64,000 nt of DNA from Bergeyella zoohelcum ATCC 43767. GTDB taxonomy: Bacteria; Bacteroidota; Bacteroidia; Flavobacteriales; Weeksellaceae. Below are positions 1-64,000 of the stretch, piece after piece. Within the stretch, counting starts at the first letter, position 1, and every line of letters begins with the position of its first letter. Under the pieces are notes generated by a model. That model was not told where the DNA came from. It saw nothing but the letters and a program-made list of their open reading frames with translations, and ran no database searches. The stretch is taken from positions 977,755 to 1,041,754 of the forward strand of contig NZ_JH932293.1 of assembly GCF_000301075.1 (NCBI RefSeq). Direction: 5' to 3'. Position numbers and translations under genes: made by a program.

Positions 1-792
1 GAAGAAGTAAAAAAGGCACTCTCTGCTGCAGGAATCAAGGAGGAAAATATCCAAACTTTTTTGGACAATGTAAGTACTTTTAACCAGACCGTTGGCGAAG
101 TAGGAATGGTAAAAGAAGGATTTGCTACCTCACAAAATTTAACTCCTGAATATGATAAAGTAAAAATACAAGAAAAATGGGAAGAAAAAAATCCTGTCTT
201 TGTAGGCTATAACTGCCGTATTACTTCGTTTGATATGTTAAGAGATTTTGTTCACATTGAAAACCCGATTTTAGAAAATGCTAAAAATCTATTTGTAGAT
301 GAAGATGCTCTAGAAAACAACCCTAAAAAAGTATTTTCTAGTAAAGAGAGAGACCTTTTTATGGCTTTCTTTTCGCAAATTCCTACCGTAGAGAGCAAGG
401 ATATCTCAAAACATATAGATATGGTGCAAAAAGATTGGCAAAAGAAAGGAATTTCATTTATTCATAATAATGATAAGACCAAAGCTTCTTTAATTTCGGT
501 ATTTTTTCATTCGTTTTTTAGTAAGGAAGACAATCATTTGTTTATCGGGCATATCGGGGTATTGGTACCTTCTGAAAATGGAAAACTTATTTTCATTGAA
601 AAATTATCTTTCCAAGAGCCTTATCAAGCACTGAAATTCAGCAACCGAACGGAACTTAATGATTACCTCATGAACCGTTACGATGTGGAATGGAACCAAC
701 CTACAGCCGCACCTTTTATCTTTGAAAATAATCAACTGATAGAAGGCTATAGACCCAATCCGAATAAAAAACAAACCGATAACATGCAGTAG
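1..792 (+). CDS. DUF4300 family protein, 5' end outside the window
   Basis: The reading frame is open from the first base, so the N-terminus (probably with a lipoprotein signal) lies upstream; the TTG at position 61 is not needed as a start. I recognise the DUF4300 family, best known as lipoproteins of streptococci, from GYNCRITSF, SLISVFFHSFF, FIGHIGVLVP, FIEKLSFQEPYQALKF and the C-terminal YRPNPN. No biochemical role is established for the family. The gene ends 23 bases before a sigma factor gene on the same strand and is probably in one transcription unit with it. A family seen mainly in Firmicutes next to a sigma/anti-sigma pair suggests possible horizontal origin; that is inference. Confidence 0.8.
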   Translation, partial: EEVKKALSAAGIKEENIQTFLDNVSTFNQTVGEVGMVKEGFATSQNLTPEYDKVKIQEKWEEKNPVFVGYNCRITSFDMLRDFVHIENPILENAKNLFVDEDALENNPKKVFSSKERDLFMAFFSQIPTVESKDISKHIDMVQKDWQKKGISFIHNNDKTKASLISVFFHSFFSKEDNHLFIGHIGVLVPSENGKLIFIEKLSFQEPYQALKFSNRTELNDYLMNRYDVEWNQPTAAPFIFENNQLIEGYRPNPNKKQTDNMQ

Positions 793-815
793 TTTTATGC
801 TGAGAATTATTATTG

Positions 816-1346
816 ATGAAAGGTAAATATGCTATCATAGAAGAATGGATTGATGCTTACTCAGCACCACTGCTTCGTAGGGCTTTGTACATGGTTTCAG
901 ATAAGGAAGAGGCAGAAGATATGGTGCAGGAAGTGTTTACGGCATCGTTTATTGCTTTTGATTCCTTCCAAAACAAAAGCAATCCTCTCACTTGGCTTTA
1001 TGCCATTTTGCACAACAAAGTGGCAGATTTTTATCGAAAAAAATACAAAAACCCTATTGAAAATAACCTCTCTCATTTTTTTGACTCTAATGGCAATTGG
1101 AAAGATGAAAGTATCATTCAGCCCTGGGAAGACACACCCGAAGAATGGGAACAAAGCCTGCACGAATGTATAGAAAAATTGCCCCCACGATGGAAAATTC
1201 CCGTAAAACTCTATTATCTTAAAGAGAAAAAAAACGAAGTGGTGTGTCAGGAAGTGGGAATTACTCCGACAAATCTTTGGAAAATACTTCAAAGAAGCCG
1301 TTTACAATTGAGAGAATGTTTAGAAAATAACCGTTTTGTAGGATGA
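816..1346 (+). CDS. RNA polymerase sigma-70 family factor, ECF/SigX6-like
   Basis: 176 residues starting at ATG 816; a TTG three bases upstream is less likely. Region 2 is seen around residues 15-75, with the core-binding segment EEAEDMVQEVFTASF and TWLYAILHNKVADFYRKKY. Region 4 lies in the C-terminal third, where LPPRWKIPVKLYYL precedes a helix-turn-helix ending ILQRSRLQLRECL. The unusual LPPRWKIPV segment and overall layout suggest the SigX6-type group, but I cannot confirm the subgroup. The stop codon overlaps the next start (ATGA), the usual translational coupling of sigma and anti-sigma genes. It probably directs a small stress regulon that includes the genes downstream. Confidence 0.85.
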   Translation: MKGKYAIIEEWIDAYSAPLLRRALYMVSDKEEAEDMVQEVFTASFIAFDSFQNKSNPLTWLYAILHNKVADFYRKKYKNPIENNLSHFFDSNGNWKDESIIQPWEDTPEEWEQSLHECIEKLPPRWKIPVKLYYLKEKKNEVVCQEVGITPTNLWKILQRSRLQLRECLENNRFVG

Positions 1347-1615
1347 TTAACCGATGGATTCATTTTTGGATACTTCCATGTTCGGAGATTTCCATGCTCA
1401 TAGAGAAAAAAAATGCCAATCAAATTACTTTTTTGGAAAAAATACGATTAAAAGCACATATAAATGTTTGTAAAATGTGTAGAGCGTACCAAAAAAAGGC
1501 CACTTTGATAGACCAGCTCCTCAGCAAACATACCAATGACGAAAAAAAAGAGGGGTTTGAGGAGATTGAAATTCAGGACTTTAAACAAAGAATGAAAGAA
1601 AAAATGAAAAAATAG
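1343..1615 (+). CDS. zinc-binding anti-sigma factor
   Basis: 90 residues, start ATG 1343 overlapping the sigma gene stop. It carries an upstream Cys (CSEISMLIEKK) and HINVCKMC, that is HxxxCxxC, the signature of zinc-binding anti-sigma proteins that sense oxidation by losing zinc. No membrane segment is seen, so it should be cytosolic. The role is inferred: it holds the adjacent sigma factor and releases it on thiol oxidation. This fits the methionine sulfoxide reductase gene downstream. The N-terminal MINRWIHFWI may be a few residues too long, but no better start is visible. Confidence 0.8.
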   Translation: MINRWIHFWILPCSEISMLIEKKNANQITFLEKIRLKAHINVCKMCRAYQKKATLIDQLLSKHTNDEKKEGFEEIEIQDFKQRMKEKMKK

Positions 1616-1677
1616 CATTTTTTTTGTCAGGTTTTACTCTCCGTGCAGACTAACATATTAAACAAAAAATAATAGAT

Positions 1678-2136
1678 ATGTTAAGACAAAAAGCAACTGA
1701 AAACCTGCTCATCTTCAAAATGGGGTATTGCGTATCTCTATTTGGAGCAGTGCTTATCCTCCTCTGGATAGGTATTTTTAAATTTACTCCTTCAGAAGCA
1801 AAAGCCATAGAAGATTTGGTAGCACATCATCCGCTTACCTTTTGGGTGTATGATTTTTTTAGCTTACAAGCCGTTTCTAATGTCATTGGGCTGATAGAAA
1901 TTGGTACAGCATTGGGGCTAGTAGCTTCCATTTGGGTAATTCCCTTGCGTAAATACATAGCTTGGGCAATGATACTTACCTTCCTCATCACGCTGAGCTA
2001 TCTATTTACCACTCCTAAAATGTGGCGAGTAGTAGATGGTGTCCCTATTACCGATTTTTTCATCCTGAAAGACCTCCTTTTATTAGGATTTGGAATCATG
2101 CTTTTAGGAAACACTACTCCCAATAAAACCCATTAA
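1678..2136 (+). CDS. DUF417/YkgB (RclC-like) inner membrane protein
   Basis: 152 residues with about four hydrophobic helices (roughly 15-35, 55-75, 85-110, 125-145). The pattern FTPSEAKAIEDLVAHHPLTF, then GLIEIGTALGL, TTPKMW and FFILKDLLLLG is typical of the DUF417 family, which includes E. coli RclC of the reactive-chlorine resistance operon. The biochemical function is unknown. It lies 62 bases after the anti-sigma gene and 15 bases before msrAB, so co-transcription is likely. I infer a role in hypochlorite or related oxidant tolerance from family and neighbours. Confidence 0.85.
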   Translation: MLRQKATENLLIFKMGYCVSLFGAVLILLWIGIFKFTPSEAKAIEDLVAHHPLTFWVYDFFSLQAVSNVIGLIEIGTALGLVASIWVIPLRKYIAWAMILTFLITLSYLFTTPKMWRVVDGVPITDFFILKDLLLLGFGIMLLGNTTPNKTH

Positions 2137-2151
2137 AAAACAGTAAATACT

Positions 2152-3243
2152 ATGAAAGTTACACACATTTTTAGCACTGTATTGCCTCTTTTTATATTTT
2201 TGTCAGCAAAGGGATGCCAAAGCACTCCTACACCGCATACCGCAAGTGAAACCATAGAAAATAGTAATGATAAGATGAAAAATACAAAAGAAATTTACTT
2301 CGCAGGAGGATGTTTCTGGGGTACAGAACATTTCTTTAAGCAAGTGAGAGGTGTGGTAGCCACCCAAGTAGGCTATGCCAACGGAAGTACCCAAAATCCT
2401 ACTTATGAAGAAGTCTATACGGATAAAACAGGCTTTACCGAGACAGTAAAAGTAGTGTATGACCCCGCCGAAGTTTCTCTAGAGCTACTCCTAGAATTGT
2501 TTTTTGAAACCATAGACCCTACCAGTCTCAATAAACAAGGCAATGATAAAGGTACACGCTACCGCACCGGAATTTATCATACCGATCAAGCCGATGTGGC
2601 CACCATAGGAAAAGCACTGGACCAATTGGCGAAAAAATACTCAACGCCCATTGTGGTAGAACATCTTCCGCTCGAAAATTTTTATGATGCCGAAGAATAC
2701 CACCAAAATTATTTGGACAAAAACCCTGGGGGCTATTGCCACATCAATCCACAACTTTTTGAACGAGCAAAAAACGCCAATCCCAAGAAAGAAAACAAAT
2801 ACCAAAAACAAGATGATGCTACACTGAAAAAAAACTTGACCAAAATTCAGTACGAGGTAACTCAAAATAGTGCTACCGAAAGACCGTTTGACAACGAATA
2901 TTGGGACGAATTTCGTGAGGGAATTTATGTGGATATTACCACCGGCGAACCCCTCTTTATATCTACTGATAAATTTGAATCAGGATGTGGATGGCCCAGT
3001 TTTTCAAAACCGATTGACAAAAAACTCATCGCCGAAGTACTGGACAAGTCGCACGGAATGATACGCACAGAGGTGAGAAGCAAAACAGGCGATGCTCACC
3101 TCGGACATGTATTTACCGATGGCCCTACCGATAAAGGCGGTCTTCGCTACTGCATTAATAGTGCTTCGCTAAAATTCATCCCAAAAGAAGAAATGCAAGC
3201 AAAAGGTTACGAAGCCTATTTACCGCTACTGGAAAAGAAATAA
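2152..3243 (+). CDS. msrAB: bifunctional peptide-methionine sulfoxide reductase MsrA-MsrB, probable lipoprotein
   Basis: 363 residues. The N-terminus has a signal peptide ending at Cys22 (LSAKGC), a loose Bacteroidota-type lipobox, so the enzyme is probably anchored in the envelope facing the periplasm. The MsrA domain (about 46-205) has the catalytic GCFWG at Cys54. The MsrB domain (about 225-355) has GCGWPSF with the probable resolving Cys and RYCINSAS with the catalytic Cys. The CxxC zinc pairs of many MsrB proteins are absent, as in the Neisseria PilB type. It reduces both S- and R-methionine sulfoxide in oxidised proteins. It is the last gene of the putative stress operon. Confidence 0.95.
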
Positions 3244-3330
3244 TGTTAATTAACAATGAATCATTAAAAAAAACAGCAGTCCTCATTTTAAGGACAAAGG
3301 TTTATAGAAAAAAGATTTTTATTTGATATT

Positions 3331-3356
3331 CGACCCCATCGGGGTCGATTTTTTTT
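3331..3356 (+). terminator. rho-independent terminator after msrAB, REP-like palindrome
   Basis: Perfect 7-base stem CGACCCC / GGGGTCG with a 3-base loop, followed by a run of eight T. It would end the stress operon. The gaccc/gggtc core followed by a nearby 'tctataaaca' resembles the palindromes at 29301-29418, so it may also be a REP-type repeat used as terminator. Confidence 0.7.
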
Positions 3357-3435
3357 ACACTTGTCTATAAACATTTGAATATGCCGTAACTGTCTTTAAA
3401 TTTCTAAAAAATTATCTTTCTATAAGTTAAATTTT

Positions 3436-4346
3436 GAGACCTTTGCGAGAACCGTTCACCCTCTATTTTTCTCATATTCGGATGATTTTTTTAGAAAATG
3501 GGGGTTTGAAAATTCAAAGCTGTGTTCTTTTTCATCGTTTTTTCTCACTTTTTCGGGACGATTTTAAGCAAAATCTCCCTTTTTTGAGCCTTTTTTCATT
3601 AAAAGGCAGGAAGTATCTCCATCTTCGGACTTCGCTTCAGATTGTAGGCAATGGCTTCCAAAATATGTTGTGTGTGTACCTTGCCCAAGCCTTTGGAGCT
3701 GTGTGACGCCAATACCAAACCATTACTATCCACCGCAATTTACTTCTTGTATCCGAAATAAGTTTTTGTGCTTTTTTTGAGTCATCTCGCTTCCTTATCT
3801 ACCCCATCTTCAGCCACTTCCTTGAAAAGATGCTCTTGTTTTCCAACTTCTTCCTCGGGCAATTCGTCTTCTTTTCGGTCTTGGGTAATTTCAAAAGTTT
3901 TCGGCTTTTTCGAATGAAACGAATTCTGCGTAATACTGGCATCTACCTTTACGCCTTGATGAATGATATTCCTGTGTTTTTCCAACTGATGGTTGATTTC
4001 AGAAAGCAAAGAATCAAAAGCTTTCTTTTCGGTAAGCTCAGTACGAAATCGACTTAAAACACTATAGCTCGGGACAGAGTCTTCCAGCTGCATACCGCAG
4101 AATTTCATTGCCGATAGGCTGTCGTTTACATGTTCTTCTACCTTGACATCCGAGAGGTTATTCCACATCCCGATGAGTCGCATTTTGAACAGCAGGAGTC
4201 CATCGTAAGGTTTTTTTCTACATCGTAAGCAGTAAAGGATATAGCGGATAGGGTTTTGGTACGTTTCATAAAGCAAATATACAAAATAATCAACTAACAA
4301 TCAATTGTTTAAATTATTTTTCCGTTTTTTACCGTGCAAAGGTCTC
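3436..4346. mobile_element. decayed IS5-family insertion sequence
   Basis: Perfect 11-base terminal inverted repeats: GAGACCTTTGC at 3436-3446 and GCAAAGGTCTC at 4336-4346. Between them is a broken transposase on the minus strand. The element is about 0.9 kb, shorter than an intact IS5-group element, because the middle of the transposase has been lost. It is inserted in a decayed lipoprotein gene (4349-4612). It should be immobile on its own. Confidence 0.85.
3598..4300 (-). pseudogene. IS5-family transposase, frameshifted and internally deleted
   Basis: The N-terminal 172 codons (3782-4300) are open and include PYDGLLLFKM, WNNLSDVKVEEHVND, SYSVLSRFRTEL and VKVDASIT, typical of the IS5 group. 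After a single-base frameshift near 3785 the next frame reads KTYFGYKK, an in-frame stop, then IAVDSNGLVLA. It then jumps to HTQHILEAIAYNLKR, so the central catalytic part is deleted. The gene is dead. A weak start region precedes codon 1, so the true N-terminus may also be damaged. Confidence 0.85.
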
Positions 4347-4348
4347 TC

Positions 4349-4612
4349 TATATAAGGCGTATTTTGCCCCAACTTAGCATCCTTGCCAAGCACTAAGGGA
4401 GTAAACTTTTTATTTTCAGTACGCTGAATAGAGTCTCTCCTTTGGAATAAATCTCTGAACTTGCTCCCATACGGAAAACTTTCTTTGTGCGTTTATCCTA
4501 AAGTTCTAAAATATTGGCTTCGCTGGGTTTCCAACCACTGCTCTTCTGCTCTACAGCCTAAGAGTAAAACCGTTGCCAAAAAAGAGTAATTTAGATGGTT
4601 TTATGTGTTGTT
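4349..4612 (-). pseudogene. 5' fragment of a lipoprotein gene cut by the IS5 element
   Basis: The minus strand reads a lipoprotein-like signal, FLATVLLLGC, then RAEEQWLETQRSQYFRTLG, a stop, then (same frame) SKFRDLFQRRDSIQ and FTPLVLGKDAKLGQNTPYI, ending at the IS right end. No intact start codon is in frame; a shift in the T-run after KPSKLLFF would join a plausible start to the signal. It looks like a secreted lipoprotein of unknown function that lost its reading frame and was then split, or the reverse. I do not see its 3' part on the other side of the IS. Confidence 0.5.
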
Positions 4613-4768
4613 TTTGATGTGCAAAATGAAACAAAATATTTGAATCAAAAAAAAATCTGAAAAAATATTTAAATACCTTCTTTCTTCATGGAAGAACCCA
4701 CAAAATAAAGTATCTTTGCAGAAATGAAAACTAAAAAAATAAAGGGGAAATATGAAAAATAAAAAAAT

Positions 4769-4861
4769 GGCAAGCGACCTACATCACACCGCTACAACCG
4801 ATTACCTTTGCTGCGTTCCCACCCTGGAGGATTTTCAGGAGCTGGTTGTGTAGGACTTGCC
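4769..4861 (-). ncRNA. ffs: signal recognition particle RNA (4.5S type)
   Basis: The minus strand forms the SRP RNA hairpin: ends GGCAAG/CTTGCC pair, followed by a long helix. The apical domain contains CTCCTGAAAATCCTCCAGG and GGGAACGCAGCAAAGGTA, the conserved Ffh-binding asymmetric loop sequence. About 93 nt, the small bacterial form without the Alu domain. A T-run follows directly (A-run on the plus strand at 4761-4767), so the RNA's own stem acts as terminator. It binds Ffh to target membrane proteins. A spurious plus-strand frame beginning at 4846 overlaps it. Confidence 0.93.
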
Positions 4862-4865
4862 AGTG

Positions 4866-4895
4866 CAAAAGTAAGAAAAATATCATAAACTCAAA
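4866..4895 (-). promoter_or_regulatory. promoter of the SRP RNA
   Basis: On the minus strand TTTG (4892-4895) is followed after 18 bases by TACTTTTG (4866-4873), a good match to the Bacteroidota -33/-7 consensus. The RNA begins about 5 bases downstream. Confidence 0.8.
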
Positions 4896-4917
4896 ATTAT
4901 TATTAAAAAAAATCATC

Positions 4918-5499
4918 ATGACAAAGAATTTATTTATAAAAGGAATTTATATCGCATTGGTTATCATTGTTTTATTTTTCATCGCTTACTTTTTTTTAAA
5001 AGACGATGGCTATTATAAAACCTCTATTCTCCTTAATGCTTTTGCTGTTCCCCTTATTTTAGGGTTAGGTGCATTTTTATCCGTGAGGCAACTGACCCGA
5101 AATGGCGGATTTCTTACCTTTAAAATGATTTATAAACAGGCTTTTGTCCCTATTTTCGTGGGAGGAACCTTGTCTCTCTTTTTTATTTTTGCATTTCTCA
5201 ATTACGGAGACCAAGCAACCAAAGCATTACTGAACCAGCAGTATATAGAGAGCTACAAAAACGCTTTAGAAGATGAATACGCCTCTGCAAAAAAAATAGT
5301 AAAACCTAATAGTGATGAGGACAAGGAACTAGAAGAAAAATATGCCCAAGCCAAAGTGAGAATAGCGGATAAGGTATCTAAAAATGAAGATATGTTTTCT
5401 GCCCAATATTTTATGTACATCTATGCGGGATATTGTGCATTCTTCCTCATTCTTTCTTTGTTTTTTGCAAGTTTCTTTAGAAGCCGAAGAGTCTATTAA
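4918..5499 (+). CDS. DUF4199 membrane protein
   Basis: 193 residues from ATG 4918. Three N-terminal membrane helices (about 5-28, 38-58, 75-98) and one C-terminal helix (about 168-188) flank a charged helical loop rich in Lys and Glu. This is the layout of DUF4199 proteins, which in Flavobacteriia usually stand directly before a GT2 glycosyltransferase, as here. Function unknown. A frame from TTG 4846 would run into the SRP RNA and is rejected as the start. Confidence 0.85.
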   Translation: MTKNLFIKGIYIALVIIVLFFIAYFFLKDDGYYKTSILLNAFAVPLILGLGAFLSVRQLTRNGGFLTFKMIYKQAFVPIFVGGTLSLFFIFAFLNYGDQATKALLNQQYIESYKNALEDEYASAKKIVKPNSDEDKELEEKYAQAKVRIADKVSKNEDMFSAQYFMYIYAGYCAFFLILSLFFASFFRSRRVY

Positions 5500-5519
5500 T
5501 TGATCCTCTATTATTTCAC

Positions 5520-5527
5520 TATATTTG
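5520..5527 (+). promoter_or_regulatory. -7 element upstream of the GT2 gene
   Basis: TATATTTG matches TAnnTTTG and lies 21 bases before the TTG start at 5549; a TTG at 5500-5502 could be the -33 element (17-base spacing). Confidence 0.5.
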
Positions 5528-5548
5528 TATCATTAAACTTACAAAAAA

Positions 5549-6511
5549 TTGAACAATACCATAGATTTATCCATCATCATTCCTCTGCTCAATGAGGAGG
5601 AAAGCCTAGAACAGCTTTACCAACGCATTAAAAATGTATGTGATGCCCACCACTATACCTATGAAGTTTGGTTTGTGGATGATGGAAGTACTGATAACTC
5701 TTGGGGAACCATAGAATTTCTAAAAGCTCAAAATCCTAATATCAAGGGAATTAAGTTTTCTAGAAACTATGGAAAATCTCAAGCACTTCATGCGGCTTTT
5801 GCTAGAGCAACTGGGGAAGTAATCATTACTATGGATGCTGATTTACAAGATTTTCCTGAGGAAATTCCTGAGCTTTATAATAAAATCATTACTGAAAATT
5901 ATGATATCGTAAGTGGTTGGAAAAAAAAACGTTATGATAATGTCATGACGAAGAATTTACCCTCTAAACTTTTTAATGCCGCAGCAAGAAAGGTTTCAGG
6001 CGTTGCACTCCATGATTTCAATTGCGGACTAAAAGCCTACCGAAAACAAGTAGTAAAATCTATTGATGTTTATGGAGATATGCACCGTTATATCCCCGTT
6101 TTAGCTGCCAATGCAGGTTTTAGAAGAATTACCGAAAAGCCCGTTCAGCATCAGGCACGCCCGTTTGGAACCTCTAAATTCGGGACGGAAAGGTTTATCC
6201 GTGGTTTCTTAGATTTGATAACGCTATGGTTCGTCAGCAGATTCGGTGGAAGACCTATGCACTTTTTCGGGGCGGTAGGAACACTCATGTTTATGATTGG
6301 TTTTTTATCCGCTGTATGGCTGGGTATTTCTAAACTCATTGATGTTTCTAAGGGAATCTATGGTAACCTCATTGCTGAAAATCCATGGTTTTTCATCTCC
6401 CTTACCATGATGATACTTGGGACACTGCTTTTCATCGGCGGATTTCTCGGGGAACTCATTATCCGTACCCATAGAGAGCATAAAAATTACCATATCGAAG
6501 AAGAAATTTAG
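5549..6511 (+). CDS. GT2 family glycosyltransferase, polyprenyl-phosphate sugar synthase type
   Basis: 320 residues. The GT-A domain (1-225) begins LSIIIPLLNEEESL and has VDDGS and MDADLQDFPEEI, the nucleotide and metal-binding motifs. Two membrane helices follow (about 235-260 and 278-303), as in GtrB/DPM1-like enzymes that move a sugar from a nucleotide to undecaprenyl phosphate at the inner membrane. The start is a TTG; no in-frame ATG is nearer and homologues begin at this point. It follows the DUF4199 gene, a conserved flavobacterial pairing. The sugar cannot be told from the sequence. Confidence 0.9.
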   Translation: MNNTIDLSIIIPLLNEEESLEQLYQRIKNVCDAHHYTYEVWFVDDGSTDNSWGTIEFLKAQNPNIKGIKFSRNYGKSQALHAAFARATGEVIITMDADLQDFPEEIPELYNKIITENYDIVSGWKKKRYDNVMTKNLPSKLFNAAARKVSGVALHDFNCGLKAYRKQVVKSIDVYGDMHRYIPVLAANAGFRRITEKPVQHQARPFGTSKFGTERFIRGFLDLITLWFVSRFGGRPMHFFGAVGTLMFMIGFLSAVWLGISKLIDVSKGIYGNLIAENPWFFISLTMMILGTLLFIGGFLGELIIRTHREHKNYHIEEEI

Positions 6512-6518
6512 TCTAAAA

Positions 6519-6920
6519 ATGAACAAACTCATCATTCACTCTGCGGAAATAATCAGTCATGACGCTCATTTTGAAATCAAGGATAATCAAAAAATGGGGA
6601 AAACTTTTGGAATGATAGGTGCTATTTTATTTCTCCTTGTTGCCATTTACCATTTGTTTTTCAATTCCCATAGAAATGATTTCGACCTTTACTTTTATGG
6701 TATTACTGCTGTATTTTGGGTATTTGTTTTAATTTTTTGGTTCAGATTGAATGCGGAGAAAATAATAGAAAAAGCTACCATCACCAATGTCTCTTATAGA
6801 AAAAGATGGATGAATTATGAAGTAACCATAGCCTATGCTTCCAATAAAAAACGAAAAATAGCCCTACCTACTGAGCAAAAAGCACAGCAAACCGTAGATT
6901 TTCTCCATCAGCATCAATAA
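6519..6920 (+). CDS. small membrane protein, paralogue of the product of 7710-8108
   Basis: 133 residues from ATG 6519, 7 bases after the GT2 stop. A short N-terminal segment precedes two membrane helices (about 28-48 and 58-78), followed by a 55-residue soluble tail ending ITNVSYRKRWMNYEVTIAY...KKRKIALPTEQK. The tail aligns with that of the protein at 7710-8108 (ISEIKVKKNIFGRHEVSI...KKRNLGVFTSED), so the two are paralogues flanking a Fic gene. The two-helix plus beta-rich tail recalls bacterial PH-like membrane proteins. No known function. Confidence 0.75.
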   Translation: MNKLIIHSAEIISHDAHFEIKDNQKMGKTFGMIGAILFLLVAIYHLFFNSHRNDFDLYFYGITAVFWVFVLIFWFRLNAEKIIEKATITNVSYRKRWMNYEVTIAYASNKKRKIALPTEQKAQQTVDFLHQHQ

Positions 6921-6934
6921 CAATAAGAATTTCA

Positions 6935-7699
6935 ATGAGATTATTAGACAGGATTTGTTTTAAGCAATATAAAAACCAATGGAGTTCCGTTTTAGATGAG
7001 TTATTGGCGAATTATTCTTTCGCTCAGCATGAAGCTGGTGATGAGTATAGGCTGATGAGCTCGGCGGTATATTCGTCTAATATAGAAGGAAATACCATTG
7101 ACCTCAATTCTTATATGAATGGGAAAATGGCGAAAGAAATTTTTGGTAAGGAAAAAGAGATGAAAGAGATTGATGATTTGGTAAAGGCTTATCAGTTTGC
7201 AAAGGAAAATCCGCTACATGAGACTAATTTTTTAAAGGCTCATTCATTGCTTTCAGAAGAACTATTAATAAAATCACTTAGAGGAAAATACAGAAATGAA
7301 AAGGTAGGTGTTTTTGGTGCGGAAGGATTGGTCTATTTAGCTGTAGAAGAACAGTGGGTGCCTCAGGAAATGAGTAATTTGTTTAAAGAAATAGAAACAC
7401 TGCTTCATACAGATTTAAATACCATAGAAATTTTTTATTTTGCTTCCATGATTCATTTGAGATTGGCACATATTCATCCTTTTAGAGATGGCAATGGACG
7501 AGCAGCTCGGCTTTTAGAAAAATGGTTCTTAGCGAAAAAAATGGGCGAAAAATTTTGGCAAATCAGTGCTGAAAAATATTATAAAACACACCAAAGTGAA
7601 TATTATAAAAACCTAAATATAGGTATGGATTATTACGCTTTAGATTATGAAAAATCTTTACCATTCCTAATGATGCTACCACAATCTTTAAAAGAATAA
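6935..7699 (+). CDS. Fic domain protein with N-terminal inhibitory helix
   Basis: 254 residues. The catalytic Fic motif is HPFRDGNGRAAR at about residue 180-191, intact including the catalytic His. Near residue 47 is SSNIEGN, the S/TxxxE(G/N) inhibitory motif, which makes this a class II (self-inhibited) Fic protein. Fic proteins transfer AMP or another phosphate-containing group from a nucleotide to hydroxyl side chains. The target cannot be predicted. No antitoxin is seen, as expected for class II. It sits between two paralogous membrane protein genes with gaps of only 14 and 10 bases, so it is probably co-expressed with them. Confidence 0.93.
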   Translation: MRLLDRICFKQYKNQWSSVLDELLANYSFAQHEAGDEYRLMSSAVYSSNIEGNTIDLNSYMNGKMAKEIFGKEKEMKEIDDLVKAYQFAKENPLHETNFLKAHSLLSEELLIKSLRGKYRNEKVGVFGAEGLVYLAVEEQWVPQEMSNLFKEIETLLHTDLNTIEIFYFASMIHLRLAHIHPFRDGNGRAARLLEKWFLAKKMGEKFWQISAEKYYKTHQSEYYKNLNIGMDYYALDYEKSLPFLMMLPQSLKE

Positions 7700-7709
7700 A
7701 ACATAAAAA

Positions 7710-8108
7710 ATGAAAACATTCTTTAATCATAGAATCTCAATAACAGTGGATGATGAGAAAATGACAATACAAGATGGAATGAAAAGACATAGAATTATCT
7801 TTATTATTCTACCTGTGGTATGGATTATCCTATCTCTGCTGAAAATGTATGAAAATAATAATTTTAGTGGCAATTTTATTCGTTATGGACTTATTTTGTT
7901 GTGTGCTATCCAATTATTTATTTCATTAAGAACAGATGTTTCTAAAACAATTTACACAAAAGAAATATCAGAAATTAAAGTGAAAAAAAATATTTTCGGG
8001 AGACATGAAGTGAGTATCCTTCATAATAATAAGAAAAGAAATTTAGGAGTTTTTACTTCCGAAGATTATCATAAATTAAAAGATTTATTTGAAAACATAA
8101 AAAAATGA
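7710..8108 (+). CDS. small membrane protein, paralogue of the product of 6519-6920
   Basis: 132 residues. An N-terminal stretch with ISITVDDEKMTIQDG, two membrane helices (about 28-45 and 56-72), then a soluble tail of about 55 residues. The tail aligns with that of the 6519-6920 product. ITVDDEKMTI resembles the first strands of PH-like domains. Its stop overlaps the next start (ATGA at 8105), so translation is coupled to the GIN lipoprotein gene. Function unknown; partner of the Fic protein is a guess from context only. Confidence 0.75.
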   Translation: MKTFFNHRISITVDDEKMTIQDGMKRHRIIFIILPVVWIILSLLKMYENNNFSGNFIRYGLILLCAIQLFISLRTDVSKTIYTKEISEIKVKKNIFGRHEVSILHNNKKRNLGVFTSEDYHKLKDLFENIKK

Positions 8109-8812
8109 AACTTAATTATATCGTATTGTATCTCTTATTGCTCGCTTTTATTTCTTGTGGGAAAATTTCACCCAAAGGAGAAATTGTAGCCAAAGACATT
8201 CCCGTAGAGGAATTTACAACGCTGGATTTAAAAGGAAATTTCAGAGTGTTTTTTGTCCGTAGTACAGAAAACTTCGTGAATGTAGAAACGCATGAAAATA
8301 TTGCCAATAATTTAAAAATTAATGTACATAATAATACCCTAAGCATCTCTGAAAAAAGAGCTACGGAGTATATTGATTTTTATAATATTACCATTTATGC
8401 AAAACAGGAAGTAAAAAAAATCCATCTATCAGAACAAGTGGAATTTAATGTCTCGGGAGAAATAAAAACCGATGATTTTACGCTTAATTTACAAAATAAT
8501 GCGAAGTTTATAGGTGCTTTACATACGGAGAGGACAGCAATAGAAATGGCAGACCTAAGCCGAGCGAACTTCCTAGGAAAAACTAAAAATGCAACCCTTA
8601 AAATAAAGGATACGGCTAATGTTATCGCACCTTATTGGGCAGTAAATGTCTTTGGTTTAGATACAAAAAACGGAGCTTATACTGAAATTAATGTAGCCGA
8701 TACTTTAAAAGGAAACCTCCAGAACACCTCTAAACTGGTGTATTACGGAATGCCTATCGCCACTTTTAAAGCAGAGAAAAGCGTAAAAGTAGAAAAATCA
8801 GAAAAACCATAA
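8105..8812 (+). CDS. GIN domain (DUF2807-like) lipoprotein
   Basis: 235 residues. A signal peptide ends with a lipobox at AFISC (Cys about 18). The rest reads as short alternating beta strands: FTTLDLKGNFRVFFV, VETHENIANNLKINV, LSISEKR, then strand repeats such as FTLNLQNNAKFIG and ATLKIKDTANV. This is the right-handed beta-helix pattern of the GIN/auto-transporter-head family, common in Bacteroidota. Probably held on the outer or inner membrane facing the periplasm. Function unknown. Confidence 0.85.
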   Translation: MKLNYIVLYLLLLAFISCGKISPKGEIVAKDIPVEEFTTLDLKGNFRVFFVRSTENFVNVETHENIANNLKINVHNNTLSISEKRATEYIDFYNITIYAKQEVKKIHLSEQVEFNVSGEIKTDDFTLNLQNNAKFIGALHTERTAIEMADLSRANFLGKTKNATLKIKDTANVIAPYWAVNVFGLDTKNGAYTEINVADTLKGNLQNTSKLVYYGMPIATFKAEKSVKVEKSEKP

Positions 8813-8870
8813 TAAGCGTTTACGCTCTAAATACTAACCTTTTTTTAATTATTAAAATTTTTAAACCGAT

Positions 8871-10598
8871 ATGAACACAATAGACAAGGCCAAACTTTGG
8901 CTATCAGAACCTTTTGACAAAGAGACCCAAGAAAAAGTACAAGCCTTAATGAATGATAACCCTGCTGAGCTAGAAGATGCTTTCTATAAAGCATTAGAAT
9001 TCGGGACGGGTGGAATGCGTGGTATTATGGGCGTAGGAACCAACCGACTCAATAAATACACACTGGGGCAGGCCACACAAGGCTTAGCGAATTATTTGCA
9101 TCAGCAGTTTCCCAATGAAGAAATTAAAGTGGCCATTGCTTATGATGTTCGCCACAACTCCAAGGAGTTTGGAAAAATAGTGGCGGATGTACTCACAGCC
9201 AATGGGATACAAGTACTTTTATTTAAAGCACATCGTCCTACGCCAGAGCTTTCTTTTACCGTAAGAGATAAAAAATGTAATGCAGGTATTGTACTTACCG
9301 CTTCGCATAACCCTCCTGAATACAATGGATACAAGGTCTATTGGAATGATGGGGCTCAGGTAGTACCCCCAAATGATGAAAATATCATTAAAGAGGTATA
9401 TGCTACACAGTTTGAAGATATTAAGTTTAATGGAAATGATGATTTAATAGAATGGATAGGGGAAGAGCAGGATGATGTATATATTGATGCTTGTATAGAG
9501 AATTCGCTTTACCAAAAAGATAAAATCGGTTATGAAGATTTGAATATTGTCTTTACTTCCATTCATGGTACCACTTATACCACCATCCCTAAAGCCTTAC
9601 AAAAAGCAGGATTTAAGAAAATAGATTTGGTAGCAGAACAGATGATTCCGAGTGGTAATTTCCCTACTGTGGAAAGCCCAAACCCTGAAGAACCTGCCGC
9701 ACTAGAAATGGCAATGGATTTGGCAAAAATTACGAATGCTGATATTGTCATCGGTACAGACCCTGATGGCGATAGATTGGGCATTGCGGTGAGAAATTTG
9801 GATGGAGAAATGGAACTGCTCAATGGAAATCAGTGCAATACTTTACTTACCTACTATATCCTTGACCAATGGAAAAAAGCAGGAAAAATCGCTGGAAAAG
9901 AGTTCATCGGTTCTACCATCGTAACTTCTGATATCTTTTTTGACATTGCTGAAAAATTTGGTGTAAGTTGTAAAGCGAGTCTTACTGGTTTTAAATGGAT
10001 AGGAAAGATGATTCGTGAAGCAGAAGGTAAGGAAAAATTCATCTGCGGAGGCGAAGAAAGTTTCGGGTTTATGACAGGAGATTTCGTGAGAGACAAAGAT
10101 TCATGTGGCTCTATCCTCACTGCCTGCGAAATAGCAGCATGGTGTAAGGCCAATGGCAAAACACCGTATGAATACCTGATAGACATCTATAAAGAGGTGG
10201 GACTGTACTATGAAGGACTTATCAATGTAGTAAGAAAAGGGCGTGAAGGTGCGGAGCAAATTCAGCAAATGATGAAAGACTTCCGTGAAAATCCACCTAA
10301 AGAAATTGCAGGGAGTCCAGTAGCGGAAATCCGTGATTATAAGGAGCAAACCAAACTATGGGTTTCAGAAAATAAAACGGAAGCCATGGCAGACATTCCT
10401 AAATCTAATGTATTAATCTTCTATACGGAAGAGGGTACTAAAGTATGTGTACGCCCATCGGGTACCGAACCGAAAATCAAGTTTTATGTTTCGGTAAAAG
10501 AAAACATTGCTTCTACTGAAGATTTCCGAACTCAAATCAAAGCATTGGCTCAAAAAATAAATGAAGTGAAAAAAGCACTTGGGCTGAATGATGAATAA
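8871..10598 (+). CDS. phosphoglucomutase/phosphomannomutase (alpha-D-phosphohexomutase)
   Basis: 575 residues, full length for the PgcA-like family. The phosphoserine loop TASHNPPEYNG lies near residue 144, the metal loop DPDGDR near 302, the sugar-specificity loop GGEESFGF near 395 and the phosphate-binding RPSGTEPKIKFY near 530. It interconverts hexose 1- and 6-phosphates, feeding nucleotide-sugar and glycogen or cell-wall precursor synthesis. Whether glucose or mannose is preferred cannot be decided here. It stands alone, followed by a 22-bp tandem repeat. Confidence 0.95.
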   Translation: MNTIDKAKLWLSEPFDKETQEKVQALMNDNPAELEDAFYKALEFGTGGMRGIMGVGTNRLNKYTLGQATQGLANYLHQQFPNEEIKVAIAYDVRHNSKEFGKIVADVLTANGIQVLLFKAHRPTPELSFTVRDKKCNAGIVLTASHNPPEYNGYKVYWNDGAQVVPPNDENIIKEVYATQFEDIKFNGNDDLIEWIGEEQDDVYIDACIENSLYQKDKIGYEDLNIVFTSIHGTTYTTIPKALQKAGFKKIDLVAEQMIPSGNFPTVESPNPEEPAALEMAMDLAKITNADIVIGTDPDGDRLGIAVRNLDGEMELLNGNQCNTLLTYYILDQWKKAGKIAGKEFIGSTIVTSDIFFDIAEKFGVSCKASLTGFKWIGKMIREAEGKEKFICGGEESFGFMTGDFVRDKDSCGSILTACEIAAWCKANGKTPYEYLIDIYKEVGLYYEGLINVVRKGREGAEQIQQMMKDFRENPPKEIAGSPVAEIRDYKEQTKLWVSENKTEAMADIPKSNVLIFYTEEGTKVCVRPSGTEPKIKFYVSVKENIASTEDFRTQIKALAQKINEVKKALGLNDE

Positions 10599-10599
10599 A

Positions 10600-10709
10600 A
10601 CTTAGCCAAGAGTTAGAAAAGACTTGGCTAAGAGTTAGCAAAGACTTAGTTAAGAGTTAGCAAAGACTTAGCTAAGAGTTGGGAAAGACTTAGTTAAGAG
10701 TTGGGAGAG
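10600..10709. repeat. five tandem 22-bp repeats
   Basis: Five units of the type ACTTAGCTAAGAGTTGGGAA(AG), each exactly 22 bases, with a few substitutions between units and a sixth partial unit. They begin within two bases of the phosphohexomutase stop codon. No spacers, so this is not a CRISPR. Another 22-bp tandem array lies at 26630-26717 with a different sequence. Confidence 0.95.
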
Positions 10710-10841
10710 ACTTACGCATGTTTTTCATTTCTCTTGTTGTGAGAAGATTATAAAATACGCCACATTATCCTACTGAGCGAAGCGGAAGAGTGAACCCAAC
10801 TGAAGTAAATAACTTTGCAAGGAATTATTCCGAAAATAAAA

Positions 10842-10876
10842 AAGCTGCCTGAAAAGATCGGGCAGCTTCGTTTTTT
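10842..10876. terminator. bidirectional terminator between phosphohexomutase and thyA
   Basis: Stem AAGCTGCC / GGGCAGCTT with a 10-base loop, T-run on the right and A-run on the left. It can serve thyA on the minus strand and stop read-through from the left. Confidence 0.8.
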
Positions 10877-10890
10877 ATGGTAAAAGTTTT

Positions 10891-11685
10891 CTATATCGCT
10901 ACGGGAGCTTTGATGCTAGGATGAGGGTCATAGTTTTCTAATGTAAAATCTTCGTAAGTAAAAGAGAAGATATCTTTCACATCAGAGTTCAGTTTCATGG
11001 TAGGCAAGGCTCTAGGCGTTCTAGACAGTTGTTTTTTCACTTGTTCGAAATGGTTCTGATAAATATGTACATCCCCAAAGGAATGAATATATTCCCCTAC
11101 TTGTAAACCACAAACCTGTGCCACCATCATGGTAAGCAGTGCATAGCTGGCAATATTAAAAGGCACACCTAGAAATACATCGGCACTACGCTGGTAAAGC
11201 TGTAATGAGAGTTTTCCATCGGCTACATAAAACTGAAACATAGCATGGCAAGGTGCCAGAGCCATTTTGGATATTTCGGAGGCATTCCATGCCGAGACGA
11301 TGAGTCTTCGGGAATCTGGGTTGGTCTTAATTTGCTGAATGACATCAGAAATTTGATCTATCGTTTGTCCATCTGCTCCCAGCCAGCTTCTCCATTGGGC
11401 ACCATATACAGGGCCTAAATCTCCATTTTCATCTGCCCATTCGTCCCAAATACTCACACCATTTTCTTTTAAATAAGTGATATTAGTATCTCCTTTCAGG
11501 AACCAAAGTAATTCATGAATAATGGAGCGGAGGTGTACTTTCTTGGTGGTTACTAAAGGAAAACCTTGAGACAAATCATACCTCAGCTGATACCCAAAGA
11601 CGCTCCTCGTCCCTGTTCCTGTTCGGTCTGATTTATCGGTTCCATGGTCTAAAATATGTTCTAAAAGCTCCAGATAATTTTTCAT
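10891..11685 (-). CDS. thyA: thymidylate synthase
   Basis: 264 residues from the internal ATG ([12 protein letters not shown]), the same length as E. coli ThyA. The 15 extra residues of the longer frame are not conserved. It contains DRTGTGT, the catalytic [32 protein letters not shown] and the C-terminal [10 protein letters not shown]. It methylates dUMP to dTMP with methylene-tetrahydrofolate. A TATCTTTA box about 20 bases upstream of the ATG is a weak -7 candidate. It is followed by a hairpin terminator. Confidence 0.97.
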
Positions 11686-11767
11686 AAGATGATAATAAAG
11701 TGTAAAGATATTAAAAAAAGGCTTTCCCATAAAGCATATTCAGCTCCACGCGATACAGCGTGAAATA

Positions 11768-12799
11768 CTATAAAAACCGTTCAATCGCCACCTCGTCATC
11801 TATAGGTGTGCCGTTTTCTATAAAAGCAAAAAGCTGACGAGAAAAATAAGCCCCATTTAATACGCCTCTTGCTCCTAAGCCATTAAAAACAAATACATTA
11901 TTATACTGAGGATGTTTCCCCATAATGGGTCTTCTATCTGCTACGGTAGGACGAAAAGCTGTATTTTTCTCTACGATTTCAAAATTTTGATTGCATATCC
12001 ATGATAAGCCCTCTGTAAGCTCTTGTACAGCAAGTGGGTTAATTTCCGGATGGGTATCCTCTCTATCATAAGTTCCGCCATAATAAAAGTTTCCATTTTC
12101 TAAAGGAATCAAAAAATGTTTTTTCTTGACCACATTTTGCAGCGTTAATTCCTCTATTTTCACTTCTATTTGATGTCCTTTATTCGGTTTTATGGGAATG
12201 AACGAAAAAAAAGGATTGTGCTGTACTGCATTTCCTTCACAGAAAACAATGTGCTGAAACTGATTATTCTTATACTGAAGCGTATCTGTATCTAATTTTT
12301 GATAATCAAAAAGCTCTTGTACCCAATACTCATTTTGGGACAAATAATCATAAAAACTTTCAAAGAAAGACGCCACATGAAGATATCCTCCCTGCATTAC
12401 TTTACCACATTGGTAGGGATTATTAATCTCATCCAAGTGATGAATTTCATCAGATAAAAAAGGAGTAAGGTCTGCTCTTTGTCTTTTTTTCAGCCACAAT
12501 AGTTCCTCATTGGGGTCATGAAAAATTCGATAAATAGGATTTTGAACGAAAAATGTTTTTCCTAAATAGCATTTCATTTCTTGCATGGTAGCGGTAAGCA
12601 TTTCTATCTGTTCTGATGCCAGCCAGAAAGTGTTAAATTTCTTCAGCACTACGGGATTTACCATTCCAGCAGAAATTTTAGATGCCGAACGCATTCCTTT
12701 ATCAAAAAGGAGGAAAGATTTTCCATTTAGGATACATTGGTGAGCGAAGAAAAGTCCTGCGTAGCCACCACCTACAATACAATAATCAATATTTCTCAT
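11768..12799 (-). CDS. FAD-dependent oxidoreductase, DAO family
   Basis: 343 residues. The N-terminal dinucleotide-binding motif IVGGGYAGLFFAHQ and KISAGMVNPVVLKKF place it among D-amino-acid-oxidase-like flavoproteins, related to glycine/sarcosine oxidase and the MnmC C-terminal domain. The C-terminal FRPTVADRRPIMG and NGLGARGVLNG are FAD-contacting segments typical of the family. Substrate unknown. The gene stands alone with its own promoter. Confidence 0.88.
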   Translation of the reverse strand: MRNIDYCIVGGGYAGLFFAHQCILNGKSFLLFDKGMRSASKISAGMVNPVVLKKFNTFWLASEQIEMLTATMQEMKCYLGKTFFVQNPIYRIFHDPNEELLWLKKRQRADLTPFLSDEIHHLDEINNPYQCGKVMQGGYLHVASFFESFYDYLSQNEYWVQELFDYQKLDTDTLQYKNNQFQHIVFCEGNAVQHNPFFSFIPIKPNKGHQIEVKIEELTLQNVVKKKHFLIPLENGNFYYGGTYDREDTHPEINPLAVQELTEGLSWICNQNFEIVEKNTAFRPTVADRRPIMGKHPQYNNVFVFNGLGARGVLNGAYFSRQLFAFIENGTPIDDEVAIERFL

Positions 12800-12810
12800 A
12801 AAAAACAGTG

Positions 12811-12818
12811 CAAAGATA
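12811..12818 (-). promoter_or_regulatory. -7 element of the FAD oxidoreductase gene
   Basis: On the minus strand TATCTTTG, a perfect TAnnTTTG box, ends 11 bases before the start codon. No convincing -33 element was seen. Confidence 0.55.
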
Positions 12819-12984
12819 GCTATAAGTTGGAGAGGTAGAAAAGGAGGAGGATGGCCAAAGGGTTAGGGAGAGGTGATAAAACTAAAAGTAATTTGCTAAA
12901 AGCCTACTTTTTATCACTTACTGCTTAAAAGGTTAGGTAAAGTTAAAAAGCCATCTGCCAAAATCCAATTATTTATATCGAAGC

Positions 12985-15564
12985 TTAAAATGGATATCCA
13001 AAAGCTAAATTGAGCGTAGGTTTTAGGATATTAAAATTATTGAATTGCCATTTTTTTCCTTCAGGCTGATTGGGGTCATAGATTTTGTATGCCAAATCTA
13101 CTCTCACGGTGATATAGGCTACATTGATTCTTAGTCCTATACCACTTCCTACGCCCAGTTGTTTATAAAATTTATTAAATTTAAAACCATCGCCAAGATG
13201 ATGATGGAGGTTCCATACATTTCCTGCATCGGTAAAAATGGCGGTTTCATACATATCATTGATAGGGATGCGGTACTCTACACTCGTTGTCAGTTTTACA
13301 TTTCCCATAGAGAAAGTTCTTACCTTGGCATCTAATTGAGAATCGGCAGGTCCCAAACCACCGAAAGGTCTCCATGCACGGATGTCATTAGACCCTCCAT
13401 TAAAATAAGCACGAACGAAGGGCATGGCATTAGAATTTCCATAAGGCATCCCCACACCTATAAACTGCCTAAAAGCGAGGGTCTGCTTACCAAAGTTAAA
13501 ATATTTTCTTAGGTCAGCATCCATTTTAATGAACTGAGAATAGGGAATCCCGAAAAGCGTTTTTTGTTCACCTGTAGTGATTCCTTTTTGGGCGAAGTTA
13601 CTTGTGAGTAAACCGAGGAGGTTTCCTGCAATTTCCAGTTTACCATTAAAGAAAACAGGGTTGTTAAATTCTTTTTTTCCTATTTCGTTATAGGTAAAGT
13701 TATAGATAAGTGAGGAGATGACTACATCTTGAGTCTGTCTATCTTTATTGCTGATAGATTGTCTGAAAGAGTTGTAATTATCTAGTTCTATTTCTGAAAG
13801 GGTAGAAGGGTAGTGTTCATCTTTGATGATGATATTAGAATATTCATCACTGCTCAGAGTACCATTCAGGTAATTTTGGTACAATGTGGGAGAGTAATGT
13901 GCAAATACCATGTCTCTATACTGGGCATCTAAAGGAAAATATTCATAGTAGGCATCTTTATTTCCAGTGAGAGAGAACTGAGCATTGAAAAGGGAAAAAC
14001 GATGCGAAACTACATCATTTACGGTGGCATTGTAGGTAAGTCCAGCATTAAAATTAATTCTGTCCATACCGATGTTTTTTTGTAAGGAAGCTCCTAAGTT
14101 CAGCACCGTGGTAGGTGAAAATCTTTTCGGGATGAGTTTATAGGTTTTAAAAGGCATTAATAATCTAGGAAAATGGAGGGCTGCATTGGCAGAAAATTCA
14201 TGAGCCCAAATTCTAGAGCCGAGGTTTTTAGAGTTTTGTACCGTTCCCGTCATCCAAGAGAGAGAGGTAGTAAGGTTTTCGGCACCTCCAAAAATATTTC
14301 GGGTGGTGAGATTAACAGAAGGGGTGAAGCCTAAGTTAAGGAGTTCAGAGTAATTAATATCGCCAGCAATTTTAAGGTCATATTTAGGTAATGGTTTGAG
14401 TAGATACACCACATCTACTATGCTGTCATTGGCAATATTATTATCGCTCTCTCTTAGTTTATCTTCCGCTTTGATGAGGGAGAAATTGTTCATCGTGAGG
14501 AAGTTTCTTCTAGTGTTATCCAAATGATTTTGGTCATATCGGCTTCCTGGAGAAAGAAGTACAGCTCTCCATAGTGCATTGGTTTTGTATTGGTGATCTA
14601 TTTTATGAAAATGAATCCCTCTGAGTATCTCTTCTTTTGTTTTTACTTTATAGTCATCTGCGTCTTCTACCACTGCTACATCTATTTTGCCTATGGTGGC
14701 TACTTTATAATGGCTTTTTGCCGAATCTTTATGAATTTCTAAAATGAGAGGTACTTTTTTACGGCTTTGGAGGGTATCTGCGGTGAAGAAAATCTCTTGG
14801 TTATTGGCATTAAAGTTATAATAACCATGGGCTTTCATCTGCTCATTGATTCTTTTTACTTCGGCTTCTAATTTTGTTTGGTCTAGCACTTGTCCAGAAA
14901 GAATTTCGCTTTTTTCTAGGGCTTCTTCATAGATTCTTTTGATATTAGGGTCAGAAATATGATAGTAGTAACCATCTATGATGGTAGGCGTTTTAGGATG
15001 AATGGTATAGGTAACTTGTGCTTTTTTTCGGAGCGAGTCCAGATGGTGTTTATATTGGGTTTCAGCGTCCCAGTATCCTCTATATACCAATCTTTTACGG
15101 ATAGATTCGGCACTTACTTTAGATTTTTCTTGGTCTAAAATAACAGGAGCGGCTCCCAGATTATGCAGATTACGATGGATAAAAAGGTTTTTCCCTTGCT
15201 CTTGGGGCATATTGTATTTCACGAAAAGGGAATCTTTGAGCTTTTGATTTCTCATTTCTGTAGGATAAGTCCTATATTCAGTCAGGAGACTGTCATATTT
15301 AGGGGAAGCGAGATTGTACATCCAAAGCCCTATCGGGAGGAAAAAGAATTGTTTTTTATTAGGTTTTTGCTGTACATAATTGGGGAGTTCTGTGGCATGA
15401 ATTTTTTGTTCAGGATAGACGAAATGATTTTGGGTAAGTAGGTATTCGCCATCTGGAATTTTTTTGGTGGTGCTACAAGCCCACAAAAAGAAAAATAAAC
15501 TTGCAAATACAGTCTTTAAACCATATTTTTGACCATATTTATAGATGATATGCTTACTGCCCAT
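12985..15564 (-). CDS. tamL: TamL-type BamA/TamA family outer membrane lipoprotein
   Basis: 859 residues from ATG 15564 (MGSKHIIYKYG); an ATG at 15582 is also possible. A signal peptide ends FFFLWAC, a lipobox-like Cys. STTKKIPDGEYLL follows, the usual opening of Bacteroidota TamL. POTRA-like repeats span about 30-400. The last 450 residues form the BamA-type 16-strand barrel, with FFNGGSNDIRAWRPFGG and a final aromatic residue (LAFGYPF). It should work with TamB in inserting outer membrane proteins or moving lipids. Its 5' end overlaps that of the divergent RNA methyltransferase gene by about 15 bases. The partner tamB is not in the window. Confidence 0.88.
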   Translation of the reverse strand: MGSKHIIYKYGQKYGLKTVFASLFFFLWACSTTKKIPDGEYLLTQNHFVYPEQKIHATELPNYVQQKPNKKQFFFLPIGLWMYNLASPKYDSLLTEYRTYPTEMRNQKLKDSLFVKYNMPQEQGKNLFIHRNLHNLGAAPVILDQEKSKVSAESIRKRLVYRGYWDAETQYKHHLDSLRKKAQVTYTIHPKTPTIIDGYYYHISDPNIKRIYEEALEKSEILSGQVLDQTKLEAEVKRINEQMKAHGYYNFNANNQEIFFTADTLQSRKKVPLILEIHKDSAKSHYKVATIGKIDVAVVEDADDYKVKTKEEILRGIHFHKIDHQYKTNALWRAVLLSPGSRYDQNHLDNTRRNFLTMNNFSLIKAEDKLRESDNNIANDSIVDVVYLLKPLPKYDLKIAGDINYSELLNLGFTPSVNLTTRNIFGGAENLTTSLSWMTGTVQNSKNLGSRIWAHEFSANAALHFPRLLMPFKTYKLIPKRFSPTTVLNLGASLQKNIGMDRINFNAGLTYNATVNDVVSHRFSLFNAQFSLTGNKDAYYEYFPLDAQYRDMVFAHYSPTLYQNYLNGTLSSDEYSNIIIKDEHYPSTLSEIELDNYNSFRQSISNKDRQTQDVVISSLIYNFTYNEIGKKEFNNPVFFNGKLEIAGNLLGLLTSNFAQKGITTGEQKTLFGIPYSQFIKMDADLRKYFNFGKQTLAFRQFIGVGMPYGNSNAMPFVRAYFNGGSNDIRAWRPFGGLGPADSQLDAKVRTFSMGNVKLTTSVEYRIPINDMYETAIFTDAGNVWNLHHHLGDGFKFNKFYKQLGVGSGIGLRINVAYITVRVDLAYKIYDPNQPEGKKWQFNNFNILKPTLNLAFGYPF

Positions 15565-16278
15565 ACGATAAAACAAATTCAAAGCTTAGATAAAAAGAAG
15601 TTTCGACAAAAATACGATTTGTTTATTGTCGAAGGTAATAAAATTATCTCAGAATTAGAAAATTCTGCTTTTAAAGTAGAAAAAATTTTTACCACTACGC
15701 CAGATTTTTTTAGCCAGTCTCCATTTTCTATTACCACCATTACGGAGCAGCAGCTCAGAAAGATTTCTCATCTTCAGAACCCTAAGGATTCTTTGGCACT
15801 TTGTCAGCTTCTTCCGCTTTCTGAAATTGTAGATACAGCTATTAATTTGGTGCTGGATAACATTCAAGACCCTGGGAATTTAGGAACGATTATCCGATTG
15901 GCAGATTGGTTCGGCATAGAGCAAATTATTTGTTCCAAAGAGACAGTAGATGTATATAATCCAAAGGTAATTCAGGCGACTATGGGCTCTTTTACTCGTA
16001 TGAATATGGTATATACAGATTTAGAGGATTTTTTTAGTAAAAATACGCTGCCTACTTTTGGTACAGATATGCAAGGTACGAGTATTTATTCTAAGCATTT
16101 TCCGGAAAAGATGAATCTCATTATGGGGAATGAAGGCAATGGTATATGTGCTTCCACGGAAAGATTCATTGATGAAATGCTTACTATTCCTAGATTTGGG
16201 AAAAAACAATCTACGGAAAGCCTTAATGTATCTATGGCAACGGGGATTATTTTGGGAGAAATTTTTTCTAACCGATAA
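15550..16278 (+). CDS. SpoU/TrmH family RNA 2'-O-methyltransferase
   Basis: 242 residues from ATG 15550, matching the usual opening MLTAHTIKQIQSLDKKKFR. The N-terminal substrate-binding domain has FIVEGNKII. The knotted SPOUT domain has LDNIQDPGNLGTIIRLADW, IMGNEGNGI and the C-terminal SLNVSMATGII, the S-adenosylmethionine-binding knot motifs. It methylates ribose in rRNA or tRNA; the site cannot be assigned. The start lies inside the opposite 5' end of tamL, so the two promoters must lie within each other's coding sequence or be shared. Confidence 0.9.
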   Translation: MLTAHTIKQIQSLDKKKFRQKYDLFIVEGNKIISELENSAFKVEKIFTTTPDFFSQSPFSITTITEQQLRKISHLQNPKDSLALCQLLPLSEIVDTAINLVLDNIQDPGNLGTIIRLADWFGIEQIICSKETVDVYNPKVIQATMGSFTRMNMVYTDLEDFFSKNTLPTFGTDMQGTSIYSKHFPEKMNLIMGNEGNGICASTERFIDEMLTIPRFGKKQSTESLNVSMATGIILGEIFSNR

Positions 16279-16311
16279 AAAAAGAATATAGTGATTGCTA
16301 TACAGATAACA

Positions 16312-16339
16312 AAAATGCCACCCTATCGGATGGCATTTT
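16312..16339. terminator. bidirectional terminator between the methyltransferase and rplI
   Basis: Perfect 9-base stem AAAATGCCA / TGGCATTTT between convergent genes, with A- and T-rich ends on both sides. Confidence 0.85.
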
Positions 16340-16357
16340 ACTATTTTCAAAAACAGA

Positions 16358-16867
16358 TTAAGCGTTCTCTTCTTCTGTTTTTTCTTCTTTTTTCTCAGTT
16401 TTAGGAGCTTCTACTGCTGGAGCATCAGAAACCACTTCGAACTCATAGTTGTACTCTACATCTCTGTGAAGTCTTACCAAGGCAGTATATTTACCTGTTC
16501 TCTTAATAGTATTTCCAGGGATTTTGATGTACTTTCTATCTACTGCTACGCCTTTGTTTGCTAATTCTTCAGAAAGGTTTGCGTTATTGATAGAGCCGAA
16601 AAGTCTGTCACCAGTACCTACTTTTGCAGCAATAGTAATGGTAGTTTTCTTTAATTTTTCTACAATTTCTTTAGCTGCAGCTACCAGTTTAGCTTCTTCC
16701 TCTTTTCTTGCTTCCAAAGTTTCTGCAAGGATGGCTCTGTTTTTAGGCGTTGCCAATACTGCATATCCTTGAGGAATAAGGAAGTTTCTAGCATATCCTG
16801 GTTTTACACTTACCGTGTCAAACTCAAGTCCTAAGTTTTCTACATCTTTTTTTAGAATGATATCCAT
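16358..16867 (-). CDS. rplI: 50S ribosomal protein L9
   Basis: 169 residues. The N-terminal domain begins MDIILKKDVENLG and has VKPGYARNFLIPQGYA, the L9 signature. A long helix joins it to the C-terminal domain. The acidic/Lys-rich tail (EAPKTEKKEEKTEE) extends beyond the E. coli protein, a common flavobacterial feature. It is the third gene of rpsF-rpsR-rplI. A 150-base gap before it contains a hairpin at 16887-16931, which may set its expression apart from the upstream genes. Confidence 0.97.
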   Translation of the reverse strand: MDIILKKDVENLGLEFDTVSVKPGYARNFLIPQGYAVLATPKNRAILAETLEARKEEEAKLVAAAKEIVEKLKKTTITIAAKVGTGDRLFGSINNANLSEELANKGVAVDRKYIKIPGNTIKRTGKYTALVRLHRDVEYNYEFEVVSDAPAVEAPKTEKKEEKTEEENA

Positions 16868-16886
16868 TGTTGTTGTCTTGTTTAGA

Positions 16887-16931
16887 TTTTAGAAAACAGC
16901 TGTATTGAAATTTAAGCTGTATTTTCTAAAA
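16887..16931 (-). promoter_or_regulatory. hairpin in the rpsR-rplI gap
   Basis: TTTTAGAAAACAGCT pairs with AGCTGTATTTTCTAAAA, leaving a 2-base bulge, about 20 bases before the rplI start. It lacks a T-run, so an RNA-processing or translation-control role is more likely than termination. The role is inference. Confidence 0.35.
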
Positions 16932-17017
16932 CAGTTAGAATTTTAATTTTAATAATTCAGCAACTATTTGGCTATTTGCAATAGGCTTTGGGCTTATGGC
17001 GTATAGCTTATTGCGTT

Positions 17018-17320
17018 TTATTTTAGCATATCTGCTACATATGGAAGAAGTGCCAAGTGTCTTGCTCTCTTAATAGCTGCAGATACTTTTCTTTGGTATT
17101 TTAGAGAGGTGCCTGTGTATCTTCTTGGAAGGATTTTACCTTGCTCATTTACAAATTGTAATAGGAAGTTAGCATCCTTGTAATCTACATACTTAATTCC
17201 GTACTTCTTAAATCTGTCGTATTTCTTTTCAGATTTTGTATTGATATCTAGTGGGGTAAGAAATTTTACTTCTGATTCACCACCTGCGGCAGCCTGTTGT
17301 GCCAATTCATCTATTGCCAT
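17018..17320 (-). CDS. rpsR: 30S ribosomal protein S18
   Basis: 100 residues, slightly longer than E. coli S18 because of an N-terminal extension rich in Gln and Ala. The core shows [32 protein letters not shown] and [13 protein letters not shown], the S18 signature. It lies 27 bases after rpsF. It pairs with S6 in the platform of the small subunit. Confidence 0.98.
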
Positions 17321-17347
17321 AATTTTTTGTTTTTAGGGGATTAAAGA

Positions 17348-17689
17348 TTAAGCTTTAGCAGTTTTAAGTTTAGCTCTTCTTGTTACTGCGTACTCTACTG
17401 CGTACTTGTCTAGTTTAGTAGTCAAGTAACGGATTACTCTCTCGTCGCGTTTGAATGCTGTTTCTAGCTCTGCTACGATGGTTCCTTCACCTTTGAATTC
17501 TATAAGGGTATAGAATCCATTCTTTTTCAACTGAATTGGGTACGCCAATTTTTTCAGTCCCCAGTTTTCTTTAGCAACGATTTCACATCCTTTTTCTTTC
17601 AAAAGGTCTTCGAATTTTTTCACTGCTTCCTCCACCTGCGCGTCAGATAGAACGGGAGTTAAAATGAAAACAGTCTCGTAATTGTTCAT
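17348..17689 (-). CDS. rpsF: 30S ribosomal protein S6
   Basis: 113 residues, normal length. [16 protein letters not shown] at the start, [20 protein letters not shown] in the middle and [11 protein letters not shown] near the end are S6 signatures. First gene of rpsF-rpsR-rplI, behind a consensus promoter. The leader is only about 20 nt, too short for an S6:S18 binding RNA motif. Confidence 0.98.
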
Positions 17690-17717
17690 AATTTTTTGTA
17701 TTAAATATTTCGAGGTG

Positions 17718-17748
17718 CAAATGTAATACTTTTTTATTACTCTGCAAA
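17718..17748 (-). promoter_or_regulatory. consensus promoter of rpsF-rpsR-rplI
   Basis: On the minus strand TTTG (17745-17748), 19 bases, then TACATTTG (17718-17725): the exact Bacteroidota -33/-7 consensus. A dispersed repeat copy begins 18 bases upstream of the -33 box. Confidence 0.88.
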
Positions 17749-17765
17749 ATTTAATCTTCTAAGGT

Positions 17766-17922
17766 TAGGTTAAACGCACGAAATCCTATTTTTATAGGGT
17801 ACTCAATAAAAAATAATTGAATATCAATACATTTAAATTTGCTCTTAATCACTTTTACAAAAAGGGTCTGAAATTTAAATATTTGATTATTAATGTATTA
17901 TAAATTTTATCCGTTTACCCTA
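17766..17922. repeat. dispersed MITE-like repeat, copy 1
   Basis: 157 bases closely similar to 40601-40759 in the same orientation. The ends are imperfect inverted repeats: TAGGTTAAACGCAC on the left and CCGTTTACCCTA on the right (compare GATGCGTTTACCCTA in copy 2). The interior is AT-rich with AATACATT and AATGTATT as inverted arms. No open frame. Features fit a miniature inverted-repeat element. Confidence 0.85.
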
Positions 17923-18012
17923 CTTCTAAAGTAATTTTGAATATGTATGCAATGATTCTGATTCGGTATGATAATCAAATAAAGATAACATAAAAAAGAA
18001 AGAAGGAAAGCA
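17923..18012. repeat. 90-bp repeat, copy 1 (inverted partner at 32543-32632)
   Basis: Reverse complement of 32543-32632 with two visible differences over 90 bases. It follows the MITE-like repeat directly. No gene or RNA recognised in it. Confidence 0.92.
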
Positions 18013-18102
18013 TTCAATGCTGGTAATCAATAATGTAAAAAACAAAATCATAAGTAGAACTTTTGCTGTGATAAATAAGGGAACCCCTTTTACGGATACT
18101 CC

Positions 18103-18153
18103 TAGATTCAACTTATAAAAGTAACTTTCCGTTATTATTAATTGTTTTCAAAT
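18103..18153. repeat. 51-bp repeat, copy 1 (inverted partner at 44758-44808)
   Basis: Reverse complement of 44758-44808 with one difference. It ends two bases before the serine hydrolase stop codon. The 90 bases at 18013-18102 before it hold nothing I recognise. Confidence 0.92.
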
Positions 18154-18154
18154 T

Positions 18155-19531
18155 TTATTCCTTTTCAAAATCAAACGGGAGTTCGTAAAGAATGTTGAGT
18201 ATGCCAATGGTAATTTCATTGTTTGAAAACATCCCCCGTGCATTGACACACAAGCTGATAGACAAATCATCTTCGGGATTGTAGGTCATAAGTGCGTCCG
18301 TGCCAAGAGTAGTGCCGCCGTGTCCGTAAGAAGTCTTGTTGTAAAAAGGAGCTTTCATCACGCACAGCCCCCAAGTTTTTTCTTCTGGCAACATCTGTTG
18401 TAGGGTTTCTTTTTTTAGCAACTTGCCTTTGAAAAGAGCTTCTACAAATCGGTTCAAATCGGTTGTAGTGGCGGTAATATCCCCTGCCCCTAAGGCATTT
18501 ATAAAATTAAAATCCTTTACCTCTTGTAGCTGAGTTTGGTGTAGGTTGTACGAAGCAAAAATATTCGTAGGTCTGTCTAAGGCAGAAAAAGTATTGTCTA
18601 AATTCAGAGGTTTTGCAATTCGTTCGCGGAGCAATACATTAAACGGTTGTTGGGTGGTTTGTTCCAAAATTTTGCACAATAGATAATATGCCGAGTTGGA
18701 ATATTTTTGTTTTTCCCCAGGTTGAAAGTCCACGCCCTGTTTTACAATGGTATCGTAAATTACTTGAGGTGCAAAAGCCTTTTCCGTGAGCCATTCTCCA
18801 GTAACATAATCCTTCAGACCACTGGTATGATTCAGCATCTGTTGCAGCGTAATGTTTTGGGCATTGGGCATTTTGGGGAAGAATTTTGCCAACTTGTCAT
18901 CGAGTTTTAGCGTGCCTTTTTCCACTTCCTGCATCAGCATTGTTGCCATAAACAGCTTGGTAATCGACCCGATTTGATACGCCGTTTGTTGGTTGTAGTT
19001 TTTTGTAGGCAAAAACTCCTGCCCAAAGTGTTTTTTATACACTTCTTTCCCTTTTCGGAAGATAGAAATACTCCCTGCTATCTTCTGTTTTTCTACCAAA
19101 TAATCAAGATAAGCGGATAATTTTTGGGTGTTGATGGCACGGTTCCCCAAATCTGCAATAACAGGGTCTTCCACTGCTTTTATTTCCTCGTTGGTTTTTT
19201 CCAATACCAAAGGAAAATCTTTCCCTTGCTTGAAAGTTCCTGTGATTTTACCGTCTTTTAAAACGCCTTTAAACGAGGCTTGTAGTGTTGAAATTTCTAC
19301 CGTTAGTGCATTGTTTTCAAAAACGGTTTTGCTGGTAGGAATACCCATAGAAGTTTGTTTCGGACTGTAAGCCGTGGTGCTATAGCCGTTTTCGGTGGCT
19401 TTTATTTCAAATACCAAAGGGAGTTTTGTACCTTGAATATCCAAATCGCCTTTCCATCTTCCTACAATTTGACCAAATACGCCTTGTGTAAAGCACAAGG
19501 TAACAAGGAATAATAAAAATCTTTTCAACAT
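18155..19531 (-). CDS. secreted serine hydrolase, class C beta-lactamase/DD-peptidase fold
   Basis: 458 residues. A signal peptide (about 1-20, ending VFGQ) is followed by a lipocalin-like beta domain (GRWKGDLDIQGTKLPLVFEI) up to about 110. The serine hydrolase domain then has SITK (SxxK), YSNSAYYLL (YxN) and YGHGGTTLG (HxG). The three motifs are those of the family of EstB, D-aminopeptidases and AmpC. A true beta-lactamase role is not implied. It is the last of three minus-strand genes with small gaps. Confidence 0.9.
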   Translation of the reverse strand: MLKRFLLFLVTLCFTQGVFGQIVGRWKGDLDIQGTKLPLVFEIKATENGYSTTAYSPKQTSMGIPTSKTVFENNALTVEISTLQASFKGVLKDGKITGTFKQGKDFPLVLEKTNEEIKAVEDPVIADLGNRAINTQKLSAYLDYLVEKQKIAGSISIFRKGKEVYKKHFGQEFLPTKNYNQQTAYQIGSITKLFMATMLMQEVEKGTLKLDDKLAKFFPKMPNAQNITLQQMLNHTSGLKDYVTGEWLTEKAFAPQVIYDTIVKQGVDFQPGEKQKYSNSAYYLLCKILEQTTQQPFNVLLRERIAKPLNLDNTFSALDRPTNIFASYNLHQTQLQEVKDFNFINALGAGDITATTTDLNRFVEALFKGKLLKKETLQQMLPEEKTWGLCVMKAPFYNKTSYGHGGTTLGTDALMTYNPEDDLSISLCVNARGMFSNNEITIGILNILYELPFDFEKE

Positions 19532-19550
19532 GATATTTTAGAATTAAAAA

Positions 19551-20114
19551 TTAAAAATAAGCTTGTGTAATAGAATTTAATATAAATAGGAGTACAAAAA
19601 ACACGGCGGTATAGATTCCGTTTTTCAGATGGGTAGCGGTTTTGAAGCCGTTGTACATCAGTGTTACGGCATACACCACAAAAAACAACGCAACGAGGGT
19701 GGAAATTGCAAAACTAATGACTTCCAATAGATTAGAAAACAATTTTTCCAGATGGCTTGCCCTAGCAACAACTGCTTTATTCAGCTGATGAATGGCAGGA
19801 ATATTCGTAAAAAACACAAGAATAGATAGTGGTAACAAGCTTACCAGAAAGCTATTGAGCACATCGATGAAGCGTGTTTTGAGGTTAATGATTTTTGCCA
19901 ATACAAAAAAGCAGAGGACATTAAAGAAGAATATGCCGTTGGTAATTTGTAGGTTTTTGAGCACATTGGTTTCACCGTCGGCAATGTGTAGTAGGCCATT
20001 CATTCGGCTATCGAAGAGGAACATTGCCAAGTTCATCAGTCCCCAAGAGACCAAGCCTATCAAGAGTAACTTCTGTTCAGAATATTTGACGAAAGGATTA
20101 AAGAAATTTTTCAT
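19551..20114 (-). CDS. YIP1-like membrane protein
   Basis: 187 residues with about five membrane helices (roughly 18-36, 55-75, 86-106, 135-160, 165-183). The N-terminal FFNPFVKYSEQKLLLIGLVSW and the later GFKTATHLKNGIYTAVFFV resemble YIP1-domain proteins of Bacteroidota. It lies 3 bases after the DUF2089 gene and 19 bases before the serine hydrolase. Function unknown. Confidence 0.65.
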   Translation of the reverse strand: MKNFFNPFVKYSEQKLLLIGLVSWGLMNLAMFLFDSRMNGLLHIADGETNVLKNLQITNGIFFFNVLCFFVLAKIINLKTRFIDVLNSFLVSLLPLSILVFFTNIPAIHQLNKAVVARASHLEKLFSNLLEVISFAISTLVALFFVVYAVTLMYNGFKTATHLKNGIYTAVFFVLLFILNSITQAYF

Positions 20115-20117
20115 TTT

Positions 20118-20408
20118 TTACTTGTTTTCTAAAGATTCTTGATTGAGTTGTTTTATTTTTTCGATTAAATCGTCCATTTTGTTCCGCATGGTGGGGTAGG
20201 AAAGTTCGGCTTGTTTTGCCATTTCTTTGATGCTTCCACTGGATAGGAAAAAATTGAGGATAAAGGCTTGCTCTTCGCGGTTGAGTTTTAAGTACAGCGG
20301 GAGTTCGTACTCGCCTGAAACTTCGGTTGCACAGGTTGCACATCGCATCCGGCTCACATTTAGCGGACTTTCGCAACTGGGACAAACGGTAGGGATTTTA
20401 GCAGTCAT
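20118..20408 (-). CDS. DUF2089 family zinc-ribbon/HTH regulator
   Basis: 96 residues. A zinc ribbon with CPSCESPL and CATCATEV (four Cys) precedes a helix-turn-helix (LNREEQAFILNFFLSSGSIKE to SYPTMRNKMDDLIEKI). This is the layout of DUF2089 proteins, small presumed regulators. First gene of the operon with the YIP1-like and serine hydrolase genes, so it may control them. A second, frame-shifted reading of this stretch is a shadow. Confidence 0.88.
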   Translation of the reverse strand: MTAKIPTVCPSCESPLNVSRMRCATCATEVSGEYELPLYLKLNREEQAFILNFFLSSGSIKEMAKQAELSYPTMRNKMDDLIEKIKQLNQESLENK

Positions 20409-20616
20409 TTGTAATACAATGTTTAATTTTTCGGAGATAAATATAGATAAAAATGTTTTATATTTTAATATAATTAAAAAGTTTTTTAATAAAGTTAAAA
20501 TAAAGTTTTGTATAAAAGAATTTTTATTGGAGGAAGATAGAGGGGTATTGTCGCGTTTTAAAGAGAAATAAGTGAATTACTTTATTGTTTCTATTGAAGT
20601 TTTTTGATAGGTTAAA

Positions 20617-20645
20617 ACAAAAAAAGCTGTCCCTATTGGGACAGC
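20617..20645 (-). terminator. terminator of the hibernation-factor gene
   Basis: Perfect 8-base stem GCTGTCCC / GGGACAGC with a 4-base loop and, on the minus strand, a T-rich tail. Confidence 0.85.
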
Positions 20646-20670
20646 CTGAAAAAATCCTATGAATACTATT

Positions 20671-21762
20671 TTAGTATCTTTTTTTCAGTGCGATGTTTCC
20701 TAAATCAGAAATCCATTCTTCATCTACAAAAAGTGTTTTTCCTCCTTTGGAAATTACTTCGTAAGCAATGTGGCTAATGATGTCATCTAATGCACCATGT
20801 TCATTGGCGTCTTCTATGAGTTCAAAATCTCTGTCGCCCACTAGCCTTACAGGTTGCTGATAGAGTTTATTCACGATGAGCAATTCTGCATTTCCATCAA
20901 TCGCAGCTTGGTAAATTTCTAATAAATCTGTAGATAATTTAGACTGTGAAGATGCAGCTTTTACTTCTTCTATGGCCTCTTTTACCCACTCTATTTGTTT
21001 CTCTTTTACCACTTCCCAAGATTGTTTTGCTAAATGCCAAGGAGCGTTATCATTGCCACTATGGTTCACTTCTATAAATCCAATGTACATTTCTGGTCTT
21101 GTACTCGCTTCTAAAAGGGCATGATAGTTCGCTTCAGTAGTTGCTACCACTACTTTTAGGGTTTTATCTTCTGATAAAACAAAATCTACCAACGCCTTGT
21201 CTATATCTCTAAAATGCTCTTTCAGAAGATTATCTACATGGGCAGAGTCACTTTTTCTGATATTAGATGTAGCCACATGAGGAGACTCTCCGAAAGGGAA
21301 CACATGGTTATGCACTTCTTCTTCTACGCTCTCATCATACGCTTTGAAAAGTTGTGTTTTATTTTGGGACAATTGTAAAATAAGGTACTCTCTACTTCTA
21401 TTAAACAATTTGATGAGTGGTTTAATCATGAATTGTTCATCTACGAATACAGAATTTTCCTCTACCGACCAGATAGAGCGTACTATTTCCATGGTTTCAG
21501 CAGAGATAAAAATATGCAAACTATCCAAAAGTTGATTAATATCTACTTTTTTATCTAGTTCGTCTAGTTTTTCTAACACCTTACCTGCTTCATCTCTTTT
21601 TCCAAATTCGTTAGTTACTCTTTCTTTGGCATCAGAGATAAGATTTTTTAGTACGATTTCATCTTGTAAGTTGTCAGGATGCGTTCTGTGTGTGTTTAGT
21701 GAAATAGTAACACATACTTGATTGTTTTCTTCTGCTAATCTTTTTAGTTTTGATACTGTCAT
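20671..21762 (-). CDS. baeRF/Balon-like (AOC03_06830 family) ribosome hibernation factor
   Basis: 363 residues from ATG 21762 (MTVSKLKRLAEE); nine extra residues of the longer frame are not conserved. The N-terminus shows CVTISLNTHRTHPDNLQD and LKNLISDAKERV, the hallmark of bacterial aeRF1/Pelota-like (baeRF) proteins. Three domains of the RF1 fold are expected; no GGQ is present, so it is not a release factor. The Balon family binds the ribosomal A site during stress and starvation. The assignment to Balon rather than another baeRF group rests on my recognition of the sequence. It stands alone with its own terminator. Confidence 0.75.
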   Translation of the reverse strand: MTVSKLKRLAEENNQVCVTISLNTHRTHPDNLQDEIVLKNLISDAKERVTNEFGKRDEAGKVLEKLDELDKKVDINQLLDSLHIFISAETMEIVRSIWSVEENSVFVDEQFMIKPLIKLFNRSREYLILQLSQNKTQLFKAYDESVEEEVHNHVFPFGESPHVATSNIRKSDSAHVDNLLKEHFRDIDKALVDFVLSEDKTLKVVVATTEANYHALLEASTRPEMYIGFIEVNHSGNDNAPWHLAKQSWEVVKEKQIEWVKEAIEEVKAASSQSKLSTDLLEIYQAAIDGNAELLIVNKLYQQPVRLVGDRDFELIEDANEHGALDDIISHIAYEVISKGGKTLFVDEEWISDLGNIALKKRY

Positions 21763-21866
21763 AACGATAAGTTTGATAGCAAAGCTCAATGAAAATATCT
21801 TGCCAAAACATTAGTAATATGCAAATAATGTAAAAGAATAATGGAATTATGAAAGTTATATATTGA

Positions 21867-22052
21867 TTATGGGTAATAGGCACAGCCCCTCCCCACGATT
21901 AAATCTACTTCAAAATGTCCGAATTCTTCATCGGTCAAAACGATTTCAGAGTGTAAACTAATTGGTTTTCGTCCTCTTCCCAGCCCTATTTGGAGGAGAA
22001 GGAGTTGTTTTCGATGCTTGAGTTTATGCCGAAGATTTTGGTATAAATCTCC
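21867..22052 (-). pseudogene. IS30-family transposase fragment
   Basis: The minus strand has 61 codons in one frame: GDLYQNLRHKLKHRKQ, GRGRKPISLHSEIVLTD, then EFGHFEVDLIVG and a stop. These match the middle of IS30 transposases, including the first catalytic Asp in FE-V-D. The N-terminal helix-turn-helix and the rest of the catalytic domain are missing. Upstream it abuts a GTCAAACGCACGAAAT end sequence shared with the MITE-like repeats. Confidence 0.75.
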
Positions 22053-22055
22053 TAA

Positions 22056-22071
22056 GTCAAACGCACGAAAT
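22056..22071. repeat. solo end of the MITE-like repeat
   Basis: GTCAAACGCACGAAAT is identical to the left end of the repeat at 40601-40759, but the rest of that repeat is absent. It adjoins the IS30 fragment. Confidence 0.7.
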
Positions 22072-22366
22072 TTAATATTTTTGTTTTTATGGATTTAGTG
22101 AGTTATTCTCTTGTCCTTAAAATCGAATCAATCAGAATTATTTGAGAATGTAGTCAGTGGGTTTAAAGCTAGATCAAGTGATTGTTTTTCAGAAGAATGG
22201 GGGTGTTCTTCGTCTCGATTTGAAACTCCTAAATGCCGTATTTTACAGGAGAAAGGTGTGTTGCTTGACGAAAATTTATTGGTTTGGGCGGGGTTGAAAA
22301 CCTTGATTACCTTATACACAAAATATTTATCACATATCAAATAGTTAATAAGTTTTCTGAAGAGAC
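22072..22366. other. intergenic, no gene recognised
   Basis: Frames of about 70 codons exist on both strands (plus 22111-22344, minus 22128-22340) but neither resembles a known protein, and they shadow each other. Probably non-coding or decayed mobile DNA. Confidence 0.5.
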
Positions 22367-22966
22367 TTATTTATTCTCAAGGATTTTTTTTCGGATTCGG
22401 GTAAGGGCTTGTCGGGTAATCCCCAGAAAGGAACAGAGATGCGACACGGATATTCTACTAAGCAAATCTGGATTTTCATCAATGAATTTCAAGTAGCGTT
22501 CTTCGGCAGCATAAAAAAGGAAGCCTTCCATCCTTGTAGAAGTACGCAGGAAAGTTTCCTCCAGAATCAAGCGTATAAAGCGTTCAAAAGCAGGGATTTT
22601 ATCTGCACAATCTATCAAATGTTCGTAGGGGAAATTAATCACCAAACTATCTTCTATTGCCTGAAAAGAAAACCGACTTGGCAATGGATGCTCCAAAATT
22701 TTATAATCGGCCACGGGGCCATTCTCCTTATTAAAAGCCACCGTGATTTCCTCTCCCTCGGGCGTGGTATAAAAAGTACGGATGAGCCCTTTGAGAACAT
22801 AACCGATTTGGGTTTGATTTTCATTTTGCTCCAAATAAAAAGCCTTAGCAGGAACTTCAGAGAGATAGAGCTTCTTACCAATGTATTCTAAATCCGTTTC
22901 GGTAAGCTTCGGACAACGCATTTTCATGTATTTCAGATAGTCTTTTACCAGTGCATCCATGCTCAC
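22367..22966 (-). CDS. Crp/Fnr family transcriptional regulator
   Basis: 199 residues. The N-terminal cyclic-nucleotide-binding-like barrel spans about 25-125 (IGYVLKGLIRTFYTTPEGEEI, NFPYEHLIDC). A C-terminal helix-turn-helix follows (RISVSHLCSFLGITRQALTRIRKKI). No Fe-S Cys cluster is apparent, so an oxygen sensor like Fnr is unlikely. Ligand and targets unknown. ATG 22966 or 22960 could be the start. The gene ends the tandem with the VOC gene upstream on the same strand. Confidence 0.93.
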   Translation of the reverse strand: MSMDALVKDYLKYMKMRCPKLTETDLEYIGKKLYLSEVPAKAFYLEQNENQTQIGYVLKGLIRTFYTTPEGEEITVAFNKENGPVADYKILEHPLPSRFSFQAIEDSLVINFPYEHLIDCADKIPAFERFIRLILEETFLRTSTRMEGFLFYAAEERYLKFIDENPDLLSRISVSHLCSFLGITRQALTRIRKKILENK

Positions 22967-23016
22967 TTTTTTGTTTCACAATAGCCTACAGGACAAATAT
23001 ACTAAGTTTTTTAGCA

Positions 23017-23043
23017 CAAAAAAAGCCATCTTTATGATGGCTT
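23017..23043 (-). terminator. terminator of the VOC gene
   Basis: Perfect 8-base stem AAGCCATC / GATGGCTT with a T-rich tail on the minus strand; it separates the VOC gene from the Crp/Fnr gene. Confidence 0.8.
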
Positions 23044-23046
23044 TTA

Positions 23047-23466
23047 TCATTTTCCTTCCTCAAAAATAATCATCCAAGAGATGCCGAATTTATCTTTAAA
23101 ATCTCCGAAATAGCCAAAAAACTGCTCTTCCATAGGCATTTCTATTTCGCCCCCTTCGGAAAGTGCGTGGAAAAGGCGGTCGGCTTCGGCTTTGCTATCT
23201 ACGGAAATACTCACATAGTTGTGATTGCCCGTAGTAAGTTTCTGCCCAAGCGATTCGAAAATGTCCGAACCCATTAGTTTATCGTTTTCCCCTATGGGAA
23301 GCTCAATGTACATCACGCGGTTTTTCTCATTTTCAGCCACTTCCATTGGAGTTTCATCAGAACGAACCACCATTGTAAAATCGCCCCCGAAAGCCTTTTT
23401 GTAAAAATTAAACGCTTCTTCGCAATTCCCATTAAAATTTAGATACGGATTGAGTTTTGTTGCCAT
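23047..23466 (-). CDS. VOC family (PhnB-like) protein
   Basis: 139 residues. LNPYLNFNGNCEEAFNFYKKAFGG at the start (positions 4-27) and YFGDFKDKFGISWMI at the end are typical of the PhnB/YjdN branch of the vicinal-oxygen-chelate fold. These are often mislabelled 3-demethylubiquinone methyltransferases. No substrate can be assigned. A consensus promoter lies about 170 bases upstream. Confidence 0.9.
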   Translation of the reverse strand: MATKLNPYLNFNGNCEEAFNFYKKAFGGDFTMVVRSDETPMEVAENEKNRVMYIELPIGENDKLMGSDIFESLGQKLTTGNHNYVSISVDSKAEADRLFHALSEGGEIEMPMEEQFFGYFGDFKDKFGISWMIIFEEGK

Positions 23467-23638
23467 TTTTTTATCGTTTTAATTATTGAGGGCAAAAATA
23501 AGCAGTTAGAACGAAAAAATTGTTCACTCGAAATCAGCGGATGGGCATAAAGTGTGAAAAAATCAAAGGTGGTTTGCATTTTGTGTTCTGTATTTTACAG
23601 GTTATATACTAAAAATGATTCATTAGGTCGTCCTCGCA

Positions 23639-23668
23639 CAAAGATACATTTCTCTTTTTGCTCACAAA
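23639..23668 (-). promoter_or_regulatory. consensus promoter reading towards the VOC gene
   Basis: On the minus strand TTTG (23665-23668), 18 bases, then TATCTTTG (23639-23646). The transcript would have a leader of about 165 nt before the VOC start at 23466. Nothing else is recognised in the 23467-23845 gap. Confidence 0.7.
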
Positions 23669-23845
23669 ATAAAATCTTTATAGGAAAACAAAACAACCTT
23701 TTCACTATAGTAAATCGCTTCGCCATAAAACTTTTCTATCTCCAAACATTTGCCCAAAGCTTCACTGGAGGACAAATTACAAAACGCTATGTCACAAAAC
23801 TTCTCAGAAATCAAACTAATCATTACCTATTAAATACTTTCACTT

Positions 23846-23861
23846 TGACACAAATGTGTCA
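23846..23861. promoter_or_regulatory. perfect 16-bp palindrome, putative operator of the export operon
   Basis: TGACACA-AA-TGTGTCA, 7-base arms. It lies 22 bases upstream of the -7 box of the TolC gene, across the expected -33 region, where a repressor would block RNA polymerase. Its regulator is not adjacent; in many Bacteroidota a TetR gene precedes such operons. Confidence 0.6.
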
Positions 23862-23883
23862 GGCAATTGCCAAAAACTTTGTA

Positions 23884-23891
23884 TATCTTTG
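23884..23891 (+). promoter_or_regulatory. -7 element of the tolC-hlyD-permease operon
   Basis: TATCTTTG, perfect TAnnTTTG, 32 bases before the ATG at 23924. A standard -33 TTTG is not at the right distance, which would suit a controlled promoter. Confidence 0.65.
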
Positions 23892-23923
23892 CCTTATCAA
23901 ATTCACAGATAAACATTTTGATT

Positions 23924-25279
23924 ATGCGAATTTTAAAATACCTTTTGGGAACAGGCTTGGCACTCTCGGCTACCGTTGCACAGGGACAGATTACCCTTTC
24001 CGAGTCTATGCTACACGCCATTCGCTCGGCAAAAGAGAAAAGCGAACCTCTAAAAAACAAACAGATAGAAATAGAAAAACTAAAACTTCAACAAAAAGAA
24101 GTAGGCGATAAAAGACTGCCTAGCCTCACCGCTACGGGAGGCTATTTCGTGATGCACAGCAAAAGTTCAATTGATTTAGAGCCTACACAGACGCCTTTTT
24201 TTCCCAAACCGCTTTTCACAGGAGTAAAAAACTCTTCCACACACGCTCATGGTGCTTTTGCAGGAGTTAATGCTCAGGTGGTGCTTTTCAGCGGTATGCA
24301 AATTCCCTACGCTCAAAAGGCTTTGGAACAGAAACGCATCGGTACGGAATACCTCAACGAAAACGCTACTGAAGACCTCGTTCAGGAAGTGGTAGTAAGT
24401 TTTGACCAAATTGAGGTACTCAATGCCATTCAATCCCTCATAGACGAAAGTCAAAAACGATTGGAAGTAGAGGAAAAACGCGTACAGCGAAGCATAGAAG
24501 AGGGCTTTGCCATTCCTCTAGACAAGGATAAAATAAAACTGGCACAGCTAGAACTACAATCCAAACAAGTGGAATTAGACGGAGCTCAACGACTCATTCG
24601 TAAGAAAATAGCCTACCTTACGGGACTTTCTGAAATAGAAATAGAACAAGTGGTCAATGATTTTCAGCCTTTTGTTTTGGCGGAAGAAACCACCAACATC
24701 GAAGAAAAATCGGAAATAAAGGCACTAAAATCTTTTTTAAACGCTCAGGAATTTTTGCTCAAAAAAGAGAAAAGCAGTCTTTTGCCACAAATCGCTCTCA
24801 TGGGTGGGGTACGCTATACCGATATTTTTGACGCTCGTCTTCCGCTGGGCAATCCGCCTTTGAGGCTTCACCATCTTACCCTATTGCCTACTACTTATGT
24901 AGGATTGGGAGCCAACTGGAATATCTTTAATGGTAACCAACGAAGCCATAAGATGAAACAAGTAAAAATGGATATGGAAAGCCTACAAAATACCCTCTCG
25001 GATACGAGACAAAAGCTCCAGCTATTACTCGATAAAAACAGCGAAAATTACAGAGTAGCCAATGAAAAACTGAAACTGAACGAGCAAAAAGTACAAGTAG
25101 CAAAAAACAACCTCAACATTGCTATGAAACAATTTAAAGAAGGACTTATAGACATCTCCGAACGCCTACAGATAGAAAGTGATTACCACAAAGTGATGAT
25201 AGAACAAGCCCAAGGTATTCAGCAACAAAGACAGGCAGCACTAGAACTGGCAAAAGCCCAAGGGAAAATCAAATTTTAG
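23924..25279 (+). CDS. TolC family outer membrane efflux protein
   Basis: 451 residues from ATG 23924, giving a good signal peptide (LGTGLALSATVAQGQ); a TTG-started longer frame is rejected. Two long coiled-coil regions (LKLQQKEVGDKRLPSL, and the KRLEVEEKRVQRSIEEG stretch, then again near the C-terminus) are the two TolC repeats. A GANWNIFNGNQRSHKMKQ segment is typical. It forms the outer membrane channel for the HlyD and permease proteins encoded next. It lies behind a palindrome/promoter pair. Confidence 0.92.
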   Translation: MRILKYLLGTGLALSATVAQGQITLSESMLHAIRSAKEKSEPLKNKQIEIEKLKLQQKEVGDKRLPSLTATGGYFVMHSKSSIDLEPTQTPFFPKPLFTGVKNSSTHAHGAFAGVNAQVVLFSGMQIPYAQKALEQKRIGTEYLNENATEDLVQEVVVSFDQIEVLNAIQSLIDESQKRLEVEEKRVQRSIEEGFAIPLDKDKIKLAQLELQSKQVELDGAQRLIRKKIAYLTGLSEIEIEQVVNDFQPFVLAEETTNIEEKSEIKALKSFLNAQEFLLKKEKSSLLPQIALMGGVRYTDIFDARLPLGNPPLRLHHLTLLPTTYVGLGANWNIFNGNQRSHKMKQVKMDMESLQNTLSDTRQKLQLLLDKNSENYRVANEKLKLNEQKVQVAKNNLNIAMKQFKEGLIDISERLQIESDYHKVMIEQAQGIQQQRQAALELAKAQGKIKF

Positions 25280-25385
25280 TGATGAGCGACTAGAAATTGG
25301 CTACTAGCAATTAGCTATAAGCATGAGCTAAAAGCCTATTTTTTTAATCTTTTAATCTTTTTAATTCATTAATTTATAATTCACA

Positions 25386-26357
25386 ATGAAAAAAATAATA
25401 AAATTGGTTCCGATTGTGATCATCGCTGTATTGGTGATCATCGCGTTGGTTTTTTCAAACAAGAAAACCGAAGATTATTGGCAAGGACAAGCCGAGGCAA
25501 AACAAATTAGCGTAGCACCTAAAATTCCGGGGCGTGTGGAAAAAATCCACATCAAAGAAGGACAAAACATCCAAAAAGGCGATTTGCTCCTCACGATAGA
25601 AACGCCGGAAATCAACGCCAAATTAGAACAAGCAGGAGCTGCACAAAACGCGGCTCAGGCCCAGCTAGCAAAGGCAAACGCCGGAGCGAGAAGTCAGCAA
25701 ATACAAGCCGCCTACAGTGTATGGCAACAGGCACAAACGGCTGCAGATTTTGCAAAAACCACTTTCGGACGCGTAGAAAATCTCTACAAAGACGAACTGA
25801 TTTCGGCTCAAAAAAGAGACGAAGCCTATACCAAATACCAAGCAGCCGTACAGCAAGCCAATGCTGCAAAAGCCCAGTACGACCTTGCTTTGGCAGGAGC
25901 CCAGCAGGAAGACAAATTAGCAGCACAAGCCTTGGTACAACAAGCCCAAGGAGCGGTACACGAAGTGCAATCTTATAAAAAAGAGGCCAACCTCTACGCG
26001 CCTGCATCAGCTGAGGTACAGAAAATCATCCCAAACGAAGGCGAATTGGTCAATACGGGCTATCCTGTAATTACCCTTGTAGATTTGTCGGATGTATGGG
26101 TGGTACTCAATATCCGCGAAGATATGATGAATCGTTTCCAAAAAGGAGCCAAGTTTAAAGCCAAAGTACCGGCATTGGGCAATAAGGAAATAGAATTGGA
26201 AGTACGCCACATTTCGGCAATGGCAGATTTTGCCACTTGGACAGCCACCAAAGCACAAGGCGATTTTGACCGCAAGACTTTTGAAATCAAAGCCTACCCT
26301 ACCGAGCCTACCAGCGGACTACGCCCAGGAATGTCGGTTTTAGTAAAGAAGGATTAA
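25386..26357 (+). CDS. HlyD/EmrA family membrane-fusion protein
   Basis: 323 residues. One N-terminal membrane helix (about 5-24), then the lipoyl half-motif ISVAPKIPGRVEKIHIKEGQ, a long Ala/Gln-rich coiled coil (about 75-185), second lipoyl half and beta barrel (LVDLSDVWVVLNIREDMM). It links the inner membrane permeases to TolC. The C-terminal GLRPGMSVLVKK is the usual ending. The 106-base gap before it holds degenerate low-complexity repeats. Confidence 0.93.
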   Translation: MKKIIKLVPIVIIAVLVIIALVFSNKKTEDYWQGQAEAKQISVAPKIPGRVEKIHIKEGQNIQKGDLLLTIETPEINAKLEQAGAAQNAAQAQLAKANAGARSQQIQAAYSVWQQAQTAADFAKTTFGRVENLYKDELISAQKRDEAYTKYQAAVQQANAAKAQYDLALAGAQQEDKLAAQALVQQAQGAVHEVQSYKKEANLYAPASAEVQKIIPNEGELVNTGYPVITLVDLSDVWVVLNIREDMMNRFQKGAKFKAKVPALGNKEIELEVRHISAMADFATWTATKAQGDFDRKTFEIKAYPTEPTSGLRPGMSVLVKKD

Positions 26358-26388
26358 ATAAAATATAGAAATTTATTTGAGCTTATAC

Positions 26389-26496
26389 ATGGTTTCATTA
26401 TTTATTTCTATTCTTCTGGTTATTCTTGTTGTTAGCATTGTCATGGCAACAGGAATCTATACCAGAGGAGGTATTCAATTGATAGAAAAAAATTGA
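26389..26496 (+). CDS. possible 35-residue membrane peptide
   Basis: ATG to TGA, 35 codons: a strong hydrophobic helix (SLFISILLVILVVSIVMA) followed by a short polar tail with an Arg (YTRGG). It lies 31 bases after the hlyD stop, in the same direction, in a gap of 478 bases. No ribosome-binding site or relative recognised. A real small protein or chance frame; undecided. Confidence 0.35.
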   Translation: MVSLFISILLVILVVSIVMATGIYTRGGIQLIEKN

Positions 26497-26629
26497 TATA
26501 TAGTCAAAATAATGAATATATTCAATTGATTACCAATTATTTTACCTTTACACGGGTATAGCTATTGCATAGCAGGATTTATAGGGAAATTCTTATGAAA
26601 ATATATTTCATCATTAACGAAAAAAAATT

Positions 26630-26717
26630 ACATCAGGATGGAACAAAATTTCCATCAGGACGGAGTAAAATTTTCATCAGGACGGAGTAAAATTTTCATC
26701 GAGATGAAAAAAAGTGT
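26630..26717. repeat. four tandem 22-bp repeats
   Basis: Unit CATCAGGACGGAGTAAAATT(TT); two identical middle copies, a near-copy before and a diverged one after. The repeat lies within the hlyD-permease gap. The rest of this gap (26718-26835) contains short 'TTCAAACC' motifs repeated several times and no gene. Confidence 0.93.
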
Positions 26718-26835
26718 CCATAGGTTTCCCATTTTCACTTCATAGGTATGAAATAAAATTTTGATAAGGATAGAATCTTTCAAACCCTAAAACTCTTCAA
26801 ATATTTCAAACCTTCAAACCCTCAAACGCTTTCTA

Positions 26836-27990
26836 ATGAAAAACTTATTCATTTCCGAAATCAAACGGTTGTTCCTCTCTCCCAAGCGTCTGCTGATGAC
26901 TTTGGGATTACCTCTATTGATTTTCGGGTTCTTTGGCTATCTCTTCCGCGAAGACACGCCAAAAGATTTGCCCGTGGTGGTTACGGATTACGACCAATCG
27001 GCCATGTCCCGACAGCTCATCCGCTTTTTAGATGCTACCACTATTATGCAGGTTTCCCAGCAAGTGGGAAGTCCTACCGAAGCTTCTCCTTTACTCAAAA
27101 GAGCCGATGCCTACGCCTATATTGTGATTCCCAAAAACTTTGAAAAAGATATTTTACAGAGCAAAACTACCAAGGCAATTTGCTATACCAATGGCAATTA
27201 TCTGGTGCCTTCCAGCTTTATACAATCGGGGTTTGTGAGTACGGTGGGAACCTTTTCTGCGGGGATTAATCTCAACAAAAGAACCAAAAAAAATACGCCT
27301 CAAGGAAAAGCTCTGGCAGAAGTCCAAGCCGTAAAAGTGGATAATCACGGACTGTACAACCCTTATAAGAACTACAATTACTTCCTCAATTTAGCCTTGA
27401 TTCCCATGCTCTTTCAGATGGTAGTCATGACCATGTCTATCTTTGCCTTGGGCCAGATGTTCAAATACCGAGAGGCACAGCGCTTTCTAAAACAAGCGGG
27501 GGGTAGCTATTGGCGTTTGCTCTTGGGCAAGCTCCTTCCTTATACCTTGATGTTCCTTTTTTTAGGGCTTATCATGAATATCTATTTGTTTAAAATCATC
27601 GACATTCCGTACAAAGGCAACGGCTGGACCATGGCACTGGTGGTTTTCTCATTAATTATTGTAAATCAAGCCGTAGCGGTATTCTTCGTATCCATGCTCA
27701 GAGATCTTCGTTCGGCATTGGCTTACGGGGGGGCTTTGGCGGGAGTTGCCTTTTCTTTTTCGGGCTATACTTTCCCTATAGAATCCATGCCCGAGAGCAT
27801 ACAGTACCTTACGCGGGTGTTTCCTTTCACGCATTTCTTGCAAAATTATATCCATATAGGCGTAAAAGGGCTTCCGATTTCTTACAATTGGGGCAATGTT
27901 TTGGCATTTGTATTTTTCATCAGTCTTGCTTTGGCAGCCTATCCTCGATTTGTACAACTTGTAAAAAACAACGGTTATGAAAAACAATAA
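26836..27990 (+). CDS. ABC-2 type permease (YhgE/YbhR-like), export system subunit 1
   Basis: 384 residues. One N-terminal membrane helix (about 16-33), a periplasmic domain of about 140 residues (DYDQSAMSRQLIRFLDATT), then five to six helices from about 178. The C-terminal FSFSGYTFPIESMPESIQYLTRVFPFTHFLQ is the ABC-2 permease signature. The usual ATPase partner is not encoded here, which is common for the Bacteroidota TolC-HlyD-permease-permease operons. It overlaps the next gene by 14 bases. Confidence 0.9.
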   Translation: MKNLFISEIKRLFLSPKRLLMTLGLPLLIFGFFGYLFREDTPKDLPVVVTDYDQSAMSRQLIRFLDATTIMQVSQQVGSPTEASPLLKRADAYAYIVIPKNFEKDILQSKTTKAICYTNGNYLVPSSFIQSGFVSTVGTFSAGINLNKRTKKNTPQGKALAEVQAVKVDNHGLYNPYKNYNYFLNLALIPMLFQMVVMTMSIFALGQMFKYREAQRFLKQAGGSYWRLLLGKLLPYTLMFLFLGLIMNIYLFKIIDIPYKGNGWTMALVVFSLIIVNQAVAVFFVSMLRDLRSALAYGGALAGVAFSFSGYTFPIESMPESIQYLTRVFPFTHFLQNYIHIGVKGLPISYNWGNVLAFVFFISLALAAYPRFVQLVKNNGYEKQ

Positions 27991-29146
27991 TTCCATTCTA
28001 CGCGTATTTAGAAACGAGTTTCAAAAAATGTTTTCAGACAGAGCCGTCTTGGCTTCGTTTTTTGTGCTTTCGGTTTTGGTAGCCGTGCTTTATTCGTATG
28101 TGTACTCTCGGGAAATAACCACAGAGACGCCCATTGCGGTGGTAGATGAGTGTCGCACAGCAGAAAGCCGACAACTCATTCGTATGCTAGATGCTACAGA
28201 ACAGGTTGCAGTAACCGAATCTCCAGCGGATTTCAAAGCAGCGGAAAAACTTTTTTACAACCAAGAAGTAAAAGGTATTGTGCTTATTCCGAAAGATTTT
28301 TCACAAAAAATTTACAGAAAAGAGCAACCCTCGGTTTCGGGGTATTACGATGTATCCTATTTCCCATACTACAAACAGGTGTACAAAGCCGTGGCAACTA
28401 CCGTGGCGTATCTCAACGGCGGTATCGAATTGAAAGGGCTCACAGCACAAGGCATGTCGGAAGCTCAGGCCTCGGATACCATGTCTGCTATAAAAGCCGA
28501 AAGCGTAACGCTCTTTAATCCCAATGCGGGCTACGGCATGTTTCTAATGCCCATGGTTTTTATGATTATCATCCAAACGCTATTACTCACAGGTATCGGA
28601 CTTTTGGGGGGTACGCAAAGAGAAAAAGGCATCGCTATCTCGGGCAATGGTTCACTCTTAGAAACGCTAAATATCATATTAGGAAAAGCTTCGAGCTATT
28701 TAGTCGTAGGGTTCTTGTACATCAGCATCGTGTTGTGGATTGTTATTCCAAGTTTCAATCTACCCCAACGAGGCAACCTCACCGATATTTACGGTTTTCT
28801 ATTGCCGTATCTATTGAGTTTGTCTTTCTTAGGCTTGTGGCTGGTTCGCTTTTTCAAGCATCGAGAAGATGTGGTGCTTACCATTTCTTTTACCTCAATC
28901 CCTGTAGCTATGCTCAGTGGCGTATCTTGGCCGGTAGAAGCTTTTCCTTCGGTCTTGCGTTATCTGGCAGAACTGGTACCCAGTACCCATGCCGTAAAAG
29001 GCTTTGTAGCCCTGAGCCAAAGCGGAGCCAAACTTTCAGAAATACAAGAGCTCTATACCAAGATGTGGCTTTTGTGCCTTTTCTATTTCGTACTCACGAT
29101 GATTTTCTATCATCGCTGGGGAAAACAATTGGAATCTAAAAAATAG
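27977..29146 (+). CDS. ABC-2 type permease, export system subunit 2
   Basis: 389 residues, paralogous to the preceding product: the same layout of one helix, a periplasmic domain (VVDECRTAESRQLIRMLDATE) and a C-terminal helix cluster with MLSGVSWPVEAFPSVLRYLAELVPSTH. The two probably form a heterodimer that exports an unknown compound through HlyD and TolC. The 14-base overlap implies coupled translation. Confidence 0.9.
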   Translation: MKNNNSILRVFRNEFQKMFSDRAVLASFFVLSVLVAVLYSYVYSREITTETPIAVVDECRTAESRQLIRMLDATEQVAVTESPADFKAAEKLFYNQEVKGIVLIPKDFSQKIYRKEQPSVSGYYDVSYFPYYKQVYKAVATTVAYLNGGIELKGLTAQGMSEAQASDTMSAIKAESVTLFNPNAGYGMFLMPMVFMIIIQTLLLTGIGLLGGTQREKGIAISGNGSLLETLNIILGKASSYLVVGFLYISIVLWIVIPSFNLPQRGNLTDIYGFLLPYLLSLSFLGLWLVRFFKHREDVVLTISFTSIPVAMLSGVSWPVEAFPSVLRYLAELVPSTHAVKGFVALSQSGAKLSEIQELYTKMWLLCLFYFVLTMIFYHRWGKQLESKK

Positions 29147-29550
29147 ACAGAAAGAAGAAGAGTGGTTTCTTGTTTTGAAAGGCTTATGGCGAATAGCTTA
29201 TGGCGGTTGGCAGTTAGCTTTCTAACTTCCAAATTCTAATCTCCAACATCTAATTTCTAAAAGCAGTAGGCAGGAAGCAATGGGCAGGAGGCTTTTGATC
29301 TGACCTCGTAGAGGTCATATGTTTATAGTGGAATATTTTCCTATATAACATACGACCCCGAAGAGGTCTCATAACAAAACGGTGGCTGTTGCTATATACA
29401 TTTGACCCCGCTGTAGTCATACATGCAGTAGAATTTGAGCGACTGGTTTCTAGCGAATAGCTTTCTAGCTTCCAAATTCTAAAATCATTATACATTCTAC
29501 TTTGTACGCGGTACAATCTCCAACATCTAAAATTAACTTATAAAAAACTT
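29147..29550. other. intergenic low-complexity and REP-like sequence
   Basis: Contains degenerate short repeats such as GCGAATAGCTT, CTAACTTCCAAATTCTAA and AATCATTATACATT, also present at 32390-32525. Three palindromes lie within it (separate entry). No gene recognised. Confidence 0.6.
29300..29418. repeat. three REP-like short palindromes
   Basis: GACCTC-GTA-GAGGTC at 29301-29315, GACCCC-GAA-GAGGTC at 29354-29368 and GACCCC-GCT-GTAGTC at 29404-29418, spaced about 50 bases. Each is flanked by ATATG/ACATA and TATA-like words. The palindrome at 3331 is of the same type. Confidence 0.7.
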
Positions 29551-29581
29551 TTTGCATATTAGAAAACTTTATCTATCTTTG
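29551..29581 (+). promoter_or_regulatory. consensus promoter ahead of the AC microsatellite
   Basis: TTTG (29551-29554), 19 bases, TATCTTTG (29574-29581): exact Bacteroidota consensus. Transcription would start about 29588, 80 bases before the AC tract and 600 bases before the fibre gene. Confidence 0.88.
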
Positions 29582-29588
29582 CCTCGTT

Positions 29589-30143
<555 letters not shown>

Positions 30144-30192
30144 TCTTTGAATCATTTAATAATAAATAACAATCGTTTTTAAATTTAAAATT

Positions 30193-32334
30193 ATGAACAA
30201 AACAACAATCAAGATCAGTGTGTTAGCGTTCTTAGGTTTTATGACCTATGGCTACGCACAGCAACAGCAGCAAGACCCTTACAAGGGTAAAGTAGGGGTA
30301 AACACCATAGAGCCGAGTGCTACGATGGATGTACAGCCGAATAGTGATAACGCCCGAGTAGAGGCAAAAACGAATGAAGGGATTATTGCTCCGAAGCTAA
30401 GCAAAACGAGAATTGCTAATATTGAAACTCCCGTAGAAGGTACTTTAGTGTATGCTACGGATGAAACTACTTCGCCTATTTCTGCTTATACAGGAGGAGA
30501 TACGAAAGTAGCAAAGATTACGGAAAAAGGGTATTATTTCTATAACGGCACCGAGTGGGTGAAAGCGGGGAGTGATGCTAATGACCAGCTTTGGAAATTT
30601 GTAAAAGAATACACAAAGACATATTCTTTTGCTCCTACCAATAGTACTAAAATAAAGGAATATGGTTTAGTTCCTTCTTTAAAGGAAGGGGAATATGTAG
30701 CTAGAGTTGATATATCAGACTCCCAAAGTTCTGATAACTATTCTGGGCATTTATCTATGAATACGGTAGATAAAGTAACAAGGGAAGTAACATCTCATGC
30801 TGGCATCGGAGGAGCGGGCGTAGAGCTTGTTAATTATAAAGACGATCAAACTCATATGGGATATATCGATATGAGAAAGTCTGATGATGTGGATCATTCT
30901 ATTAGAATTATAGGTCAAGACTTACTAGCTAACACAAATCCAGACGATGATGTTAAGAATAAGAGGCTTGTTATCAATAGTGTAGATACTGTCAATGGAA
31001 ATACATTTCTTTTTCAGTTAGATGGGGCTGAAACTCTTTTTTCAAATAATAATGCTCATTATAAGTTTAATGAGCAAGGTTTTTTCTTTCAACCAAGAAA
31101 AGCAATTTCTTCTAATGATGTAGGTTCTTATACCTATTTCAATATGGCAAAGGGTACAGGTATCAATAATACAGGAAATAATAGCAAAATAACATTGTCT
31201 CTGAACCGATTCTTAGATACTAATGGAGGTTGGAATGGTACTACAGAGCGTTTGCAAAGGGTAGTAGATATTACTAAAATGGGATTTATTGATTTCGGAA
31301 TTCATGGAGTAGAAAATGGCGGTAGCTATAATGGTCTGGGATTAGGCTATGGAAATTCCGTTCATATGGTTGTTAGAGAAAATGGTAATGTAGGGATAGG
31401 AACTACGGAACCAGCTGCTAAATTAGATGTTGTAGGAAATGCTATAATTGGAGATGATAGAGAAAATCGTTTTACAATGCTTACAAGTGGTGGTATTGAG
31501 ATTTTTAGAAAAAATCCTACAGCTACAATTACTAAAAATATAGGATATATTGACTTTAAATCTGATAAATCATACGATGGAGAGGTTAGAGTGGTTACAC
31601 ACAAAATGGTAAGTGATGATAAGTTGTTTTTCAGGGTACAAGGCTCTTCTGATGGTACATTGTCAGGAGCTAACACTAAAACACCGTTTAATATCGACTT
31701 GACAGATGGTCGTGTAGGTATAAATGTAACAGAACCTACTGAATCGTTAGATGTTAATGGAAATGCTCGTATTCGTAATTTAGCAGGAACAGGTAATCGT
31801 CCAGTATATGCAGATGCAGAAGGTAAATTGGTAATCGGTAGTTCTACTACTATCAGATCTGCATGGGTTCCAGATACAGCGAGTAATTCTGTGCAGCTTG
31901 CCATTACATCTGCCAATGGAGATAGAACTACTCATCCAATAAGCATTACAGATGAAGGAATGGTAAGAGCTACTTCTTTCCAAGGAGTTAACGGAGCCAC
32001 TATCTTCCCAGATTATGTATTCCAAAAGTACTATACAGGAACTTCTTCTATCAAGGCAGATTACAATTTCAAATCCCTAAGCCAAGTAGAAGATTTCGTA
32101 AAAGCGAATGGACACTTACCAGGGTATAAATCAGCGGCAACCATTAAAGCACAAGGATATGTAGATTTAATGGAAACCCAGCTGACCAATGTAGAGAAAA
32201 TAGAAGAGCTTTATTTGCACAGCATAGAGCAAGACAAAGCATTAAAAGCTAAAGAATCTAAAATTCAAGAGCTTGAAGCTAAGAATGCAGCATTAGAATC
32301 TCGTTTAGAAAGATTAGAGAAGCTCATCCAATAA
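30193..32334 (+). CDS. secreted tail-fibre-like surface protein
   Basis: 713 residues. A signal peptide ends TYGYAQQQQQ. Three copies of the fibre motif VG(I/V)xTxEPxxxLDVxG are seen: VGVNTIEPSATMDV (about 34), VGIGTTEPAAKLDV (about 400) and VGINVTEPTESLDV (about 508). The middle is beta-rich and Asn/Gly-rich. Near residue 615 is FQKYYTGTSSIKADYNFKSL, followed by a C-terminal coiled coil (about 660-713, ESKIQELEAKNAALESRLE). The C-terminus lacks an S74 chaperone Ser-Lys motif I can identify. Probably a trimeric fibre on the cell surface. It has a terminator just after the stop. Confidence 0.8.
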   Translation: MNKTTIKISVLAFLGFMTYGYAQQQQQDPYKGKVGVNTIEPSATMDVQPNSDNARVEAKTNEGIIAPKLSKTRIANIETPVEGTLVYATDETTSPISAYTGGDTKVAKITEKGYYFYNGTEWVKAGSDANDQLWKFVKEYTKTYSFAPTNSTKIKEYGLVPSLKEGEYVARVDISDSQSSDNYSGHLSMNTVDKVTREVTSHAGIGGAGVELVNYKDDQTHMGYIDMRKSDDVDHSIRIIGQDLLANTNPDDDVKNKRLVINSVDTVNGNTFLFQLDGAETLFSNNNAHYKFNEQGFFFQPRKAISSNDVGSYTYFNMAKGTGINNTGNNSKITLSLNRFLDTNGGWNGTTERLQRVVDITKMGFIDFGIHGVENGGSYNGLGLGYGNSVHMVVRENGNVGIGTTEPAAKLDVVGNAIIGDDRENRFTMLTSGGIEIFRKNPTATITKNIGYIDFKSDKSYDGEVRVVTHKMVSDDKLFFRVQGSSDGTLSGANTKTPFNIDLTDGRVGINVTEPTESLDVNGNARIRNLAGTGNRPVYADAEGKLVIGSSTTIRSAWVPDTASNSVQLAITSANGDRTTHPISITDEGMVRATSFQGVNGATIFPDYVFQKYYTGTSSIKADYNFKSLSQVEDFVKANGHLPGYKSAATIKAQGYVDLMETQLTNVEKIEELYLHSIEQDKALKAKESKIQELEAKNAALESRLERLEKLIQ

Positions 32335-32344
32335 ATTTTATTTT

Positions 32345-32381
32345 GCCCTATCGGAGTTGTAGTTCTGATAGGGCTTTTTTT
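32345..32381 (+). terminator. terminator of the fibre gene
   Basis: Perfect 8-base stem GCCCTATC / GATAGGGC followed by seven T. Confidence 0.88.
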
Positions 32382-32542
32382 ATCAGTTTATGGCTATTGG
32401 CAGATGGCTATTGGCTATTAGCGAATAGCAGTTAGCTTCTAATTTCTAAAATCATTATACATTATACTTTGTACATTGTACGATCTCTAACATCTCATTT
32501 CTAACTTCTAAAATCATTATACATTGTAATTACTAACATAAA
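32382..32542. other. intergenic degenerate low-complexity repeats
   Basis: Words such as GGCTATTGGC, AATTTCTAAAATCATT and ATACATT recur here and at 29147-29550. No gene seen. Confidence 0.5.
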
Positions 32543-32632
32543 TGCTTTCCTTCTTTCTTTTTTATGTTATCTTTATTTGATTATCATACCGAATCAGAGT
32601 CATTGCATGCATATTCAAAATTACTTTAGAAG
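32543..32632. repeat. 90-bp repeat, copy 2 (inverted partner at 17923-18012)
   Basis: Reverse complement of 17923-18012 with two visible differences. A weaker similarity may extend some 20 bases to the left. Confidence 0.92.
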
Positions 32633-32664
32633 CACTATCATTACGCAAACTTGATGATTTTTCG

Positions 32665-32855
32665 TACCTTTGCCCTCGCCATGTTTTTGAGGGGTAAAAT
32701 AATTTAAAATCTTTTATAGACCTTGATGTCTATTATTCCATTTAAAGATTTTAGCCCAATGTTCAAGGAAAGGTAGAATACTAGAAATAACTAGCTAAGA
32801 CTTAGCTTTCAAATACAGTTTATTTTGAACATTTTTTTTAACTTCTAATATCCAA
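32665..32855 (+). promoter_or_regulatory. -7 element and structured leader of the DUF3575 gene
   Basis: TACCTTTG (32665-32672) is a good -7 box. The following 180 bases contain CCCTC/GAGGG, nested stems AAAATCTTT/AAAGATTTT around ATAGAC/GTCTAT, and AGCTAAG-A-CTTAGCT close to the start codon. No known riboswitch class is recognised. The structure and its role are inference from pairing by eye. Confidence 0.45.
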
Positions 32856-33422
32856 ATGATAAGACTCTTGTTTTTTCTTCTGACGATATCCATTTCTGCA
32901 CAAGATAATCTGAAAGAAAAACAATTCAAAGTGAATACTGTTTTTCTTCCTATAGGTATTATAAACGCAGGAATGGAATTTCCACTCTCTACGCAATTTA
33001 CTGTACAGGGAGATGTATTTATTTCCCCATGGAAAAGCATTGCTAATCATCATGCATTGGTAGCAATGGGACATATAGAAGGGCGTTACTATCTAAGAGA
33101 AAGATATGACGGTTGGTACGCAGGTGTCCATGTAGGAGGAGGAGTTTTCGAACTCACAAAATGGAATTATAGCGGCACCAATAAATTTCAACGCGGGTTT
33201 AGCTTTATGGTAGGAGGCACAATAGGCTATCAGTGGGATATTTCCTATCGTTGGGGATTAGACTTCTATTTAGGAGGGGGAACGGTACAGAGTTTTTACA
33301 AAGGTTATGACCAGCTTTCTGGGAAATTTATTACCCGTTATGAAAAATCAAGTACTTGGAATAAGAGTGGCGAGTTTTTACCTTATAGAGGTGGGATTAT
33401 GCTGACTTATAAATTGAAATAA
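32856..33422 (+). CDS. DUF3575 outer membrane protein
   Basis: 188 residues. A signal peptide (FFLLTISISAQ) is followed by FKVNTVFLPIGIINAGMEFPLS, GRYYLRERYDGWYAGVHVGGG and GYQWDISYRWGLDFYLGGG. The alternating strands and the ending GGIMLTYKLK indicate a small beta-barrel. In Bacteroidota DUF3575 genes often accompany surface fibre or fimbrial genes, which fits its position between two fibre-like genes. No enzymatic role. A long leader precedes it. Confidence 0.85.
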   Translation: MIRLLFFLLTISISAQDNLKEKQFKVNTVFLPIGIINAGMEFPLSTQFTVQGDVFISPWKSIANHHALVAMGHIEGRYYLRERYDGWYAGVHVGGGVFELTKWNYSGTNKFQRGFSFMVGGTIGYQWDISYRWGLDFYLGGGTVQSFYKGYDQLSGKFITRYEKSSTWNKSGEFLPYRGGIMLTYKLK

Positions 33423-33460
33423 TATAACTTTCAAAAGTTCTTTTGGGATATATACTTTCC

Positions 33461-33504
33461 ATCAAAAAACCCCTTATGCGTTTTATCATAAGGAGTTTTT
33501 TGAT
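33461..33504. terminator. bidirectional terminator between DUF3575 and the small fibre gene
   Basis: Arms ATCAAAAAACCCCTTATG and CATAAGGAGTTTTTTGAT pair with one mismatch; A/T-rich flanks on both sides; between convergent genes. Confidence 0.85.
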
Positions 33505-33523
33505 TTTTTTATTATTGAATCAA

Positions 33524-34336
33524 TTAATATCTTGATGTCATTATCCATTTTTGTCCTGTAGAGAGTATACAAGTTGCTATATTAGGAGCTAATGTTTTTT
33601 GCTGACCATCTCCTATGGAAAGATTATGAATAGTCACACTACCTCCTCCCACATTTATGATGCAGAGTTCTCTTCCTTCATACATATTTTCAGGAGTAGT
33701 GGGTAAATAGATATTGGTAACTCCATGAGAAAGTCTATTAATAATTACATGGTCTCCGTATTCAGTTGCTGTACTAGATTTTACATAATAATTTCTTTGG
33801 GCTTCAGTAGTGATGTTGCTGGCAACTCTATAAAACTCTCCTTTAATTAAGGTTTTACCTTCTACAACCACTTTACCAGTTCCTGTTTTGAATGTAAGGT
33901 AATGATTATTATGATTTACCGTTCTCTCCCCTTGTAGAGTGCCATTGCTATTATAAATATGTGTATTGGTATCTACAAAAGAAGATTGAGAAGAAGTGCT
34001 TAATTTTACCCACTTATTTAAATCTGTGCTGAAATAATAAAATCCTTTAGTATCTACATCTGCCATAGTTCCTGCCTTAGCACCTGTAGAAACATTATCA
34101 ATGTATATTAAAGTGGATTCTTTTACCTTACTCTTATCTCCCATTTGGAAAGCTCTAAGACGAGACACACGAGGGATAAGAATTCCTTCTACGGAAGTGT
34201 CAGTGTTACTCGTTGGGTTATAATGTTGAATTTCCAAGGTAGCATGAGGTGTTTTTGTGTTAATTCCCACTTTATTTTGTTGCCCAAAGGACAAAGCGGA
34301 AATAGTGCTTAGTAATAAAATTGTACTTTTTTTCAT
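33524..34336 (-). CDS. small secreted fibre-like protein
   Basis: 270 residues from the ATG giving MKKSTILLLSTISALSFGQ, a signal peptide. The mature N-terminus (QQNKVGINTKTPHATLEIQH) and the segment GILIPRVSRLRAFQ then KGFYYFSTDLNKWVKL match the start of the 713-residue fibre at 30193 (VGVNTIEPSATMDV, GIIAPKLSKTR, KGYYFYNGTEWVK). The two are therefore related. The C-terminal half differs and ends in a beta-rich stretch (GGGSVTIHNLSIGDGQQKTL). Probably a short surface protein of the same system. Signal peptide makes the longer start unlikely. Confidence 0.75.
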   Translation of the reverse strand: MKKSTILLLSTISALSFGQQNKVGINTKTPHATLEIQHYNPTSNTDTSVEGILIPRVSRLRAFQMGDKSKVKESTLIYIDNVSTGAKAGTMADVDTKGFYYFSTDLNKWVKLSTSSQSSFVDTNTHIYNSNGTLQGERTVNHNNHYLTFKTGTGKVVVEGKTLIKGEFYRVASNITTEAQRNYYVKSSTATEYGDHVIINRLSHGVTNIYLPTTPENMYEGRELCIINVGGGSVTIHNLSIGDGQQKTLAPNIATCILSTGQKWIMTSRY

Positions 34337-34704
34337 CTTATTTTTTTTGGGGTGCAAATATAAATGTTTTATTTAAAAAAAAGACAATAATAAAAGAGAT
34401 TTATAATGTGAATGTGTTAATTTTATAAATTATTATTAATTAACAATTCATATTTTTGTGATTTATTATAAAACAAAACCAACTTCAATTGTGAAAAAAT
34501 GGACATTAATTTTTATTCTCATAAAATACCTTTTAATTATGATTCTATGCTTTTCGCTTAAAAATGATATAGACTTATTTGATAAAAATGTTCATTAAGA
34601 AGTAGAAAAAATGAAGTATAATGTTTATTCTGTTTAATGCTTTGAAATAACCTCAAGAGTCAGAAAGTTTAAGCAAAAAGTTAAGATGAGTTGCATATAT
34701 ATAA
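34337..34704. other. intergenic, very AT-rich; one possible 35-codon frame
   Basis: A GTG frame at 34491-34598 would encode a 35-residue hydrophobic peptide (VKKWTLIFILIKYLLIMIL, then a polar tail). TATTTTTG at 34451-34458 could be its -7 box. Otherwise no gene recognised. Confidence 0.3.
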
Positions 34705-34738
34705 TAAAAGGCTGTCCGAAAAATATTGGACAGCCTTT
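34705..34738 (-). terminator. terminator of the lipoprotein gene
   Basis: Perfect 11-base stem AAAGGCTGTCC / GGACAGCCTTT. Confidence 0.85.
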
Positions 34739-34755
34739 GTTTTAGTCATTTAAAA

Positions 34756-35412
34756 TTATTTTTTACTATTTCCTTGAAAATCTGTTTTATAGTATTCTGT
34801 TTTTTCTACGCCATTAGCTTTTAGTTTACCATGAATAGTTGCTTCTATTCCTTCTATATCGATTTTCAAGCCTTTAATATATTGATACTCATACTTGGCT
34901 TCGTCTTTATATTTTGCCCAAGCGTCTTGAAGTACTTTATTGATGGTTTCGTCTGTAACTTGATTAAAATCAAACAGTTCATCTTCTAATCTGAAATTTT
35001 CTGCCCCAATGCCTACTACATTAATTTCCTTTTTCTCAGGCTGCGTCCAGCCAGAAGTATTTCCGAAATAATTGATTTCTTCTACTCTTCTTTTATCTGC
35101 AGGATCTTGATACACGATATCGACATAAAGAAAGTCTTTCTCGCCTTCTCTCTTGATAGTTCCTTCTAAAGCGGGTCTGTTAATGTAAAATTTTACTTCG
35201 TCCATCACTTTGGCATGCTCACCCGCTTTTGCTCTTACCTCATCAAGCCATTTTTTTACTTCCTCAGGTTTTGAGAGGAATTGATAATCAATTTCTTTTC
35301 CACCTTCTGCTGCGGTTTGTACTGCACTTGCAGCTTCTTTTACTTTATCACAAGAAGTTACTGCACCTAATACGGTAGCAAATGCTACGCCCAAAATAAA
35401 TACCTTTTTCAT
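34756..35412 (-). CDS. lipoprotein of unknown function
   Basis: 218 residues from ATG 35412 (MKKVFILGVAFATVLGAVTSC); a longer frame lacks a signal. The lipobox Cys is at about 21. The mature part is rich in Lys and Glu, with VKKWLDEVRAKAGEHAKVMD and ATIHGKLKANGVEKTEYY. I do not recognise the family. It has its own TATATTTG box upstream (35501-35508 on the minus strand) and terminator, so it is a single-gene unit. Confidence 0.75.
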   Translation of the reverse strand: MKKVFILGVAFATVLGAVTSCDKVKEAASAVQTAAEGGKEIDYQFLSKPEEVKKWLDEVRAKAGEHAKVMDEVKFYINRPALEGTIKREGEKDFLYVDIVYQDPADKRRVEEINYFGNTSGWTQPEKKEINVVGIGAENFRLEDELFDFNQVTDETINKVLQDAWAKYKDEAKYEYQYIKGLKIDIEGIEATIHGKLKANGVEKTEYYKTDFQGNSKK

Positions 35413-35563
35413 TAGATATAAATATATTTGTAATTTATTCCCTACTCTTTTGGCTTTTCGGGATTCCGCCATTTATTTTAATCGGATATACCAATCGGAA
35501 CAAATATACAAATATTTATTTGTAATATTATATTATTTTTAGATGTTTTTGTGATTTTTTTGT

Positions 35564-35600
35564 AAAAAAATCCCCTTTTGAAATCATTTCAAAAGGGGAT
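35564..35600 (-). terminator. terminator of the subtilase gene
   Basis: Perfect 14-base stem ATCCCCTTTTGAAA / TTTCAAAAGGGGAT with a T-run on the minus strand. Confidence 0.9.
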
Positions 35601-35618
35601 TGTGAGCATATGATAGTA

Positions 35619-37292
35619 TTATCTATTCACTTTTCTTATTTTTCTTGCTTTTTTCACTTTTTTCACAGAAGATTTACCATAGAAATTATTATAGGCATAT
35701 TCTGCTGCTTTTTTTACATCAATCACTCCACCTGCTCTAGATACTTGTTCAAAAGTAAGGGTGGCATCTTCCTTAATATTGGCATTTACGGAGGATTTAT
35801 TTACCGTATTTACTAGTGACTCTATGATTTGAGCGGGCGTAAGGCTTGGCATGTATGAAAGTAGTACTGCAGCGGCTCCTGCCACTACGGGTGCTGCCAT
35901 AGAAGTCCCTTGGAGGTATTTGTATTTCCCATCTGGTACAGGAGAATAGATTTCATTTCCTGGTGCGAAAACATCTACCATTTTGGCATTGTAATTAGAG
36001 AAACCTGCACGAAGCTTTTCCGTATCTTTTGTAGAAGCCCCCACGGTGATGAGGTTGGTAACAAAAGGTTTAGCATCAGATGGTTTATAGAATGCGGTAG
36101 GGAAATTAGAGTTTTTTTCTATATCTTTATTGTCATTTCCTGCGGCATGTACTAAGAGAACTCCTTTTCTTTCAGCGTATTTGTATGCATCCCAAACATA
36201 TTTTTTACCTGGGGAAAAGGCTTTTCCAAAGCTCATATTAAGAATTTTAGCTCCATTGTCCACAGCATAACGGATAGCGTTTGCTACATCTTTATCCCTT
36301 TCGTCTCCATTAGGAACGGTACGCACAGTCATGATTTTCGCTACCTTGTAAGCTACGCCATACTGAGGATTCTCTCCTTGCGGAAGCCCTGCGATGATTC
36401 CTGCTACATGGGTTCCGTGCTCTGCATCTGGACCTTCATAACTATTATTTCCGTAGAATCTTTCAGAATAGTCTTCATAATTATCTCCTACGATGGGTCT
36501 TGGGTCGAAGTCAAGATTATAATGTTGAGTTGCTTGCGTTGCAATATACTTTCCATATTCTCCAATTTCTTCTTCCACCGCTTTTTTGAACTCTTCAGGA
36601 GTTTTATTTACCATAGAAGGTTCAGCAAGAAAATTACTCATTATCTTCAGTGCTAGAGCTTCTTCTTGAGCAGCAGGTTGAATTCCTTTTAATGTTTCTT
36701 GATTAAAGTTTTTACCATTGAGAAGTTTCACCATTACAGGAATTGCCTCTATTACAGGCTGTATTCCGGCATATTGTAAACGAGCAGAAGCAGATTTTTT
36801 ATCGAAAATGGCTTTTGCTTCCATATACATTTTAAACTCATCAGCCATTTTGGCTTGGTTCGCTTTATTGGTTGCAGAGTTTTCGCCTTCAAAAATAGGT
36901 TTGTATTTTTTAACTATTCTGGTTACTTCTAAGGTATCTCCATCTACATCACCGTTTTTTCCACCGATGAAATTCCAGCCGTAGATATCATCTACATAGC
37001 CATTATTATCATCATCTTTACCATTGTTTGGAATTTCATTCGGGTTTTTCCACATATTCCCCATGAGTCCAGGATGATCTATTTCTACTCCTGAGTCTAA
37101 AACTCCTACTACAACGGTTTTAGGCTGTAGCCCTTTAGATTCCAAGAAGTGATAAGCACCTTGTGTATTCACACCGTACACTTGTGTAGTAGCGAAATCC
37201 TTATGATACCAAGTCATTAGGTCTTTGTTTTCTTGAGCGTAGATGCCCAGTGTACCGGCAAGTAGAAGTCCGGATAAAATGATTTTTCTCAT
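35619..37292 (-). CDS. secreted S8 family serine peptidase (subtilase)
   Basis: 557 residues. Signal peptide about 1-19 (LLAGTLGIYAQ). Catalytic triad: VLDSGVEIDHP (Asp, about 66), HGTHVAGIIAG (His, about 296) and GTSMAAPVVAGAA (Ser, about 469). An insertion of about 170 residues between Asp and His is larger than in subtilisin and typical of Bacteroidota homologues near lepB and dapB. The C-terminus is basic (KKVKKARKIRKVNR) and lacks a type IX secretion sorting domain. Probably periplasmic. Confidence 0.93.
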   Translation of the reverse strand: MRKIILSGLLLAGTLGIYAQENKDLMTWYHKDFATTQVYGVNTQGAYHFLESKGLQPKTVVVGVLDSGVEIDHPGLMGNMWKNPNEIPNNGKDDDNNGYVDDIYGWNFIGGKNGDVDGDTLEVTRIVKKYKPIFEGENSATNKANQAKMADEFKMYMEAKAIFDKKSASARLQYAGIQPVIEAIPVMVKLLNGKNFNQETLKGIQPAAQEEALALKIMSNFLAEPSMVNKTPEEFKKAVEEEIGEYGKYIATQATQHYNLDFDPRPIVGDNYEDYSERFYGNNSYEGPDAEHGTHVAGIIAGLPQGENPQYGVAYKVAKIMTVRTVPNGDERDKDVANAIRYAVDNGAKILNMSFGKAFSPGKKYVWDAYKYAERKGVLLVHAAGNDNKDIEKNSNFPTAFYKPSDAKPFVTNLITVGASTKDTEKLRAGFSNYNAKMVDVFAPGNEIYSPVPDGKYKYLQGTSMAAPVVAGAAAVLLSYMPSLTPAQIIESLVNTVNKSSVNANIKEDATLTFEQVSRAGGVIDVKKAAEYAYNNFYGKSSVKKVKKARKIRKVNR

Positions 37293-37475
37293 ATATCAAT
37301 GTTAATTATTTTTTTGTTAGGCTGTAGGCAGAAAGCTATAAGCAATAGGCTTTTAATAACCATTTTTTAACCTGTTACTATAAAACTATCGAGAGTGAGC
37401 AATAGCTTTTTGGAGAATGGCTTCTCTCCTTATAGTTTTTCAAGGTGATAAATTTTCAAACCTTCAAAAAGGACA

Positions 37476-38096
37476 TTAAATTTCTCCAATTTTCAAACTT
37501 TTTAAATATCCTTGTGTCTCTGGGCCCAAATTACAGATAAGGTCTAAGATAGATAAATCTGCAAGGAAGCCCATTTTATCTGAAAATACCTGATAATAAG
37601 GTTTTCCAGGGAATATAGAGTCTTTTTTAGCTTTGAAAGCATTTCTAAGGTCTTTGCCTTGTGGAGTAGCCTCATATTGCTCTGTCAAAGAATATGCCTT
37701 TTCTGTTTTTAAGAGTTTTAAAATGATAGAAATGGCTTTGAGATTAAACGCTAAAAGAGAAGACTCATTACCCTCATAAATAGTTTTGAGTTGGTCTTCA
37801 TAGTACTCAAAATAAGGTGCACTTTGATAGACATTCTTTATGGATTTCCAATGTAGTTTTTGCCAATTTTCATTGTATGAAATCTCAATATCCTTCATCG
37901 CTCTTTTACCATTTTTTTTGAGTGGAATGGTGAGGTTAAGTTTTCCATTGGCACCAAAAATGTGGCAGCGATTTCTAAGGGTCTGTTTAGGGAGATTCTC
38001 AAATTGCTCTATGTGGATTTCATTTTCATCATTTAAAAAAAAGTGAAACCACGAAATAGGAGGAAGATAAAGTGCTGGAAGTGTAAGAGTAGCCAT
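37476..38096 (-). CDS. WbqC family protein
   Basis: 206 residues. LPALYLPPISWFHFFLND, RNRCHIFGANGKLNLTIPLKK and DIEISYNENWQKLHWKSIKNVYQSAPYFEYY are WbqC signatures. Some family members lie in polysaccharide clusters and transfer or modify sugars, but no activity is established for this one. Its start overlaps the lepB stop by one base, so the two are translated together. Confidence 0.9.
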   Translation of the reverse strand: MATLTLPALYLPPISWFHFFLNDENEIHIEQFENLPKQTLRNRCHIFGANGKLNLTIPLKKNGKRAMKDIEISYNENWQKLHWKSIKNVYQSAPYFEYYEDQLKTIYEGNESSLLAFNLKAISIILKLLKTEKAYSLTEQYEATPQGKDLRNAFKAKKDSIFPGKPYYQVFSDKMGFLADLSILDLICNLGPETQGYLKSLKIGEI

Positions 38097-39781
38097 TAGT
38101 CTTCTTTTTTCTTTTTAATGATTTTCATGATACTATCCCAACCGAAGAAAAGGATGAGAACAATGGCAGCTAACCACCAATAAGAGGTTTTATTCATGTC
38201 TCCTGTATTGGTTGCTTTAAACATTCTGTCCCATCGGATTTTAAAAGGAGCTTGGTAGTCTGCCCCTTGGTCAGAGAAAAGCCCTTGGATACTCATCCAT
38301 GTAAACATAGGTTTTCCTACAATGTGGGTTTCTGGAACGAAGCCAAAGAATCTGGCATCTAGAGATTGGTCTCTATTGTCTCCCATCATAAAGTAGTAAT
38401 CTAGTTTTACAGTGTATTGGTTAGTTTCATTACCATTAATATAATATTTTCCCTCTTTTTCTTCCAGTGTATTCCCCTCATACTCGGCGATGAGTTTCTG
38501 GTAAATAGGAAAATTTTCTTTGGTCAAAGTAATTACATCTCCTTTTTTGGGAATGGTGAGTGGCCCATACCAATCTTCATTCCAATCACTGGTATAAGGA
38601 AAAATGGAGTAAGGTAAGAAAGCTCTGGTTTGGTTTTGGTCAAAGTAAAGTACATTGGCCACGCCTTTAGGTTTTACTTCTTCGGTAATAGAGAGGAACT
38701 CAGGAAGCTCCTTCAGTTCGTTGGCAATTTTTTCTGTTGCCTGAAGTCGGTAAGCTGTGCTATTGGGTTTTATATTGTATTGTTGAAAATATTCATTCGT
38801 AAAATCTCTACTTTTTCCTAAGACGATATGCTCAATACTTAAAGCACCGTATGCTTCAAAAAGGGAATTGACATCTATTTCTGAGCTAGTTTGTAATATA
38901 TAAGAATACTCTACTTCTGCATCTCCTAATCTATTTTCAGGTTTCCCATTGATGAAAAGTCGTCCTGCACGCATTTCCACTGTGTCTCCTCCTACGGCAA
39001 CCAATCTTTTTACATACGGGTCTTTTCTATCGATGGCATTATGCACTGAGTCTTGAGGATAGTTAAAAACTACAATATCATTTTTTTCAGGTTTAGACCA
39101 TCCTGGGAATCGGAAATAAGGAAGCTGTACAGCATCTACATAAGATTTAGGGTCATCTTTCGGATTTCCCTTTACACCAGTATCCATGATGGTTCCTTGA
39201 AGAAAAGGAATAGCTATAGGACGCATCGGCATTCGGTAACCGTAACTTAGTTTATCCACGAACATAAAGTCCCCTACCATGAGTGTCCTTTCCATAGACC
39301 CTGTAGGTATGGTAAAAGGCTGAGTAATAAATACATGAACAATGGTAGCAAACACCGCAGCAAAGGTAAGTGAACCTATGAGACTTTCCTTTTTAGGAGT
39401 TACTTCAGCATCCGTATTCGTATAGTACTCTATTTCAGCAGTGTCATCCAGTTCTGTGTTTTTACTATAATTTACCGTTGCCATATAGATGAACGGTAGA
39501 AAAATGGTAAGGAGCTTATGCTGTATCAGATTTTTACCGAATTTTTCCATCAAAAGAATATGGAATACAGACATCATAATAGTTCCTACGATAGGGAAAT
39601 AAGTGAAAATTACCCACCATAGCGGTCTTTGGGTTTCCTTTAAAATGATGAAATAATTGTAAAAAGGGATAAAGGCTAAGAATGGGCTATATCCCATTTT
39701 CTTAAACAATTTCCATGTAGAAAGCCCCATTAATACAGATAAAAATAGAACTCCGATAGTGTATAGTACAAAATAATTCAT
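38096..39781 (-). CDS. lepB: signal peptidase I, long Bacteroidota form
   Basis: 561 residues, about twice the E. coli catalytic length. An N-terminal membrane domain of several helices (DUF5684-like, 1-115) precedes the catalytic part: PTGSMERTL (nucleophile Ser), DPYVKRLVAVGGD (general-base Lys) and MGDNRDQSLDARFFGFVP. A long insertion lies between the Lys and the last box, and a C-terminal helix (about 535-553). It cleaves signal peptides at the periplasmic face of the inner membrane. Between dapB and WbqC, the usual flavobacterial order. Confidence 0.95.
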   Translation of the reverse strand: MNYFVLYTIGVLFLSVLMGLSTWKLFKKMGYSPFLAFIPFYNYFIILKETQRPLWWVIFTYFPIVGTIMMSVFHILLMEKFGKNLIQHKLLTIFLPFIYMATVNYSKNTELDDTAEIEYYTNTDAEVTPKKESLIGSLTFAAVFATIVHVFITQPFTIPTGSMERTLMVGDFMFVDKLSYGYRMPMRPIAIPFLQGTIMDTGVKGNPKDDPKSYVDAVQLPYFRFPGWSKPEKNDIVVFNYPQDSVHNAIDRKDPYVKRLVAVGGDTVEMRAGRLFINGKPENRLGDAEVEYSYILQTSSEIDVNSLFEAYGALSIEHIVLGKSRDFTNEYFQQYNIKPNSTAYRLQATEKIANELKELPEFLSITEEVKPKGVANVLYFDQNQTRAFLPYSIFPYTSDWNEDWYGPLTIPKKGDVITLTKENFPIYQKLIAEYEGNTLEEKEGKYYINGNETNQYTVKLDYYFMMGDNRDQSLDARFFGFVPETHIVGKPMFTWMSIQGLFSDQGADYQAPFKIRWDRMFKATNTGDMNKTSYWWLAAIVLILFFGWDSIMKIIKKKKED

Positions 39782-39833
39782 AAGTCTGGTGATAAATAAT
39801 AGTGTTTAATCTGTCGGTATGAAATAAAAAAAG

Positions 39834-40535
39834 TTACAATCCTAAAACATCTTTCATGGTAAAGATGCCATTTTTCCCATGTAGCCACTCCGCAGCGATG
39901 ACAGCACCCAGTGCAAATCCTGAACGATGGTGTGCCGTGTGTTTAATTTCTATCTCATCTACATCGCTTCGGTAAAAGATAGAATGCGTTCCAGGAACTT
40001 CATCTTTTCTGATGGCTTCTATACCTAACTCATTCCCCGTAGTTTCACCTAATTTCCATCCGTTATAGATAGCGGAATGGTTTAAAATACCTTCTGCTAA
40101 AGAAATGGCTGTGCCGCTGGGAGCGTCTTTTTTATGAATATGATGTATTTCTTCTAATGCGGGAGTGTATTCTGGAAAATTTTTCATCATTAGAGCAAGT
40201 TTTTCATTAAGTGCAAAAAAGAGATTAACGCCTAATGAAAAATTAGAACCATAGATAAAACCTGTATTTTTTTCCATAGCAAGTGTTTCTATTTCAGGCT
40301 TTTTTTTCAGCCATCCCGTGGTGCCACATACTACTGGAATACCTAGAGATAGGCAGTTATGAACATTTTTAAAAGCCACTTCCGGAAGTGAAAACTCTAT
40401 GACAATGTCAGGATGATTAAGGTTTTCGGCATTTGGGGTTTCTTTCAGTCTTGCTACTATCTCGTGCCCACGGGCGGTAGCAATTTCATCAATAATTTTA
40501 CCCATTTTTCCATAGCCTACTAATGCGATTTTCAT
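39834..40535 (-). CDS. dapB: 4-hydroxy-tetrahydrodipicolinate reductase
   Basis: 233 residues from ATG 40535 (MKIALVGYGKMGK); 43 extra residues of the longer frame have no relatives. NADPH motif GYGKMGK, catalytic HHIHKKDAPSGTA, and RSDVDEIEIKHTAHHR near the end. It reduces HTPA to tetrahydrodipicolinate for lysine and diaminopimelate. A MITE-like repeat starts 66 bases upstream. First gene of the dapB-lepB-WbqC run. Confidence 0.96.
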   Translation of the reverse strand: MKIALVGYGKMGKIIDEIATARGHEIVARLKETPNAENLNHPDIVIEFSLPEVAFKNVHNCLSLGIPVVCGTTGWLKKKPEIETLAMEKNTGFIYGSNFSLGVNLFFALNEKLALMMKNFPEYTPALEEIHHIHKKDAPSGTAISLAEGILNHSAIYNGWKLGETTGNELGIEAIRKDEVPGTHSIFYRSDVDEIEIKHTAHHRSGFALGAVIAAEWLHGKNGIFTMKDVLGL

Positions 40536-40600
40536 AATAGAAAAATTTGTGGGTAAATTTCGTGTTTTTTTTTGAGATAGCGAATATGATGAGAAATGAA

Positions 40601-40759
40601 TTAGGTCAAACGCACGAAATCCTATTTTCATAGGGTACTCAATAAAAAAATAATTGAATATCAATACATTAAAATTTGCCCTTAATCACTTTTATAAAAA
40701 GAGTTTAAGAATTAAGTATTTGATTATTAATGTATTATAAATTTGATGCGTTTACCCTA
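40601..40759. repeat. dispersed MITE-like repeat, copy 2
   Basis: 159 bases closely similar to 17766-17922, same orientation. Left end TTAGGTCAAACGCACG, right end GCGTTTACCCTAG. No coding frame. Another weakly similar end (TTAGGCACACGAAATCC) lies at 40773-40789. Confidence 0.85.
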
Positions 40760-40897
40760 GAAGAGAATTAGATTAGGCACACGAAATCCACTGGCTTAGT
40801 TCTTATGAATTCTTATTTAAAAGCCAATTGTACTTAAGAATAGAATATTTCCTTTTATTTTTTCTATTTTTTCTACTTTTCTTTAAATATTTAATAG

Positions 40898-40905
40898 TAT
40901 ATTTG
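40898..40905 (+). promoter_or_regulatory. -7 element of the 40932 gene
   Basis: TATATTTG, perfect TAnnTTTG. It lies 2 bases before an ATG at 40908, which would be at or before the transcription start. This supports the ATG at 40932 as the true start. The stretch 40760-40897 otherwise holds nothing recognised. Confidence 0.6.
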
Positions 40906-40931
40906 GGATGAAATTTTTCAATGACAATTAT

Positions 40932-41759
40932 ATGAAGAGAGCAACTATTTTTTTCTTTTGTCTGGCAATGATGAGTCATTTCTCTTATGCACAGAAAAAT
41001 CCTTTTGAAAAAACACTGAATACTAAGAAATTAGGTGTAATGGTAAAAAAGGTAAAAGACAAAGATAAAGACGATTACTACCAGCAGTATTATCGTCTTT
41101 CTTTGGTAGAAGATCTAGCACAGTATCCTAATTTAAAGGAAATAAAACCTGCGGTGCTTTATCAGTTTGTTAAAGAGATTACCCCTCCTATTGCTACCAA
41201 AAAACTTTCTAAAGAACATAGAGCTATGCGTAAGGAAGCACAGCTTTCCCTAGACCAATATCTGAGTAAAAAAGACTGGACCAATCCAGTGAAATCACTG
41301 AATCTACTTACCTATGTGGATCCTGAAAATTTACAATATCACACCAAGGTAGATCCTGAAAGAGTAACCATACTGCTTCCTAAAAAAGTATTTGCATTCG
41401 GGACTATCAATACCAAAGAGAATGAAAGAAAACTTAATTATCTTTGGATGGATGATAAAAACAATTATCATGTAGTAAATATCTTCCCAGAGGAAAATAA
41501 AATAAATGAAGATTTCTTTGCAGATATCAGAAGTGTGATTCCAGATTATGTATTCCCAGAAGATATGGCACCTACCCAGGTAAGAAGAGGAGATAAAAAA
41601 GTAAAAAGTGATGCAGAGTTCTACTATATAAGACCTTTTGAAATAGGAAATAGTAATATAGAATACAAAACTTTAGACTTTAAAAAATTCATCTTAGCAC
41701 GCTATAAAGTAGATGGAGGTCCTTGGACGGATTTTGAACATCGTCCAAGAAAATGGTAA
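40932..41759 (+). CDS. secreted protein of unknown function
   Basis: 275 residues from ATG 40932, giving a signal peptide (IFFFCLAMMSHFSYAQ). The mature protein is Lys-rich, with KKVKDKDKDDYYQQYY near the start, LSKEHRAMRKEAQLSLDQYL in the middle and YVFPEDMAP near the end. I considered GldN of the type IX secretion system, but the motifs do not fit. No family recognised. Single gene with its own promoter and terminator. Confidence 0.75.
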   Translation: MKRATIFFFCLAMMSHFSYAQKNPFEKTLNTKKLGVMVKKVKDKDKDDYYQQYYRLSLVEDLAQYPNLKEIKPAVLYQFVKEITPPIATKKLSKEHRAMRKEAQLSLDQYLSKKDWTNPVKSLNLLTYVDPENLQYHTKVDPERVTILLPKKVFAFGTINTKENERKLNYLWMDDKNNYHVVNIFPEENKINEDFFADIRSVIPDYVFPEDMAPTQVRRGDKKVKSDAEFYYIRPFEIGNSNIEYKTLDFKKFILARYKVDGGPWTDFEHRPRKW

Positions 41760-41765
41760 AATCAT

Positions 41766-41787
41766 AAACCGCCCAAGTGCGGTTTTT
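41766..41787 (+). terminator. terminator of the 40932 gene
   Basis: Stem AAACCGC / GCGGTTT with 6-base loop and T-rich tail. Confidence 0.8.
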
Positions 41788-41816
41788 ATTCTTTTTTAGC
41801 TCAAAATTTAAAATTA

Positions 41817-43271
41817 ATGAATTCCACAGTATTATTATCAGTAATTGTATTGTATTTTGTTTTGCTCCTTTGGGTAGCACTTCGTACAGGAAAAGGTTCC
41901 AATAATGATAGTTTCTTCATTGGAAATAGAAAATCTAACTGGATGCTAGTGGCATTCGGAATGATAGGTACTTCTCTCTCGGGGGTTACTTTTGTTTCGG
42001 TTCCTGGTGCAGTAGGGAAAGATCATTTTCAATACCTACAAATTACCATTGGCTACCTCATCGGGTATATAGTAGTTGCTTTTATTTTATTACCGCTTTA
42101 CTATCGGCTTCAGCTTACCTCTATTTATGGCTATCTTCAGCACAGAATGGGGAGACTATCCTATAAATCGGGAGCGTGGTTTTTCATTGTTTCCAGATTG
42201 GTAGGGGCTACAGCTCGTTTGTATTTAGTAGTGAATATTTTACAAGTATCTATTTTAAATTCATTGGGAGTACCATTTATCATTACGGCTTTGGTTATTT
42301 TACTGATGATTATTCTTTATACCTATGAAGGTGGAGTAAAAACCATCGTTTGGACGGATACTTTACAGACCACTGCCATGCTTGCAGGGCTTATTATATG
42401 CTCTTATTTTATTTTGTCCCAACTTGATTTAAACTTTGGAGAAAGTTTAGTGGCAATGCAAAATCAAGGGTTACTTAAAGTGTTTAATACCGATGTAAAT
42501 GACAAAGCTTTCTTCGTGAAACAAATATTAGCAGGGGCTTTTATTACCATTACCATGACGGGGATAGACCAAGAGATGATGCAGAAATCTCTTTCAGTAA
42601 CCAAGCTAAAGGATAGCCAAAAGAATATGGTAACATTAGGCTTTATTTTATTAGTAGTCATTGGGTTATTTTTGTATTTAGGAGGACTATTGCATCTTTT
42701 CGCAGCAGAAAACAATATCACTGCCGAGGGAGATCAGCTTTTCCCAGCTGTGGCACTTAATTATATGCCTCCTGTGATTTCCATTATTTTCATCATTGCG
42801 CTTATTTCGGCTCTTTTTCCAAGTGCTGATGGTGCCATGACTGCACTTACCGCATCTTTATGTATAGATGTTCTGGACTTGAAAGAAAAGAAATGGGATG
42901 CCGGAAGAAAAGAAAAATTCAGAAAAAGAATACACCTCATCGTAGCAGCAGTATTCCTGCTCATGGTATTGCTATTTAAAGAAATCAATGACCCATCTAT
43001 GATTGGGCTTATTCTTAAACTCGCAGGGTTTACTTATGGGCCACTATTAGGGTTATTTGCCTTTGGTATTTTTACCAAACGAAAAGTAAAGGACGCTTTA
43101 GTTCCATACATCTGTGTACTTTCACCTATACTATCCTTTCTCTTAGACAAATACCAGTCTTCTTTTTTAGGAGATTTTAATATCGGGCTTGAGCTTTTAA
43201 TCATTAATGGATTTATCACTTTTATAGGGCTGTGTTTCATCAGTACATCAGAGAAAAAAATAAGCAAGTAA
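41817..43271 (+). CDS. sodium:solute symporter (SSS family)
   Basis: 484 residues with about 13 membrane helices. FFIGNRKSNWMLVAFGMIGTSLSGVTFVSVPG near residues 35-66 and PSADGAMTALTASLCIDVL near 340 are the sodium-binding helix motifs of the LeuT-fold SSS family. Substrate (sugar, sialic acid, inositol, proline or another) cannot be told. The gene has a terminator directly after it. Confidence 0.92.
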   Translation: MNSTVLLSVIVLYFVLLLWVALRTGKGSNNDSFFIGNRKSNWMLVAFGMIGTSLSGVTFVSVPGAVGKDHFQYLQITIGYLIGYIVVAFILLPLYYRLQLTSIYGYLQHRMGRLSYKSGAWFFIVSRLVGATARLYLVVNILQVSILNSLGVPFIITALVILLMIILYTYEGGVKTIVWTDTLQTTAMLAGLIICSYFILSQLDLNFGESLVAMQNQGLLKVFNTDVNDKAFFVKQILAGAFITITMTGIDQEMMQKSLSVTKLKDSQKNMVTLGFILLVVIGLFLYLGGLLHLFAAENNITAEGDQLFPAVALNYMPPVISIIFIIALISALFPSADGAMTALTASLCIDVLDLKEKKWDAGRKEKFRKRIHLIVAAVFLLMVLLFKEINDPSMIGLILKLAGFTYGPLLGLFAFGIFTKRKVKDALVPYICVLSPILSFLLDKYQSSFLGDFNIGLELLIINGFITFIGLCFISTSEKKISK

Positions 43272-43284
43272 TACTTACCATTTG

Positions 43285-43314
43285 AGACCATGCTTTTTTG
43301 TGTGGTCTTTTTTT
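43285..43314 (+). terminator. terminator of the symporter gene
   Basis: Stem AGACCA / TGGTCT followed by a run of T. Confidence 0.7.
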
Positions 43315-43339
43315 ATTCCAAAAGCCTTATCTTCGCACC

Positions 43340-44713
43340 ATGGAAACACGCACTTTTGCTGATTTTGATATCCCAGAAAAAATCCTCGATGCACTGGCAG
43401 ACATGAACCTTTTTGTCCCTACTCCTATTCAGGAGAAAAGTTTTAAGCCTATTCTTTCGGGGAGAGATGTTATGGGAATAGCCCAAACAGGAACGGGGAA
43501 AACCCTCGCTTATGCCCTGCCTACACTTAAATCATATAAATACTCTAAAAGTGGAAATCCTTCCATTCTCATTCTTGTCCCTACTCGAGAATTGGTAGTT
43601 CAAGTGGCTGATTTTGTGAGAGCACTTACACAATATCTCACTACAAGAGTGGTAGCTGTTTATGGCGGAACGAATATCAATACGCAAAAATTACTTTTTG
43701 ATGAGGGGTGCGATGTCTTAGTAGGAACACCGGGTAGGGTGATGGACTTAGCCATAGATAACGCCATTTCTCTCAAAGAAGTCCAAAAACTCATCATCGA
43801 TGAATTTGATGAAATGCTGAATCTCGGTTTTAGACCGCAGCTTACCCATATTTTTGAAATGATGAGAGTAAGAAGACAGAATATTCTTTTCTCTGCCACG
43901 ATGACCGATGCTGTGGATGAAATGCTGCACGAATATTTTGCATCTCCAGTGGAAATTTCTTTGGCAAAATCGGGAACACCGCTAGAGAAAATTCAGCAAT
44001 CAGTATATAAAGCGAAGAATTTTAATACCAAAATTAATCTTCTTCAGCATCTTTTAGATGAAAATCCTGATATGTCAAAAATTTTAATTTTCACAAATAA
44101 TAAAAGACATGCCGACCTTCTTTTCACTAAAATAGAGGAACTGTTTCCAGAAAAATTTGATGTCATCCATTCTAATAAATCTCAAAACTATCGTCTGAAA
44201 GCTTGGCGAAAATTTGAAGACAATACGCTTAGAGGACTTATTACCACAGATATTATGGCAAGGGGGCTAGATATTTCTGATGTTACCCATGTGATAAACT
44301 TTGAAATTCCAGAAATCGCTGAGCAGTATATCCATAGAATAGGTAGAACAGGAAGAGCAGATAAAGCGGGAATAGCCATCTCAATGATGACCGAAAAGGA
44401 AGAATTGGCTTTTTTGGAAATAGAAATGCTTATGGATACTGATGTGGAGCAAGTAGATTTTCCACAAGAGGTAGCCATTAATCCTAAGAAAATCTTTTCA
44501 GAGCAAGAGGAAGTGAAGATGAAAAACCCAAATATCATCAAACTAGATGAAGGAGGGGGAGCTTTCCATGAGAAGAAAGCAAAGAATAAGAAAATTAACC
44601 TTGGAGGTCCTAAAAAACGGTATAAACCCAAATCTAAACCAGGTGCCAACAGGGCCCAAGCCAAGGCAAAAAGTAAAGCTAAAAGAAAGAAAGAAATAAC
44701 AAAAAGACTGTAA
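43340..44713 (+). CDS. DEAD-box ATP-dependent RNA helicase
   Basis: 457 residues from ATG 43340 (METRTFADF). Motifs in order: Q motif region FVPTPIQEKS, AQTGTGKT, PTRELVVQV, GTPGRVMDL, DEFDEM (motif II reads DEFD rather than DEAD), SAT, ARGLDIS and HRIGRTGR. The C-terminal tail is very basic (KSKAKRKKEITKRL) for RNA binding. It probably acts in ribosome assembly or cold adaptation, but which RhlE/CsdA-like role cannot be set. Confidence 0.93.
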   Translation: METRTFADFDIPEKILDALADMNLFVPTPIQEKSFKPILSGRDVMGIAQTGTGKTLAYALPTLKSYKYSKSGNPSILILVPTRELVVQVADFVRALTQYLTTRVVAVYGGTNINTQKLLFDEGCDVLVGTPGRVMDLAIDNAISLKEVQKLIIDEFDEMLNLGFRPQLTHIFEMMRVRRQNILFSATMTDAVDEMLHEYFASPVEISLAKSGTPLEKIQQSVYKAKNFNTKINLLQHLLDENPDMSKILIFTNNKRHADLLFTKIEELFPEKFDVIHSNKSQNYRLKAWRKFEDNTLRGLITTDIMARGLDISDVTHVINFEIPEIAEQYIHRIGRTGRADKAGIAISMMTEKEELAFLEIEMLMDTDVEQVDFPQEVAINPKKIFSEQEEVKMKNPNIIKLDEGGGAFHEKKAKNKKINLGGPKKRYKPKSKPGANRAQAKAKSKAKRKKEITKRL

Positions 44714-44757
44714 ACAATAGGCGTTTAGCGATTGGTGTTTATGTCCAAAAGAGGTGT

Positions 44758-44808
44758 ATTTGAAAACAATTAATAATAACGGAAAGTTGCTTTTATAAGT
44801 TGAATCTA
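44758..44808. repeat. 51-bp repeat, copy 2 (inverted partner at 18103-18153)
   Basis: Reverse complement of 18103-18153 with one difference. Its right end coincides with the start of the truncated HU/DUF4469 frame. Confidence 0.92.
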
Positions 44809-45462
44809 AGTATTAATTGTATTAAGGGGAGTGTAGGCATAGAAGACATCATCAAAGAACTCATCAAGGAGGGAATGGAAATAAAGCCAGAAACCGCCGA
44901 AGATATCATCAAACGCTTCAACCGAAAAACATCCGAAATGGTACTCAATGGCTACAGCGTGAATACAGGGCTGGTAGTGATGAGACCTGCCATTAAGGGC
45001 GTTTTCTATGACAAAACTTGGGACAAGGAAAAACACTCGGTGTATGTGAACATCAACCAAGGAACAGCACTGAGAAAGCAAATTCAGGACACCAAAGTGG
45101 AGATTTTGGGCGAACAAGCCTCTCCTATGAGTATCTTCAGCATCATAGACAAAGCCACTGGAAAGACCGATGGTACTCTGACTAAAGGCAAAAACGCTGA
45201 AATCAAAGGCACTTATATCAAAATCGCAGGAGAACATCCAGATAACGGTATCTATTTCACCAATATAGACACTCAAGAGAAAACCAAAGTAGAGGCTTCG
45301 GACATCGTTATCAATGATCCATCTAAACTAATGATTTTAGTCCCTGCCACGCTCACCACTGGAACTTACGAACTGAGCATTACCACGCAGTTCAGCAACA
45401 ATAAGGTTACCATCAAAGAACCTCGGACAGATATCTTGGGCGTGAATATCAGCATTCAATAG
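44809..45462 (+). pseudogene. HU-like/DUF4469 DNA-binding protein, 5'-truncated
   Basis: The frame reads SVGIEDIIKELIKEGMEI, TAEDIIKRFNRKTSEMV, GVFYDKTWDKEKHSVYVNIN, then a DUF4469-like C-terminal beta domain (IKGTYIKIAGEHPDNGIYF, LMILVPATLTTGTYEL). In related proteins about 28 residues (usually containing a first strand and Asp/Asn-Pro loop) come before GIEDII. Here that part is replaced by the repeat at 44758-44808, and the only starts are a TTG at 44800 or ATG 44875. It is therefore probably an inactivated nucleoid-type protein gene, although a shortened product is possible. Confidence 0.6.
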
Positions 45463-45484
45463 AGGGGTTCCTCCTCATTTACTA

Positions 45485-45520
45485 AAACTTTGCCAATAGA
45501 TTTTGGCAAAGTTTTTTATT
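45485..45520. terminator. terminator after the HU/DUF4469 gene
   Basis: Perfect 11-base stem AAACTTTGCCA / TGGCAAAGTTT followed by T-rich sequence. Confidence 0.88.
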
Positions 45521-45655
45521 TGCCCAAATCGTACTGCATTATATTAATGCATCATACTGTACTATACGATGCTCCTATTTTCTCAAAAACCTATCATTGA
45601 ACTGAATAATCCTTTCGGAGTTTCACATGATGGAAAGGGAGTGGGAAAAAATCAG

Positions 45656-45686
45656 TTGGAGTGAGGAAGTTAATTTTATATCTTTG
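45656..45686 (+). promoter_or_regulatory. promoter of the TonB-dependent receptor gene
   Basis: TTG (45656-45658), 20 bases, TATCTTTG (45679-45686). Start codon 48 bases downstream. Confidence 0.65.
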
Positions 45687-45733
45687 GACTTATCATTTTA
45701 TGATGTTCACCAATTTTATACAAAACCACTACC

Positions 45734-47956
45734 ATGAGAAGAATAAGTATTTTCATCGCAACACTGGGGTCTTTCATGCTTTCGGCACAAAAAAAAGATT
45801 CAATAAAAACCAGACAGATAGAGGAAATTGTTTTCCAAAAAAAGGGCGTACGGCGTAGCAATGATATTACCAAAGTTTCAGTAAAAGCAAGAGAGGCGGC
45901 ACAGATTGCCTCTGTTTCTGGAGGGATAGAAGGACTTATAAAAACACTTCCTTCCGTGAATTCTAATACTGAACTCTCTTCACAATACATGGTAAGAGGA
46001 GGAAATTTTGATGAAAACCTCATCTATATTAATGATGTGGAAGTATATAGACCTTTTCTAGTGAGAAATTCTGTGCAGGAGGGGCTGAGCATCATTAATC
46101 CAGACATGGTGGCTGCAGTTAATTTTTCTGCAGGTGGTTTTGAGGCCAAATACGGCGATAGAATGTCTTCATCACTCAATATTTACTATCGTGAGCCTCA
46201 AAAATTTGAACTTCAGGGAGAGGCAAGCCTCATCGGTGGAAGACTCACCACAGGCTGGGCATCTAAAAATAAACAATTAACCACCTTAGTCTCCGCAAGA
46301 TACAGAAATACCAATCTTATCCTCAATACTTTAAGGGAAAATACCAATTTTAATCCCGTGTACAGTGATCTTCAGGCATACCTTAATTATCATATTTCTC
46401 CTCAATTTTCTATTTCATTTTTAGGCTATCTGGCTCACAATACTTTTGATATGGTTCCCAAAGAAAAAACCGTAGAATTTGGGACACTCTTAAGACCTGT
46501 CAATGTAAATATAGGCTATGCAGGTAGAGAGAATGACCGCTACCGAAATATGATGGGTACCGTAACCGCCCTCTATAAACCGAACAGACAATGGCGTATT
46601 TCTTTAGACGCTTATGCATACCAAAATAGAGAGAGAGAATATTTCTCTATTGCATCAGGCTATCAAATAGAAAGGTTTGACCCGATTACGGGAGACCCTG
46701 TAGCTTCCTATGACTTAGGTGCACAGATAGACCACGCAAGGAATGATTTGATGCAAAAAATCATGGGAACCAATGTAAGAGTTCGTTTCTCTCCCAACTC
46801 GAATACCGATATAGAAGCAGGATTGAGATATGATAAAGAGTTTTTACAAGACCATACCAACGAATGGCGACTGATAGAAGACCAAGGCTATAATATCCCA
46901 AGAATAGTAATTCCAGGGGTGCTAGATAACAGTCCGCTCAGTCTATATTATCATATCTATGGGGATAATAAAATCCGCCCTACCCGAATGTCTGCCTACG
47001 CTCAGTACGCTCAAAAATTCATGCTCGGGACGAGTAAAGCTCAGTTCAATGGTGGTGTGAGGGTGGCCAATTGGTCTTTTAATAATGAAACCATCGTTTC
47101 TCCAAGGGTTCAGTTTGCCCTCAAACCTGATTGGAATGCCGATATGCTTTTTAGATTGGCAGGAGGAATTTACTACCAACAGCCCAACTATAGGGAAATA
47201 AAAGATTTGACAGGAGGTTTTAATGCCAATATTCAGTCCCAACGCTCCATTCAGGCAATACTCGGAATGGACTATGAATACGAATGGCAAGACCGACCAT
47301 TTAAACTCACCACTGAATTGTATTATAAAAAAATGGACAGATTGATTCCATATTTTATGGATAATGTAAGAATACGGTATGCAGGTGTAAATAATGCTAC
47401 GGGAGTAGCCTATGGAATAGATACAAGATTATTTGGCGAGTTTGTCCCTGGGGTAGATTCTTGGCTTTCTTTAAGCTATGCCAGAGCTTTTGAAAATTTA
47501 GAGGGTAGAGGCAATATTCCGAGGGCAACAGACCAACGCCTTAGATTTGCTCTTTTCTATCAAGACTATATGCCGAATTTCCCTAAAATGCGTGTTAATC
47601 TCACGGGAATTTATGCCATGGGATTACCTACGGGAAGCCCTTTGATTTTCGATGCCAATAATCATCCTGATATGTTTTCCCGCTATCAGGTGCAGTCCAC
47701 GCTGCCATCGTATAAACGGGTGGATATTGGTTTAGCTTATGTTTTTATTGATGCCAAAGACAAGCAAAAACGATGGGGGTTTTGGAGTAATTTCCGAGAT
47801 GTCTCTTTAGGAGTTCAGGTATTTAACGCGTTTAATATCTATAATACCGTTGCCAACCAATGGATTACTGATGTTACCAATCAGCTCATGTATCCCGTAC
47901 CAGTTAATCTCACAGGGAGGTTTTTTAATGTAAAGCTGGATTTTCTATTGAAATGA
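45734..47956 (+). CDS. TonB-dependent outer membrane receptor
   Basis: 740 residues. Signal peptide about 1-18 (ATLGSFMLSAQ). A plug domain follows (IEGLIKTLPSVNSNTELSSQYMVRGGNFDENLIYINDVEVY, residues about 64-104). The barrel has many strand pairs and ends NVKLDFLLK. No N-terminal carboxypeptidase-like domain is seen, so it is not a SusC type. It imports a siderophore, vitamin or similar compound; which one cannot be told. Single gene with clear promoter and terminator. Confidence 0.92.
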   Translation: MRRISIFIATLGSFMLSAQKKDSIKTRQIEEIVFQKKGVRRSNDITKVSVKAREAAQIASVSGGIEGLIKTLPSVNSNTELSSQYMVRGGNFDENLIYINDVEVYRPFLVRNSVQEGLSIINPDMVAAVNFSAGGFEAKYGDRMSSSLNIYYREPQKFELQGEASLIGGRLTTGWASKNKQLTTLVSARYRNTNLILNTLRENTNFNPVYSDLQAYLNYHISPQFSISFLGYLAHNTFDMVPKEKTVEFGTLLRPVNVNIGYAGRENDRYRNMMGTVTALYKPNRQWRISLDAYAYQNREREYFSIASGYQIERFDPITGDPVASYDLGAQIDHARNDLMQKIMGTNVRVRFSPNSNTDIEAGLRYDKEFLQDHTNEWRLIEDQGYNIPRIVIPGVLDNSPLSLYYHIYGDNKIRPTRMSAYAQYAQKFMLGTSKAQFNGGVRVANWSFNNETIVSPRVQFALKPDWNADMLFRLAGGIYYQQPNYREIKDLTGGFNANIQSQRSIQAILGMDYEYEWQDRPFKLTTELYYKKMDRLIPYFMDNVRIRYAGVNNATGVAYGIDTRLFGEFVPGVDSWLSLSYARAFENLEGRGNIPRATDQRLRFALFYQDYMPNFPKMRVNLTGIYAMGLPTGSPLIFDANNHPDMFSRYQVQSTLPSYKRVDIGLAYVFIDAKDKQKRWGFWSNFRDVSLGVQVFNAFNIYNTVANQWITDVTNQLMYPVPVNLTGRFFNVKLDFLLK

Positions 47957-48013
47957 GACAAAAAATTATATTTTTAGATTTGAAAGTCTATAAAAACATC
48001 CTGAAAAAGCAAT

Positions 48014-48049
48014 AATCCAGTAGTTTTTATTCAACTACTGGATTTTTTA
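48014..48049 (+). terminator. terminator of the receptor gene
   Basis: Perfect 10-base stem AATCCAGTAG / CTACTGGATT followed by T-run. Confidence 0.88.
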
Positions 48050-48111
48050 AATGACAATATAACAAAAAATGGTGCTTAAAAACCTTGTAAAGCATTGTCT
48101 TTTATAGACTT

Positions 48112-48151
48112 ATAAGAGTTATAATGAAAGTGGTTTCATTATAACTCTTAT
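48112..48151 (+). promoter_or_regulatory. perfect 18-bp-arm hairpin just before the transposase start
   Basis: ATAAGAGTTATAATGAAA and TTTCATTATAACTCTTAT pair perfectly around a 4-base loop, ending 3 bases before the ATG at 48155. In a transcript entering from outside it would hold the start region in a stem and reduce transposase translation, as in several IS families. The arms contain a TATAAT-like word, so they might also hold a promoter. Confidence 0.75.
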
Positions 48152-48154
48152 TTT

Positions 48155-49129
48155 ATGTCCAAAACGAATAAAAAATGTCCAGTTTGTGATTCTAATCACA
48201 TCATCAAAAAAGGAAAAAGAAATGGAAAACAACGCTTTCAATGTGGAGATTGTCAGGCAAATTTTACGATTAAAAACATTGGTGTAAAAAGAAAAAATCA
48301 ATTCATTTGGTTCAGAAAATGGATAATGGAAAGGCAAGTCTATAAAACCCTTTCGAGGGATAGCTCAATGAGCCAATCTACCCTTCAAAACCTCTTTAAA
48401 CATTACCTTTCACAAGTTCCTACCCTCAGCATCAAAAGCAAGACAAAGGTTCATCTCTTGATTGATGGCACCTACTTTTCCAATGGATTATGCCTGATAC
48501 TCTACTACGATTATGACATTCGATATGTGCAACTTTACCGCCAAACCAACAAGGAAAAACTTCGTGATATAAAGCAAGATTTGGAAAACTTAAAGAAGCT
48601 GAATGTGGCAGTTTACAGTGTAACCTGCGATGGGCATAAATCTATTTTAGGAGCGGTAAAAAAGGTGTTTCCAGAGGTGATTATCCAAAGATGTTTAGTG
48701 CATATTAAACGACAGATTAAGAACTATTTAAGTGGTAGCCCAAAACATTTTATTAGCCAACAGCTTTTGTGTTTATCCAAAGAAATTACGCATCTAAAAA
48801 CCAATGAACAGGCTAACGATTGGGTAAATAGATTTTACCAGTGGTATGTTGAAAATCAATATTTTATAGAAGAAAAATCAATGAATGAAGAATCTGGATT
48901 TCAGTGGTTTAAACATAAAAATCTACACTTAGCTACTTATCATATTATCAATGCCTTACCCAATATGTTTGCATATCTGAAAGATAGTGAAATCCCTTAT
49001 ACTACCAATCGTTTAGAAGCCTATTTTACGCATTTGAAAGAGAAATTAACCTTGCATAGAGGACTTCGTTTTGAGGCTAAAAAGAACTTTATAAAATGGT
49101 ATTTATATTTTAAAAATCAAGGGGGATAA
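48155..49129 (+). CDS. transposase, IS256-like variant with N-terminal zinc ribbon
   Basis: 324 residues. N-terminal zinc ribbon with CPVCDS and CGDCQ (Cys pairs at 8/11 and 27/30). MULE-type DDE core: LIDGTYFSNGL (first Asp), VTCDGHKSI (second Asp), QRCLVHIKRQIK and a C-terminal TTNRLEAYFTHLKE (catalytic Glu). This matches the zinc-binding variant of IS256 transposases. Full length without frameshift. Confidence 0.88.
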   Translation: MSKTNKKCPVCDSNHIIKKGKRNGKQRFQCGDCQANFTIKNIGVKRKNQFIWFRKWIMERQVYKTLSRDSSMSQSTLQNLFKHYLSQVPTLSIKSKTKVHLLIDGTYFSNGLCLILYYDYDIRYVQLYRQTNKEKLRDIKQDLENLKKLNVAVYSVTCDGHKSILGAVKKVFPEVIIQRCLVHIKRQIKNYLSGSPKHFISQQLLCLSKEITHLKTNEQANDWVNRFYQWYVENQYFIEEKSMNEESGFQWFKHKNLHLATYHIINALPNMFAYLKDSEIPYTTNRLEAYFTHLKEKLTLHRGLRFEAKKNFIKWYLYFKNQGG

Positions 49130-49154
49130 GGTTTTTTTAGCCATAGGGTTCATC

Positions 49155-49204
49155 CGATAGTTTTAATAAAAAAGGGTGAGAAAAACTCACCCCTAAAACT
49201 ATCG
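49155..49204. terminator. nested hairpin downstream of the IS
   Basis: Outer stem CGATAGTTTTA / TAAAACTATCG encloses GGGTGAG / CTCACCC. It may stop transcription on the minus side. The rest of 49205-49399 shows no gene; a 68-codon minus frame there has no relatives. Confidence 0.55.
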
Positions 49205-49399
49205 TTTTGAACATTGATTGTATTGCTGACAATGAACTATGTTCGTAACCTTCGTAAAAGCTATTCGCTTTTTCTCGCTTATTCCTCAGCAGAGCTTGTT
49301 TCCTCTTCCAATCAATGTGCGAAATATAAGCATTTTTTATCAATTATAAAAGTACCATTTTTTACCACATTGCCTTTTAAATTAAAAAGATAGGAAAAT

Positions 49400-49771
49400 T
49401 TAATCTTCAATGATTTCGTATTCTATACTGACCACTCCACTTCGGATATCAGCTATTTCTGTAAAGGCTGCCTTAGAAAGGTCTAATGCTCTTGATTTAT
49501 GAAAAGGCCCTCTATCATTAATCTCTACGATGACCTCCTTTCCATTTTTAATATTTTTTACCAAAACTTTGGTGCCAAATGGTAATGTTCTGTGGGCAGC
49601 AGTAAATTTGGTATTTTGGAATATTTCCCCACTGGCAGTGCGTCTTCCATTAAACTTATCATGGTAGTAAGAAGCTTTGCTGGTTTTCTTTTCATCATCT
49701 GTTTTAGATGTAGAAAAAGACATGCAGTTCAATACAGAAACGAAAAACAGAACGGATGCTATTGCTTTCAT
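49400..49771 (-). CDS. RlpA-like double-psi beta-barrel protein
   Basis: 123 residues. Signal peptide about 1-18. ASYYHDKFNGRRTASGEIF, AAHRTLPFGTKVLVKN, EINDRGPF and RALDLSKAAF are the RlpA core motifs. RlpA-type enzymes cut glycan strands lacking stem peptides; the minimal size here (no SPOR domain) means a septal location cannot be assumed. Single gene. Confidence 0.93.
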   Translation of the reverse strand: MKAIASVLFFVSVLNCMSFSTSKTDDEKKTSKASYYHDKFNGRRTASGEIFQNTKFTAAHRTLPFGTKVLVKNIKNGKEVIVEINDRGPFHKSRALDLSKAAFTEIADIRSGVVSIEYEIIED

Positions 49772-50033
49772 TTTTTTTCTGATTTTTGATGGAGCAAAGT
49801 TACATTCATCTTTTATTAGAGCGGATTATTTTTTTTCGTTTCATCTATTGAGATGATGCAAAATGTCTGTTTTAAAGATTAAATTGTTATTTATCAATTG
49901 ATTATAACAACTATTAAAAAGTGTTAAAATGTAAGTGATTTTATTAATAAAATTAACAATATTCTAATTTTAAAATATAAGTTATTGATTTTTAATGTTT
50001 TTTTATATTCTTTGGATTTGATGGTTGCTTATT

Positions 50034-51335
50034 TTAAACAGGTTCTCCGTACAAGTCAAATTCCTCTGCGGAAGTGATTTTGATGGTAGTAAATTCACCA
50101 AGAGGAATATAATGCGTAGTGGCATCTACCAAAACCGTATTGTCCACATCAGGGGAATCAAACTCTGTTCTTCCCACGAAATAATTTCCTTCTTTTCTAT
50201 CAAAGATACATTTGTAAGTATTCCCTACGCGTTCTTGGTTTTTCTCCCAAGATATTTGAGACTGTAGTTCCATGATTTCTTCCACTCTTTTCTCCTTTAC
50301 TTCTTGTGGTACATCATCTACCAACTGATAGGCAGTAGTATTTTCTTCGTGAGAGTAGGTGAAACAGCCCAATCTATCAAACCTTTGGGTACGGACAAAT
50401 TCTTTCAGTTCTTGGAAAATTTCTTCCGTTTCCCCAGGATATCCTACAATGAGGGTAGTTCTTATGGCCATATCGGGCACCTTTTCGCGGAATTTGTCTA
50501 GAAGTCGTGTGGTTTTTTCATGGGTAGTACCTCTCTTCATGGAGGTAAGAATTTCCGTATTAATATGTTGTAACGGAATGTCTATATAGTTGCAAATTTT
50601 TGGTTCATCTCTCACTAAATCCAGCACTTCTTCTGGGAATCCTGAAGGAAATGCATAGTGCAGACGAATCCACTCTATTCCTTCTACTTTTACCAATTCT
50701 TTCAGTAAATGTGCTAATGCTCTTTTTTTGTACAAATCCAGCCCATAGTAAGTCAAATCTTGAGCGATGAGGATGAGTTCTTTAGTTCCTTTTCGGGCTA
50801 ATTTTTCGGCTTCTTTTACTAAATTTTCTATGGGGGTAGAGATGTTTTTTCCTCTCATGAGCGGAATGGCACAGAAAGAGCAAGGTCTGTCACAGCCCTC
50901 AGAAATTTTCAGATAAGCATAGTGTTTTGGAGTAGTGGTAAGCCTTTCTCCTACCAGTTCGTGTTTATAGTCTGCTCCCAGATGTTTAAGTAAGATAGGC
51001 AAATCTCTCGTCCCGAAATATTGATCTACATCAGGAATTTCTTTGACTAAATCTGGCATGTACCTTTCTGATAAGCATCCTGTTACGAATACTTTTTCCA
51101 CTTCTCCATTTTTCTTTGCTTCTACAAAATCCAAAATCGTATTGATAGACTCTTCTTTTGCATTATCAATGAATCCACAAGTGTTAATTACTACAATGTC
51201 TCCTTTTTCTTCATGAACTACTTCTTTGCCATTGGCTTGAAGTTGCCCCATAAGCACTTCCGAGTCATAAATATTTTTAGAACAACCTAGCGTTACGATG
51301 TTAATTTTCTTTTTTCCTATTGATTTTGTACGCAT
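50034..51335 (-). CDS. rimO: ribosomal protein S12 methylthiotransferase
   Basis: 433 residues. The N-terminal MTTase domain has TLGCSKNIYDSEVLMGQL and INTCGF; the radical SAM domain has GCDRPCSFCAIPLMRG (CxxxCxxC). The C-terminal TRAM domain (about 370-433) has GNTYKCIFDRKEGNYFVGRTE (no more than a strand pair). The CSKN/SFCAIP pattern and GDIVVINTCGF distinguish RimO from MiaB. It adds a methylthio group to Asp88 of S12. A single gene. Confidence 0.96.
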   Translation of the reverse strand: MRTKSIGKKKINIVTLGCSKNIYDSEVLMGQLQANGKEVVHEEKGDIVVINTCGFIDNAKEESINTILDFVEAKKNGEVEKVFVTGCLSERYMPDLVKEIPDVDQYFGTRDLPILLKHLGADYKHELVGERLTTTPKHYAYLKISEGCDRPCSFCAIPLMRGKNISTPIENLVKEAEKLARKGTKELILIAQDLTYYGLDLYKKRALAHLLKELVKVEGIEWIRLHYAFPSGFPEEVLDLVRDEPKICNYIDIPLQHINTEILTSMKRGTTHEKTTRLLDKFREKVPDMAIRTTLIVGYPGETEEIFQELKEFVRTQRFDRLGCFTYSHEENTTAYQLVDDVPQEVKEKRVEEIMELQSQISWEKNQERVGNTYKCIFDRKEGNYFVGRTEFDSPDVDNTVLVDATTHYIPLGEFTTIKITSAEEFDLYGEPV

Positions 51336-51389
51336 AATGGAGGGGGAAATGTTTTTATCGTTGAGTTTTGTAAGAGAGTTTGGGGAAAA

Positions 51390-51935
51390 TTAAAAATCTT
51401 TTTCCTTGAATGTTTTTTGAATTTTATCTTTTTCTGAGAGGATGATTTTATCCAAAGGTAATTTCCAATCGATTGCTAAATCAGGATCATTCCAAAGGAT
51501 ACCTCCCTCAGAGGTTTTATTATAAAAATTATCGCATTTATAAGCGAAGATAGCCGTTTCACTGAGCACTGCAAATCCATGTGCGAAACCTCTTGGAATA
51601 TAAAACTGAACTTTGTTTTCTCCTGTGAGTTCTACACCATACCACGCACCGAAACTCGGAGAATCAGGACGAAGATCTACAGCTACATCCCACACTTTTC
51701 CTTCTAAGCAAGAAACGAGTTTTGCCTGTGCGTGTTCTCCTTTTTGCAGATGGAGCCCTCTTAATACACCATACGAGGATTTAGAAATATTATCCTGAAC
51801 AAAATGTCCATTCATTCCAGTAAGTTCATGGAATTTCTGTTCATTAAACTTTTCATAAAAATAACCTCTTTCATCTTCAAAAACAGTAGGATGAAGGATG
51901 AAGCAATCTTTTAATGGTGTATTTTCTATGGTCAT
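51390..51935 (-). CDS. rfbC: dTDP-4-dehydrorhamnose 3,5-epimerase
   Basis: 181 residues, normal length. LHPTVFEDERGYFYEKFN, VLRGLHLQKGEHAQAKLV (catalytic His), VAVDLRPDSPSFG and FYIPRGFAHGFAVLSE are RmlC signatures; the late Tyr YKCDNFYNK is also present. It makes dTDP-rhamnose precursor. The other rml genes are not in the window. The next gene on the strand, a nucleotidyltransferase, lies 5 bases upstream. Confidence 0.94.
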   Translation of the reverse strand: MTIENTPLKDCFILHPTVFEDERGYFYEKFNEQKFHELTGMNGHFVQDNISKSSYGVLRGLHLQKGEHAQAKLVSCLEGKVWDVAVDLRPDSPSFGAWYGVELTGENKVQFYIPRGFAHGFAVLSETAIFAYKCDNFYNKTSEGGILWNDPDLAIDWKLPLDKIILSEKDKIQKTFKEKDF

Positions 51936-51939
51936 ATTG

Positions 51940-52377
51940 TTATTTGTTTAGTTTTTCCAATTCTTGTTCATACACCGCTTTTTTCAGCCCAGAACTTGAA
52001 AAACGGTGGTCTCTTTTATTATAGTAGATTTCTATTCCTTTTTCTTCACAATATTTTTTTCCTGTGAATTCTTTATCTCTATAGTCGTCTCCAATAATTC
52101 TCACATCGATGACAAAAGAACGAAGAATGTCTTCCAAATCTTGTTCGGTAACATAAGGGACTATTTCATCCACATCTCTACATGCTTTTAACTGGATATA
52201 GCGTTCTACGATGCTTTGGGTAGGTTTATTTTTATGAGCCCTTTCCATAGATGGATCTATTTGTAAACCCACGATTAAGTAATCACAAACTGTTTTAGCC
52301 TCTTCCAGCATCTTAATATGCCCTGCATGTAGTAAATCGAACGCAGAGAAGGTAATGCCTATTTTCTGTGTTTTCAT
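51940..52377 (-). CDS. cytidylyltransferase-like protein (TagD/GCT family)
   Basis: 145 residues. GITFSAFDLLHAGHIKMLEEA carries the HAGH nucleotide-binding motif; EEIVPYVTEQDLEDIL-like text and FSSSGLKKAV near the end match the (R)SSS/T loop. Family members join CTP to glycerol-3-phosphate, or similar nucleotides to a phosphorylated substrate; the exact substrate is not known here. It is upstream of rfbC by 5 bases, so both may serve surface polysaccharide synthesis. Confidence 0.85.
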   Translation of the reverse strand: MKTQKIGITFSAFDLLHAGHIKMLEEAKTVCDYLIVGLQIDPSMERAHKNKPTQSIVERYIQLKACRDVDEIVPYVTEQDLEDILRSFVIDVRIIGDDYRDKEFTGKKYCEEKGIEIYYNKRDHRFSSSGLKKAVYEQELEKLNK

Positions 52378-52503
52378 GTTTTGTTAAAACATTTAGTAAT
52401 AGCCTGCAAAAATACATAATTATTGTCAATTGTAATGCGTTAAAAAAATCAATTTTTTTATTGAAAATTTGTACAATGCTTTTCATTGATGGATAAAAAA
52501 TCG

Positions 52504-52511
52504 TACCTTTG
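52504..52511 (+). promoter_or_regulatory. -7 element of the transketolase operon
   Basis: TACCTTTG matches TAnnTTTG, 21 bases before ATG 52533; a TTTC at the -33 distance is a weak match. Confidence 0.55.
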
Positions 52512-52532
52512 CGAGAACACTAATATTCAATA

Positions 52533-53381
52533 ATGAGCACGAATACTGAAGCCCTAAAACAGCTTACTACACAAATCCGAAGAGATATTTTGAGAATGGT
52601 ACATGCCGTAAATTCTGGACACCCTGGGGGAAGTCTAGGATGTGTAGAATATTTCACTGCACTTTATGGCAAAGTGATGAACTACAATTTGCCTTTTACG
52701 ATGGAAGGTAAAAATGAAGATCTTTTCTTCCTTTCCAATGGGCATATTTCTCCTGTTTATTACAGTACTTTGGCAAGATTTAACTTTTTTCCAGTGGAGG
52801 AATTGGCCACTTTCAGAAAGCTGAATTCCAGACTTCAGGGGCACCCTACTACCCACGACCATTTACCAGGGGTAAGAATAGCTTCTGGTTCCTTAGGGCA
52901 AGGGCTATCCGTAGCGGTAGGAGCGGCTTTAGGTAAAAAATTAGATAGTGATAAAGGGTTGGTATTTTCCCTTCATGGGGATGGCGAGTTACAAGAAGGA
53001 CAAATATGGGAGGCACTAATGTTTGCAGCTCACAATAAGGTAGATAATCTCATTGCTACAATTGATTTTAATAATAGACAAATTGACGGTGATGTGGAGC
53101 AAGTGCTTAGCCTTGGTAATCTTTCAGAAAAGCTCAAAGCATTCGGATGGGAAGTACTTGAGGAGAAAAATGGAAATGATTTAGAGGCGGTTATCACTAT
53201 TTTGGAGAAAGCAAAATCAATGACAGGCAATGGAAAACCAATTGCCATCGTACTCCATACTGAGATGGGGAATGGTGTAGATTTTATGATGGGAACGCAC
53301 GCTTGGCATGGTAAAGCACCAAATGATGACCAGCTGGCAAAAGCCCTAGAGCAAAATCCTGAAACAGTGGGGGATTATTAA
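52533..53381 (+). CDS. transketolase, N-terminal (thiamine diphosphate) subunit
   Basis: 282 residues. HAVNSGHPGGSLGCVEYFTALY, SNGHISPVYYS, ASGSLGQGLSVAVGAAL and GDGELQEGQIWEALMFA with NN-Q are the TPP-binding motifs of the N-terminal half of transketolase. The second half is the next gene, so the enzyme is split as in many Bacteroidota. It transfers two-carbon units in the pentose phosphate pathway. Gap to the next gene 71 bases. Confidence 0.95.
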   Translation: MSTNTEALKQLTTQIRRDILRMVHAVNSGHPGGSLGCVEYFTALYGKVMNYNLPFTMEGKNEDLFFLSNGHISPVYYSTLARFNFFPVEELATFRKLNSRLQGHPTTHDHLPGVRIASGSLGQGLSVAVGAALGKKLDSDKGLVFSLHGDGELQEGQIWEALMFAAHNKVDNLIATIDFNNRQIDGDVEQVLSLGNLSEKLKAFGWEVLEEKNGNDLEAVITILEKAKSMTGNGKPIAIVLHTEMGNGVDFMMGTHAWHGKAPNDDQLAKALEQNPETVGDY

Positions 53382-53452
53382 TAAGCCTTAGGCTATAAGT
53401 AGGAAGCTTTTGGTAACTATTATAATATCAAATTTTATATACTGAAAATATA

Positions 53453-54400
53453 ATGAAATACACATATACAGAAAAAAAAGATACCCGTAGTGGTTTTGGT
53501 GCAGGGTTAGCCGTTTTGGCAGAAACGAATCCTAATGTAGTAGCCCTTTGTGCAGACCTTATTGGGTCATTAAAAATGGAGGACTTCATCGCAAAAGCCC
53601 CTGAAAGGTTTTACCAAGTGGGCATTGCGGAAGCGAATATGATTGGCATTGCTGCGGGACTTTCTATTAATGGAAAAATTCCGTTTACTGGAACTTTTGC
53701 TAATTTTTCTACTTCCAGAGTGTATGACCAAATCCGTCAATCGGTGGCATATTCTGAGAAAAATGTGAAAATATGTGCCTCTCACGCTGGACTTACCTTA
53801 GGCGAAGACGGGGCTACGCATCAGGTGTTAGAAGATATAGGGATGATGAAAATGCTCCCAGGAATGGTGGTGATTAACCCTTGTGATTATAACCAAACTA
53901 AGGCAGCTACCATAGCCATTGCAGATTATCAAGGACCTGTTTATTTAAGATTCGGAAGACCTGCTGTGCCTGTGTTTATTCCAGAGGATATGCCTTTTGA
54001 AATCGGGAAAGGAATTATGCTGCAAGAAGGCAAGGATGTTACCATTGTGGCAACGGGGCATTTGGTATGGGAATCATTAGTAGCAGCTGATGAATTGGAA
54101 AAAGAAGGAATCTCTTGTGAAGTGATTAATATTCATACCATTAAACCTTTGGATGAGGAAATTATTCTAAAATCTGTAGAGAAAACAGGAAGAATCGTTA
54201 CCGCTGAAGAGCATAACTATCTGGGAGGTTTAGGAGAATCTGTAGCGGGGCTTTTGGCAAGAAAAAGACCTACACCACAGGAGTTTGTAGCAGTAAATGA
54301 TAGCTTCGGAGAATCAGCAACACCTGCCGAGCTGATGAAAAAATACGGTATAGATGCCGAAGCGGTAAAAAAAGCTGTAAAAAGGGTATTGGCAAGGTAA
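53453..54400 (+). CDS. transketolase, C-terminal subunit
   Basis: 315 residues, the central and C-terminal parts: DLIGSLKMEDFIAKAPERF, VGIAEANMIGIAAGLSI (includes the catalytic Glu), ASHAGLTLGEDGATHQVLED, and EEHNYLGGLGESVAGLL. The two subunits together equal one transketolase chain. The 71-base gap contains low-complexity repeats (TTAGGCTATAAG) found elsewhere in the window. A hairpin terminator follows. Confidence 0.95.
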   Translation: MKYTYTEKKDTRSGFGAGLAVLAETNPNVVALCADLIGSLKMEDFIAKAPERFYQVGIAEANMIGIAAGLSINGKIPFTGTFANFSTSRVYDQIRQSVAYSEKNVKICASHAGLTLGEDGATHQVLEDIGMMKMLPGMVVINPCDYNQTKAATIAIADYQGPVYLRFGRPAVPVFIPEDMPFEIGKGIMLQEGKDVTIVATGHLVWESLVAADELEKEGISCEVINIHTIKPLDEEIILKSVEKTGRIVTAEEHNYLGGLGESVAGLLARKRPTPQEFVAVNDSFGESATPAELMKKYGIDAEAVKKAVKRVLAR

Positions 54401-54425
54401 TATTCCATACTTAAAATAGAATCAG

Positions 54426-54457
54426 TAACCACTCATTTGGGGTGGTTATCTTTTTTT
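54426..54457 (+). terminator. terminator of the transketolase operon
   Basis: Stem TAACCAC / GTGGTTA followed by a T-run. Confidence 0.85.
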
Positions 54458-54554
54458 ATTTATTTTTGTTTTTGCCACTAAAAAGATTGGTAAAGAAAAA
54501 ACATTACACTGAAAGAGGTAACAAATAAAGTTTACAGTTGGATTTATAGAAGAG

Positions 54555-56639
54555 ATGACCACCGATACTTCCATAGAGTTTATAAAAAATATTGGACCTG
54601 AAAGAGCAAAACTCATTCGGGAGGTATTGGGTATTAAAACAGTGGGCGACTTTCTAAACTTTTACCCTTACAGGTACATTGATAAATCTAAGGTATATAC
54701 CATTGCAGAGTTGAAAGAAGATTTGCCAGAACTACAACTTAAAGGGAAAATCTACGAACTGAAAGAAGTAGGTGAAAAACGAAAAAAAAGACTCACAGCG
54801 AAATTTCGTGATGCAACTGGAACTATGGATTTGGTGTGGTTTCAGTATTCTAATTGGATGCTGGAGCAGTTGCCACTCAATAAAGAGATTTTCATTTTTG
54901 GAAAAGTGAATCGGTTTGGGAGTCAGTTTTCTATGTCTCATCCTGAAATAGAAATCAGTGAGAAAAAAGCACATTCTGATTATTTCCTCCCTATGTATTC
55001 TTCATCTGAAAAATTAACCAAAAGAGGAATCCATCAGCGTTTTTTTTTGCAAGTGATGAAAATGCTTGTTCAGCAATTGCCTACTTTGGTGGAGGAGAAT
55101 TTGCCTAATTATTTACTGAATGCCTACCGCTTGGAGTCTAAGGAAAATGCATTGAGAAATATTCATTTTCCTACCAGCACAGAGGCAATAGATGCTGCAA
55201 ATAGACGCTTGAAATTTGAAGAAGCCTTTTTCTTTCAGCTGGCGTATGCACTGAAGAAACAAAATCATCTTCGCACAGCTATTGGTAATCCTTTTCCTAT
55301 TGTAGGGGATTATTTTCATGATTTTTACCAGAACCATTTGCCTTTTGAACTTACCTCGGCACAAAAAAGAGTACTGAAAGAAATCCGAAATGATATGAAA
55401 AGACCTATTCAGATGAATAGGCTTTTACAGGGCGATGTAGGCTCGGGAAAAACGATGGTGGCATTACTTTCTATGCTTTTAGCGATGGATAACGGTTTCC
55501 AAAGTTGTCTCATGGCACCTACGGAGATTCTTGCTCAGCAACATTTTATAGGAATTTCTGAGCTGTTAAAAAACACGGATATTGAGGTGAAGCTACTCAC
55601 AGGCTCTACTCCTAAAAGGGAAAGAAAAAGCATTCATGAGGATTTATTATCGGGAAAACTTTCTATTCTCATCGGTACGCATGCCGTTTTGGAAGACATT
55701 GTTCAGTTTAAAAATTTAGGATTGGCTATTATTGATGAACAGCACCGCTTTGGAGTGGCACAACGCTCTAAACTTTGGAAAAAAAATCAAATTCCGCCTC
55801 ATATTCTCATTATGACGGCTACACCTATCCCAAGAACTTTGGCAATGAGCTTTTATAGTGATTTGGATGTATCTGTAATAGATGAATTGCCTACAGGTAG
55901 AAAACCCATTATCACGGCACATAGAAAGGAAGAAGATAAGATGAGTGTTTTTCTTTTTTGTAAGGAGGAATTGAGAAAGGGCAGACAAATTTATTTCGTT
56001 TATCCACTCATTGAAGAAAGTGAAGTGCTGGATTATAAAAATCTTACAGAGGCTTTTGATATTATAGCGGATTATTATGGTAGAGAGAAGGTAACGATGC
56101 TTCATGGGAAAATGTCCCCCGCCGAAAAAGATAAGGCAATGCAAAAATTTGCGAATGGAGAATACCGAATCATGGTGGCTACTACGGTGATAGAAGTAGG
56201 GGTAAATGTACCGAATGCTTCGGTGATGGTGATAGAAAGTGCCGAGAGGTTTGGACTTTCACAGCTTCATCAGCTCAGAGGTAGAGTAGGGCGAGGAGCT
56301 GAGCAGAGTTATTGTATTCTAATGACAAAAGATACACTTTCTTATGAAAGCCGAAAGAGAATTAAAACCATGGTGGAGACCAATGATGGCTTTAAAATTT
56401 CCGAGGTAGATATGGAACTTCGTGGTCCTGGAGATATCTTGGGGACGCAACAGAGTGGTGTAGTGGACTTTAAAAAATTAGATTTGGTGGTAGATGGAGC
56501 CGTGATTAAGGCGGCGAAAGATGCGGTGGAAAAGATTTTAGAGAAAGACCCTTTCTTAGAACATCCTGATAATAAGGTAATCAAACGCTATTACCAGCAG
56601 TATCTCCAGCAAAAAAATACTTGGGCAAGAATTTCGTAG
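54555..56639 (+). CDS. recG: ATP-dependent DNA helicase RecG
   Basis: 694 residues, normal length. N-terminal wedge domain with FLNFYPYRYIDKSK and an OB-fold; helicase motifs GDVGSGKT, APTEILAQQ, DEQHRFGV, TATPIPRTLA, TVIEVGVNVPNA and QLRGRVGRG. It unwinds branched DNA and reverses stalled forks. Start codon ATG 54555 gives the full N-terminal segment. A TATTTTTG box 90 bases upstream (54461-54468) may be its promoter but is in the previous terminator's T-run. Confidence 0.97.
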   Translation: MTTDTSIEFIKNIGPERAKLIREVLGIKTVGDFLNFYPYRYIDKSKVYTIAELKEDLPELQLKGKIYELKEVGEKRKKRLTAKFRDATGTMDLVWFQYSNWMLEQLPLNKEIFIFGKVNRFGSQFSMSHPEIEISEKKAHSDYFLPMYSSSEKLTKRGIHQRFFLQVMKMLVQQLPTLVEENLPNYLLNAYRLESKENALRNIHFPTSTEAIDAANRRLKFEEAFFFQLAYALKKQNHLRTAIGNPFPIVGDYFHDFYQNHLPFELTSAQKRVLKEIRNDMKRPIQMNRLLQGDVGSGKTMVALLSMLLAMDNGFQSCLMAPTEILAQQHFIGISELLKNTDIEVKLLTGSTPKRERKSIHEDLLSGKLSILIGTHAVLEDIVQFKNLGLAIIDEQHRFGVAQRSKLWKKNQIPPHILIMTATPIPRTLAMSFYSDLDVSVIDELPTGRKPIITAHRKEEDKMSVFLFCKEELRKGRQIYFVYPLIEESEVLDYKNLTEAFDIIADYYGREKVTMLHGKMSPAEKDKAMQKFANGEYRIMVATTVIEVGVNVPNASVMVIESAERFGLSQLHQLRGRVGRGAEQSYCILMTKDTLSYESRKRIKTMVETNDGFKISEVDMELRGPGDILGTQQSGVVDFKKLDLVVDGAVIKAAKDAVEKILEKDPFLEHPDNKVIKRYYQQYLQQKNTWARIS

Positions 56640-56662
56640 TTTGATTTTGATGTATTTCTTTT

Positions 56663-56845
56663 TTATTTCACTTTCTTTATTTTTTTTAGTAAAACCCAAG
56701 CCATAATGGCAATGTATAGAAATAGGATACTGGAAAAAATAATATTCAGTATCTCGTTGAGTACCTCGTCTTTTACTTGGAAAAAAGCATTATATACGAT
56801 GAAGAGCGTAACTAAAATACCGTAAATGATTAGATGTTTTTTCAT
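56663..56845 (-). CDS. small membrane protein of 60 residues
   Basis: Two membrane helices (about 4-20 and 30-55) with a short loop FQVKDEVLNEILN, and basic end LLKKIKKVK. It overlaps the upstream GNAT gene stop by four bases (ATGA), so the start is well supported and translation is coupled. No family recognised. Confidence 0.75.
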   Translation of the reverse strand: MKKHLIIYGILVTLFIVYNAFFQVKDEVLNEILNIIFSSILFLYIAIMAWVLLKKIKKVK

Positions 56846-57957
56846 GGAAGTGTGGCTTTAAAGGTTTTTCTTCTTTTGTGTAATCTCGGCTGATAGTCTT
56901 GCCAAAGTGCCTGAATACTTTTGTTGTCTGCCAATTCAGGATTGGTTTCAATGTGTTGGATGCCCATTTTTTTATATTTCTCAAACATTTCATAAAAAAT
57001 AATGGAGGTAACCCCTCTTCTTTGGTAATCTGGGTGAATACCGATGAGGTAAAAATTGGCAGTATCGTTTTTTCTTGTCGCTTGGAGCAGATGCCACCAC
57101 CCGAAAGGGAAAAGTTTGCCATTGGCTTTTTGGAGAGCCTCTCCATAGGCAGGCATGGTAACGGCAAAAGCGATGAGTTCATTATTTTCATCGGCGATGC
57201 AGGTGAGGTATTTAGGGTTTAATAATTTGCCATATTTTTGGATATAAAAATCTTTTTGAGCCTGTGTCAGTGGAGTGAATGTAGCTAAGGACTTATAAGT
57301 GTCTTCCAGAAGCTGAAACATTGCAGGAACATATTTTTGAAGTTCTTTTTGGTTTTTAAACTCAATGGGTTTTAGTTTGTATTTTTCTTGTATGAGTCGG
57401 TTGAATTTTTCTACCTTGGGCGAAAGGCTTTCAGGAACATCCAGTGTATATTCTACCCATTCTTTCTCCTGATGGAAACCGTTTGCTAATACCATTTTCT
57501 CATAGTAAGGGGCATTGTAAAGTCCTATGGGAGTTGCTTTTTCTTGAAATCCAAAAGTGAGCATTCCTGCTTGGTCTAAATTGCTAAAGCCTAATGGCCC
57601 TTCTATACTTTTAGCTCCTTTTTTTTGGGCGAAATTTTTAGCAAAATCTAGTAATGCTTTGGCTATAGCTTCATCTTCTATGGTATCAAACCATCCGAAT
57701 CTCGCTTCTTCTGGGGTTTCTGTACGAATGAGTATCGCTATTCTTCCTACAGCTTTATTGTTTTTATAAGCAATGGCAAGGCGGTAATGTGCGTTTTTCA
57801 GTGAGGGATTTTTCTCAGGATTCCAAAAAGCTTTTTCGTCGGATAGAATGGGAGGGACGAAATGAGCGTTTTGGGCATAGAGCTTCATAGCAAACCGAAT
57901 GAAGATGTTCAGTTCTTTCGTGCTGTTTACTTCTTTTATAATAATTTCCTGATGCAT
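56842..57957 (-). CDS. GNAT-like N-acetyltransferase
   Basis: 371 residues, about twice a single GNAT domain. The N-terminal part (VPPILSDEKAFWNPEKNP, GRIAILI, AKSIEGPLGFSNLDQAG) and the C-terminal part (FYLIGIHPDYQRRGVTSIIFYEM, the acetyl-CoA loop Q-R-R-G) match a GNAT-fold group often called 'GTP cyclohydrolase'-neighbour acyltransferases in Bacteroidota. Substrate unknown. Has a TATATTTG box upstream. Confidence 0.85.
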   Translation of the reverse strand: MHQEIIIKEVNSTKELNIFIRFAMKLYAQNAHFVPPILSDEKAFWNPEKNPSLKNAHYRLAIAYKNNKAVGRIAILIRTETPEEARFGWFDTIEDEAIAKALLDFAKNFAQKKGAKSIEGPLGFSNLDQAGMLTFGFQEKATPIGLYNAPYYEKMVLANGFHQEKEWVEYTLDVPESLSPKVEKFNRLIQEKYKLKPIEFKNQKELQKYVPAMFQLLEDTYKSLATFTPLTQAQKDFYIQKYGKLLNPKYLTCIADENNELIAFAVTMPAYGEALQKANGKLFPFGWWHLLQATRKNDTANFYLIGIHPDYQRRGVTSIIFYEMFEKYKKMGIQHIETNPELADNKSIQALWQDYQPRLHKRRKTFKATLP

Positions 57958-57974
57958 TTCCTGTTGATTTCCTG

Positions 57975-57982
57975 CAAATATA
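57975..57982 (-). promoter_or_regulatory. -7 element of the GNAT gene
   Basis: On the minus strand TATATTTG, 17 bases before the start at 57957; no good -33 box. Confidence 0.5.
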
Positions 57983-58054
57983 ATGTAATGTTGTCAATTT
58001 TGTCCACTTTTTTTCTTGGCATAATTTTTTCATCTCAAGGAAAAAAATATATTT

Positions 58055-58747
58055 ATGACTTATTATATTATTGTTGGGGCTATTTTCTTGATTAGCATGT
58101 TTGTTCAGAGCAAATTAAAATCAAAGTTTGAACACTATTCTAAGGTAAGACTTCAGAATGGCATGTCTGGTAAAGAAATTGCCGAAAAGATGCTTAGAGA
58201 TAATGGCATCCATGATGTACAAGTAATTTCCACTCCAGGGATGCTTACAGACCATTATAATCCATTGAATAAAACCATTAACCTTTCAGAAGGGGTATAT
58301 ATGCAGAGAAATGCGGCTGCAGCGGCAGTGGCAGCACACGAAACAGGACACGCAGTACAGCATGCAGTAGGCTATTCTATGCTACAGTTTAGGTCAAAAA
58401 TGGTGCCTGCGGTAAGCATTGCTTCTCGGCTTTCTCAGTTTGTACTCTTTGCGGGGGTAATACTGATGGCAATGAGCAATATTAAAATTGTTTTAGCGAT
58501 AGGCGTAGCGTTATTTGCTGTTACTACGCTTTTTGCGTTTATTACTCTTCCTGTGGAATACGATGCCAGTAATAGAGCATTGGCTTGGCTAAAATCTTCT
58601 GGTTCTTTGGCCAATCAAGAGGAGTATAAGGGAGCAGAAGATAGTCTTAAATGGGCTGCGAGAACTTATGTGGTGGCAGCATTGGGTTCTTTGGCACAGC
58701 TGATTTACTTTGCTATGATGCTTTTTGGTGGTAGGAATGATGATTAA
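58055..58747 (+). CDS. YugP-type zinc metallopeptidase
   Basis: 230 residues. An N-terminal helix (about 2-18), FEHYSKVRLQNGMSGKEIAEKML, then the metal site AAHETGHAVQH (HExxH, about residue 92) and two or three C-terminal helices. These are features of the YugP/PF04298 family of membrane-bound zinc proteases. Substrate unknown. A terminator follows. Confidence 0.92.
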   Translation: MTYYIIVGAIFLISMFVQSKLKSKFEHYSKVRLQNGMSGKEIAEKMLRDNGIHDVQVISTPGMLTDHYNPLNKTINLSEGVYMQRNAAAAAVAAHETGHAVQHAVGYSMLQFRSKMVPAVSIASRLSQFVLFAGVILMAMSNIKIVLAIGVALFAVTTLFAFITLPVEYDASNRALAWLKSSGSLANQEEYKGAEDSLKWAARTYVVAALGSLAQLIYFAMMLFGGRNDD

Positions 58748-58773
58748 GAAATTATAGGATTTCCAATATTATA

Positions 58774-58801
58774 GAGCTGTTCACTAAAGGACAGCTTTTT
58801 T
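58774..58801 (+). terminator. terminator of the metallopeptidase gene
   Basis: Stem AGCTGTT / GACAGCT (one G-U pair) followed by six T. Confidence 0.75.
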
Positions 58802-58874
58802 GGGCTTTTATGAAATTGGATAAAAATGTAGATAGAAAATTTTTATATATTTACGGGAAATTAAATAGCCATAC

Positions 58875-59756
58875 ATGAAAAAAAACATTTTTGTTTTATT
58901 CTTACTCTTGGGATTTGTATCTCGTCTTCATTCTCAAGATTATTCCAATGATAAGCTTTTAGGAAAATTTAGTTATTTACTGACGAATAAACCCACTAAA
59001 TTAAAACCTGATTTTATTTATAATGAAATTTTTTCATTGCAAATTACAGAAGATAGGTCATTTTTCATCAGTGAAATCCTATTAGAAAGAGATTCTCTGA
59101 TTGAAAATATTTATGATAAAGAGATAAGGAGTGATTTTGAAAAATTTAAAAATTCAGGGAAGCCTTTGATGATTGATATGAGAAATAAATATCTTCCAAA
59201 GACGGATTCAAATTTTTTGATTATTCAAGAAAATGGAAAAATTAATTACTATTCTTCTGTTTTTATGACTAAGTATAAATATGTTCAGGAGGGAATTACC
59301 CATTGGAAGCTGCTCGATGAAACCAAGGAAATTCATTCTTTTTTATGTAAAAAAGCCGAAGTAGAGTACAGAGGGAGAAAATGGACGGCTTGGTATGCTC
59401 CTGAAATTCCTTTTCCTTATGGACCGTATAAATTTGGTGGCTTGCCAGGATTGATAGTAAAAATTACAGATGCTACAGGAGATTATGATTTTGAGCTGAT
59501 TAAATCTACACCCAATAAGGCATTGACAGATAAAAAGGTGGCAATAAGGAAGAGGCATTACCAAAAAGCTACTCTGACCACGCAGAAAGAAATGAGGAGA
59601 CTTAGAGAAGAGTTTGAGGATAATAGGATACAGATGCTGGAAAGTATGGGAACCACTATTACCAATAAAGCTGAGGCAATGCAACAGATGAGAGAAAGAG
59701 ATAAACAAAGAAAAGAGAATAGAAAATTTGCTAATCCTTTGGAGCTTACAGATTAG
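58875..59756 (+). CDS. GLPGLI family secreted protein
   Basis: 293 residues. Signal peptide about 1-20 (LLLGFVSRLHSQ). The naming motif GGLPGLIVKI lies near residue 194, preceded by WYAPEIPFPYGPYKF. The family is typical of Bacteroidota, exported, function unknown. The C-terminal region is rich in Arg/Lys/Glu and predicted helical. No lipobox. Confidence 0.92.
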   Translation: MKKNIFVLFLLLGFVSRLHSQDYSNDKLLGKFSYLLTNKPTKLKPDFIYNEIFSLQITEDRSFFISEILLERDSLIENIYDKEIRSDFEKFKNSGKPLMIDMRNKYLPKTDSNFLIIQENGKINYYSSVFMTKYKYVQEGITHWKLLDETKEIHSFLCKKAEVEYRGRKWTAWYAPEIPFPYGPYKFGGLPGLIVKITDATGDYDFELIKSTPNKALTDKKVAIRKRHYQKATLTTQKEMRRLREEFEDNRIQMLESMGTTITNKAEAMQQMRERDKQRKENRKFANPLELTD

Positions 59757-59784
59757 ATTTTTGTACATCTATAGTTTAGCTACT

Positions 59785-60387
59785 TTATTCCTCGAACTGA
59801 AATGAAACGGTATATATCTCGGACAGTTGGTTCGAGATATTTTCTTTTTGTGCCAAAGGGATACGAGCGGTAATATGGCATTTTTCTGAAGTAGAAAAAT
59901 CAATATTTTTGGCATGATGTTTATTCAGTAGCGTAAAAATCTGGTTTTGAATCTCAAATGGAAAAGTGATGGCGATACTTTCATAGAGTTCCTCTTGGGT
60001 AATATCCGCCATTGTAAGCGTTTCCTTAGCTGTTTCTTTATAGGTTTTCACTAGGCCAGAGACGCCTAATTTGGTTCCACCATAATACCGTACCACGATG
60101 ACCAAAACATTGGTAACTTCATGTGCCAGAAGTTGGTTGTAGATAGGAAGTCCAGCACTACCATTAGGTTCTCCATCGTCATTGGCTCTGTAAATATTTC
60201 CCGTTAATCCTATCCTATAAGCGTAGCAGTGGTGCGTAGCTTTAGGATGAAGATTTCTTATTTCCTGCAGACGAAGATTTGCCTCCGATTCTGAACTTAC
60301 CGGAAAAGCAAAACCGATGAATTTTGATCCTTTTTCCTTGATCAAAACATCAATAACGGGCTTAGAAATGGTAGTTATGGAAGTCAT
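59785..60387 (-). CDS. YigZ/IMPACT family protein
   Basis: 200 residues. KGSKFIGFAFPV, HHCYAYRIG, DDGEPNGSAGLPIYNQL and VVRYYGGTKLGVSGLVKTY are the IMPACT/YigZ signatures. The family may bind nucleic acid or nucleotides; the function is not settled. Its start overlaps the murA stop by four bases. Third gene of DUF4290-murA-yigZ. Confidence 0.93.
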   Translation of the reverse strand: MTSITTISKPVIDVLIKEKGSKFIGFAFPVSSESEANLRLQEIRNLHPKATHHCYAYRIGLTGNIYRANDDGEPNGSAGLPIYNQLLAHEVTNVLVIVVRYYGGTKLGVSGLVKTYKETAKETLTMADITQEELYESIAITFPFEIQNQIFTLLNKHHAKNIDFSTSEKCHITARIPLAQKENISNQLSEIYTVSFQFEE

Positions 60388-61691
60388 ATTCTTTCAATAT
60401 CCGCTCCTAAAGCTCTTAATCTACCATCGATATTTTCATATCCACGATCAATTTGTTCAATGTTATGGATGATGGATTTTCCTTCCGCAGAGAGGGCAGC
60501 GATGAGTAGTGCATTCCCTGCACGAATGTCTGGAGAGGTCATTACCGTACCTCGGAGTGGAGATTCATGGTTGAGTCCCACCACGGTAGCTCTGTGAGGG
60601 TCGCAAAGGATGATTTGTGCCCCCATGTCTATCAGTTTGTCCACAAAGAACAATCGGCTTTCAAACATTTTTTGGTGAATGAGTACAGTGCCTTTCGCTT
60701 GGGTAGCAACCACTAGGACTATGGATAGCAGGTCTGGTGTAAACCCTGGCCATGGTGCATCTGAAACGGTAAGTATAGAGCCGTCTATAAATTTTTGTAT
60801 GCGGTAATGGTCTTGAGAAGGGATGTATATATCATCGCCCATTTGCTCCAGCTGAATACCCAATTTTCTGAATACATCAGGAATAACTCCGAGTTGATTC
60901 CAATTAACATTTTTAATGGTAATCTCAGATTTTGTCATGGCAGCGAGCCCTATCCATGAGCCTATCTCTATCATATCAGGGAGTAGCGTATGTTCTGTAC
61001 CATGAAGATGTGTAACTCCCTCTATGGTGAGGAGATTAGAGCCGATACCTGAAATATTTGCCCCCATTCTATTGAGCATCTTGCACAGTTGCTGAAGATA
61101 AGGTTCGCAGGCGGCATTATAAATTCTAGTTTTCCCTTTTGCTAGTACGGCAGCCATGATGATATTGGCTGTTCCTGTAACGGAAGCTTCTTCTAAGAGA
61201 ATGAATTTTCCTTTAAGTTCTTTAGCTTTTAGGGTATAGAAATGGTGTATTTCGTCATAATGGAACTCTGCTCCCAGTTCTACAAAGCCTTGGAAGTGGG
61301 TGTCTAATCTTCTTCTGCCTATCTTGTCTCCACCAGGGGTGGGCATATAGGCCTCCCCGAATCTTGCAAGCATCGGTCCGAGGAGCATCACGGAACCTCT
61401 CAGCTTGGCTCCATCTTTTTTAAACTCATTGGACTTAATATATTCAAAATGAATATTATCTGCCTTAAAAGTATAATCACCATGTCCGTTTTTGGTAATT
61501 CGTACGCCCAAGTCTCCCAAAATTTCTATCAGTCTATTGACATCATGAATATCAGGGATATTTTTTATCCTTACTTCGTCATCTGTAAGTAATACTGCAC
61601 ACAGAATTTGGAGTGCTTCATTTTTTGCTCCTTGTGGCGTGATTTCGCCTTGTAATCTTTTACCACCTCTTATTTGGAAAGCTCCGCTCAT
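60384..61691 (-). CDS. murA: UDP-N-acetylglucosamine 1-carboxyvinyltransferase, Asp-type active site
   Basis: 435 residues. FQIRGGKRLQGEITPQGAKN at the start carries the substrate Lys and Asn (KxxxN in GAKN), and the active-site loop reads MPTPGGDKIGRRRLDTH. The usual catalytic Cys of PGGC is Asp122 (codon at 61326-61328). It catalyses the first committed step of peptidoglycan synthesis. Known Cys-to-Asp MurA enzymes are active but insensitive to fosfomycin. The start overlaps the DUF4290 stop by one base. Confidence 0.96.
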   Translation of the reverse strand: MSGAFQIRGGKRLQGEITPQGAKNEALQILCAVLLTDDEVRIKNIPDIHDVNRLIEILGDLGVRITKNGHGDYTFKADNIHFEYIKSNEFKKDGAKLRGSVMLLGPMLARFGEAYMPTPGGDKIGRRRLDTHFQGFVELGAEFHYDEIHHFYTLKAKELKGKFILLEEASVTGTANIIMAAVLAKGKTRIYNAACEPYLQQLCKMLNRMGANISGIGSNLLTIEGVTHLHGTEHTLLPDMIEIGSWIGLAAMTKSEITIKNVNWNQLGVIPDVFRKLGIQLEQMGDDIYIPSQDHYRIQKFIDGSILTVSDAPWPGFTPDLLSIVLVVATQAKGTVLIHQKMFESRLFFVDKLIDMGAQIILCDPHRATVVGLNHESPLRGTVMTSPDIRAGNALLIAALSAEGKSIIHNIEQIDRGYENIDGRLRALGADIERI

Positions 61692-62323
61692 TACTTTTTG
61701 TTTTTATGATGATAAAACTTCTTTTTGTTATTGCCTTGATTCCTATGGTTATGAGCTCTATTTCTATTATTAGAATGGTAGATTTTAGATTTTTCTAGAG
61801 TGTCAATTCCTGTGAGGTCTAGTCGGTTTTCAGAAAGTTCTTTTAGATGTCTAAAGATTACATCATCGGTAACATGTTCCTTATTATAGATGTTATAAGA
61901 CTTCTTCATATTGTTGGCAATCACTTCTATGAGTGCCATTTTTTCTTCGCCTTCCTCTCGTTGAATGGCCATTTCTATCAGCTGGAGTATGCTTTTCCCA
62001 TAGAATTTATAGTCGCCTTGCAAGGCAGGATATTCCATTCTTTTGGGCTTTGCTTGGAGTTCCTCCTTAGACTGGAGTGGGAAAGGAGCATCTACATCCA
62101 GTTGGAAATTAGATAGAATATTAAGGTGTTCCCAAAGTTTATGTTTATAGTTTTCTTCGTCTCTGAGCTGTGGATTCCTTTGTCCCATAAAATCCACGAT
62201 AGCTGTGGCCATTTCGTTTCTTTCTTCTTTGGAAGGGAGGGATTTACAGTGTTCTACGAGTTGCTGAATGATGCGTCCATACTCAGGCATATAAAGCGGT
62301 GTTCTATCTGTGTTGTATTCCAT
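61691..62323 (-). CDS. DUF4290 protein
   Basis: 210 residues from ATG 62323 (MEYNTDRTPLYMPEYGR); 13 extra residues of the longer frame are rejected. LYMPEYGRIIQQLVEHC, EERNEMATAIVDFMGQRNP and HKLWEHLNILSNFQLDVD are DUF4290 signatures. C-terminal tail is basic, rich in Asn, His and Lys. Function unknown; always close to murA in Flavobacteriia. First gene of the operon; its -7 box is only six bases upstream of the ATG. Confidence 0.9.
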   Translation of the reverse strand: MEYNTDRTPLYMPEYGRIIQQLVEHCKSLPSKEERNEMATAIVDFMGQRNPQLRDEENYKHKLWEHLNILSNFQLDVDAPFPLQSKEELQAKPKRMEYPALQGDYKFYGKSILQLIEMAIQREEGEEKMALIEVIANNMKKSYNIYNKEHVTDDVIFRHLKELSENRLDLTGIDTLEKSKIYHSNNRNRAHNHRNQGNNKKKFYHHKNKK

Positions 62324-62328
62324 ATATG

Positions 62329-62336
62329 CAAATATA
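62329..62336 (-). promoter_or_regulatory. -7 element of DUF4290-murA-yigZ, possibly leaderless
   Basis: On the minus strand TATATTTG ends five bases before the ATG at 62323. With the usual distance the transcript would begin at or next to the A of the ATG. No good -33 box is seen. Confidence 0.5.
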
Positions 62337-62519
62337 GGAAAAGAATTTATGCGGGGATACATCTTAAAGAATAGGATGAGTTTAAAATGTCAAAAAACAC
62401 ATTGTTTAGAATGAGTATAAATTAACAAAAACACTATAACATAGTTGCTATAATGGGGGAATCATTCTGTTAGTTTGTTTTTAATTTTTTAAATTTGCAG
62501 ATTGAGTAAATAAATACAT

Positions 62520-62891
62520 ATGAATATCCCGAACGATTATCTACCGATACTTATCCAATCTGCTGTAGCTATTGGATTTGTGGCGGTTTCTTTAGCGGGG
62601 ACGCATTTTTTGGGTCCGAAACAAAAGAAGGAAGCAGAGCTGAAAAATGAAAGTTTTGAATGTGGTGTTCCAGTAGAGGGGAATGCAAGAACCCCTTTTT
62701 CGGTGAAATATTTTCTCACTGCAATTCTTTTTGTTTTGTTTGATATAGAAATCGTTTTTTTCTATCCTTATGCTGTGAACATTCGTGAATTTGGTGTTCA
62801 AGGATTCATTGCAGTAAGTGTATTTGTAGCCATCTTTGCACTGGCATTCATCTATGTGTGGAAAAGAGGAGCATTAGATTGGGATAAATAA
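62520..62891 (+). CDS. nuoA: NADH-quinone oxidoreductase subunit A
   Basis: 123 residues, three helices. ESFECGVPVEGNARTPFSVKYFL and FDIEIVFFYPYAVN are the NuoA signatures (Cys loop between helix 1 and 2). First gene of the nuo operon, with TAAATTTG at 62490-62497 as -7 box. Membrane-arm subunit at the junction with the peripheral arm. Confidence 0.96.
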   Translation: MNIPNDYLPILIQSAVAIGFVAVSLAGTHFLGPKQKKEAELKNESFECGVPVEGNARTPFSVKYFLTAILFVLFDIEIVFFYPYAVNIREFGVQGFIAVSVFVAIFALAFIYVWKRGALDWDK

Positions 62892-62908
62892 TAATAAAGA
62901 CAACAGAA

Positions 62909-63469
62909 ATGAGTTTAGAAAAAGAATCTACGATAGTAAGAATGGATGGTCCTGCTCCCGAAGGAATGGAAGGCGAGGGGTTTTTCGTAACCAAACTCAG
63001 TAGTGTAATAGGTTTGGCTAGAAAGCACTCGTTATGGCCATTGCCTTTTGCTACTTCATGCTGTGGAATTGAGTTTATGGCGACACTCAACCCTACTTAT
63101 GATGCTTCTCGTTTTGGTATGGAAAGAAACTCTTTCTCTCCAAGACATGCGGATATGATGATGGTCTGTGGAACGATTTCTAAAAAATTAGCCCCCGTGC
63201 TTAAGCAGGTTTATCTCCAAATGGCAGAGCCAAGATGGGTGATTTCAGTAGGAGCGTGTGCATGTAGCGGAGGGATTTTTGATACCTACTCTGTACTTCA
63301 AGGGATAGACAAGATTATTCCAGTAGATGTATATGTTCCTGGATGCCCACCTAGACCTGAGCAGATTATAGAGGGTGTAATGCAGCTTCAGACTTTAGTA
63401 GAAAGTGAAAGCATCCGCAGAAGAGATTTGCCAGAATATAAAGCATTATTGGAATCTTACGGAATTTAA
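62909..63469 (+). CDS. nuoB: NADH-quinone oxidoreductase subunit B
   Basis: 186 residues. Cluster N2 ligands are present: ATSCCGIEFMAT (two adjacent Cys), GACACSGG and VPGCPPRPEQI. It carries the last Fe-S cluster before quinone. It lies 17 bases after nuoA. Confidence 0.97.
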   Translation: MSLEKESTIVRMDGPAPEGMEGEGFFVTKLSSVIGLARKHSLWPLPFATSCCGIEFMATLNPTYDASRFGMERNSFSPRHADMMMVCGTISKKLAPVLKQVYLQMAEPRWVISVGACACSGGIFDTYSVLQGIDKIIPVDVYVPGCPPRPEQIIEGVMQLQTLVESESIRRRDLPEYKALLESYGI

Positions 63470-63637
63470 TGAATTTGATAATGAGGTAATTTGAAAAATA
63501 AATTTTAGAATAATATTATTATTAATTAAAAAGATTGAAAGATAAAAAAACTATTAAGTAGTAGATTTTAGGTAGGAAGCAATTTTAAATCTTAAATCAA
63601 CAAATTATCCGATTATCTAATTACTCTGATTAACATT

Positions 63638-64000
63638 ATGACAAACGAATTTGTACTTACTGCTTTACAAAGAGAATTTCCAGATGAAATTCTCAGCTAT
63701 ACTGAGCCTTATGGTATGCTCACGGTGGAAGTGAAAAAAGATGCAGTAAAAAAAGTGATTCATTACCTTAAAGATTCCAGTTTAAACTTTATGTTCTTAA
63801 CGGATCTTTGTGGTATTCATTATCCTGAAAATAAAGAAAAAGAAATTGGTGTAGTATATCATTTACATAATCTAATAGAGAATTTTAGATTGAGAATAAA
63901 GGCATTTACTACCAGAGAAAATGTGGAGTTCGAAACACTGACTGACCTTTTTTCAGGAGCCAATTGGATGGAAAGAGAAACTTTTGATTTCTACGGTATC
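63638..64000 (+). CDS. nuoC: NADH-quinone oxidoreductase subunit C, 3' end outside the window
   Basis: Open from ATG 63638 to the last base (121 codons). MTNEFVLTALQREFP, LNFMFLTDLCGIHYP, YHLHNLIENFRLRIKA and WMERETFDFYGI are NuoC features. The 168-base gap after nuoB contains low-complexity repeats (GTAGGAAGC, AAATCTTAAATC) and no gene. NuoC is a separate gene here, not visibly fused to nuoD within the window. Confidence 0.93.
   Translation, partial: MTNEFVLTALQREFPDEILSYTEPYGMLTVEVKKDAVKKVIHYLKDSSLNFMFLTDLCGIHYPENKEKEIGVVYHLHNLIENFRLRIKAFTTRENVEFETLTDLFSGANWMERETFDFYGI

What the first reader, a model, noticed from the sequence alone, without database searches (positions are those of the whole stretch)
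17766..18153. Intergenic mosaic built from three segments, each repeated elsewhere in the window
Between rpsF and the serine hydrolase gene lie, in order: a 157-bp MITE-like repeat (partner 40601-40759), a 90-bp repeat (inverted partner 32543-32632) and, after 90 bases, a 51-bp repeat (inverted partner 44758-44808). Three different partners in one gap point to a hotspot for nested insertion, or to fragments of one larger element that has been scattered.
Basis: seen in the sequence. Interest (0 to 1): 0.65.

Follow-up and report, generated by a model that had tools for sequence, protein, structure and literature searches.

The report
Graveyard of three transposon remnants
The gap between two bacterial genes is filled with leftovers of three unrelated jumping genes, ending where a three-gene block shared with a distant relative begins; the parts are of ordinary kinds, but together they record how a genome seam was built.

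Summary
In detail: three repeats sit side by side in the rpsF/serine-hydrolase gap, far above chance. They are not pieces of one scattered element. Segment A (17766-17922) is a 157-bp MITE with the ends of an ISAs1-family IS that is complete in the same genome; a 9/10-bp direct repeat flanks it. Segment B is longer than reported (17923-18102): the dead C-terminal tail of an IS110-family transposase, clear from 17992 on; its partner copy carries the same lesion. Segment C (18101-18165) is the right end of an IS30-family IS and runs into the last codons of the hydrolase gene. None of 12 other matched places holds two segments. The mosaic ends at the edge of a 2.34-kb, three-gene block that is 93% identical in a MAG whose rpsF region is 66% identical, so the gap is also a seam of laterally exchanged DNA. 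In that MAG the same block edge meets an end of a fourth IS type. Best reading: independent insertions, then decay and deletion, at a tolerated site upstream of the rpsF promoter. Ordinary in kind. One oddity: this IS30 left only short end stubs (34-114 bp, plus one 25-bp match) and no internal pieces.

The parts
17348..17689 (-). rpsF (ribosomal protein S6), first gene of rpsF-rpsR-rplI; the mosaic lies upstream of it
   Evidence: PF01250 105 bits. A flavobacterial-type promoter (TTTTG ... TACATTTG, consensus recalled) can be read by eye on the minus strand at about 17719-17752.
17756..17765 (.). left copy of the presumed target duplication of the MITE, CTTCTAAGGT
   Evidence: 9 of 10 identical to 17923-17932; a fraction 0.00037 of 100,000 random flank pairs score as well
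17766..17922 (+). A: 157-bp MITE with ISAs1-family ends
   Evidence: 4 copies in the genome, the others 91-92%; first 19 bp match the left end of the complete ISAs1 element at 94.7% (E 1.4e-4); right end 78% over 32 bp (E 0.021)
17923..18102 (+). B: degenerate C-terminal tail of an IS110-family transposase (frame EGKHSMLVINNVKNKIISRTFAVINKGTPFTDTP); 17923-17991 assigned only weakly
   Evidence: profile of 8 relatives' C-termini: 54.6 bits, i-Evalue 2.6e-17 in the window's six frames; upstream part best E 0.014; a relative is PF02371, 83.6 bits
18101..18165 (-). C: right end of an IS30-family IS (positions 1068-1131 of the 1135-bp stretch L025:1301-2435); overlaps the last codons of the hydrolase gene
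   Evidence: 94% over 64-65 bp; transposase NF033563, 159.1 bits
18155..19531 (-). serine hydrolase (beta-lactamase fold); ends DFEKE* where the L035 copy ends DFEEEAK*
   Evidence: PF00144 172 bits; junction
18159..20499 (-). 2.34-kb block shared with another lineage: DUF2089 regulator, membrane protein without Pfam match, serine hydrolase
   Evidence: 93.3% identical to L035:5033-7373, while the rpsF region of the two lineages is 66% identical over its main match and the rest of the L035 contig 67-73%
22053..22308 (+). internally deleted ISAs1 remnant (two pieces, 22053-22107 and 22112-22308)
   Evidence: 98% and 92% to the complete ISAs1 element
32517..32632 (-). second copy of B, diverging after EGKH, with the same internal lesion
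   Evidence: 17923-18014 identical but for 2 bases; weaker beyond
40602..40759 (+). second window copy of the MITE A
   Evidence: flanking repeat 7/9 only
44738..44814 (+). second window copy of the IS30 right end (positions 1059-1135)
   Evidence: 90%

Best explanation
The gap is a small IS graveyard. An IS110-family element died and was reduced to its C-terminal tail (B). An IS30-family element came to lie with its right end against that tail; it was later cut down to about 64 bp by a deletion that joined it to the 3' end of the serine-hydrolase gene (C). A 157-bp ISAs1-type MITE (A) inserted at the outer edge of B, next to the rpsF promoter, making a 10-bp target duplication. The MITE was most likely moved in trans by the transposase of an ISAs1-family IS that is still complete in this genome. 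The mosaic's right edge is also the edge of a 2.34-kb three-gene block exchanged laterally with another lineage, so the gap marks a seam. Shown: family identities, copy sets, flanking repeats, the overlap of C with the gene end, the sharp edge of the shared block. Inferred: order of events, the deletion, trans-mobilisation, lateral exchange and its direction.
For: A: 4 copies; left end matches the complete ISAs1 element L034/L098 in 4 of 4 copies, right end in 3 of 4. That element's transposase covers the whole NF033564 model (321.6 bits) and it has a 9/9-bp target duplication. Flanking repeats are strong in two A copies (window 9/10, L004 8/8). B: 54.6 bits, relative PF02371; both B copies share the frame break before KKKEGKH. 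C: positions 1068-1131 of the IS30 stretch, NF033563. Gene end: DFEKE* against DFEEEAK*, with IS30 homology running 18165-18101. Separate copy sets: 12 of 12 other matched places hold one segment only. Seam: 93.3% over 2341 bp, ending at 18159 and 20499; the first 5 kb of L035 finds only three partial matches in this genome, 67-73%, at three places.
Against: No empty site was seen in a close relative (none held). Of four A copies only two have a convincing flanking repeat; L003 has 7/9 (P 0.0085) and L002 none. Of the two full-length ISAs1 copies one (L099) has none either. A's right-end matches are individually weak (E 0.006-0.25; none in L004). The left edge of B coincides both with the target site of A and with the edge of the second B copy, which simple insertion does not explain. 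B upstream of 17992 matches IS110 only weakly (E 0.014). L035 is a MAG contig, so chimerism cannot be excluded. In L035 too the hydrolase end meets an IS end, so the gene's native end is not known.
Confidence: 0.85

Rival explanations
1. The three segments are fragments of one larger element that has been scattered.
For: They abut without unrelated DNA between them.
Against: Three transposase families; none of 12 other matched places carries two segments; the presumed parents of A and C are separate elements.
Confidence: 0.03
2. An IS carried the hydrolase block (one-sided or composite transposition, or homologous exchange between IS copies), and C is the scar of that capture rather than a bystander.
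For: C touches the block edge within a few bases. In L035 a 55-bp stretch 15 bp past the same edge (7389-7443) matches window 48056-48111, score 57 against at most 29 in 200 random pairs. That window stretch lies in the left end of an IS256-variant/IS1249-like IS (transposase 168-184 bits; imperfect inverted repeat 48046-48077 with 49350-49381, 78%). An ISAs1 relic lies 1.55 kb beyond the far edge.
Against: The IS at the edge is of a different type in the two genomes. No IS30, ISAs1, A or B match better than E 0.02 in L035, and no IS30 match in window 20301-22500 around the far edge.
Confidence: 0.2
3. The gap is a selected regulatory region: A or C is kept because it acts as a terminator for the hydrolase operon or insulates the rpsF promoter.
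For: A folds better as RNA than 200 shuffles (z -2.9); it lies between the hydrolase 3' end and the rpsF promoter.
Against: As DNA z is only -1.6 and 10 of 200 shuffles fold as well; terminal inverted repeats fold in any MITE; no Rfam match up to E 5 in 17300-18500; copies of A and C lie beside unrelated genes.
Confidence: 0.1
4. The site is a true insertion hotspot with a preferred target sequence.
For: Three elements in 400 bp; relic clusters occur elsewhere (ISAs1 directly after an IS30 left end at L099; a reading frame that looks like an IS1 tail, family name recalled, 8 bp from an IS30 end at L041).
Against: Different families with different target rules (recalled); the flanking repeats of A, L004 and the complete ISAs1 share no motif by eye. 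Tolerance of insertions in a gap explains it without targeting.
Confidence: 0.15

Closest known systems
ISAs1-family IS and MITEs mobilised in trans
   Same: A has ISAs1-type ends, an 8-10-bp flanking repeat in two copies, no transposase gene, and a complete ISAs1-family element in the genome
   Different: About 157 bp; the interior is not a simple deletion of the partner (no match over 32 bp). I found no paper describing an ISAs1 MITE in the searches 'ISAs1'+'MITE' (6 papers listed, passages read of 2) and 'miniature inverted-repeat transposable'/'Flavobacteriia'/'ISAs1' (7 papers, listing only)
IS110-family (bridge-RNA-guided, recalled) elements
   Same: B encodes the conserved C-terminus of the family's transposase
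   Different: Only a dead tail is left; no PF02371 match over the cut-off was found in the genome
IS30-family IS
   Same: C is the right end with the tail of the transposase gene
   Different: 64-bp solo end; both near-full copies in the genome have broken reading frames
MITEPye1 of Paracoccus yeei (PMC11578231, passages read)
   Same: Small non-autonomous element with TIRs and direct repeats, mostly intergenic, able to fold, attributed to an IS acting in trans
   Different: IS1182-type ends, not ISAs1

Membership tests
ISAs1-family MITE (segment A) | terminal inverted repeats shared with an autonomous ISAs1 element | tested here: met
   left 19 bp 94.7-100% in 4 of 4 copies (E 3e-6 to 1.4e-4); right end in 3 of 4 copies: window 78%/32 bp, L002 83%/18 bp, L003 89%/18 bp (E 0.006-0.25), not detected in L004; all four end in CCCTA
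ISAs1-family MITE (segment A) | 8-10-bp target duplication (range recalled) | tested here: met
   met in 2 of 4 copies: window 9/10, L004 8/8; L003 7/9 (P 0.0085), L002 none
ISAs1-family MITE (segment A) | no transposase gene; multiple copies; ISAs1 transposase in the same genome | tested here: met
   157 bp, 4 copies; NF033564 321.6 bits, model 1-314 of 314, in L034
ISAs1-family MITE (segment A) | actual mobility in trans | not testable with these tools
   needs a transposition assay
IS110 transposase remnant (segment B) | homology to the IS110 transposase C-terminus | tested here: met
   54.6 bits, i-Evalue 2.6e-17; relative L058 PF02371 83.6 bits, NF033542 73.8 bits, below its full-length cut-off of 140
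Intact IS110 element | transposase and bridge RNA present | tested here: not met
   no PF02371 match over cut-off in the genome, best 12.1 bits; no Rfam match in the gap, though I did not check that Rfam models this RNA
IS30 right end (segment C) | terminal sequence at the right end of a full-length IS30-family element | tested here: met
   positions 1068-1131 of the 1135-bp query stretch; NF033563 159.1 bits
One larger element containing A, B and C | segments travel together | tested here: not met
   12 of 12 other matched places hold a single segment (17 of 71 candidates scored)

The most novel reading that the evidence does not exclude
Segment C is one of a set of 'solo ends' of one IS30-family element made by a specific process, such as aborted or one-ended transposition, rather than by random decay. 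The genome search found 7 right-end stubs (55-114 bp, each cut at a different inner point), one 25-bp right-end match and 3 left-end stubs (34-68 bp) of this IS, no internal-only piece, and two near-full copies; most stubs are no more diverged than the second near-full copy. Such stubs could mark seams between core genes and acquired blocks; in L035 the same block edge meets a 55-bp stub of another IS type.
Probability: 0.12. Interest if true: 0.5.

Novelty: new member of a known kind. Interest (0 to 1): 0.28.

Why it matters
It turns an apparent mystery mosaic into a readable history: three dead mobile elements piled at the seam between a core ribosomal operon and a laterally exchanged gene block, with one remnant overlapping the end of a host gene. 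It adds a MITE with ISAs1-type ends whose presumed helper is still complete in the same genome. The run of very short IS30 ends is a testable lead on how IS relics form.

Tried and rejected
Scattered parent element: rejected, no other matched place carries two segments. Plasmid or phage origin: blastn of the gap found one weak match in the plasmid collection (about 46 bases, E 9e-3) and none in phages; a wider query (17350-18600) hit only the rpsF part of two records. The hydrolase block has no plasmid match and the hydrolase no relative in viral contigs. The ISAs1 element as DNA matches one plasmid record weakly; its protein matches 856 plasmid records, all below 60% identity. RNA gene: no Rfam match up to E 5.

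Matches of A in other genera (41 other genomes of 320; only 2 candidates per genome were scored) are 27-49 bases long, most of them over an AT-rich part of A (positions 102-152), a few over 41-76, and none reaches either end of A. I read them as low-complexity matches, not as MITE copies, after looking at the 28 printed. Matches of B (16 of 320 genomes including this one, 2 candidates per genome scored): 8 other genomes match the IS110 tail, one more (G280) reads as IS110-like by eye, and I dropped six as too short to assign. Empty site in a sister: not possible; the candidate L035 proved distant, which exposed the shared block instead. Papers: one search listed six, passages read in two; seen as listings with the start of the abstracts only.

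Full report
Observation. Across the genome (2.33 Mb, 7 contigs) segment A has 4 places, segment B has 2 and segment C has 9, window included, all with E at or below 5e-17. The full 421-bp query finds 13 places; apart from the window itself, each of the other 12 carries only one segment (17 of 71 first-look candidates were scored).

Segment A. A pattern search with A's left end found two further places that share the end but not the interior. Both are full-length copies of an ISAs1-family insertion sequence (L033/L099 and L034/L098), 1147 bp from TAGG to CCTA. The transposase of the L034 copy scores 321.6 bits on NF033564, over the whole model. L034 has a perfect 9-bp target duplication; L099 has none. 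A begins with 19 bp that match this IS at 94.7-100% in 4 of 4 copies. The right end matches in 3 of 4: window 78% over 32 bp, L002 83% and L003 89% over 18 bp, each weak by itself (E 0.006-0.25); blastn did not detect it in L004, though all four copies end in CCCTA. The window copy is flanked by CTTCTAAGGT and CTTCTAAAGT (9/10; fraction 0.00037 of 100,000 random flank pairs do as well), L004 by a perfect 8-bp repeat, L003 by 7/9, and L002 by none. A is therefore best read as a MITE of the ISAs1 type, probably moved by that transposase; mobility itself was not tested.

Segment B. In 8 other genomes of the family the part from about position 70 to 150 of the B query (17992-18073) matches at 73-82%. 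In 8 of the 10 loci I translated, my search pattern found the C-terminus of an IS110-family transposase; L055 and L062 were not caught by the pattern. L058's fragment scores 83.6 bits on PF02371 and 73.8 bits on NF033542, below that model's full-length cut-off of 140. A profile of the 8 C-termini finds the window segment and nothing else convincing in the window's six frames (54.6 bits; the 48.0-bit hit is the same place in the overlapping chunk). It does not find the second B copy, which diverges after EGKH. The two copies of B share the same frame break, so one dead remnant seems to have been duplicated; how is not known. No PF02371 match over the cut-off is left in the genome.

Segment C. 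C matches positions 1068-1131 of a 1135-bp stretch that holds a near-full IS30-family element (L025:1301-2435; NF033563, 159.1 bits). It lies against B at 18101-18103 and reaches 18165, inside the serine-hydrolase frame. The hydrolase reads DFEKE* here and DFEEEAK* in L035; the last two codons and the stop fall in the stretch that aligns to IS30. This points to a deletion that removed most of the IS and the old end of the gene. Since L035's copy of the gene also meets an IS end (below), the native end is not known.

The seam. A genome-contig search for the hydrolase found two loci: L036 from Chryseobacterium aahli (48%) and L035, a MAG contig (90%). The L035 match covers 2341 bp at 93.3% and stops at window 18159 and 20499. 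In 100-column slices identity is 95-100% from about 20317 down to 19218 and 84-96% from there to about 18218. The block holds a DUF2089 regulator, a membrane protein without a Pfam match and the hydrolase. Yet that MAG's rpsF region matches at 66% (and 77% over a 138-base stretch of the query), and the first 5 kb of the L035 contig finds only three partial matches in this genome, 67-73%, at three places; the longest (69%) is a hemE-like gene (name recalled). The block was therefore probably exchanged laterally, unless the MAG contig is a chimera. GC is 28.6% over 17500-17999 and 38-40% over 18000-19499.

L035's own block edge. IS30, ISAs1, A and B have no match better than E 0.02 in L035. But 15 bp past the hydrolase-side edge, L035 7389-7443 matches window 48056-48111 (score 57; at most 29 in 200 random pairs). 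That window stretch is upstream of a transposase of the IS256-variant/IS1249 kind (NF048019 168.3 bits, over its cut-off; NF033544 184.1 bits, below its cut-off of 300) and overlaps an imperfect inverted repeat, 48046-48077 with 49350-49381 (78%). So in both lineages the block's hydrolase side abuts an IS end, of different families. An ISAs1 remnant lies 1.55 kb past the far edge in the window.

Reading. Independent insertions, decay and one deletion explain the anatomy. Unexplained: B's left edge is the same in both copies and coincides with A's target site. Also unexplained: the IS30 search found 14 matches, namely one full-length stretch, one copy split in two pieces, seven right-end stubs of 55-114 bp, one 25-bp right-end match, and three left-end stubs of 34-68 bp. 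No internal-only pieces appeared. If cut points were uniform along the element, seven of seven right-end stubs at or below 114 bp would have a probability near 1e-7. This is a rough test: cut points need not be uniform, and only 40 of 77 first-look candidates were scored.

Verdict. Real and well resolved, made of known kinds of parts. The lateral seam and the solo ends lift it slightly above routine.

Noticed in passing
genome C1, (window 18101-18165 and 44738-44814 among them): Seven right-end stubs, one 25-bp right-end match and three left-end stubs of one IS30-family element, all 114 bp or shorter, no internal pieces; one right-end stub (L041) lies 8 bp from a frame that reads as an IS1-type transposase tail (family name recalled).
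   Followed up: partly
window 18159-20499 and L035:5033-7373: Three-gene block (DUF2089 regulator, membrane protein, serine hydrolase) 93% identical between lineages whose rpsF region is 66% identical.
   Followed up: partly
window 48046-49381 and L035:7389-7443: IS with a transposase of the IS256-variant/IS1249 kind (48155-49129) and imperfect inverted repeats; a 55-bp relative of its left end lies 15 bp past the hydrolase-side edge of the shared block in L035.
   Followed up: partly
window 22053-22308: Internally deleted ISAs1 remnant in two pieces.
   Followed up: partly
window 40760-40790: Right after the second MITE copy stands a second, decayed left end of the same type (TTAGATTAGGCACACGAAATCC, 17 of 22 by eye), as if two copies had inserted in tandem.
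   Followed up: no
window 10597-10717: Tandem array of an 11-bp unit alternating roughly between AAGAGTTAGMA and AAGACTTAGYT.
   Followed up: no
window 29466-29557 and 32433-32524: Low-complexity repeat built of words such as CTTCTAAAATCATTATACATT, 76% alike; the second copy lies next to the second B segment.
   Followed up: no
L099 (C1:1732753-1733934): A full-length ISAs1 copy sits directly behind a 34-bp IS30 left end and has no target duplication.
   Followed up: no
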